A DNA stretch of 35,142 nt from Bacteroidota bacterium. Its GTDB lineage: Bacteria; Bacteroidota; Bacteroidia; Bacteroidales; JAAUTT01. A program made the position numbers and the translations under genes. Positions 1-35,142 of the stretch are shown here, in pieces; within the stretch, counting starts at the first letter, position 1; each line of letters begins with the position of its first letter. The notes beneath the pieces were generated by a model that did not search any database, was not told the DNA's origin, and saw only the letters and a list, made by a program, of their open reading frames with translations. Where the stretch lies: the NCBI GenBank assembly GCA_021779665.1, contig JAJYAG010000057.1:1-35142 (forward strand), in the 5' to 3' direction.

Positions 1-223
1 TTATTAGCTGGAACTTCAAAAGCGTCGCGAGAAACAAGCCGAAGTGGAAGGGAAAAAGATGAAGATAGAATGGGGATCTCAAATCCGGAATTATGTGCTG
101 CATCCTTATAAGCTTGTTAAAGACTTACGAACCAACCACGAAACATCAAACGCTTCAGACGTTCTGGACGGCGATTTGCAGGATTTTATAAAAGCGTATT
201 TAATGGAGTTTGGAGGGGAGTAG
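1..223 (+). CDS. prfB: Peptide chain release factor 2, C-terminal fragment (5' part outside window)
   Basis: Frame 2 reads a 71-residue tail from base 8 to the TAG at 221-223. It contains the stretch [20 protein letters not shown], a hallmark of the RF2 C-terminal region, then an acidic tail with [15 protein letters not shown]2 recognises UGA and UAA and triggers peptide release on the ribosome. The GGQ and stop-recognition motifs would lie upstream of the window. In the same frame bases 5-7 are TAG, where the family usually has a Glu or Gln codon in a segment like LY(E/Q)LELQK; the codon before it is TAT (Tyr), as expected, so the frame is right and only this codon is disturbed. It may be a base error at the contig edge or a real nonsense mutation. 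The gene ends one base before the convergent hicA stop. Confidence 0.85.
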
Positions 224-224
224 A

Positions 225-467
225 TTAGAAAATCTGCTCAATCAACTCCTCTTTCGTTACTTCGAAATGTAAAGCAACATCTTTCAGGATGTTTGAAAGT
301 GTGCCAATTCTTAAAGGAGAATGATCAGGAATAGTAATATGATGCACCCCTTTATTCTCGGTTGTGAGGCGAGTATGACTACCTGCCTGTCGGGTTATTT
401 GATATCCAAGCTTTTTTAAGTGTTTGGCCAAATCGCGTCCCGTAAGATCTCGCGGTATTTTTTTCAT
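225..467 (-). CDS. hicA: HicA-like mRNA interferase toxin
   Basis: An 80-residue YcfA/HicA-family protein. These small double-stranded-RNA-binding-fold toxins cleave mRNA and block translation until neutralised by HicB. The sequence shows the typical start with KIPRDLTGRDLAKHLKKLGY and the G-S-H segment around His31, the family's catalytic histidine, followed by HHITIPDHSPLRIGTL. Length is normal for the family. The ATG at 465-467 overlaps the hicB stop by four bases (ATGA), so the two are translationally coupled with the antitoxin gene first. The stop codon lies one base from the convergent prfB stop, leaving no room for a separate terminator. Family assignment is strong; activity is inferred. 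Confidence 0.85.
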   Translation of the reverse strand: MKKIPRDLTGRDLAKHLKKLGYQITRQAGSHTRLTTENKGVHHITIPDHSPLRIGTLSNILKDVALHFEVTKEELIEQIF

Positions 468-667
468 GCTGCAAAAATCTCTTCCTTAATATAGTGCAAT
501 CGCACCAATTTTGGAGCATCCTTTTCAAAATGACAATGAATGGATTCTTTAATATTCTCTTTAAGCTTGTCAATTGTATCCGCTTCGGTAAAAATAGAAT
601 AACCTAAGGCTCTGGCTTCATATCCGCCTTCAGGTGATTCTTCAACAATGAAAATTATTTCATTCAT
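464..667 (-). CDS. hicB: HicB-like antitoxin, short form
   Basis: A 67-residue protein with the HicB partial-RNase-H-like fold pattern: an N-terminal strand MNEIIFIVEESPEGGYEARA, then a helix with DTIDKLKENIKESIHCHF. It should bind and block HicA. It is the short form and carries no C-terminal ribbon-helix-helix or HTH DNA-binding domain, so operon autorepression, if it exists, cannot work through the usual domain. It precedes hicA with a 4-base overlap. A TAAATTTG box (685-692, minus) sits about 18 bases upstream of the ATG. Antitoxin-first order is the reverse of the classical E. coli hicAB layout but is seen in other phyla. Confidence 0.8.
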   Translation of the reverse strand: MNEIIFIVEESPEGGYEARALGYSIFTEADTIDKLKENIKESIHCHFEKDAPKLVRLHYIKEEIFAA

Positions 668-684
668 ACCCTAATATTTTCATA

Positions 685-692
685 CAAATTTA
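685..692 (-). promoter_or_regulatory. Putative -7 box of the hicBA promoter
   Basis: On the minus strand this reads TAAATTTG, matching the Bacteroidota sigma-ABfr -7 consensus TAnnTTTG. It lies 17 bases before the hicB ATG, which would give a very short leader. No clear -33 TTG at the normal distance was found, so the call rests on the -7 box and its placement. Confidence 0.45.
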
Positions 693-727
693 ACGAATTT
701 CAATTGTAATATTGTCTGAATGTTAAT

Positions 728-1573
728 TTATTGCAGCGACTCCAGCTTTACAGGAGTAACCTCAATCTGATCTTTAACCCTCGACACTTTACCTGCTTCA
801 ATAAATAACCCATGCTGAAAGGCAACTACATAATTATTACGGATGCACTCATCCAAAACCTGTTGCTTTTCTTTCTTTGCCTGAGCTCTGTCGATATCAT
901 AGGCCATATTGATTTCCGGATCGAGATGCGCCGACGAAGGGAAGAGATCGGCGCCAAACAACAGACTTCCCTCCGATAGTTTGATAAGAGAAATAATCTG
1001 TCCCCGGGTATGTCCGTTGGCAATTTTAAAGTAAATACCTGGCAAATAGCCGCCCTCCTCCACAAACTGAATGTTGTAAAAATCTTTCAATGGTTGAATA
1101 TTCTCGTCCAGGAACGACTCCTTTTCTTCTTCGGAAGGGTTAAGAGCTGTTTCCCATTGTTGCGAAGAAATCCAGAGTTTTGCTTTAGGAAAAGCGGGAA
1201 CAATTTTATTCCCTTCTCTTAACAGGCAGCCACCGCAGTGATCGTAATGAAGATGGGTAAGCACCACATCGGTTATATCGGTTTTGGAAAGCCCGATTTC
1301 CTGCAGCTGGCCATCCAGGTTGTAATCACCTTCCAGTTGAAAAGGTTCAAAAAAGGATTCGGGTTGCTTGTTGCCGAACCCTGTATCGAAAAGTACAACC
1401 GAACCACCTTTTACAACGATAATGGAGCGTAAAACCCAACGACTGAAATCGGTATTGACAGCAGGGTAGAACTTACGCCAGTCCTTTCCGGGACACGACA
1501 CCATTGCTGCGCCGGGAACAACAAACGAATTGAAATACACAGGAAAAATCTGGGTCGGAAAAGTTAATACCAT
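728..1573 (-). CDS. Metallo-beta-lactamase-fold hydrolase
   Basis: A 281-residue MBL-superfamily enzyme. The zinc signature HLHYDH is at residues 107-112, followed by His188 in GHTRGQ, Asp209 in FGADLFPSSAH, and a late histidine in AFQHG near residue 254: the complete di-metal ligand set. Overall layout resembles the lactonase/AttM-like and related MBL hydrolases, but the substrate cannot be read from sequence. There is no signal peptide, so it should be cytoplasmic. It starts with MVLTFPTQIFPVYF and lies 39 bases downstream of the isomerase-like gene on the same strand, so the two may be co-transcribed; no -7 box was found in the gap. Confidence 0.85.
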   Translation of the reverse strand: MVLTFPTQIFPVYFNSFVVPGAAMVSCPGKDWRKFYPAVNTDFSRWVLRSIIVVKGGSVVLFDTGFGNKQPESFFEPFQLEGDYNLDGQLQEIGLSKTDITDVVLTHLHYDHCGGCLLREGNKIVPAFPKAKLWISSQQWETALNPSEEEKESFLDENIQPLKDFYNIQFVEEGGYLPGIYFKIANGHTRGQIISLIKLSEGSLLFGADLFPSSAHLDPEINMAYDIDRAQAKKEKQQVLDECIRNNYVVAFQHGLFIEAGKVSRVKDQIEVTPVKLESLQ

Positions 1574-1612
1574 GAGAAAAAGTTTTCCGCAAATTTCGCT
1601 TATTTTACTGTA

Positions 1613-2491
1613 TTAGCCATTCATGTGCTCACGAATTGTCTTCAATGCCAATGGTAATTCCTTTTCCATTTCTTTCCACCGACATTCCACTGCCAGTTTG
1701 CCTTTATATTTTATCTGTTTCAGTGCCCTGAAATAAGGACGGAAGTCATCGCCTGCAACTCCCGGAGCTGTGCGGTTTTCCTTTTCGGCAATATGTGTAT
1801 GTTTCAGAAGCTTTCCAGCCTTAACAATAGACTCAGCAGGTTCGCCATTTTTTAGCATATGGTAAATATCGGCCAACAAACGGATGTTTGGATGATTTAC
1901 TCTATTCACATAATCAATCCCCTCTTCCACCGTGTTTAAAAGGTTGGTTTCACCATAATTCAATGGCTCCAGCACAATGGTAACTCCGTTCTTTTCAGCA
2001 ATAGGGCCTATTTTCTGATTAATTTCAATAAATTGTTGAACGGCTTTCCCTTTATCAAATCTATCGGGTATTTTTCGTGATCCTCCACTACCGAAAACAA
2101 GAATTTTAGTTGAGGACTGCTGCATTCTGCTTAAAGCTGTTTCGGCATATTTAAGAATGGCGTCGGTATTTACATCGGGACCCACACACTTCAGATTACC
2201 CGGCAGAAAGCTATTTACTGCATACAAAGGAAAATCAGCCGCTTTCAGTTTAGCCATATTTTCAGCAAACTTCTCATCACTTTCGTTGGGAATAAAAAAT
2301 TTGCCAACAGTTTCTTCGAAAAAATTATATTGATTTTGCTTTACGAGGGAAGCATTGTCGACACCGGTGCAAATGCCCAGCTCCAGAGAAAAAGGTTTTG
2401 CGAAGCTGTTTCCTGCAAAAAGATCGTGCGACACAAGAATTGATGCTGACCCCAGCAGAGAGGTCTGAAGAAATTTACGACGATTAATCAT
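1613..2491 (-). CDS. Tat-exported sugar phosphate isomerase/epimerase-like TIM-barrel protein
   Basis: A 292-residue protein of the xylose-isomerase-like/AP-endonuclease-2 TIM-barrel superfamily. The N-terminus, NRRKFLQTSLLGSASILVS, is a twin-arginine signal, so the folded and probably metal-loaded enzyme is exported. Candidate metal ligands follow the family order: Glu in VLEPLNYGET, Asp and His in LLADIYHM, His in KHTHIAEKENR, and Glu in LAVECRW. Homologues include hydroxypyruvate isomerase and sugar epimerases; the substrate here is unknown. Its upstream region (2492-2702) is shared with the divergent VIT/vWA gene. Closely followed by the MBL hydrolase, which suggests a small catabolic unit, but that is inference. 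Confidence 0.8.
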   Translation of the reverse strand: MINRRKFLQTSLLGSASILVSHDLFAGNSFAKPFSLELGICTGVDNASLVKQNQYNFFEETVGKFFIPNESDEKFAENMAKLKAADFPLYAVNSFLPGNLKCVGPDVNTDAILKYAETALSRMQQSSTKILVFGSGGSRKIPDRFDKGKAVQQFIEINQKIGPIAEKNGVTIVLEPLNYGETNLLNTVEEGIDYVNRVNHPNIRLLADIYHMLKNGEPAESIVKAGKLLKHTHIAEKENRTAPGVAGDDFRPYFRALKQIKYKGKLAVECRWKEMEKELPLALKTIREHMNG

Positions 2492-2582
2492 ATGTCAATA
2501 GTTAGTTGTTGGGTAATATTAAAGAATAAACCCGAGAAATCCAACTGGAAGCCTTGCTGAATTCAGCTGATCACTGTCCTTT

Positions 2583-2632
2583 TACACTTATTTCTCCAAT
2601 CTTACACTTATAAAGTAAACCACTACACTTAT
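2583..2632 (+). promoter_or_regulatory. Three direct repeats TACACTTAT, a candidate LytTR-type operator
   Basis: The 9-mer TACACTTAT occurs exactly three times, at 2583-2591, 2603-2611 and 2624-2632, with centre spacings of 20 and 21 bases, i.e. two helical turns. The last copy ends four bases before the TTGACA at 2637. Direct 9-10 bp repeats one to two helical turns apart, placed just upstream of the -35 element, are the known layout of LytTR-family response-regulator sites (for example E. coli BtsR/YehT, whose half-site resembles ACCRCTYA). The repeats and spacing are seen directly; the binding protein is inferred. Confidence 0.5.
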
Positions 2633-2636
2633 TGTT

Positions 2637-2665
2637 TTGACAAAAAGTCCTCCCGGTGATAGGAT
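2637..2665 (+). promoter_or_regulatory. Putative promoter of the VIT/vWA gene
   Basis: TTGACA at 2637-2642 and TAGGAT at 2660-2665 are separated by 17 bases, the classical sigma-70 geometry. The same bases also fit a Bacteroidota layout of TTG, 20 bases, TA, but the following TTTG is absent (GGATAC instead), so the -7 box is weak. A weak core next to operator repeats suggests an activated promoter. Confidence 0.4.
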
Positions 2666-2690
2666 ACCTTCACTGAAAAATTAACCAAAA

Positions 2691-2695
2691 GGAGG
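2691..2695 (+). promoter_or_regulatory. Strong Shine-Dalgarno before the 2703 start
   Basis: AAAAGGAGG ends seven bases before the ATG at 2703. Such a complete ribosome-binding site is unusual in Bacteroidota, whose ribosomes mostly do not use it. The hexamer TCCTCC at 2649-2654, about 37 bases upstream, could pair with GGAGGA at 2691-2696 if it is inside the transcript, but it lies between -35 and -10 of the proposed promoter. The site favours 2703 over the in-frame ATG at 2796. Confidence 0.45.
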
Positions 2696-2702
2696 ATTAC
2701 CA

Positions 2703-5033
2703 ATGAACCGAGCATGTTTTTACCAAATCACAAACTTGCATGAGAAAAAGCAACATGCGAGCTGCATCCGACCTGTAAAAAATAATTTATTTCGGATGAA
2801 AAATTTAAACTACACCATCGAAGGCCGCGACATACAGGTATTAATTCTGTTTATTCTGGCCACACTTGTTTGCTCCCTGGCAACAGCACAGGACAAATCC
2901 GAAAACAAAACCCTTTCACCCTATTTTATCGTTCTAAGCGATAACCCTGCGACAGATAAGCTTCCGCTGAAAAATACCAACGCCGAAGTAAACATTGCCG
3001 GAGTAATTTCGGATGTTACCGTTCACCAGGTTTATAAGAATGAAGGCAAGAACGCTCTGGAAGCTATTTACACTTTCCCGGCTTCAACCAATGCAGCTGT
3101 TTATGCAATGGAAATGAAAATAGGTTCGCGCATTATCAAAGCTAAAATTGAAGAAAAACAAAAAGCCCGTAATGACTACGAACAAGCTAAATCGGAAGGC
3201 AAGCGCACTTCATTACTTGAACAGGAGCGTCCCAATGTTTTTCAGATGAATGTTGCCAACATTATGCCCGGCGACGAAATTGAAGTGACAATGAAGTACA
3301 CCGAATTGCTTGTTCCCGAAGGCGGCGTTTACCAGTTTGTTTACCCAACAGTTGTTGGTCCGCGCTACTCAGGCGAAAGTACCAATACAAGCAGCTTTGT
3401 AAATACTCCCTACACCAGGGAAGGTGTTGCGCCGCTCTATAATTTCGATATAAACGTGAACATCAATGCCGGAATGCCAATTCAGAATATCACCTGTGGT
3501 TCGCACAAAGTATTGGTAACTTACCCGCAAACAGGCGCAGCCAGCATTGCTTTGGATAAATCGGAAACCAAATCGGGTAACCGCGATTTTATTCTGAAAT
3601 ATCAGCTTTCGGGCGACCAGATTGAGTCGGGCTTAGTGCTTTATGAGCATGGCGACGAAAACTTCTTTTTACTGATGGTTCAGCCACCAAAGAAAGTTGT
3701 TAAGGAAGAAATTCCCCCACGTGAATACGTGTTTATTGTGGATGTTTCTGGCTCCATGCACGGTTTCCCGCTTAATGTATCCAAAAACCTGTTGCGTAAC
3801 CTGGTTGTAAACCTTCAGCCGACTGACAAATTCAACATCGTGGTTTTCGCCGGAAATTCAGGAACTATGTCACCGGCTTCAGTCCCTGCTACCCTTGAAA
3901 ATGTTGAAAAAGCCTGCAAGTTCATCGATACCCAGAACGGTGGTGGTGGTACCAATCTGCTTCCGGCCCTTCAGAATGCATTTGCACTGCCAAAAGCCGA
4001 TGCTTCTGTAAGCCGCTCTTTTGTAATAGTAACCGACGGTTATGTGGATATCGAAAAAGAAGCCTTCGACCTGATCAAAAAGAGCAATGACAACTCAAAC
4101 CTCTTTGCTTTCGGAATTGGCAGCAGTGTAAACCGCTATTTAATTGAAGGAATGGCGCATGCCGGTTTAGGTGAACCATTTATCGTGACCAGCGAAGCCG
4201 AGGCCAATGCCGAAGCAACAAAATTCCGCAAGTATATCAACTTCCCTTACCTCACAAACATTAAGAAAAACTTCTCGGGTTTTGATGCTTACGATGTGGA
4301 ACCGATAACTGTTCCCGATGTTTTTGCAGAACGTCCGGTGGTGATTTTCGGAAAATACAAAGGTGCGGCAAAAGGTAATATTACCATCAAAGGTCTTGCA
4401 GGAAAGAAAAGCTATTCCAAAACTTTCAATGTTGCTGAAACAAAACCTTCCGGGGACAATGCTGCCATCCGATACCTGTGGGCACGCAAAAAAATACAGA
4501 TGCTCGACGATTACAACAACATCAGCTCCGACGAAAAATCGATAGAGGAAGTTACCGGCCTGGGACTGAAATACAACCTGCTTACCGCCTACACATCGTT
4601 CATCGCCATTGAAGAAGATGTGAAAGCTAATGACGGCGGACTTGAAACTGTGAAACAACCGCTGCCCCTGCCCGAAAACGTATCTAACTCAGCTGTTGGT
4701 TTCGACCTGGAGGTAGACGAAGCAGAAGGTACTTTCGAAGCTTACAGTGAAATAGTGATACAGCAGATTAAAATTGAAGCTCAGAAAACAAAAGTGCTCA
4801 GTGAAATTGAGGACCACATGATGCAAAATCTTACCAACTGCATTGTATCGTCGTGCGAAACCATACAAAACATAAAAGTGGTTGTGGATGCATCGGGAAA
4901 AGTGACATGCGTGAGTGTTGCCGGCGAAGATGTTTCGGAAGTGCTGAAAGAACAGATTATCCAGATTATTAAAAAGTGGGATTTTAAGAAATTCGGTATC
5001 GTTGAACAGTGGAGTTTTGAAATTAAATTTTAA
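2703..5033 (+). CDS. VIT and von Willebrand factor A domain protein, exported
   Basis: A 776-residue protein. Residues about 85-200 form a VIT (inter-alpha-trypsin) domain (AEVNIAGVISDVTVHQVYKN, then EAIYTFPASTNAAVYAMEM). A vWA domain follows, with the MIDAS motif DVSGSM from residue 347, the Thr of GGGGTNLL and the Asp of VTDGYVD, so it can bind a divalent metal and a ligand. The last 60 residues (IKVVVDASGKVTCVSVAGE to the end) look like the TonB-C/AgmX-type C-terminal domain of Bacteroidota. A hydrophobic export segment, VLILFILATLVCSLATAQ, lies at residues 47-63. From the 2703 start it is preceded by an odd 31-residue extension; the in-frame ATG at 2796 would give a normal signal peptide. 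The start at 2703 was kept because of its strong ribosome-binding site. Role unknown; probably cell-envelope protein-protein contact. Confidence 0.85.
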   Translation: MNRACFYQITNLHEKKQHASCIRPVKNNLFRMKNLNYTIEGRDIQVLILFILATLVCSLATAQDKSENKTLSPYFIVLSDNPATDKLPLKNTNAEVNIAGVISDVTVHQVYKNEGKNALEAIYTFPASTNAAVYAMEMKIGSRIIKAKIEEKQKARNDYEQAKSEGKRTSLLEQERPNVFQMNVANIMPGDEIEVTMKYTELLVPEGGVYQFVYPTVVGPRYSGESTNTSSFVNTPYTREGVAPLYNFDINVNINAGMPIQNITCGSHKVLVTYPQTGAASIALDKSETKSGNRDFILKYQLSGDQIESGLVLYEHGDENFFLLMVQPPKKVVKEEIPPREYVFIVDVSGSMHGFPLNVSKNLLRNLVVNLQPTDKFNIVVFAGNSGTMSPASVPATLENVEKACKFIDTQNGGGGTNLLPALQNAFALPKADASVSRSFVIVTDGYVDIEKEAFDLIKKSNDNSNLFAFGIGSSVNRYLIEGMAHAGLGEPFIVTSEAEANAEATKFRKYINFPYLTNIKKNFSGFDAYDVEPITVPDVFAERPVVIFGKYKGAAKGNITIKGLAGKKSYSKTFNVAETKPSGDNAAIRYLWARKKIQMLDDYNNISSDEKSIEEVTGLGLKYNLLTAYTSFIAIEEDVKANDGGLETVKQPLPLPENVSNSAVGFDLEVDEAEGTFEAYSEIVIQQIKIEAQKTKVLSEIEDHMMQNLTNCIVSSCETIQNIKVVVDASGKVTCVSVAGEDVSEVLKEQIIQIIKKWDFKKFGIVEQWSFEIKF

Positions 5034-5037
5034 GGAG

Positions 5038-5144
5038 CCTCACCCCCGGCCCCTCTCCAAGAGGAGAGGGGAGAAAGAACGCAATAATTTTAATTCATAG
5101 CTCTTCCAAGTCCCTCTCCTTCAGGAGAGGGATTTAGGGTGAGG
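5038..5144. repeat. REP-like composite palindromic element
   Basis: The ends are CCTCACCC (5038-5045) and GGGTGAGG (5137-5144), which are inverted. Inside are two hairpins sharing the same core: CCCCTCTCC-AAGA-GGAGAGGGG (5050-5071) and TCCCTCTCC-TTCA-GGAGAGGGA (5111-5132). The whole fills the gap between the VIT/vWA gene and the lipoprotein gene. Elements of this look recur between genes in Bacteroidota genomes. It may end or stabilise transcripts; there is no coding capacity. Confidence 0.75.
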
Positions 5145-5175
5145 TTTTTAAAGTATCCTATTATCAAATAAAAAA

Positions 5176-6360
5176 ATGAAAGCAATAACTACAAACATAT
5201 CCTGGTTTTCTTCCTTTCTCATTGCACTGATACTTCTGGTATCGTGCAATGACCGGAAGGAAAGCCAAAGCAGCTCTGCTCAATCCGACTCCGTTTCAGT
5301 TCACTTTGCTGCCGACACATTGATGCCGGTTGCCGCTTCCCGCGAAAGCGTTACTTTTATTCTGGGTGAGGACAAGAGTTCTGAAAATCCCTACTACGCT
5401 GAAGCTACCAAATATTTCAGCTCCGAAAGTCAGGAAAAAACGTTGCATCTGGTAACCTCGTGCCGTTCACTGGTGGAGGTGCGCCAATATCTGGTAAAAC
5501 ATGCTCCCGCAAATCAACTTCCATGGGGAAGGATAAACCTGGTTTCGCATGGCGACCAATGGCTGGGTTTAAGCGTGAAGGTAACACCCGATTCACGCAG
5601 AACAACTTTGGAACGTCTTCAGGAATTTATTGATGCAGGCACCTTTAATCCGCTTCCCGACAGCCTTATCGATAAGAATACGGAGATCGCGCTTCATGCC
5701 TGCGGTATCGGTAACAACAAAGCATTTGTTGAGACTTTCGGAAATGTCTTCAAGAGTAAAAGTGCCGTTCCGCATGTGATTGCTCCAAGGTTGTTCGAAT
5801 TCTTTTCAACCGTTAATCAGGGTGAGAGTGGCCGTTATCAGGCAAAAGTCTGGATGGTACCTTATAAAAAAGACGAGAAACCCGGAGATATCATTCTCTG
5901 CAACCTACTGCATGAGGAATATCCTGACGAAAACATTAACTGGCAGGATGCGCTTACGCGCACTCAGCCCCGTTTTGCCGGAGACACTTATCATTACACC
6001 TTCGATATCCCGGTAAATCTCATAATCAATCTTTCAGCCAACGACTCTCTCCCGGAGCTTTCAAGTACCGAAAAAATACTTCACTGGATAGACCAACAAC
6101 CGGAAATCAATCATATACTCTCCAAAATTCAGATTCCGGCTGAGCTCTTCAGCTGGAACCTGAAAAAAGGATTCTCTAAAAACAAAGACGGAAAAAGATG
6201 CGTGGCCATTTCAGTAAAGGGTTTCTGCACCGTGCTTTGCATTCTTAAACCGCTTGTAGAGAAAACATCAACAGCAAGCAATCAGCCTTTTATGCCTGCC
6301 ACAAACGATACCGCATATTTCTATACGGTGAAAGGCAAAACCTTAAATATTAAATCGTAA
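5176..6360 (+). CDS. Lipoprotein with clan CD peptidase-like (caspase/CHAT/DUF4347-like) core
   Basis: A 394-residue protein with a lipoprotein signal: MKAITTNISW, a hydrophobic stretch, then LILLVSC with lipidation at Cys24. The mature region has a strand-His-Gly motif, INLVSHGDQW (His125), and 51 residues later a strand with Ala-Cys-Gly, IALHACGIGNN (Cys176). This His-Gly plus Ala-Cys-Gly pair and its spacing match the catalytic dyad pattern of clan CD cysteine peptidases and the related DUF4347/CHAT domains. The C-terminal half (DTYHYTFDIPVNLIINLSAN onward) is unrecognised. The gene ends four bases before the penicillin-binding protein ATG, so the two form an operon. Protease activity is an inference from two motifs. 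Confidence 0.6.
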   Translation: MKAITTNISWFSSFLIALILLVSCNDRKESQSSSAQSDSVSVHFAADTLMPVAASRESVTFILGEDKSSENPYYAEATKYFSSESQEKTLHLVTSCRSLVEVRQYLVKHAPANQLPWGRINLVSHGDQWLGLSVKVTPDSRRTTLERLQEFIDAGTFNPLPDSLIDKNTEIALHACGIGNNKAFVETFGNVFKSKSAVPHVIAPRLFEFFSTVNQGESGRYQAKVWMVPYKKDEKPGDIILCNLLHEEYPDENINWQDALTRTQPRFAGDTYHYTFDIPVNLIINLSANDSLPELSSTEKILHWIDQQPEINHILSKIQIPAELFSWNLKKGFSKNKDGKRCVAISVKGFCTVLCILKPLVEKTSTASNQPFMPATNDTAYFYTVKGKTLNIKS

Positions 6361-6364
6361 GGCC

Positions 6365-8680
6365 ATGGAACTGTCATCACAAAAATTCAGAAGATATATT
6401 CTGGTTTTCTGGGGGGTTATGCTAATACCCATTTTAATCTGCATCTTCTTTTATGTAGGAATTTGTGCCGGATGGTTCGGATACATGCCAACGCTCGAAG
6501 AACTCGATAACCCGGCCACAAACCTTGCGTCGGAAGTTTATTCAGCGGACGGAAAGCTCATGGGAACCTATTATGTACAGAACCGCAATGCCTGTGAATA
6601 CAATGAGTTCCCGGAACATCTGGTGAATGCGCTGGTAGCCCGTGAAGATCATCGTTTTTATAAGCACTGTGGCATCGATGCTTATGGTCTCTGCAGAGTG
6701 CTCTTCAAGACAGTTCTTTTGGGAAAGCATACTGAGGGTGGTGGAAGCACCATCACCCAACAGCTTGCCAAAAGTCTGTTTCCACGCGATACTGCTGAAT
6801 TTAAATCGAATAAGTTCAACATGGTGACTACCAAATTCAAGGAATGGATTATCGCAGTGCGGCTTGAACGAAAGTATTCCAAAGAAGAGATCATAACCCT
6901 CTATTTAAATTCAGTTGCTTTCACAAGCGATGTATATGGTATAAAAACCGCTTCGAGAGTATTTTTCAATAAGACCCCGCACGAACTGAAGCAGGAAGAG
7001 GCGGCACTGCTGGTAGGAATTCTCAAAGGTATCAGTTTGTATAATCCCAAAAGAAATCCAGAAAGGGCTTTCAACCGCCGCAACAGTGTGCTACGAACAA
7101 TGTACGAACATCAATACCTGAGTTTGGCAACGTATGATTCACTCAGAGCAATTCCATTAAACCTGAATTACAAGCCACAAACCTACAAAACAGGGTTGGC
7201 AACCTACATGCGCGAACATCTCCGTTATATAATGAGTCGGGAAATGCCCGAACGTAGCACTTACAAATCCATAACAAATTACCGCAACGATTCGGCTCAA
7301 TGGGCCGATAACCCTTTATATGGCTGGTGTGCTAAAAATCCGAGGCCTGATGGAAGCCGCTACAATCTTTACAGAGACGGACTGAAAATTTACACCACCA
7401 TTGATTCGCGCATGCAGCAATATGCCGAGGAAGCACTAAAGGACCACCTGGCAAATACTCTTCAGCCGGGATTCTTCAAGGCGAAGCAAGGACAGAAAAA
7501 GGCGCCCTTTGCAAATAACATGAGCGAGAGTTTTGTAAAGGAAAGGTTGAAAATTGCCATGCGTCAGTCGGAACGCTACCGGAACATGAAAATGGCCGGT
7601 TTTTCAGAAAAGGAAATTGAAAAGCAGTTTCTTGAGAAAACCGATATGCAAGTTTTTACCTGGAAAGGTTTTAAGGATACCACACTTTCGCCATGGGACT
7701 CTATACGACATTCGAAGTTTTTTCTCAGGGCAGGGTTTATGGCTGTTGATCCGCATAATGGATATGTCAAAGCCTATGTTGGAGGGCCCGATATCCGTTA
7801 CTTCAAATACGATGCAGTGATGCGGCAGAAACGTCAGGTAGGTTCTACCATCAAGCCATTTATTTACACCCTTGCAATCGACCAGGGAATGAGTCCTTGC
7901 AGCATGGTACTCAATTCTCCGGTTACTTTTCAGTTGTATGGCACGAAGACTTATACTCCGCAAAACGATGAGCCTACCGAATTCGACAATGAAATGGTAA
8001 CTCTCAAATGGGGACTTGCCCATTCTGTGAACAATGTTGTAGCTTCACTTTTTCAGCAGCAGCAAACGCAACCACTTATCGGGCTGCTCCGAAGTCTGGA
8101 AGTGAAGAGCGATATTCCCGAGGTGCCTTCCATTTGCCTTGGAACACCCGAACTTACCATGGCCGAGCTGGTGGGCGCCTATACCATATTTCCGGGAAAC
8201 GGAATTTTTGTAAAACCCACGATGGTAACAAAAATTGAGGATAAAAACGGAAAAATAATATCGGAATTCACATCCGAAAAAAAAGAAATAATGAGTGCCA
8301 AAACCGCATACACCATGACTCAGATGCTGCGGGAAGTAGTTACCAAAGGGACAGCTCAGCGCATCCCCAACGTTTATGGATTAAAATACGAAATCGGAGG
8401 AAAAACTGGCACCACCCAGAATCAATCCGATGGCTGGTTTGTGGGGATAACACCCGATCTCGTGGCGGCAAGCTGGGTTGGTGGCGACGAACCATCCATT
8501 CACTTCGACTATATGAGTCAGGGGCAGGGAGCATCGATGGCGCTTCCTATCTTTGCCATGTTTTTAAAGAAAGTATATGCTGATGGATCTATAAACATCA
8601 ACAGAGGAGAATTTGAGGTTCCGGAAGGTTACGAGGGGGAGATGGATTGTGAAAATGCCTGGGTTGAGGAAGAGTTTTAG
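6365..8680 (+). CDS. Class A penicillin-binding protein (bifunctional transglycosylase/transpeptidase, PBP1A type)
   Basis: A 771-residue inner-membrane enzyme that polymerises lipid II and cross-links peptidoglycan. One transmembrane anchor spans about residues 10-35. The GT51 glycosyltransferase domain shows AREDHRFYKHCGID with catalytic Glu94, and GGSTITQQLAKSLF. The transpeptidase has all three motifs: S-x-x-K at Ser494-Lys497 (QVGSTIKPF), S-x-N at 554-556 (HSVNN), and KTG at 680-682 (GGKTGTTQNQSDGWFVG). Length is usual for Bacteroidota PBP1A. It follows the clan CD-like lipoprotein by four bases, suggesting linked envelope work. A weak hairpin, TGTTAC (8685-8690) with GTAACA (8701-8706), lies just after the stop. 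Confidence 0.93.
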   Translation: MELSSQKFRRYILVFWGVMLIPILICIFFYVGICAGWFGYMPTLEELDNPATNLASEVYSADGKLMGTYYVQNRNACEYNEFPEHLVNALVAREDHRFYKHCGIDAYGLCRVLFKTVLLGKHTEGGGSTITQQLAKSLFPRDTAEFKSNKFNMVTTKFKEWIIAVRLERKYSKEEIITLYLNSVAFTSDVYGIKTASRVFFNKTPHELKQEEAALLVGILKGISLYNPKRNPERAFNRRNSVLRTMYEHQYLSLATYDSLRAIPLNLNYKPQTYKTGLATYMREHLRYIMSREMPERSTYKSITNYRNDSAQWADNPLYGWCAKNPRPDGSRYNLYRDGLKIYTTIDSRMQQYAEEALKDHLANTLQPGFFKAKQGQKKAPFANNMSESFVKERLKIAMRQSERYRNMKMAGFSEKEIEKQFLEKTDMQVFTWKGFKDTTLSPWDSIRHSKFFLRAGFMAVDPHNGYVKAYVGGPDIRYFKYDAVMRQKRQVGSTIKPFIYTLAIDQGMSPCSMVLNSPVTFQLYGTKTYTPQNDEPTEFDNEMVTLKWGLAHSVNNVVASLFQQQQTQPLIGLLRSLEVKSDIPEVPSICLGTPELTMAELVGAYTIFPGNGIFVKPTMVTKIEDKNGKIISEFTSEKKEIMSAKTAYTMTQMLREVVTKGTAQRIPNVYGLKYEIGGKTGTTQNQSDGWFVGITPDLVAASWVGGDEPSIHFDYMSQGQGASMALPIFAMFLKKVYADGSININRGEFEVPEGYEGEMDCENAWVEEEF

Positions 8681-8739
8681 GGAATGTTACTTGCAATCAG
8701 GTAACACCCCCGACTTTTGCTCTTATAATTGTTCAGTCT

Positions 8740-9957
8740 CTATCTTCTTTTTATTCCAATATCAGGAAGGAATACAGTAATTATGCCGATAAGTGGCAAA
8801 AACGCACAAACATGATATACATAATCGATACTTGTTTTGTCAGCCAGAATGCCGAGCAAGGCCGATCCCAAGCCTCCCATTCCAAAGGCAAAACCGAAGA
8901 ATAAGCCTGAAATCATACCAATTTTGCCGGGAATCAGTTCCTGGGCATATACCAGAATTGCCGAAAATGCGGAGGCAAGTATCACCCCGATTAAAATACT
9001 GAGTACGGTGGTCCAGAACAGGTTCGCATATGGCAACAAGAGTGTGAAAGGCGCAACACCCAGAATGGAAAACCAGATGACATACTTCCTGCCAATGCGG
9101 TCACCTATGGGCCCTCCCATGAAAGTACCCGCAGCAGCGGCAAACAAAAACAGGAAAAGATGCATCTGTGACGATTGTACCGATACATTGAATTTATGCA
9201 TGAGGTAAAAAGTAAAATAACTGGTGATAGATGCCAGATAAAAATATTTCGAAAAAATTAATACCAGCAGTATAACAACCGACCAGGCAACTTTTCTTTT
9301 CGACAAACCATGAGAGGCTACAGAAGACACTTTCCTGCGTGTCTTGTTTATATGATGGGTATACCACTTTCCAACATTCACCAGCACAATAATGGCAAGC
9401 AATGCAAGAACTGAAAACCAAAGAATGCTGGATTGTCCAAAGGGAACAATGATCATAGCCGCCAGTATAGGTCCTAACGATCCTCCCAGATTACCTCCCA
9501 CCTGGAAAATTGATTGAGCGAGACCGCGTCGGCCACCCGAAGCCATGTAGGCAACTTTGGATGCTTCGGGGTGAAATACCGATGAGCCTGTTCCAATAAT
9601 AGCCACCGAAACCAGAAGCATAGCATAATTGGTTGCGTACGACAACAAAATCAGTCCGGCAAGTGTAAATCCCATTCCCATGGCAAGGGAAAATGGCTGC
9701 GGCTTACGATCGGTGTACAAACCAATGAGCGGCTGAAACAAAGAAGCTGTTAACTGGAATACCAGGGTAATGACACCTATTTGTGAAAAGCTGAGATGAT
9801 ACGAATCCTTAACAATTGGATATATCGAAGGAATCAGCGACTGAATGGTATCGTTCAAAAGATGGGAGAAACTTATGGTTATTAAAATTGAAAAAACAGT
9901 TTTCCCTGCTATATCCCGGGCCAAAGTCGCCGAAGTTTGATCTTCCTGATTTTGCAT
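8740..9957 (-). CDS. MFS transporter, fosmidomycin-resistance (Fsr) type
   Basis: A 405-residue major facilitator protein with about 12 membrane segments. The segment SFSHLLNDTIQSLIPSIYP near the N-terminus and LTLVFQLTASLFQPLIGLYTDR-like loop features are typical of the Fsr/FosR subfamily, which exports fosmidomycin and probably other small molecules; IGDRIGRK marks the mid-protein MFS signature. An upstream in-frame GTG at 9987 would add ten residues, but it overlaps the TATTTTTG promoter box at 9977-9984, so the ATG at 9955-9957 was chosen. It is convergent with the penicillin-binding protein gene, 59 bases away. The natural substrate is unknown. Confidence 0.87.
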   Translation of the reverse strand: MQNQEDQTSATLARDIAGKTVFSILITISFSHLLNDTIQSLIPSIYPIVKDSYHLSFSQIGVITLVFQLTASLFQPLIGLYTDRKPQPFSLAMGMGFTLAGLILLSYATNYAMLLVSVAIIGTGSSVFHPEASKVAYMASGGRRGLAQSIFQVGGNLGGSLGPILAAMIIVPFGQSSILWFSVLALLAIIVLVNVGKWYTHHINKTRRKVSSVASHGLSKRKVAWSVVILLVLIFSKYFYLASITSYFTFYLMHKFNVSVQSSQMHLFLFLFAAAAGTFMGGPIGDRIGRKYVIWFSILGVAPFTLLLPYANLFWTTVLSILIGVILASAFSAILVYAQELIPGKIGMISGLFFGFAFGMGGLGSALLGILADKTSIDYVYHVCAFLPLIGIITVFLPDIGIKRR

Positions 9958-9976
9958 ATCTTTTAAAATAAATTTC

Positions 9977-9984
9977 CAAAAATA
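9977..9984 (-). promoter_or_regulatory. Putative -7 box of the Fsr-type transporter
   Basis: The minus strand reads TATTTTTG, matching TAnnTTTG, 19 bases before the chosen ATG. It rules against the upstream GTG as translation start. No good -33 TTG seen. Confidence 0.45.
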
Positions 9985-10090
9985 CACAACAATCCTTCAT
10001 TGTGAGAAATGAAAAAGCTAAATATCTATAACTAAGAATAACTGATTAAAAATCAATTTTAAATTTCATCAGGCACATCCGGAATCTGAT

Positions 10091-10098
10091 TATCTTTG
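10091..10098 (+). promoter_or_regulatory. Putative -7 box of the ABC-F gene
   Basis: TATCTTTG matches the Bacteroidota -7 consensus and sits 20 bases before the ATG at 10119. The same 8-mer occurs before the fumarase gene. Confidence 0.55.
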
Positions 10099-10118
10099 CG
10101 CCTCATTAAAAAAACAGG

Positions 10119-11756
10119 ATGATTTCAGTTGACGGGTTAACAGTAGAGTTTGGAGGAACCACCTTATTTAAAGATATATCGTTTGCTATAAACGAAAAAG
10201 ATCGCATCGCCATGATGGGCAAGAACGGAGCAGGAAAATCCACCCTGCTTAAAATATTGGCAGGAGTGCGCAACCCATCGGCCGGAAAGGTCTCCGCGCC
10301 TAAAGATGCAGTTATTGCTTATTTGCCGCAGCACCTGATGACCGACGATAAACGCACAGTTTTCGAAGAAGCCGCCCAGGCGTTTGCACATATTTTTGAG
10401 ATGCAGCACCAGATTGACGCCATGAATGCCGAACTGGCATCACGCACCGATTATGAGTCGGAAAGCTATTATAGTCTAATTGAGCAGGTTTCAGCGTTAA
10501 GCGAGAAGTTTTATGCAATAGAGGAAATTAATTACGATGCAGAAGTTGAAAAGATATTGATCGGACTGGGTTTTCTTCGCTCCGACTTTACCCGCCCAAC
10601 CAGTGAATTCAGCGGCGGATGGCGAATGCGGATTGAGCTGGCAAAAATCCTGCTTCAAAAGCCCGACCTTATTCTGTTAGATGAGCCCACGAACCACATG
10701 GATATCGAATCGATCCAGTGGCTTGAAGAGTTTCTGATTAACAACGCCAAGGCTGTAATGGTGATTTCGCACGACAGGGCTTTTGTCGATAATATCACAA
10801 CACGAACCATCGAAATTACAATGGGGCGTATTTACGATTACAAAGTAAATTACACCACTTTCCTGCAACTCAGCAAGGAACGCCGCGAACAGCAGCAGAA
10901 GCAGGCCGAAGAGCAGCAGAAGATGATTGCCGATAACCAGGACTTTATCGAACGCTTCAAGGGCACATATTCCAAAACCAACCAGGTGCAGTCGCGCGTG
11001 CGAATGCTCGAAAAGCTGGAGCTGATTGAGGTAGACGAAGAAGACACTTCCGCTCTTAGGTTAAAATTTCCGCCTTCACCACGTTCAGGTAATTATCCTG
11101 TAACAGTTGAAAATCTTACAAAGAAATATGGTCCTCATTTAGTGTTTGCAAATGCCACGCTTACCATTGAGCGTGGTGAAAGGGTTGCATTTGTTGGAAA
11201 AAACGGCGAAGGGAAGTCGACCCTGATCAAAAGCATTATGAACGAGATTGACTTTGAAGGCAATCTCACGCTGGGTCATAACGTAAAAATTGGCTACTTT
11301 GCCCAGAACCAGGCATCGTTGCTGGATGAGGAGCAAACCATTTTTACGACAATTGACGATGTTGCCAAGGGAGAAATCCGCACCAAAATAAAAGATATTC
11401 TGGGTGCTTTTATGTTCGGAGGAGACAGCATCACCAAAAAAGTGAAAGTACTTTCAGGAGGAGAGCGCACCCGTCTGTCCATGATTAAGCTCCTGCTCGA
11501 ACCTGTGAACCTGCTTATCCTCGATGAGCCAACCAATCACCTCGACCTCAAAACCAAAGACATTCTGAAGAGTGCGCTGCAGGATTTCGATGGCACGCTC
11601 ATTCTTGTGTCGCACGACAGGGATTTTCTATCCGGACTTGTAAATAAAGTTTACGAATTTGGCAACAAACGTGTAAAGGAACATCTGGGCGATGTTCAGA
11701 GCTTTCTGGAAAAGAAAAAACTGGAAACGTTGCGAGAACTGGAACGGAAAAATTGA
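10119..11756 (+). CDS. ABC-F family ATPase (ribosome-associated translation factor type)
   Basis: A 545-residue protein with two ABC nucleotide-binding domains and no membrane segments. The first has Walker A GKNGAGKST at 34-42, signature FSGGWRMRIELA and Walker B DLILLDEPTNHMD (Asp188/Glu189). The second has Walker A GKNGEGKST from residue 360, signature LSGGERTRLS and LLILDEPTNHLD. The Glu-rich linker between them (KERREQQQKQAEEQQK, then FKGTYSKTNQVQSRVRMLEK) is the ABC-F P-site tRNA interaction motif region. ABC-F proteins act on the ribosome E site in translation control or antibiotic protection; which role applies here is not visible. Single gene with its own promoter box. Confidence 0.92.
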   Translation: MISVDGLTVEFGGTTLFKDISFAINEKDRIAMMGKNGAGKSTLLKILAGVRNPSAGKVSAPKDAVIAYLPQHLMTDDKRTVFEEAAQAFAHIFEMQHQIDAMNAELASRTDYESESYYSLIEQVSALSEKFYAIEEINYDAEVEKILIGLGFLRSDFTRPTSEFSGGWRMRIELAKILLQKPDLILLDEPTNHMDIESIQWLEEFLINNAKAVMVISHDRAFVDNITTRTIEITMGRIYDYKVNYTTFLQLSKERREQQQKQAEEQQKMIADNQDFIERFKGTYSKTNQVQSRVRMLEKLELIEVDEEDTSALRLKFPPSPRSGNYPVTVENLTKKYGPHLVFANATLTIERGERVAFVGKNGEGKSTLIKSIMNEIDFEGNLTLGHNVKIGYFAQNQASLLDEEQTIFTTIDDVAKGEIRTKIKDILGAFMFGGDSITKKVKVLSGGERTRLSMIKLLLEPVNLLILDEPTNHLDLKTKDILKSALQDFDGTLILVSHDRDFLSGLVNKVYEFGNKRVKEHLGDVQSFLEKKKLETLRELERKN

Positions 11757-11885
11757 GAATGAAGTAGGGAGTATTTAGTACTGAGTATTTAGACAATCTT
11801 TAGGAGACAACCAGTTTACATTTTACTTCAAACTTCATCCTTCATACTTTCTTCTGTTCCTAAATTCACACCACTATAAAATTAT

Positions 11886-11893
11886 TATCTTTG
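11886..11893 (+). promoter_or_regulatory. Putative -7 box of the fumarase gene
   Basis: TATCTTTG, 19 bases before the fumarase ATG at 11913, matches TAnnTTTG. The upstream gap 11757-11885 also carries a short direct duplication of GAGTATTTAG; no other signal was recognised. Confidence 0.55.
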
Positions 11894-11912
11894 CCGCTTA
11901 AATTTTAGCTAT

Positions 11913-13541
11913 ATGGCAACACCATCATTTTATTATCAAGAACCTTTTCCACTGGGAGAAGATAAAACAGAATATTATCTTTTAACAAAAGATCACGTTT
12001 CCGTTGCACAGTTCGAAGGCAAGGAAATTTTAAAAGTAGAAGCCGATGGATTAACAAAAATGGCGAATGCCGCTTTTCGCGATGTGTCGTTTTTGCTTCG
12101 TCCTGCTCACCAGGAGCAGGTGGCTGCTGTGCTGAACGATCCCGAAGCCAGCGAAAATGACAAATATGTTGCACTCACCATGCTCCGCAATGCCGAAGTG
12201 GCTGCAAAAGGTCAGCTTCCATTTTGCCAGGATACGGGCACTGCCACCATTGTTGGCAAAAAAGGTCAGCAGGTTTGGACGGAAGGAAACGACGAAGAAG
12301 CACTTTCGAAAGGGGTTTACAAAACCTACACCGAAGAGAACCTCCGCTACTCGCAAACTGTAGCGCTCGACATGTACACCGAAAAAAATACCGGAACCAA
12401 CCTTCCCGCTCAAATCGACCTGTACGCAACAAAAGGCGCTGAATACAAATTTTTGTGCGTAACAAAAGGAGGCGGATCTGGAAATAAAACTTATTTATAT
12501 CAGGAAACCAAAGCCCTTCTCAATCCAAAAAGCCTGGAAACCTTTTTGGTAGAAAAGATGAAATCGCTCGGTACTGCCGCTTGTCCTCCTTATCACATTG
12601 CTTTTGTAATCGGCGGAACTTCTGCCGAAGCTTGTCTGAAGACCGTTAAACTCGCTTCTACCAAATATCTCGACACTCTGCCAACTCAAGGAAACGAGCA
12701 CGGCGTTGCTTTCCGCGATGTGGAACTCGAAAAGAAAATCTTGAGAGCAGCCCAGGAAATTGGCTTAGGTGCCCAGTTTGGCGGTAAATATTTTGCTTAC
12801 GATGTGCGGATTATCCGCTTACCTCGTCATGGGGCTTCCTGCCCGGTAGGTATGGGGGTTTCGTGCTCAGCCGACCGTAACATCAAAGCTAAGATCAATA
12901 AGGATGGTATCTGGATTGAAAAGCTTGAGCAAAATCCTGGCCGTCTGATTCCCGAGTACCTGCGCGAAGCCGGAGAAGGCGATGCTGTGAAAATCGACCT
13001 AAACCGCCCGATGAAGGAAATTCTTGCAGAGTTGACCAAATACCCTGTGGCGACCCGTCTTTCGTTAAACGGAACCATCATCGTGGGCCGCGACATTGCT
13101 CACGCCAAGCTGAAAGAAAGACTCGATAAAGGCGAAGGAATGCCTCAGTATCTGAAAGATCACCCGATTTACTATGCTGGTCCCGCTAAAACCCCAACAG
13201 GAATGGCATCAGGCTCATTTGGTCCGACAACTGCAGGTCGTATGGACTCGTACGTGGAAGAATTCCAGGCGAATGGAGGAAGCATGATTATGCTTGCAAA
13301 AGGTAACCGTAGTCAGGCTGTGACCGATGCATGCAAGAAATATGGCGGTTTTTACCTGGGAAGCATTGGCGGCCCTGCTGCAATCCTGGCCCAGGACAAC
13401 ATCAAAAAAGTAGAAGTACTCGAATATCCCGAACTCGGCATGGAAGCCATCTGGAAAATCGAGGTTGTGGATTTCCCTGCTTTCATTCTTGTGGATGATA
13501 AAGGAAACGATTTCTTCAAGCAATTGAAGCCCAGAGGATAG
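11913..13541 (+). CDS. Class I (iron-sulfur) fumarate hydratase
   Basis: A 542-residue enzyme interconverting fumarate and (S)-malate with a [4Fe-4S] cluster that acts as Lewis acid. The expected cluster cysteines are present: Cys105 in FCQDTGTAT, Cys224 in [10 protein letters not shown] and Cys318 in GVSCSADRN, the same spacing as E. coli FumA/FumB. Other family blocks are [15 protein letters not shown] and the C-terminal [19 protein letters not shown] region. Length is normal for the one-chain class I form. In this organism it probably works in the reductive (or oxidative) TCA branch feeding succinate, which the mutAB enzyme at 30970-34982 can use. Followed by a clear terminator at 13559-13596. 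The oxygen-sensitive class fits an anaerobic life style. Confidence 0.95.
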
Positions 13542-13558
13542 TTTTTCTTTTATGATAT

Positions 13559-13596
13559 AAAAAATGCCAGGTGGTGAAAGCTGCCTGGCATTTTTT
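13559..13596. terminator. Intrinsic terminator after the fumarase gene
   Basis: A perfect 13-base stem, AAAAAATGCCAGG (13559-13571) with CCTGGCATTTTTT (13584-13596), loop of 12 bases and a T-run on the plus strand. Confidence 0.9.
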
Positions 13597-13664
13597 GTTT
13601 CATTCAGCTCAATAGCAGTTTAACAGGTAAAAGCCTATTTCACCTATAATTCTTCAATCTTTTG

Positions 13665-13672
13665 TATATTTG
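13665..13672 (+). promoter_or_regulatory. Possible -7 box overlapping the GNAT-like gene start
   Basis: TATATTTG matches TAnnTTTG but ends only three bases before the ATG at 13676, so its start of transcription would fall at or inside the first codons. Either the mRNA is leaderless, translation starts later, or the match is chance. Confidence 0.3.
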
Positions 13673-13675
13673 TAT

Positions 13676-14206
13676 ATGACAAAAGGAGATATATACAAGC
13701 TTGATTTTCGGATTGATAAGCTGACAGACTCGATACTAAATACTATTAGTGGAGATAGTTTTCAGACAGAAATCTCTTTGTTGAATAAATCTGATTTAAA
13801 GACAACTACAAAGAAAAAAGGATGGTCGTTCGATTGGACGCGGGAGTATAATCTACCTGATAGAGAAGTATATAAACTGACAATTAATGATAACTCAGAT
13901 ATTATTCAGGGGTTAATAAGTTTTACTGTAAAGACTGATCATGTTTATATGTTTCTTCTCGAGAGCGCTCCATTTAATCTTGGTAAAAACAAGTTGTATG
14001 AAGGAGTTCCAGGAAATCTGGTAGCGTATGCTTGTAAAGTTTCGTTTCAAAGAGGAGGAGAAGGATTTGTCGCATTTGAATCAAAAACAAAACTGATCGA
14101 TCATTATAAAGAAACGTTGGGAGCATATCATTTTGGTGGACAATTGATGGTAATTGACACGATTGCAGCTAAAAAATTAGTAGAAAAATATTTTAAACCT
14201 AAGTAA
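13676..14206 (+). CDS. GNAT-like N-acetyltransferase family protein
   Basis: A 176-residue protein (start MTKGDIYKLDF). The C-terminal half resembles a GNAT core: strands around DIIQGLISFTV and YMFLLESAPFN, then GNLVAYACKVSFQRGGEGFV with a helix region KTKLIDHYKETLGAYHFGG. GNAT proteins transfer acyl groups from acyl-CoA; the substrate here is unknown. An in-frame TTG at 13670 would add two residues, but the ATG is preferred. The gene is visibly more AT-rich than its neighbours, and a 49-codon gene starts two bases after its stop. The pair looks like a mobile accessory module, possibly of toxin-antitoxin type, but that is only inference. Confidence 0.6.
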   Translation: MTKGDIYKLDFRIDKLTDSILNTISGDSFQTEISLLNKSDLKTTTKKKGWSFDWTREYNLPDREVYKLTINDNSDIIQGLISFTVKTDHVYMFLLESAPFNLGKNKLYEGVPGNLVAYACKVSFQRGGEGFVAFESKTKLIDHYKETLGAYHFGGQLMVIDTIAAKKLVEKYFKPK

Positions 14207-14207
14207 C

Positions 14208-14357
14208 ATGGGATTTATAAAAGAACCGGAAGGTGTTGATTTTGTCATTCAAAGTAAACCCCTGACTGACAAGCAAGAGAGAGAACTTAGCGAATTTATT
14301 GCTAAGAGAAAACTCGAACTCAAAAAGAAGACCAAAAAAGCAAATACATTTCAATAG
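14208..14357 (+). CDS. Small charged protein (49 aa) paired with the GNAT-like gene
   Basis: The ATG at 14208 follows the GNAT-like stop (TAA 14204-14206) by one base and the frame runs to TAG at 14355-14357. The protein begins MGFIKEPEGVDFVIQSKPLT and then has a lysine/glutamate-rich helix with ELSEFIAKRKLELKKK. No signal peptide or membrane segment. The tight spacing and shared AT-richness tie it to the GNAT-like gene as a two-gene unit. The short N-terminal strand plus long basic helix would suit a partner or DNA/RNA-contacting protein. Function not recognised. Confidence 0.65.
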   Translation: MGFIKEPEGVDFVIQSKPLTDKQERELSEFIAKRKLELKKKTKKANTFQ

Positions 14358-14423
14358 TATCTTTATGGCAGAGTTTGGTCATTATCTAAGGCAATATTCT
14401 TATTGAACTTATACTTTTAACAA

Positions 14424-14457
14424 AAAATGCCAGGCTGTAATCTCAGTCTGGCATTTT
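14424..14457. terminator. Bidirectional terminator between the small gene and the zinc-ribbon gene
   Basis: Stem AAAATGCCAGGCTG (14424-14437) with CAGTCTGGCATTTT (14444-14457), 14 pairs including one G-T, loop TAATCT; A-run on one side and T-run on the other serve both convergent transcripts. Its TGCCAGG core is the same as in the fumarase terminator at 13559. Confidence 0.85.
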
Positions 14458-14475
14458 GTTCTGAATTAGATCCTG

Positions 14476-15582
14476 CTATTTTTTCAACTGCACAATTAAC
14501 AGAATAACTGCAATCACAATCAAAATCACCAATATAATCTTAAACACGCTTACAGGGTATTCGCCCTGAACTTCGCCGGTACGGCCATTCACCATGTACC
14601 GGAAGGGTTTTGAATTGTAGCGGTAAGCGCTGATCCAGATGGGTAGCAGAATGTGTTTAAAAGTCAGGTTTGAGTAAACCGTCTGTTTTGAAGAAATGCG
14701 CTGGTGATCGCCTCCGATATCCTGACAGATAAGTTGTTCAATTTCTTCGTCCATGCGGATTTTCGCAAGGCCAAGTCCGTCCTTCAGATCTATCTGGTAG
14801 CATTCCGTGCGAAAGCCGCTGATGTAGGCCTCATCAAAAGGCACCATGCTATTCAGGTCCCAGGGTTCGAGCTTTTCGGTTTTTGCCCGGGGCAGGGAAT
14901 TACTGGCTATTACAAGCACATCGTTAAAGAAGTGAAAAATATTTCCGGAAACATGTGTCCACCGGGTACGGGTCTCCGGGCGTTGGCGGGTTAACGTTTT
15001 GCCGTTTTCGGTAGTTGTGTACGAAACCATTACCGTGTAATCATCGCCACGCTCACCCATGTAGTCCGAGCTGGTGTCAGAGTCGTATGTCCAGTAAGGA
15101 ATGTAAAGTCCGGAGAATTTTTCGTTTGCCTGTACTTTCTTTTTAAAACCAAAGGGTGCCCACCAGACATTATCCAGCCATTTTACATAAGCCGTTTCGG
15201 CCGATTTCTTATCGACCTTGAAAGGAAGAATACCTTTCGGTTTGAAGACTTTATTGATAGATGCATCCTTAATCACTATCGGACTTCCGCAGAAGGCGCA
15301 GAAATTACTTACAACATTAGGGTCGAAAGTAGTCTGTGCACTGCATGAATTGCACTTTACAGTTTGAATTTCGATGGTGGGAGTCGATTCGCTCAGGTTA
15401 CCAAGGTAAGCTTCAAGATCGAGCTCCTTTATTTCTTCATCTTTTACCTGTATCTCATTTAAGGTACCGCAGTATTCACACACAAGACTGTTCTTGCCCG
15501 GGGCATAAACCTGCTTTGCTCCGCAGTTCTTACAGATAAGTTCCTGTTGGTGGGTGTGTTCTGCTATATTTTCTTCGTTCAT
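14476..15582 (-). CDS. Double zinc-ribbon membrane protein, partner of the SPFH protein
   Basis: A 368-residue protein. Two zinc ribbons of the form CxxC-x14-CxxC stand at Cys17/20/35/38 and Cys77/80/95/98. A middle domain rich in aromatic residues follows (PFKVDKKSAETAYVKWLDNVWWAPFGF, YIPYWTYDSDT split over residues about 125-180), and one C-terminal membrane segment, ILVILIVIAVILLIVQL, ends the chain, so the ribbons should face the cytoplasm. It starts 12 bases after the SPFH gene. The arrangement recalls B. subtilis ydjG-ydjI, where a zinc-ribbon membrane protein and an SPFH-like protein act with PspA in envelope stress. Automatic annotations sometimes call such proteins primosomal or TFIIB-type from the ribbons alone; nothing else supports that. 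Confidence 0.75.
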   Translation of the reverse strand: MNEENIAEHTHQQELICKNCGAKQVYAPGKNSLVCEYCGTLNEIQVKDEEIKELDLEAYLGNLSESTPTIEIQTVKCNSCSAQTTFDPNVVSNFCAFCGSPIVIKDASINKVFKPKGILPFKVDKKSAETAYVKWLDNVWWAPFGFKKKVQANEKFSGLYIPYWTYDSDTSSDYMGERGDDYTVMVSYTTTENGKTLTRQRPETRTRWTHVSGNIFHFFNDVLVIASNSLPRAKTEKLEPWDLNSMVPFDEAYISGFRTECYQIDLKDGLGLAKIRMDEEIEQLICQDIGGDHQRISSKQTVYSNLTFKHILLPIWISAYRYNSKPFRYMVNGRTGEVQGEYPVSVFKIILVILIVIAVILLIVQLKK

Positions 15583-15594
15583 TGCTTGGGAGCT

Positions 15595-16698
15595 TTAAGC
15601 TTGTGGTATTGGAGGAGGAACCTGACCAAATAAAGACGACAAAACTGTTCCGGCAGCCTGCCAGCCGGACATTCCTTCTTTCCAGACAAGAGACTCGCGG
15701 GTAAGCTGTCCCTGCGATATCATCTGCTGAAGGGTTGCCATATCAAACGGACCGGAAGGCTGACCATTCGCCGCTACATGGTATTTTACCTGACCCGGAA
15801 GCGGCGGAGGAGTGCTTCCCGACTGATTCTGCTGCTGTTGCTGATTAAGGTTATTCATCATCATGTTTGCCATTCCAAAGCCCATCCCCATGCCCATACC
15901 GGCAGAAGCGCCACCATCGGCCGGGTTATTGGCTGCAGCTTCCATGCTTTGAGCCGCCTGAAACTGCATATATTTGTTCATGTCGCCAACAATTCCCATG
16001 CTGGTTCTTTTGTCGAGTACTTTTTCAACTTCTTCTGGAAGAGTAATGCTAACCACCAGGAATTTGCTCAGTTGAATGCCATATTCCGTAAAATCCGACT
16101 GTAGCTTCTGCTCGCAGAAGGTAGAAAACTCATTAAGATTCGATGCCATATCGAGGGCGGCAATCTTCGATTCGGCCAATGCATCCGAAAAGCGGGTAAC
16201 AGCGATGTTCCGCAGCTGACCAAGAATTGTTTCCGTGGTAAAATCGCCCGATGTTCCCACTACAGTTAGGATAAACTTTGCAGGATCAATAATGCGCATG
16301 GCAAAATTGCCAAAAGCACGGATGCGGATGGGACCAAATTCAGGGTCGCGCATCATAATTGGATTGGGACTTCCCCATTTCAGATCGGTAAACTGCTTGG
16401 TATTTACAAAGTACACCTCAGCTTTAAATGGGCTGTTAAAACCGTACTTCCATCCTTTTAAAGTTGTGAGGATGGGCATATTTTGTGTTACAAGCTCGTA
16501 CCGGCCCGGCTGGTATATATCGGCAATCTTACCTTCATTTACAAAAACAGCATTCTGCGTTTCGCGAACAGTGAGCTGTGCTCCGTATTTTATTTCGTTC
16601 TGAAACCGCTCGAAGCGGTGAACCATTGTATCGTTTGATGGATCGAGCCATTCAATGATATCGATAAATTCAGCGCGTAGTTTGTCAAATAATCCCAT
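15595..16698 (-). CDS. SPFH-domain protein with C-terminal GYF_2 domain
   Basis: A 367-residue protein beginning MGLFDKLRAEFIDIIEWLDP. Residues about 20-235 form an SPFH/virion-core-like domain (GQLTVRETQNAVFVNEGKI-type strands, ITLPEEVEKVLDKRTSMG at its end). A low-complexity Met/Gly/Asn/Gln-rich linker follows (MGMGMGFGMANMMMNN, NQQQQQNQ), then a GYF_2 domain of about 55 residues (YHVAANGQPSGPFDMATLQQ, LVWKEGMSGWQ). SPFH proteins oligomerise on membranes as scaffolds. An upstream in-frame TTG at 16722 would add eight residues but overlaps the promoter, so the ATG at 16698 was used. Twelve bases separate it from the zinc-ribbon gene: a two-gene operon, likely in membrane-stress response. Confidence 0.82.
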   Translation of the reverse strand: MGLFDKLRAEFIDIIEWLDPSNDTMVHRFERFQNEIKYGAQLTVRETQNAVFVNEGKIADIYQPGRYELVTQNMPILTTLKGWKYGFNSPFKAEVYFVNTKQFTDLKWGSPNPIMMRDPEFGPIRIRAFGNFAMRIIDPAKFILTVVGTSGDFTTETILGQLRNIAVTRFSDALAESKIAALDMASNLNEFSTFCEQKLQSDFTEYGIQLSKFLVVSITLPEEVEKVLDKRTSMGIVGDMNKYMQFQAAQSMEAAANNPADGGASAGMGMGMGFGMANMMMNNLNQQQQQNQSGSTPPPLPGQVKYHVAANGQPSGPFDMATLQQMISQGQLTRESLVWKEGMSGWQAAGTVLSSLFGQVPPPIPQA

Positions 16699-16719
16699 GG
16701 TTTTTCTTTTAAGTTTGAA

Positions 16720-16750
16720 CAAATATACTTTTCTGTTCAGTGGATTACAA
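16720..16750 (-). promoter_or_regulatory. Bacteroidota-type promoter of the SPFH/zinc-ribbon operon
   Basis: On the minus strand TTG (16748-16750), 20 bases, then TATATTTG (16720-16727): both the -33 and -7 elements with consensus spacing. It is the best-formed promoter in the window and places transcription start close before the ATG at 16698. Confidence 0.65.
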
Positions 16751-16752
16751 TA

Positions 16753-16784
16753 GAGGTGAGTTGATTGTTAAACCAACTCACCTC
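16753..16784. terminator. Hairpin after the TldE-like gene
   Basis: Perfect 11-base arms GAGGTGAGTTG (16753-16763) and CAACTCACCTC (16774-16784), loop of 10. It lies between the TldE-like stop and the SPFH promoter and should end or shield the tld transcript, although no T-run follows on the minus strand. Confidence 0.55.
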
Positions 16785-16789
16785 CAATT

Positions 16790-18571
16790 TTATTTAACAG
16801 CCAGAACCGGGTTTGGAACAACCGGCAACTTGGCTTTGGTAATGCCCTTGTCAGGTTCAATGCTTATATCTTCGAACACGAGTGCCTGCGGAACTATAAA
16901 GGAAGCGGGTATTTCCAGGCCCATGCGGGGCGCAGCTGTATTATAAACCATTTGCTCATTTGTACCAAATGGTACTTGCTTGAAGGCTGCAGTCTGGAAG
17001 TCGTTCACAATGGCTGAGCGCACCAGTTGTTCTTCTCCGGTTTTTGTAGATACCTTATAAATAGCAATTGGTTTGGATAATGTAAGATTCCTATTGGCTG
17101 TGGATGACATTACATTTATCATAGCCGTGTTAAATACCTGCAATTTTTTAACAACATAGATATATTCGAGCCCGTTTCTGGCATATTCATCAAGAATCTC
17201 CCTGCGGAAGTTTGCAGCGGGTTTTCCATTGTCGAACGTAATGTTTATAACACCCGGAGCCTTGAACTTGGTATAACCTCCCCCTGCACGTATAAGTCTC
17301 ATATGACCATTCGATACTTTTACCTGGGTGGTTGGAGTTCTTCCATTGAGCAAAGTTTTAAGCATCCCGTTCTGGACCAATACCAATTCATCCGGTGGAG
17401 TGGTGCCTTCTACGTCAATATCGAATGCTCCGACCAGGGGTATTCCATTGAAGGTTCGGGTTTTGGAAATAGCTTTAATGTTGAGGTTAGCCGAGCATAT
17501 TTTCTGGCCAATCCTGTTGTCGAATTTGTTTGCAGCATTCTGCTCATATCCCTGACGTTCAACTGCTCTTACCTGTTCGCGTGTGGCGTATAGCCCGGCA
17601 TTAGGCGAAAATAGTTTTTGTATAAAAAGTTCGGCTATTGCTTCACCTTCGAAAATTACAGGACCGTTGTATGAATCCTTTATCGCTGGAGCTTTCCGTA
17701 AATTTACCAGATTGTCAGCCATTTGTTTTACTTCAAGCTTTACTTTTTCAATGGGTGGCAATTGATCAGGCGTTGGGGCAAAGTAGAGTAAATGGTCAAT
17801 GATAGGTTCTCCATCTTCGGCCTGAGAGTATGCGTTTACCATTAAAGCTACCATATTTACGGGAGATTTAATTCTGGCTCCTTCACTAGTAACCTGATAT
17901 GTCCAGGCTTTTACAACTGAAACGTATGCCGTAGATGCTGCAATATCGCCATAGGTTGTAAATATTGCCGAAACTTCCTTTGCAAGGTTTTCCAGCTTTG
18001 GCCTGTCAACTTTGAAATCAGGTTCAGTGGAAATGTAAGTTAAAGGACCCGCCTTTGTGTAATCGTCAATGGTTTCGCTTTCGGTTTTATTTTGTTGTTT
18101 TAAGGCCGTAAGCTTTTGCTCATAGGTCTGAAGGGCCGATTTATAAATGCGGTCAGTCGATATCCAGAACGCTCTTCTTATTCCTGCATAATCGTTATCT
18201 AATGGAACTGGCAGATATCCACCGGACGACATGGAGGGCATACCGATAAAGTTTTCATCATTTAGGGAATAGTCGCCCACCATGGCTCGCACATTGCTAA
18301 TTCGTGTAGGAATGTCCTGAACCTGCCGGATACTTCCCATCGTTGCTTTTATGAGCAGCGATTTTATATCGTAGAGCTGATAAGAGATATAGAATGGAGG
18401 CTTGTAATTATTCAGCACCAGGTCGGTTGAATTTCTGGTCAATTCGTCGGTGAGTGCTTTAAAAATAATGTCGTCAGCCTGAGGTGCGTTTTGAGCCTGA
18501 ACTGCAAAACTCAGCAGCAATGAAATAATTACTGCTGTAAATATATGTTTTAATGTATTTGTCATATCCAT
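16790..18571 (-). CDS. TldE/PmbA-like protein, exported, without zinc motif
   Basis: A 593-residue TldD/PmbA superfamily protein with an N-terminal signal (HIFTAVIISLLLSFAVQAQ, cleavage expected after AQA). Blocks shared with the family include GPVIFEGEAIAELFIQKLF and FNGIPLVGAFDIDVEGTTPP. Where the active TldD subunit has HExxxH, this chain reads AELFIQKLF, so it lacks both histidines and corresponds to the non-catalytic TldE/PmbA partner. In E. coli TldD and TldE form a heterodimeric protease that degrades unfolded peptides and processes microcin B17. The gene follows the TldD-like gene by 21 bases, so the complex is probably encoded as an operon. ATG-Asp-ATG gives two possible starts at 18571 and 18565. 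Confidence 0.82.
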   Translation of the reverse strand: MDMTNTLKHIFTAVIISLLLSFAVQAQNAPQADDIIFKALTDELTRNSTDLVLNNYKPPFYISYQLYDIKSLLIKATMGSIRQVQDIPTRISNVRAMVGDYSLNDENFIGMPSMSSGGYLPVPLDNDYAGIRRAFWISTDRIYKSALQTYEQKLTALKQQNKTESETIDDYTKAGPLTYISTEPDFKVDRPKLENLAKEVSAIFTTYGDIAASTAYVSVVKAWTYQVTSEGARIKSPVNMVALMVNAYSQAEDGEPIIDHLLYFAPTPDQLPPIEKVKLEVKQMADNLVNLRKAPAIKDSYNGPVIFEGEAIAELFIQKLFSPNAGLYATREQVRAVERQGYEQNAANKFDNRIGQKICSANLNIKAISKTRTFNGIPLVGAFDIDVEGTTPPDELVLVQNGMLKTLLNGRTPTTQVKVSNGHMRLIRAGGGYTKFKAPGVINITFDNGKPAANFRREILDEYARNGLEYIYVVKKLQVFNTAMINVMSSTANRNLTLSKPIAIYKVSTKTGEEQLVRSAIVNDFQTAAFKQVPFGTNEQMVYNTAAPRMGLEIPASFIVPQALVFEDISIEPDKGITKAKLPVVPNPVLAVK

Positions 18572-18592
18572 GTAATTTTCAATGTGAAATTG

Positions 18593-20284
18593 TTATTTGT
18601 TATCCGGACGTGGAATGATGAAATTGCGTTCCTGCGATTTTGATTTTTTCTGGGTCTCAATCATTTTTACCAAAATCATGGGACTTACTGAGGATACAGA
18701 TACTCCTCCCGACTCCGCACCACATGTTCCGTTGAATATTCCTATTTTACCACCTGCCTGATCAATTTGTGAGAACATCGACAAGGGGGTTCCGATTAAA
18801 TCGACGCCGCGTACTATTTCATCGGGCCGGCCGTCGGTATAAATCCGGTACACAAGTGTTGGTGTTACGTTGAATGAATTTGGAACGAATCGTCCGGTAT
18901 TGGTGAATCCGCCAACAACTTTCTGAAATAAATAGCCATAGGGTTTATTCTGTTCTTTAGCCATTCGGATCAACTCAGCGCGCAATTCTTCTTCCTTTTT
19001 AGGCTCCGAAGTTTCAATTACGAGATTTGACTGTCGGGATACAGGCTGATAGCTAAATTGAGCACGGGCATGACCATTGGACCCTGAGATTCCCTTTATT
19101 GGAGTGGAAGACATCAGAAAAGTTTTAAGCGTTCCTTTTTCCACAATGTTAACATGTTGACCTTTCTGACCTTCATCGTCAAACTTGTAATAGCCGTTAA
19201 GACCTAATCCGTTAAACTCTTTCATTTGCGGATCGCAGGATATTGTGAATGAGGCAGGAAGTACAGATTCATTCACTTTCTTTTTAAATGTCTGAGCATC
19301 ATTTTCGTTTCTCATACGTGATCCTTCAACACGATGGCCAAATATTTCGTGGAAGAAGACACCTGAGGCCTCGCCCGATAAGAGAGCCGGACCGGAGAAA
19401 GGTTCGGCTGTGGGAGCATTTTTAAGTGCAATCAGGTTGTTTACAATATCATTAACATTTTTGGTCATTTCCTTATCCGATGGTAAACCCTCGGGTTTAA
19501 AAGCAAAATACGTTTCCATTAATGGCAGTTCCATTCCATCCTCAGCTTTTATTGTGCCCGAAACAGCAGCATAAGCAGAAGTTCCGTTCTGTACAACCTT
19601 ATCGCCATTGCTCGAAACATAATATTTGCGTTCAGCTCTGTATAAGATCATCGAAATACCATTAAATATGGATTTATCTTTCAGGAAAAGACCCGAATAT
19701 TTCTTTAACCTGGTTTCCCAATCAGCCTTGTTAAATTTAAGTTCTTCCGGTTTGAAGGGAGCATCTATGGAAACATTTGGCTGGCCCAAAACAAAGTCGG
19801 GCGATTTGTCTTCTTCCTCAACTTTGGTTGCAACGTTCGCTTTTACCTTGGCAAAATTAGCAACGGCAGCCTGGTAGGCTGTTGTGGTGGCTCCCCAGAG
19901 AACCTGCTTAATTGCCAGTGGCTTATCAACCCCGGGTAAATCAATTTGGAGTGGCATGGAATAACCTGCGTTTTCTCCTCTCAAAGGATGATAGTTATCG
20001 AGTTCAGGAGATCCCACTCTTACGGTTACTGTAAGGTAGCTGGCTTTGCTTTCGATGGTATTTGCGAGCGAGCCAAATGAGGTGTAAAGTGTGGAACTGT
20101 AAATGTCGTCCACCCTGTAGCTGATGTAATACGCAGGTATTTCCTGCTTTTTGAGGTACTCCATTTCACGTTGAATTTCTTCGTCGAGAATGGCAACGAG
20201 TTTGTCCTGAGCAGTCAGGTTCGCTGATGTTATTAGTGCAAAAGCACCAAACACCAGAAGGCGCATTAAGTTGGTTGAATTCAT
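18593..20284 (-). CDS. TldD-like zinc metalloprotease, exported
   Basis: A 563-residue TldD-family protein. The catalytic motif HEIFGH is at residues 312-317 in SGVFFHEIFGHRVEGSR, and Cys521 in FNGTCGAESGGVSV is at the place of the third zinc ligand of TldD, so the active site looks complete. The N-terminus, MRLLVFGAFALITSANLTAQD, is a Sec signal peptide. Known TldD proteins of E. coli are cytoplasmic, so export is unusual. First gene of the tld operon; the 196-base region upstream is shared with the divergent exported PPOX-like gene and shows no clear TAnnTTTG box. Confidence 0.87.
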   Translation of the reverse strand: MNSTNLMRLLVFGAFALITSANLTAQDKLVAILDEEIQREMEYLKKQEIPAYYISYRVDDIYSSTLYTSFGSLANTIESKASYLTVTVRVGSPELDNYHPLRGENAGYSMPLQIDLPGVDKPLAIKQVLWGATTTAYQAAVANFAKVKANVATKVEEEDKSPDFVLGQPNVSIDAPFKPEELKFNKADWETRLKKYSGLFLKDKSIFNGISMILYRAERKYYVSSNGDKVVQNGTSAYAAVSGTIKAEDGMELPLMETYFAFKPEGLPSDKEMTKNVNDIVNNLIALKNAPTAEPFSGPALLSGEASGVFFHEIFGHRVEGSRMRNENDAQTFKKKVNESVLPASFTISCDPQMKEFNGLGLNGYYKFDDEGQKGQHVNIVEKGTLKTFLMSSTPIKGISGSNGHARAQFSYQPVSRQSNLVIETSEPKKEEELRAELIRMAKEQNKPYGYLFQKVVGGFTNTGRFVPNSFNVTPTLVYRIYTDGRPDEIVRGVDLIGTPLSMFSQIDQAGGKIGIFNGTCGAESGGVSVSSVSPMILVKMIETQKKSKSQERNFIIPRPDNK

Positions 20285-20480
20285 TGATGTGATTTTAATA
20301 GGTAATTAGGTTAAATTATTTATTGGTTGAACGTTTTATTTGGCTGGTTGAAAATTATGAAATTTTTCGATAGGTTGTCTGCAGTTTTATGATTTGTTAA
20401 GAAAATGACTATAACTTTTTAAACATAGGGTAAATTCAATTTCGCACATCCTAGTAAAACCTTGAAATAATATTACTCTT

Positions 20481-20996
20481 ATGAAAACATTATTTAACAG
20501 ATTAGTTATTGTAACAGCCTTTGCTTTGGTTGTGATGAATGTACATGCCCAGCAGACCTCCATTCCGCGCGACACTATTATTGCCGCAGCACGCGAAATT
20601 ATGACCTCAGCTCCTTACTGCGCATTGGTGACAGTGGACCAGACCGGTCAGCCACAGATCAGGACCATGAACCCCTTTCCTTTAAAGGATGATTTTGTGA
20701 TTTGGTTTGCTACCTCACGCGAAAGCAGTAAAGTTGCCGAAATGCGGAAAGAACCGCGGGTTTGCGTTTATTATGCCGATCACCAGTCAGCAAAAGGTTA
20801 TGTTAACCTGATGGGGAAGGCTACCGTGATCGACGATAAAGAACTGCTGAAAAAGATGAAACGCGAATACTGGAACGGAATTCCTAACTGGGAAAATATT
20901 TTTGTGCTCATCAAAATTGAACCCGTTTCCATGGAAGTGATCAACTACAAACGTGGTGTGAATGGAAATCCGGGTGCACCAACAGTTACTTTCTGA
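20481..20996 (+). CDS. Exported pyridoxamine 5'-phosphate oxidase-like (FMN split-barrel) protein
   Basis: A 171-residue protein with a signal peptide (MKTLFNRLVIVTAFALVVMN, then VHAQQ). The mature part has the split-barrel pattern of general-stress-protein-26/PPOX-type flavin proteins: CALVTVDQTGQPQIRTMNP, FVIWFATSRESSKVAEM, RVCVYYADH and YVNLMGKATVIDD. These bind FMN or related cofactors; true PdxH is longer and cytoplasmic, so a role in B6 synthesis is unlikely. The export signal puts it in the periplasm, like its divergent TldD/E neighbours. Substrate and cofactor unknown. Confidence 0.8.
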   Translation: MKTLFNRLVIVTAFALVVMNVHAQQTSIPRDTIIAAAREIMTSAPYCALVTVDQTGQPQIRTMNPFPLKDDFVIWFATSRESSKVAEMRKEPRVCVYYADHQSAKGYVNLMGKATVIDDKELLKKMKREYWNGIPNWENIFVLIKIEPVSMEVINYKRGVNGNPGAPTVTF

Positions 20997-21034
20997 AAAG
21001 CAGCAAATTTAGTTGTCACTTATTAGAAAATCTC

Positions 21035-21088
21035 ATTTGCGGCGATGAAAAACTTAAGGCTTTTTTGAGTTATTATCTCGCCGCAAAT
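21035..21088. repeat. Nested inverted repeat (possible structured element or terminator)
   Basis: Outer arms ATTTGCGGCGA (21035-21045) and TCGCCGCAAAT (21078-21088) are perfect; inside, AACTTAA and TTGAGTT form a second stem with one G-T pair around GGCTTTTT. It opens the 325-base gene-free stretch 20997-21321, which also holds the palindrome at 21108 and the tandem repeats at 21277. Confidence 0.7.
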
Positions 21089-21107
21089 AACATTTTTATA
21101 CTTCAAT

Positions 21108-21136
21108 CCCAGGGAGCCGCTTCGCTTTGCCCTGGG
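21108..21136. repeat. Dispersed-type palindrome CCCAGGG...CCCTGGG
   Basis: Arms CCCAGGG (21108-21114) and CCCTGGG (21130-21136), with an inner AGC/GCT pair, followed by CTGAATTATCC. It looks like a dispersed intergenic repeat rather than a terminator because no T-run follows. Confidence 0.5.
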
Positions 21137-21276
21137 CTGAATTATCCAAGGTTTTCAATCCTAAAAACATTACACGAGACAATTCACAGCCAATGCAGCT
21201 TTAAAAATATCTAACCTTTAATAATGCTTTGGCAGTTGGCTCGTCTGTGGTCAGATGACTTTCAAAAATACTCCTT

Positions 21277-21320
21277 CTCTTCCTTCGCTCTCCTTTCGCT
21301 CTCCTTTCGCTCTTCCTTCG
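21277..21320. repeat. Four tandem 11-bp units ending at the rarD stop
   Basis: Units CTCTTCCTTCG, CTCTCCTTTCG, CTCTCCTTTCG, CTCTTCCTTCG fill 21277-21320 with no spacer; the next base but one begins the reverse-strand stop TGA (21322-21324). Confidence 0.85.
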
Positions 21321-21321
21321 C

Positions 21322-22233
21322 TCAGGATTTAATTTCAGCCTGACTAATCTCTGCTGATGCAGCAATCCGGTTTCTGTAAGCAGAAAAACTATCCATTCCG
21401 AAAATGATGAGCGCTACCCATACGAAGCAATAACCAACAAACTGTCTGGTTGAGAACGCTTCATGGTATACCAGAATGCCGATAAAGAACTGGATGGTAG
21501 GAGCAATGTATTGCAGTACACCAATAACCGACAGTGGTATGCGTTTGGCGGCAGCTGCAAACAACAATAAAGGAATGGTAGTAATGAGACCCGTTCCAAG
21601 CATGAGCAAATCGGCACCCACGCCATTATGAAAAAGAGCTCCGGTTCCGTTATATTCGGCATAACCAAGATAAAAGGCCGCTGGCAGAAAAAGAATTACA
21701 GTTTCGAGGGTTAACCCGTGAAGCGATCCCAAAGGCGCAACTTTCTTCACCATACCGTAAAAAGCAAAAGAGAAGGCAAGTGTAAGAGCAATCCACGGAA
21801 GTTTTCCAAAAGCAAGGGTCAGATAAAGAACGCCGGCACCGGCTATTCCTATTGGAACCCACTGCCAGAGGCGGAGACGTTCCCGGAAGAAGATCACTCC
21901 AATTAAAACGCTAATGAGCGGATTGATAAAATATCCAAGGCTCGTTTCAACAATATGGCCGGAATTCACAGCCCAAACATACGTCAGCCAGTTAATGCCC
22001 ACCAATATTGCCGCAAGAGCATAAATCCGGATCATTGGACCTGTTAGTGCCGACTTCTTAAAAGTCTTTACCTGTTTCAGGAAAATTAAAACCACAAACA
22101 GCGAAATAAACGACCATACAATCCGGTGCCCTATTAATTGAAGGGCAGGAATATGATGGAGCAACTTCCAGTAAAGCGGGAACAAACCCCACAATCCATA
22201 AGCGCCGACGGCGTACCAGGTACCTTTGTTCAT
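21322..22233 (-). CDS. rarD: RarD-type EamA (DMT superfamily) transporter
   Basis: A 303-residue integral membrane protein with about ten hydrophobic segments. The N-terminus, GTWYAVGAYGLWGLFPLYWK, then PALQLIGHRIVWSF, and later WVNSGHIVETSLGYFINPL are typical of RarD, named in E. coli for chloramphenicol sensitivity; the transported substrate is not firmly known. Length is normal. Single gene, divergent from the glycosyltransferase. Its stop codon abuts an 11-bp tandem repeat, so slippage there could alter the 3' end only beyond the stop. Confidence 0.9.
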   Translation of the reverse strand: MNKGTWYAVGAYGLWGLFPLYWKLLHHIPALQLIGHRIVWSFISLFVVLIFLKQVKTFKKSALTGPMIRIYALAAILVGINWLTYVWAVNSGHIVETSLGYFINPLISVLIGVIFFRERLRLWQWVPIGIAGAGVLYLTLAFGKLPWIALTLAFSFAFYGMVKKVAPLGSLHGLTLETVILFLPAAFYLGYAEYNGTGALFHNGVGADLLMLGTGLITTIPLLLFAAAAKRIPLSVIGVLQYIAPTIQFFIGILVYHEAFSTRQFVGYCFVWVALIIFGMDSFSAYRNRIAASAEISQAEIKS

Positions 22234-22252
22234 AAGTAATTTTCAAAAGCTT

Positions 22253-22260
22253 CAAAATTA
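22253..22260 (-). promoter_or_regulatory. Possible -7 box of rarD
   Basis: The minus strand reads TAATTTTG, matching TAnnTTTG, 19 bases before the ATG. No -33 TTG at the right distance. Confidence 0.35.
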
Positions 22261-22351
22261 CACCATCTGAGTGGATATTTATGCATGGACTGGTATTCTC
22301 CGGAAAAATTGTACAAATAATATTCATATCTTCCGACTTGCTTTCTTTTTA

Positions 22352-22359
22352 TACATTTG
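22352..22359 (+). promoter_or_regulatory. Putative -7 box of the family 9 glycosyltransferase gene
   Basis: TACATTTG matches TAnnTTTG, 17 bases before the ATG at 22377. No -33 TTG at normal spacing. Confidence 0.45.
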
Positions 22360-22376
22360 CACAATAAAATTTACCA

Positions 22377-23315
22377 ATGGTTCGTATTGCTGTTTTTGCA
22401 CCTAACAAAGCCTTTTTCGGGCATCTTATCCTGCAGTTTCCATTTCTTCATCATCTGAAGCTAATCCATCCCGGCGCTAAAATTGTTGTGTATTCGACTG
22501 TTAATCAGGTCAATTTATTTCAAAAAATTGGGTTATGCGATGAAGTAATTCTTTACAAAAAAGGGGGCGTCAATCTCAGTGTCATTAAGGCGTTGCTGAA
22601 ATTCAAGCCAACGCATATTTACAATCTCCGGCCCTATTCTTTTTACATTCAGGTTATCATAGGCCTGTTTCGTAAAGCATATAAGGTTGGCTTTTCAAGC
22701 GATGTGGGAAGTAAATTGTTCTATAATAAAGTTGTAAAATACAACAACTCCATATATAAGTCCAACCTGTATCTTTCACTGCTCGATATGGAGAATGCCG
22801 ATAATTCTTTTGCATATTTCGACCAGTTTAACGAGCCTTTGAATTTTAAAGAGCCGCATATATTTACTTTCATGCCGGGAGGTGGTGAAGGCGAACACAA
22901 GAAGTGGGGAATTGGTAACTTCCTTCAATTGGCTGCTATGGTGTTGAAACAATTACCTGATTCGCGAATTGTTTTTATCCTGGGGCCAATGGAAACCGAC
23001 GAGATAAACCAGATTGAACAAGCCCGGGAAGACAGATATACGATTCTTATAAGCCCTGAAATCTCCACCATCGCTTCTGTTTCTAAAAAGAGTATAGCGG
23101 TGGTGGCTAACGATTGCGGTCCTTCGCATGTGGCACAGATGACTGATTGCAACTATATTGGTGTATGGGGTTGGGTGAAGCAGCATCCTGTGTACCGCAT
23201 TGCCGAATGGTCGTATCCATCGGACAAATCCACTCACCTGGTAGCAAAGTTCCGCGAGGATATAAAAACCATTTCGCCGGAACGGGTATTTAAGGTTCTG
23301 AAAGGACTTTTTTAA
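22377..23315 (+). CDS. Glycosyltransferase family 9 (heptosyltransferase-like)
   Basis: A 312-residue GT-B-fold protein. The C-terminal half has the GT9 hallmarks: a Gly-rich strand-loop FMPGGGEGEHKKWGIGNFLQ, and VVANDCGPSHVAQM, the D-x-G-P-x-H donor-site motif. The N-terminal half (VFAPNKAFFGHLILQFPFLH) replaces the usual G-D-x-x motif. Family members add heptose or other sugars to the LPS inner core in the cytoplasm; sugar and acceptor cannot be told here. Single gene, no LPS cluster around it. Confidence 0.82.
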   Translation: MVRIAVFAPNKAFFGHLILQFPFLHHLKLIHPGAKIVVYSTVNQVNLFQKIGLCDEVILYKKGGVNLSVIKALLKFKPTHIYNLRPYSFYIQVIIGLFRKAYKVGFSSDVGSKLFYNKVVKYNNSIYKSNLYLSLLDMENADNSFAYFDQFNEPLNFKEPHIFTFMPGGGEGEHKKWGIGNFLQLAAMVLKQLPDSRIVFILGPMETDEINQIEQAREDRYTILISPEISTIASVSKKSIAVVANDCGPSHVAQMTDCNYIGVWGWVKQHPVYRIAEWSYPSDKSTHLVAKFREDIKTISPERVFKVLKGLF

Positions 23316-23345
23316 GGGCTGCTTTACTCCTTAAATAAAATAAAA

Positions 23346-23382
23346 AAAGCACGGTACCACAACTGAATGCGGCCCGTGCTTT
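23346..23382. terminator. Terminator between the glycosyltransferase and the giant PKD gene
   Basis: Arms AAAGCACGG (23346-23354) and CCGTGCTTT (23374-23382) with an A-run before; placed between two convergent stops, so it can serve both. Confidence 0.75.
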
Positions 23383-23397
23383 CTGGTAGTTGCTGCT

Positions 23398-26300
23398 TTA
23401 ATTCTGTTTCATAAGTTTTACAACTTTTATGAGTTGAGAACCTTTGGTTAATTTGAGATAGTAAACTCCATCCTCGATTTCGTTTCCATCCCATATCAGC
23501 CAATAGCTTCCTGCATCCTTGTAGGTATTGAAGAACACCTTGATTTTGCGTCCGCCTAGGTCGTACAGGGCTAACTCGTATTTTCCCGGTGCTTCAATTT
23601 CGCTGACAATGCTTGTGCTGGTACTGAACGGATTTGGATAAGCCTGGAGGTTTCCGTTTTCGGATGTGGTCCTCGGAACACCCAAATTTCCAACCTTGAT
23701 GCTGTTGCAGTATTTATTTACCTGTTTTGTTACCGGATCGGAAACAGTGAGGCAGACATTATAAGTTCCGGCATTAGCAAAGTTATGCGAAGGTGAAGTG
23801 GTGGTGGAGTCCTTCTGACCATCGCCAAAGTCCCATACATACTTGGAAGGATCGCCTGATGAAAGTCCGACAAAGGTAATATCGTATCCGCTTGCGGCTT
23901 TCAGACCGGTTGTATCAAGTCCGTAACCGAAACTGGCAGTAAGGTTCTGCGAACTGCTTACTACAATCAGTTTCATAGTGGCACTTATGCAGCCCGATGT
24001 TTCGTTCTTCACAGCCAGTTTCACGTTGTAATTACCTTTTGCAAAGGTATGACTTGGACTTTCGCTTTCGGAGCTTGTACCATCGCCAAACAGCCACAGG
24101 TATTTGGTCACACCGCCCAGCGACTTGTTTGTAAAGTTCACCTGGCGTGTTGTAGTATCGAGCGTGAAGATGAAGTCGGCCTTACAGTCATAAAGCTCAG
24201 TTGAGGCAATTTTTACAGGTTTGCAAATTGTGTTCTGAACGCCGTTTCCAGCGTAAACAGTGAGGCAAACATTGTAGTAACCACCTTTTGTAAATACGTG
24301 CGAAGGTTCGTTGGATGCAGAAGTTCCGCCATCGCCAAAGTTCCATTTATAGGTGAGGTTTTTACCCGATGACTTGTCGAAGAATTTGACAGTCTTGGTT
24401 GCATCATCCACCTGGTAGAAGAAATCGGCCTGGCAGTCGATGCCTTCACTTCCTGCAAGGATAACTTCTTCGTAAGCATCCATGCATCCGTTAACAGGAT
24501 TGTAGGTGCTAAGTTTTACCTTGTAGTAACCCGGAGCAACGAATTTATGAACTGGATTAGCTTCCGCTGAAATGCTGCCGTCGCCAAAAGTCCAGAAGAA
24601 TTTGGTTGCTGTGCCCAGAGATTTGTTTTTGAAATAAGCCTCATTTTTCATGGAATCGACATAGTATTCGAAGGCCGCACTGCAATTGATTGTTCCCACC
24701 TGGATAGGTTTGGCAATCATATCGCGGCAGGAAGCATCAGCGTTTGCAGTTATCAGGCTCACGTTGTACAAACCTGCATTTCCATAAGTGTGGACAGGAT
24801 CCTTATCTATGGCACTGGTGCCATCGCCGAATTGCCAGTAATACTTCGATAAATCGCCAAGTGATTTGTCGAACAGCGACAGCTTGTTTGCAGTCATATC
24901 GACTGTGTATTCAAAGTTTGCCTTACACTGAACGGTTCCTACCTGGATAAAGTCGGCTTTATAGTCGGTACAACCCTTGATGGTATCGCGAACGGCGAGA
25001 CTTATCAGGTAATATCCGGCTTTTGAATAGATGTGCGACGGGTTGGGCTTGTTCGAGGTAATGCCATCACCAAAGCGCCAGAACCATGATGTAATGGAGC
25101 CTTTAGAGTTGTCGCTCATTAAAACGGTCCTTGTCTTCGGGTCGACAAACAAATTGAAGTCGGCTGCGATGCTGCAGGGTTCTTTTCCAACAGTTATTTC
25201 CTTGCATATTTCGTCGAACTTGCCTGTGGTGGAACTGAATATGGAATGACAAACTTTGTAAGTACCACCTGCTGCATACGTGTGGCTTGCATCTTTTCCC
25301 TTAAAGAACTGACCGTTGCCAAATGTCCAGTAATACTGAGAAGGAGTTCCCACGGATTTATCGTAAAGAATAATCTTATTACTGTCGGGGATTACAAAGT
25401 AGCTGAAATCGGCCGCAAAGGAAACCAGTTTTGAAGTATCCTTCAGGATCACCACTTCCTTGCAAAGGTTGGATTTACAATTCGATTTCGGATCGTAAAT
25501 CTGCAGGCAAACATTGTACTTACCATCGGCAATGTATGTGAATTTGGCGTTTTGCAGGGTATCAACCACTCCCACTCCATTACTCCAGTTAAATTTGGTC
25601 GCATTGCCAAGTGACTCGTTTCTGAGGCTTACCGTGCGGTTAACTGCATCCACAAGATATGAGAAGGCTGCTTCGCAGTAAACGGTGCCAACCTGGATTT
25701 CCTTAGTGATTTGCGACACACAGCCACTTACAGAGTTCTTAATATAAAGGTTGACTTTATACAAACCTGGCTTGAGATAAGCATGTAAAGTGTCCTTTTT
25801 GTTTGCAAAGCTGCCATCGCCAAATTCCCAGAAATAATTGGTGATGTTTCCGGCAGAGTTATCCATAAACTTAACCTTGAGGGTTGCGGGATCTACCATA
25901 TAATTGAAGTCGGCTTTGCAGGCAAGTGATCCAATCTGAATTTCTTTGCAGATGGATGCCTGGCAGCCCGACGAGTCAATAATGGTTTTGCAAACCTTAT
26001 AGAGACCCGGCATTTCGTAAATGTTATCGGCATCTTTCTTTACACTGAATTTACCATTACCAAAATCCCAGTAGTTTTCTCTGATCCTTTGAGTTGAAAG
26101 ATCCCTGAAAGAAACCGTCTTTCCGTCGGTACCCGTGAAGAATGAGAAATCGGCACGACATGTCTTCTCTGTTAAATAAACCTCCTTACATTCCTCTGAT
26201 ATTTTACCGGTTAAGGTATCGCCAACAGTTTGACAAACCTTGTAGATGCCGCCTTTTGCATACACATGATCCGGGCTTCGGAGGTTTGAAGATGTTCCAT

Positions 26301-29300
26301 CGCCCATGCTCCAGTAATATTTATTCGGGTTGCCCAGCGATTTGTCAGTAAACTGCACCTTTAGGCCTGTCATATCCAGATTGAAGGAGAAGTCGGCGTC
26401 GAGTGCGACAACATTCGGAGCCGAGCCAATGGTGATAATCTTGCAGCGGTCGGCCACGCACTTTTTCATAGGATCGTAGATCTTCAGACATACGCTGTAC
26501 ATACCTTCCTTAAGGTAAGTTTTTACAGGGCTTGGCACCGTATCAACGGATGCATCGCCAAAGTTCCAGTTCCATTTCAGCGTGGTAGAGTTTGTTATTC
26601 CCTTAAACTGAACTTTCCTGGTTGTTGGGTCGATCATATAAGTATAGTCGATGTTACATGCAATCTTTCCGACGGTGATTTCCAGGCAGTTTTCGGATAC
26701 ACAGCCTGATACCGTGTCTTTGATCATGTGACAAACTTTATAGAGTCCACTCTGATTGTACTGGTATGCAGGGTTCAGCTGACTGCTGTAGCCGCCATCG
26801 CCGAAATTCCAGAACGACTTCATGTTTTTACCAATGGAATTATCGGTAAATAAGACCTTGTTAGATGTCGAGTCAACAAAATAGCTGAATTCCGACTTAC
26901 AGCCGATGCTGCCAACCTGAATTTCCTTACAAACTGATGACTGGCATCCGGAAGAGTCGACGATGCTTGCGCATACATTGTAAACGCCGGCAGCTGTAAA
27001 CTTATGAACCGGGTTTTCTTCGTAACCAAACAGTCCATCGCCAAAGTTCCAGTATCCTTTCTGAATTTTCCCGATGGAAGCATTTTTGAAACTTACTTCT
27101 CTGGTTTCGTGGTTTACAAAGAATGAATACTCAGCCTTGCAGTATTTCGACGAGTCGATCTGGCCAACAGCTATAACATCGCAGCGTTTCGACTGACACT
27201 TGCTTATGGTGTCGAATGTAACCAGGCAGACATTATAAACTCCGGGAGCATTATACTGATGAACAGGACTGTTCATATATGCATTTGTTCCATCGTTAAA
27301 ATCCCAGTACCATTTAGTGGCTTTGTCTGACAAATCAGTAAACTTAACCGTATTGGTGCTGTTGTTTACAATACAGCTGAACCCGGCCTTACAAGGAATT
27401 TCACCAACAACAATTTCCATACAAACCATGTCGGAGCATGCGGTTACTGTATCTTTAACAGATAAACAAACCTTATAGATGCCACTTTTAGCATAGGTGT
27501 GCGAAGGATTGGCCGAAGTATCGAGGGAGCCATCGCCAAAGTCCCATGTGCGTTTCGAATAAGTGCCGAAACTGTTGTTAACGAACTTAACAGGAACCGA
27601 TGGGTAGAGTTTGGCAGTATCGACTTTGTCGATAGAGAATTTTGCTAACAGGTTACATTGGTCAAAAGGATCACCGATTTCGATAAACCTTTCGCTGGAG
27701 CTGCTTCCGCAACCATTTGTTACGGTTAACCGGATGTTATATCCTCCACGGTACATGTAAATATGGTTAGCATCCCTGATATTGGATTTACCGCCATCGC
27801 CAAATTCCCAGAGATATTTATTAACGTCGTAATCTCTTTCGTTTAAATGATAGATAAATCTCACAGTGTCGCCTTTTTTGGCCCAGTTTTTATCCAGGTC
27901 GAAATAAGGCTGCGGTTTATTGTAATTGCCAATTTTCACAATACTTGGGATAGTGTCTTTCCGACCACAGGCATTGGTTGCAACTACATAGGCCTTATAA
28001 ACGCCTGTATCAGCATAGGTATGGAGAACTTTTTGGGTAGTTGCCACAGGAGTGTTATCGCCAAAATGCCATTCATAGCTTTTTCCTCCGGCAATGTGGA
28101 ACTCAACAGGATCGCCGGGGCATCCCGAACGGTCGTAAATCTTAATATCTTCCATCATTCCGAAGCTAAACCCTTCCAGGGCTTTTCTTCTGATATCGCA
28201 CATTTCGTCGATCACAGTAAAGGTTATAGTCCTGCCATTTACTGCGAACCTGTATACACCCGTTCCGATGCACTTGTCTCCACCGTTGAAAATAATGGTA
28301 TCGCCTTTCAGCATGAACTGGCCACCTGTAATGTAGTTGGTTGGTCCATCCCATGAAGGTGCCTGCGCTTGTGTCAGGTTATAATGCATATCTTCAAACA
28401 TTCCCATGAGGTTGAAATTGCCATCGGCAATCTTTCGCGACCAGTTTCCGAATGGACTTGGTTTACATGTGCCAGTGAAAGCATTGGGTGCAAAAACAAG
28501 GCTTTGAATATTTGTTGTAGTACCCGGATTGACTTTAATGGATGTAACAGGCGCCCCCATGGCATTCATGGGTACCGTAAAGGCTTTTTGTCCCTGCATC
28601 TGGTAATGGTTGCAGAACCAGGCCACCGCAAGTCCGAAACTATCGGCAGCAACAGGATCGTATGGAACGTAAGCTACAATAGTATCCGTGCCATTGTTAA
28701 GAATATTTTTAACCTTAATGGAAGATTTGCCGGCCGGTTCTCCATTACCATCAGGGTTGACAGGATCGAATTTTCCCCACCAGAAAAATGCGGTTATAAT
28801 GCTGTCGGTGCCTGGCCATTCGTCCCATTTCACCGGAATTACAATTTTATTATCCGAGAAATATCTTTTTCTGCTCCAGTCTTCCATGCCTTCCTGATGC
28901 GTCGATGTTGAATTGTCAACATAGTAAAAAGGCACCTTGGCTGCATCGTTCTGAACATTAACAGTTCCGGCTATGGAGTCGCTGTTTCCGCAAATATTGG
29001 TGACCTTAAACCGGTAATTATAGGTTCCTGCACTCTGGTAAACATGTGTAGCAAGAGTTTGCATTATGGTATCGGTATTTTTTTTCAGGTTCAGGAGCGA
29101 TGCGCCATCCCCGAAAACAATGGAATATTTATTCCTGGATCGTTCAGTGTCGTTTTCGTTATCGAAAAAGTATACAGGCTCGCCAGGGCAAATATTCTGC
29201 GGAACCGAACGCAAAGCCGACATTGGTTTTATTCCTTTGTCGATTTTGATTGGTTTGGACATGATATTGGAGTTCCCGCAGTTGTTTGTTATCCTGTAGG

Positions 29301-30624
29301 TAATATTGTAAACCCCGGGAATAGTGTATACATGTTCGGAATTTTTGGAAAAAGCCGTTCCATCGTCTCCAAAAGTCCAGAAGTATTTATTGGTATTATC
29401 CTCCCAGGAATAATTTTCGAAGAATATCCGGGTACCCGGGCATACTTTCAATGTATCCGTGTACATTCCGCTCTTTGTATCCTGGTTATAATCGAATTCG
29501 GAACGCATGTTAAAATCGGCCGGCGGGGCCATGACATTCGGATCGTATTTCACATAAACCGGTTCCGATTTGGTAGCAGTGCTTCCGCATCCGTTGGTAA
29601 CTGTCAGCTTTACAATATACGTCCCTGTATCGGTGTAATTATTAACAGGGTTGCGAAGGTTTGAAGTGCCTCCGTCGCCAAATTCCCACTTATAAATGCC
29701 ATTGCTGTGCGACTCAAAATGAACAGGAGAATTAGGACAGGAATTCCTTTCGAACCACCAGTTGTAACTTGCCCATGCTTGTTGGTTATTTACAGCGTTA
29801 AGCCTGATGGTATCCTTTCCTGTCTGACCGCATATATTTGTTGCCGAAACCACAACAGCATATTGTTTAACTGTTGAATATGCATGTGAGGGATAAGGCA
29901 GGGCTGAAGTTGCACCATCGCCGAAATCCCAGTTGTAAGTTTTATACTTCCCTGAAACCACAAAAGATACTTCGTCGTTAATGCAAACGTTCCAGTCTCC
30001 TTTGGCAAACGCATCAACCGTCGGAATAGCTGATGGGGTAACTATTACGTTCTGCTTAAGCGAGTCGGTTCCGCATTGGGTCTCGAATTTAACTTTCACC
30101 AGGTAAGTTCCTGCATTCTTGTAAACGTGCGGAGCATAGGACTGGTTTCTGAAACTGGCAAACGGATCATTGTCGCCAAAATCCCATTCTATAAAAGTTG
30201 TGGGCTCATTTATCTGAAACGCCAATTCTTCACCCGGGCAGAATTGGGCATTATTGTCCGGTTTAAAGCTTAGAGGACCGCCTTTTATTTCAAATTTGAG
30301 ATCTGTTGACGCTTTGATAAAACCGGCACTGTCGGTCTCAACCCTTAGATTATAAAAGCCCTTGGTCAGACTCTGTGTACCGGGAACATATCCAACAAAA
30401 AAAGGTGTGGGAGAGTTATTGAGGTACCACCGGAACTGTACTTTTGCCGTATCAAAGGTCATGTGGCTTTTATTTGCAAATTCTACCTTGGCGGGAGAAC
30501 ATTGTCCGTTAGGAAAGAAAAAGCTCACATCGGGTATTTTAGCCTGCGATTTTAGCAATAACGGAATACTGGTTAGCAACAAAAGAAAAACCAACCTTTT
30601 AAAACATGAGTAGATGTTTTTCAT
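23398..30624 (-). CDS. Giant PKD-repeat surface protein with type IX secretion sorting domain
   Basis: A 2408-residue secreted protein. After a signal peptide (LVFLLLLTSIPLLLKSQAK) come about 23 PKD modules, each marked by a W-x-FGDG core and a following H-x-Y/F...G strand; at least one (FNWSNGVG) is degenerate. Five lie before and two after a non-PKD insert at about residues 560-825 (contains CIGTGVYRFAVNGRTITF and DEMCDIRRKALEG, faintly lipocalin-like). From about residue 988 to 2311 run 16 consecutive units of about 83 residues, most with paired cysteines (heads like CKADFSYFVD, tails like GCxSxxCKEIxVG). The last 85 residues (YPNPFSTSTSIVSEIEAPG ... DGVYYLKLTKG) are a type A T9SS C-terminal domain. 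Likely surface-anchored or released adhesin or scaffold; no enzymatic domain seen. Confidence 0.92.
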   Translation of the reverse strand: MKNIYSCFKRLVFLLLLTSIPLLLKSQAKIPDVSFFFPNGQCSPAKVEFANKSHMTFDTAKVQFRWYLNNSPTPFFVGYVPGTQSLTKGFYNLRVETDSAGFIKASTDLKFEIKGGPLSFKPDNNAQFCPGEELAFQINEPTTFIEWDFGDNDPFASFRNQSYAPHVYKNAGTYLVKVKFETQCGTDSLKQNVIVTPSAIPTVDAFAKGDWNVCINDEVSFVVSGKYKTYNWDFGDGATSALPYPSHAYSTVKQYAVVVSATNICGQTGKDTIRLNAVNNQQAWASYNWWFERNSCPNSPVHFESHSNGIYKWEFGDGGTSNLRNPVNNYTDTGTYIVKLTVTNGCGSTATKSEPVYVKYDPNVMAPPADFNMRSEFDYNQDTKSGMYTDTLKVCPGTRIFFENYSWEDNTNKYFWTFGDDGTAFSKNSEHVYTIPGVYNITYRITNNCGNSNIMSKPIKIDKGIKPMSALRSVPQNICPGEPVYFFDNENDTERSRNKYSIVFGDGASLLNLKKNTDTIMQTLATHVYQSAGTYNYRFKVTNICGNSDSIAGTVNVQNDAAKVPFYYVDNSTSTHQEGMEDWSRKRYFSDNKIVIPVKWDEWPGTDSIITAFFWWGKFDPVNPDGNGEPAGKSSIKVKNILNNGTDTIVAYVPYDPVAADSFGLAVAWFCNHYQMQGQKAFTVPMNAMGAPVTSIKVNPGTTTNIQSLVFAPNAFTGTCKPSPFGNWSRKIADGNFNLMGMFEDMHYNLTQAQAPSWDGPTNYITGGQFMLKGDTIIFNGGDKCIGTGVYRFAVNGRTITFTVIDEMCDIRRKALEGFSFGMMEDIKIYDRSGCPGDPVEFHIAGGKSYEWHFGDNTPVATTQKVLHTYADTGVYKAYVVATNACGRKDTIPSIVKIGNYNKPQPYFDLDKNWAKKGDTVRFIYHLNERDYDVNKYLWEFGDGGKSNIRDANHIYMYRGGYNIRLTVTNGCGSSSSERFIEIGDPFDQCNLLAKFSIDKVDTAKLYPSVPVKFVNNSFGTYSKRTWDFGDGSLDTSANPSHTYAKSGIYKVCLSVKDTVTACSDMVCMEIVVGEIPCKAGFSCIVNNSTNTVKFTDLSDKATKWYWDFNDGTNAYMNSPVHQYNAPGVYNVCLVTFDTISKCQSKRCDVIAVGQIDSSKYCKAEYSFFVNHETREVSFKNASIGKIQKGYWNFGDGLFGYEENPVHKFTAAGVYNVCASIVDSSGCQSSVCKEIQVGSIGCKSEFSYFVDSTSNKVLFTDNSIGKNMKSFWNFGDGGYSSQLNPAYQYNQSGLYKVCHMIKDTVSGCVSENCLEITVGKIACNIDYTYMIDPTTRKVQFKGITNSTTLKWNWNFGDASVDTVPSPVKTYLKEGMYSVCLKIYDPMKKCVADRCKIITIGSAPNVVALDADFSFNLDMTGLKVQFTDKSLGNPNKYYWSMGDGTSSNLRSPDHVYAKGGIYKVCQTVGDTLTGKISEECKEVYLTEKTCRADFSFFTGTDGKTVSFRDLSTQRIRENYWDFGNGKFSVKKDADNIYEMPGLYKVCKTIIDSSGCQASICKEIQIGSLACKADFNYMVDPATLKVKFMDNSAGNITNYFWEFGDGSFANKKDTLHAYLKPGLYKVNLYIKNSVSGCVSQITKEIQVGTVYCEAAFSYLVDAVNRTVSLRNESLGNATKFNWSNGVGVVDTLQNAKFTYIADGKYNVCLQIYDPKSNCKSNLCKEVVILKDTSKLVSFAADFSYFVIPDSNKIILYDKSVGTPSQYYWTFGNGQFFKGKDASHTYAAGGTYKVCHSIFSSTTGKFDEICKEITVGKEPCSIAADFNLFVDPKTRTVLMSDNSKGSITSWFWRFGDGITSNKPNPSHIYSKAGYYLISLAVRDTIKGCTDYKADFIQVGTVQCKANFEYTVDMTANKLSLFDKSLGDLSKYYWQFGDGTSAIDKDPVHTYGNAGLYNVSLITANADASCRDMIAKPIQVGTINCSAAFEYYVDSMKNEAYFKNKSLGTATKFFWTFGDGSISAEANPVHKFVAPGYYKVKLSTYNPVNGCMDAYEEVILAGSEGIDCQADFFYQVDDATKTVKFFDKSSGKNLTYKWNFGDGGTSASNEPSHVFTKGGYYNVCLTVYAGNGVQNTICKPVKIASTELYDCKADFIFTLDTTTRQVNFTNKSLGGVTKYLWLFGDGTSSESESPSHTFAKGNYNVKLAVKNETSGCISATMKLIVVSSSQNLTASFGYGLDTTGLKAASGYDITFVGLSSGDPSKYVWDFGDGQKDSTTTSPSHNFANAGTYNVCLTVSDPVTKQVNKYCNSIKVGNLGVPRTTSENGNLQAYPNPFSTSTSIVSEIEAPGKYELALYDLGGRKIKVFFNTYKDAGSYWLIWDGNEIEDGVYYLKLTKGSQLIKVVKLMKQN

Positions 30625-30790
30625 AGTGTTTTATTTAAGTGAATAATTTTTAAACCCTTCAGAAACCTACTGCGACAATACCTTAATAATTCCCCGGGCA
30701 GGGAATCAGACTAATTTAAAGATAACTGAAGGTTGAAGAAACTACAACGGATTATTGGTAACATAAATCAACACCTTTGAAGAAATATAT

Positions 30791-30798
30791 CAAAGCTA
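30791..30798 (-). promoter_or_regulatory. Possible -7 box of the giant PKD gene
   Basis: The minus strand reads TAGCTTTG, with a TTG 16 bases upstream (30815-30817), slightly short of the usual 19-21. It would give a leader of about 160 bases. Confidence 0.4.
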
Positions 30799-30932
30799 AA
30801 ACCTTGATTTTTTTCAAGATATTTTTTAAATTAAATTAAAGCACTTCACCTTTATTGTTAATAATTTCACAAAAACTATCCCTTCCTTAATAAAATGCTG
30901 TAAATCATGAACCATCGAAAGGCATTTTGAAT

Positions 30933-30940
30933 TAACTTTG
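30933..30940 (+). promoter_or_regulatory. Putative -7 box of the mutAB operon
   Basis: TAACTTTG matches TAnnTTTG, 29 bases before the mutA ATG. No clear -33 TTG was found. Confidence 0.55.
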
Positions 30941-30969
30941 GCGTTTTATTTTTAAAAAGGTCAAAAAAT

Positions 30970-32847
30970 ATGTCGGATGTAAATCAAAAATTATTCAGTG
31001 AATTTCCTCCTGTTAGCACACAGGACTGGGAGGCCAAGATAGCGGTCGACCTGAAAGGTGCTGACTATGAGAAAAAACTGATATGGAAAACAAACGAAGG
31101 GATTAAAGTAAGGCCTTATTACAGGGCGGAAGACCTTCAAAAACTCGGTTACCTGGTCGGTACACCGGGAGAATTTCCGTTTATTCGGGGAAAGAAGACC
31201 ACAGGAAACGACTGGTATGTACGCCAGGACATTGTGGTTGAGAACATAGAAAGTGCCAACAAAAAAGCACTTGAGATTTTAAATAAAGGTGTTACATCTC
31301 TTGGTTTTGTCTTAACCAAACAAACAGAGGTTAACAAACAAGGTCTTGCCACACTTTTAAAGGATATTTGCCTGGGAGCTGTAGAAGTAAACTTCTCCGG
31401 TCATGGTAGTGCTGCTGTTTCGGAACTCTTTGCAAGTTATGTTAAAGAGATGAATTACGACAACACCCTGGAAGGTTCATTCAGCTACGATCCGTTTGGC
31501 CGTTTGGTGAAAAGAGGTAATTTCTGCGGTGGTTCTTTCGAAAAATCGGTTGAACGCTTAACTGCCATTCTGAACAATACCGCTGCACTTCCAAAGTTCC
31601 GTGCTATTGCAGTAAATGGTGTTCATTTCTCCAATGCCGGCGCCAGTGTGGTTCAGGAACTTGCTTTTGCGCTTTCAATGGGAGCCGAATACCTTAATGT
31701 TCTTACCGAAAAGGGTTTCTCTGTTGCTCAGCTTGCTCCAAAAATGAAATTCAATTTTGGTGTTAGCGCCAACTATTTCATGGAAATTGCAAAGTTCCGT
31801 GCTGCCCGTTTCCTCTGGGCCAAGCTGGTTGAAGCTTACGATCCGAATGTGAAAGAAGCCATGTATATCCATGCCGAAACCACTCAGTGGAACCTTTCGA
31901 TGTACGATGCTTATGTGAATATGCTCCGTACCACCACCGAAAGTATGTCGGCAGTAGTTGCAGGTGTTGACTCGCTCACTGTTTTACCTTTCGACGTTAC
32001 CTTTGAAAAGCCAACTGATTTCGCCGAACGTATTGCACGCAACCAGCAGATTATCCTCAAGGAAGAATCGTATCTCGATAAAATCGTAGATCCTTCCGCT
32101 GGTTCATATTATATTGAAAATTTAACCGATGCCCTTATTACTGAAGGATGGAACCTGTTCCTCGAAGTTCAGAATAAAGGTGGTTTCATCGCTGCCGTAA
32201 AAGAAGGTTTTATACAGGCAAAGGTGAAGGAAGTAGCCCAGAAACGTGATATGGCCATTGCCACCCGTCGCGAAATTGTTTTGGGTACCAACCAGTACCC
32301 CAATACAAAAGAAGTTCTTACTTCCAGGCCCGAAGATCAAACAATAGCATGCCACTGCAAAGATGGCAAATGCGACGGATGCGACGAAAACTGCATTGTT
32401 GAGCCTTTGAATACTTACCGTGGTGCCAATGCTTTCGAAGAACTCCGCACGAAAGTAGATTTCAGCGGTCGTCGCCCGAAAGTATTTATGCTTACCATTG
32501 GAAGCCTTTCCATGCGTTTGGCACGCTCGCAGTTCTCGGGTAACTTCTTTGGTTGCGCAGGTTTCGAAATTGTTGACAACAATGGTTTTAAAACTGTTGA
32601 AGAAGGCCTAAATGCTGCTTTTGCTGCTAAAGCTGATATCGTGGTGCTCTGCTCCAGCGATGACGAGTATGCTGCTTTTGCTCCCGAAGCTTTCGAAAAA
32701 CTGGGTAACAAGGCTATTCTTGTTGTAGCCGGCGCCCCTGCTTGTCAGCCCGAACTCGAAGCCAAAGGCGTGAAGAATTTCATCAGCATGAAATCAAACG
32801 TACTGGAAACGTTGAAGTACTATTCTAAAGAATTAAATATTGCATAA
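30970..32847 (+). CDS. mutA: Methylmalonyl-CoA mutase small (beta) subunit
   Basis: A 625-residue MutA protein, the non-catalytic subunit of the adenosylcobalamin-dependent enzyme that interconverts succinyl-CoA and (R)-methylmalonyl-CoA on the way to or from propionyl-CoA. The TIM-barrel part shows [20 protein letters not shown] and [18 protein letters not shown]. The C-terminal flavodoxin-like domain ([20 protein letters not shown]) lacks the DxHxxG cobalamin motif, as expected for this subunit. Between the two domains is an unusual cysteine cluster, [15 protein letters not shown], at residues 461-475. Its stop overlaps the mutB ATG by one base (TAATG). Confidence 0.93.
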
Positions 32848-34982
32848 TGAAGCCTGATTTTAGTAAAATAAACATAAAAACGGCCGGAAGCAATGCTGCA
32901 AGAGTTGCTGCTGAGTCGACCTGGACAACACCGGAGCTTATTCCGGTGAAGCCCGCTTATACTGCTGAGGATCTGCTCGGAATGGAACACCTGAACTATG
33001 CGGCAGGTATTGCTCCTTTCTTACGTGGCCCTTACAGTACCATGTATGTAATGCAACCCTGGACAATCCGTCAGTATGCCGGGTTCTCCACAGCCGAAGA
33101 ATCGAATGCTTTCTATCGCCGTAACCTGGCCTCCGGTCAGAAAGGTCTTTCCGTAGCATTCGACCTTGCCACGCACCGCGGCTACGACTCCGATCACGAA
33201 CGTGTAATCGGCGACGTAGGTAAAGCCGGTGTGGCCATCGACTCCATCCTCGACATGAAGGTATTATTCGATGCTATTCCTCTCAACAAAATGTCGGTTT
33301 CCATGACCATGAACGGAGCCGTTCTTCCCATTATGGCTTTCTACATTGTAGCTGCTCTCGAGCAGGGCGCCAAACTGGAAGAGCTTAGCGGAACCATCCA
33401 GAACGACATTCTGAAGGAATTCATGGTTCGTAACACCTACATCTATCCTCCCGAAATGAGTATGCGGATTATCGGCGACATTTTCGAGTACACTTCGAAG
33501 TACATGCCTAAGTTCAACAGCATCTCCATCTCGGGTTACCACATGCAGGAAGCCGGCGCCACTGCCGACATCGAACTTGCTTACACCCTCGCCGACGGTC
33601 TGGAATATCTCCGTACCGGAACCCGCGCAGGATTGAGCATCGATGCTTTTGCGCCGCGTCTGTCGTTCTTCTGGGCTATTGGTATGAACCACTTCATGGA
33701 AATCGCCAAAATGCGTGCAGCTCGTCTGCTCTGGGCTAAAATCGTGAAGAAATTCGAGCCAAAGTCAGAAAAATCAATGGCTTTGCGTACCCATTCGCAA
33801 ACATCCGGTTGGAGCTTAACTGAACAGGATCCGTTCAACAACGTGGCTCGTACCTGTATCGAAGCTATGGCTGCTGCCTTGGGACATACCCAGTCGCTCC
33901 ACACCAACGCTTTGGACGAAGCTATTGCATTACCAACCGATTTTTCGGCACGTATTGCACGTAACACCCAGATCTACATTCAGGAAGAAACCAATGTTAC
34001 CAAGGCTGTTGACCCATGGGCAGGTTCGTACTATGTAGAAGCTTTGACCAAGGAACTTGCTGACAAAGCATGGAAACTGATCGAAGAAGTGGAAGAACTT
34101 GGTGGTATGTCGAAAGCTGTTGAGACCGGTATTCCAAAGATGCGTATTGAAGAAGCTGCAGCCCGCAAGCAGGGTCGTATCGACAGCGGTCGCGATACCA
34201 TTGTTGGTGTTAACAAATACCGTCTGGATAAAGAAGATCCCCTCGAAATTCTCGAGGTTGACAATACTGCGGTTCGCGAATCGCAGATCAAACGCTTACA
34301 AAAACTGAGAGCTGAAAGAAATAACGCCGAAGTTCAGGCTGCACTCGAAGCCATCACCGAAGCTGCACGCAGCGGGAAAGGTAACCTGCTCGAGCTTGCC
34401 GTTGATGCTGCCCAGAAACGTGCTTCACTTGGTGAAATTTCCGACGCTATCGAAAAAGTTGCAGGGAGATATAAAGCTGTGATACGTTCTATTTCCGGCG
34501 TTTACGCCAGCGAATCGGCAAATGACGACGACTTCAAAACTGCTCGTCAGCTTTGCGAACAATTTGCCAAAATGGTAGGCCGCCAGCCACGTATTATGGT
34601 GGCCAAAATGGGTCAGGACGGTCACGACCGTGGTGCCAAGGTAGTGTCAACCGGTTATGCCGATTTAGGCTTCGACGTAGACATCGGTCCTTTGTTCCAG
34701 ACTCCGGCCGAAGCTGCCAAACAAGCCGTTGAAAACGACGTGCATGTATTAGGCGTTTCGTCGCTGGCAGCCGGTCACAAGACCCTGGTTCCTGCCGTAA
34801 TGGAAGAGCTGAAAAAACTTGGCCGCGAGGACATCATGGTAATTGCCGGTGGTGTTATCCCTGCCCAGGACTACGACTTCCTTTACAAAGCTGGTGTTGT
34901 AGCCATCTTTGGTCCTGGCACTTCGGTAGCCAAAGCTGGTAGAAAAATCCTCGAAGTTTTGATTGAAGCTTATAAGGAATAG
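32847..34982 (+). CDS. mutB: Methylmalonyl-CoA mutase large (alpha, catalytic) subunit
   Basis: A 711-residue MutB protein. The N-terminal substrate-binding barrel shows [39 protein letters not shown] and [20 protein letters not shown], all strongly conserved in catalytic mutases. The C-terminal cobalamin domain has the DxHxxG motif at Asp591-Gly596 ([12 protein letters not shown]), whose His593 is the lower axial cobalt ligand, and [12 protein letters not shown]. Length is normal. Translationally coupled to mutA. No meaB-type chaperone gene is present before the window ends. Together with the fumarase the operon fits a succinate-to-propionate pathway or propionate/odd-chain assimilation; direction is not visible. 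Codon use is strongly biased, as in highly expressed genes. Confidence 0.96.
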
Positions 34983-34994
34983 ATATTTCCCAAG

Positions 34995-35027
34995 AGACCT
35001 GTCAGGTTTTCAAAACCTGACAGGTCT
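34995..35027. repeat. 33-base near-perfect palindrome after mutB
   Basis: Perfect 16-base arms, AGACCTGTCAGGTTTT (34995-35010) and its reverse complement (35012-35027), around a single C. Each arm itself contains the ACCTGTCAGGT/ACCTGACAGGT inner symmetry. It looks like a dispersed intergenic palindrome common in Bacteroidota. Confidence 0.85.
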
Positions 35028-35035
35028 ATGGAGTT

Positions 35036-35069
35036 AAAAAAAGCCGCTCAGGAATGGGCGGCTTTTTTT
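35036..35069 (+). terminator. Intrinsic terminator of mutAB
   Basis: Stem AAAAAAAGCCGCTCA (35036-35050) with TGGGCGGCTTTTTTT (35055-35069), one G-T pair, a GGAA (GNRA) tetraloop and a run of seven T. Confidence 0.93.
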
Positions 35070-35116
35070 ATTGATATGTGGATCTTATTAATCATTGGTG
35101 TCCTGTTAAAATTAAA

Positions 35117-35142
35117 AGATTTCTCCCTGCGGTCGAAATGAC
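35117..35142. repeat. Likely dispersed repeat, cut by the window end
   Basis: The last bases, AGATTTCTCCCTGCGGTCGA and the following AATGAC, resemble a motif often found as one arm of dispersed inverted repeats in Bacteroidota. Its partner arm would lie outside, so only the resemblance can be stated. Confidence 0.35.

Follow-up and report, generated by a model that had tools for sequence, protein, structure and literature searches.

The DNA sites described for LytTR proteins consist of two repeats, each 9-11 nt long and separated by 10-13 nt, and lie mostly just 5' of a promoter (PMC4847170, PMC6193735, PMC11347149); triple sites have been described for RcoM1 and CoxC (PMC11347149). For Bacteroidota, the printed sites that we found in the open literature are only predictions, made for membrane-bound Bacteroides LytTR proteins (PMC6193735). 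Here we analyse a window of 35,142 nucleotides, which is contig C53 of a Bacteroidales draft genome (6.94 Mb in 305 contigs) and carries three copies of the 9-mer TACACTTAT upstream of a gene for a protein with VIT and von Willebrand A (vWA) domains. Since known LytTR sites match this layout and triples are known, the array belongs to a known operator class.

Each described system resembles the window in part. The HdrR and BrsR sites of Streptococcus mutans are direct repeats of 9 bp, separated by 12 bp and placed 4-11 bp upstream of the -35 element, and the BrsR site, ACCACTTAT-12-ACCGCTTAT, is close to TACACTTAT; unlike the window, they have two copies and Firmicutes promoters, and their regulators have no receiver domain and are held by membrane inhibitors (PMC6193735). 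LRS-like operons of Bacteroides thetaiotaomicron and B. ovatus share phased direct repeats just 5' of a Bacteroides promoter (TGTA-19-TATCTTTG), but these repeats are 11-bp units of the form TCCGG..TTCA, come in two copies, go with membrane-bound LytTR proteins and are predicted only (PMC6193735). For RcoM1 and CoxC, a LytTR domain binds three direct repeats spaced 18-21 bp apart; their repeats (TTCNNGCA / TTNNNGCN) differ from ours, both proteins are one-component CO sensors, and CoxC overlaps the -35 element and represses (PMC11347149). The Escherichia coli regulators BtsR (YehT) and YpdB belong to LytS/LytTR two-component pairs, and a yjiY oligonucleotide carries ACCGCTTA and ACCACTCA 21 bp apart, but with two copies, a different sensor type and a different half-site (PMC4847170). 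The first-pass annotation had likened the repeat to the BtsR half-site ACCRCTYA; its core, ACACTTA, shares most positions of the printed yjiY sites without the ACC, which leaves a similarity only. AgrA of Staphylococcus aureus has the contact motif FhRhHxS in common with the regulators considered below, with Asn (N201) where array-linked regulators have His (PMC4227749).

The features of the locus are as follows; G001 is the genome of the same genus that holds the closest orthologue of the VIT/vWA gene (73% identity).

2583..2591, + strand: half-site 1, TACACTTAT, exact match; at the same place in the G001 orthologue.
2603..2611, + strand: half-site 2, TACACTTAT, exact match 20 bp on; AACACTTAT in G001.
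2624..2632, + strand: half-site 3, TACACTTAT, exact match 21 bp on; compared with G001.
2637..2665, + strand: TTGACA-N17-TAGGAT, sigma-70-like, 10 of 12 matches; neither hexamer is kept in G001.
2665..2672, + strand: candidate -7 box TACCTTCA, whose TAnnTT begins 33 nt past the last ACACTTA; equal offset in G001 (TATTTTCA).
2691..2696, + strand: GGAGGA, Shine-Dalgarno-like by sequence reading, 5' of the ATG at 2703; G001 has CAGGAGGAAACACC before its ATG.
2703..5033, + strand: target gene, VIT and von Willebrand A protein, 776 codons (Pfam VIT 8.1e-34, VWA_3 4.7e-20).
5176..6360, + strand: next gene, 394 codons, no Pfam family; its counterpart also lies 3' of the target in G001.

Exact matching bore out the first-pass description of three phased 9-bp repeats at steps of 20 and 21, the last ending four bases 5' of TTGACA. 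The spacers between copies are 11 and 12 bp, within the 10-13 bp seen between the direct repeats of about 9 bp in LytTR operators. No further exact TACACTTAT occurs in the window; with one mismatch there are 10 matches against a shuffle mean of 6.43, and 12 of 100 shuffles reach 10, so that it is the phased triple that is unusual and not the 9-mer itself.

Across the whole draft genome, ACACTTA-N10-20-ACACTTA matches solely the two pairs of the window array (reversed control pattern: once). Degenerate pairs (at most three mismatches in 18, 21-bp step) showed no excess over the reversed control, with 10 versus 17 in this genome and 63 versus 72 in five genomes of the genus, and neither exact nor degenerate pairs gave a further target in the window genome beyond control. 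Beside its 23 LytTR genes we found one weak degenerate match, at a 22-bp step (L015), and a triple scan with one mismatch allowed per copy gave one match (L001). Two checks had been proposed for the LytTR reading: conservation upstream of orthologues held in the closest orthologue, and genome-wide over-representation did not. On this outcome the window array resembles a single dedicated target rather than a regulon.

The G001 array reads TACACTTAT, AACACTTAT, TACACTTAT; it retains the steps of the window while its spacers have diverged, and TAnnTTCAC follows at an equal distance. The gene order there is sensor kinase, REC-LytTR regulator, array, VIT/vWA gene, counterpart of the window's next gene. 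The kinase (1005 residues) is of the propeller type with Reg_prop, Y_Y_Y, His_kinase and HATPase_c domains, and the regulator has 249 residues. Loci of nine other VIT/vWA relatives or paralogues are without TACACTTA and ACACTTAT. In the genus, the regulator is present in both array-bearing genomes; G002, G003 and G004 lack the array and, among six candidates scored per genome, showed no regulator relative at 1e-40. A single pair with a 19-bp step directly before a start codon in G002 (L027) was set aside.

The first-pass annotation had read TTGACA and TAGGAT as a weak sigma-70 core promoter. These hexamers are probably not the promoter: at their places G001 has TTTAGC and no TAGGAT-like hexamer, and the ungapped comparison keeps TAnnTTCAC. 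The conserved part reads TACCTTCAC in the window and TATTTTCAC in G001, at equal distance from the array. TAnnTTTG is the -7 box of Bacteroidota promoters. The Bacteroides element is printed as TATCTTTG (PMC6193735). In 21 arrays including the window, each read in its own direction, TAnnTT starts 33 nt (n=6) or 34 nt (n=4) after the last ACACTTA, while every other offset occurs at most twice; the ten arrays at 33 or 34 nt include three homologous pairs and so amount to about seven independent cases. Left out of this count were L091 (inside an ORF), a repeated family of G205 and G106 (L096, L097, L102-L105), and L113, L173, L167, L201, L224, L204 and L221; read by eye, L221 has TAnnTT at 33 and L204 ends too early. 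By eye, no TTTG was seen at the expected -33 place in the window or in G001, which would fit an activator-dependent promoter. In 28 units with a 21-bp step the spacer has A at position 14 in 82%, and A or T at positions 14-16 in 89-96%.

The strong Shine-Dalgarno-like GGAGGA before the VIT/vWA gene, kept in G001, is unusual for Bacteroidia; in the window an upstream TCCTCC, within 2646-2696, could pair with it. Ribosomes of Bacteroidia reportedly do not use Shine-Dalgarno sites (PMC9976891).

Genome contigs were scanned for three ACACTTA copies at steps of 19-21, which gave at least 120 loci. Most of the loci listed are 7-mer tandems, and because 21 is three times 7, a pattern scan can mistake ACACTTA tandems for a 21-bp operator array. 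Long tandem runs of this kind were seen in unrelated metagenome-derived genomes (e.g. L106, L110, L128, L168). A first rule for non-repetitive loci kept 13 arrays (steps 21+21 in ten, 20+21 in two, 21+20 in one) and missed L204 and L221; the final rule was set post hoc, after LytTR genes had been seen at these two loci, and L198 passes the first rule and fails the final one. Among the matches listed, the final rule gives 14 non-repetitive loci, with steps 21+21 in 13 arrays, 20+21 in two and no other combination. A LytTR gene lies nearby in 6 of these 14 loci versus 2 of the 106 others (Fisher p 2e-5); under the first rule the figures, again among the matches listed, are 4/13 versus 4/107 (p 0.005). 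With G001, G307 and G132 there are nine linked cases, the others being L123, L132, L153, L204, L206 and L221, and in every one the array lies 3' of the LytTR gene, as read on that gene's strand, at distances between 2 bp and ~1.6 kb. The linked LytTR protein of G132 has 112 residues.

A search of 393 genomes of the order for pairs of ACACTTAT found 17 matches, spread over 10 genomes (reversed pattern: 8 matches); of the 17, 15 are at a 21-bp step, two at 20 (own genus) and none at 19; six of the 17 are one repeated family in G205 and G106, and one is inside an ORF. That family, with ACACTTATGATTCATTCTTTAACACTTAT or a close variant, has five copies in G205 (L096, L102-L105) and one in G106 (L097). 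Across 395 phylum genomes and steps of 11 to 41, the exact 8-mer pair showed no enrichment (30 matches versus 49 for the reversed control, hand-counted) and so is no general feature of the phylum. The 30 include three matches at the 21-bp step and two at the 20-bp step; the window itself supplies one of the three and one of the two.

Among the 23 LytTR matches of the window genome, the best match of the G001 regulator is a protein on contig C105.

Contig C105, 24214-24960, - strand: REC-LytTR regulator, with receiver and LytTR domains (Response_reg 3.1e-15, LytTR 7.9e-17).

Its neighbour looks like a sensor kinase by eye and extends to the contig end; the G001 counterpart of that neighbour has His_kinase and HATPase_c domains. 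Behind the regulator the end of a convergent gene follows after 49 bp, with no array. Flanked in this way by a sensor-like and a convergent gene, the regulator is really apart from its presumed target here, the two lying on separate contigs, whereas in the sister genome G001 they are adjacent. This comparison favours the first-pass suggestion that the VIT/vWA gene may be controlled by a sensor kinase/LytTR system encoded elsewhere. Orthologues of the regulator elsewhere in the order were found in G150 (72%) and G307 (69%). In G307, ACAGTTA, ACACTTA and ACACTTG stand at steps of 20 and 21; this array follows the regulator at a distance of ~860 bp, and the next start codon comes 123 bp later. 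In G150, no ACACTTA triple occurs within 1.5 kb of the regulator orthologue. A search of solved structures returned 63 sequences, and the best ones inspected match the receiver domain.

The three repeats are, very probably, the operator of a LytTR response regulator, with the C105 protein as the best candidate regulator and the VIT/vWA gene as the target. The strongest competitor keeps the LytTR operator and has it bound by another of the genome's 23 LytTR proteins. Binding by C105 is itself a prediction, and two linked proteins that consist of the domain only (L090, L221) are distant from every LytTR protein of the genome; we consider this alternative improbable, given that C105 is the closest relative in the genome of all seven full-length array-linked regulators, that it shares 78% identity with the G001 regulator while the next protein shares about 32%, and that none of the other 22 shares its His at the position of AgrA N201.

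This position is the x of the LytTR motif FhRhHxS, and the residue touches DNA (PMC4227749). It is His in all nine linked LytTR domains and in C105, and in none of the 22 other LytTR proteins of the window genome; the linked regulators share ancestry, so the common His is partly inheritance. In 30 loci of close regulator relatives from the order the residue is Lys in 18, His in 8 and Gln in 4, and in the phylum sample (22 readable of 29) it is Gln in 17, Asn in 4 and His in one. We counted 8-mer repeats in the intergenic DNA of the 30 order loci: lag 21 gave 27, against a mean of 7.5 and a maximum of 16 for other lags from 10 to 40, and without the G001, C105 and G307 loci lag 21 gave 23 (others: mean 6.8, maximum 14). 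The 29 phylum loci showed no peak (8 at lag 21; mean 4.3, maximum 12), a difference for which the contact residue is a likely cause. The 23 LytTR loci of the window genome itself also showed no peak at lag 21 (9, with 17 at lag 15).

Behind the regulator gene of 15 of the 18 Lys-type loci (among L292-L316) stands a second 21-bp-phased repeat, ACCGTTAAC, of the RCCG[TA][TA]AACTGATT-like form, at a distance of 35-148 bp and once of 411; two of the three loci without it end at the regulator. TAnnTT follows the last copy after 34 nt (n=8) or 35 nt (n=6) in 14 of the 15 cases, the contig of the fifteenth ending first. Counted on the strand of the regulator, the Lys-type loci gave 19 pairs at lag 21 and no more than 4 at any of the other lags from 12 to 31; the opposite strand gave 4 pairs at lag 21 and no more than 3 at the others. 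The Lys-type regulators probably use the phased RCCG[TA][TA]AACTGATT-like repeat as their class of operator. Because the consensus was picked after the repeats had been seen, and because these regulators have a common ancestry, the link between residue and half-site counts as a strong lead rather than proof.

Tentatively, and with a little more doubt than belief, we propose a code within this Bacteroidota subfamily, in which His goes with ACACTTA, Lys with ACCGTTAAC and Gln or Asn with other half-sites, together with a rigid promoter module of 21-bp-phased repeats that has TAnnTT 33-35 nt further on and often lies directly 3' of the regulator gene. An ACACTTA triple lies within 1.5 kb of only two of the eight His-type regulators of the order sample; C105 and the G150 orthologue are among those without one. 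If the code is true, the targets of many uncharacterised sensor/LytTR pairs could become readable from sequence, and displaced targets such as that of the window could be re-paired with their regulators.

A step of 20-21 bp is by itself not diagnostic of LytTR proteins, and AraC-type hybrid two-component regulators, for example, use sites two helical turns apart. A regulator of this or another non-LytTR kind at the window array is nevertheless most unlikely in view of the LytTR genes at 6 of 14 versus 2 of 106 loci among the matches listed, of those in G001, G307 and G132, and of a repeat that changes with the LytTR contact residue. Equally hard to sustain is control of the divergent sugar-isomerase-like gene (1613-2491, - strand), whose start codon and the first repeat are some 90 bp apart: the regulator gene occupies that side in G001, where the VIT/vWA gene is retained, and the 33-nt -7 box distance falls on the VIT/vWA side. 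That the repeats are chance or a decayed, functionless tandem repeat, as the long ACACTTA runs and the 7-mer tandems of the scan might suggest, is barely credible, since the orthologue keeps the steps while the spacers have diverged, a step of 20 is no multiple of 7, and the promoter distance is fixed.

Under the preferred reading, a LytTR operator served by the C105 regulator, a signal would reach the sensor, which would phosphorylate the C105-type regulator. Regulator molecules would then occupy the repeats, which lie on the same face of the helix at a spacing of two turns. The last repeat sits immediately 5' of a promoter with a candidate -7 box, in which no -33 box is recognisable, and the bound regulator would recruit RNA polymerase, which would turn on the VIT/vWA gene and probably also the next gene (5176..6360), by activation rather than repression. 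The array, its conservation in the orthologue, the linkage to LytTR genes elsewhere, the distance to the -7 box and the kinship of the candidate regulator are established at the level of sequence comparison, and they lend comparative support to the LytTR-like operator of the first-pass annotation. An unlabelled promoter becomes in this way a testable circuit with a named regulator, a probable sensor, three half-sites and a predicted -7 box. The approach also suggests how LytTR regulators of Bacteroidota could be matched with their targets; relatives of the C105 regulator are common in that phylum (at E 1e-40, 188 of 393 genomes of the order have them).

The first 31 codons of the target gene derive from an inserted element. 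A 93-nt insertion (2703-2795) stands exactly at the VIT/vWA start codon, where G001 has the empty site. Copies of this leader element include window 2703-2795, L059-L083 and L318-L344, and each of the five genomes of the genus has some at the starts of genes; ten of ten genus copies read are in frame with the downstream gene, with lengths of 90, 93, 96 and 129. One copy precedes a MiaA-like gene (by eye), and the copy at L079 has lost the second ATG. Matches at E 0.001 occur in 24 of 354 genomes of the order, and G062 has 22, of which 19 have a stop codon in that frame. Such copies in other genera speak against a selected peptide as a general rule.

Some copies stand in tandem, and most of 19 aligned copies begin with ATGAA and end with GGATGAAA. 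The window copy and L321 are each predicted to form two hairpins, and the start codon falls within the second. A search of window positions 2480-2900 against Rfam, up to E 5, gave no match, and four relatives gave one, below the gathering score and outside the leader element; no description of the element was found in the accessible literature text. The element appears to be a small mobile or recombining unit whose copies are anchored at start codons. A second copy in the window genome (G000:C182:59285-59425, L286) opens a 670-codon frame just 5' of a LytTR gene (C182:61703).
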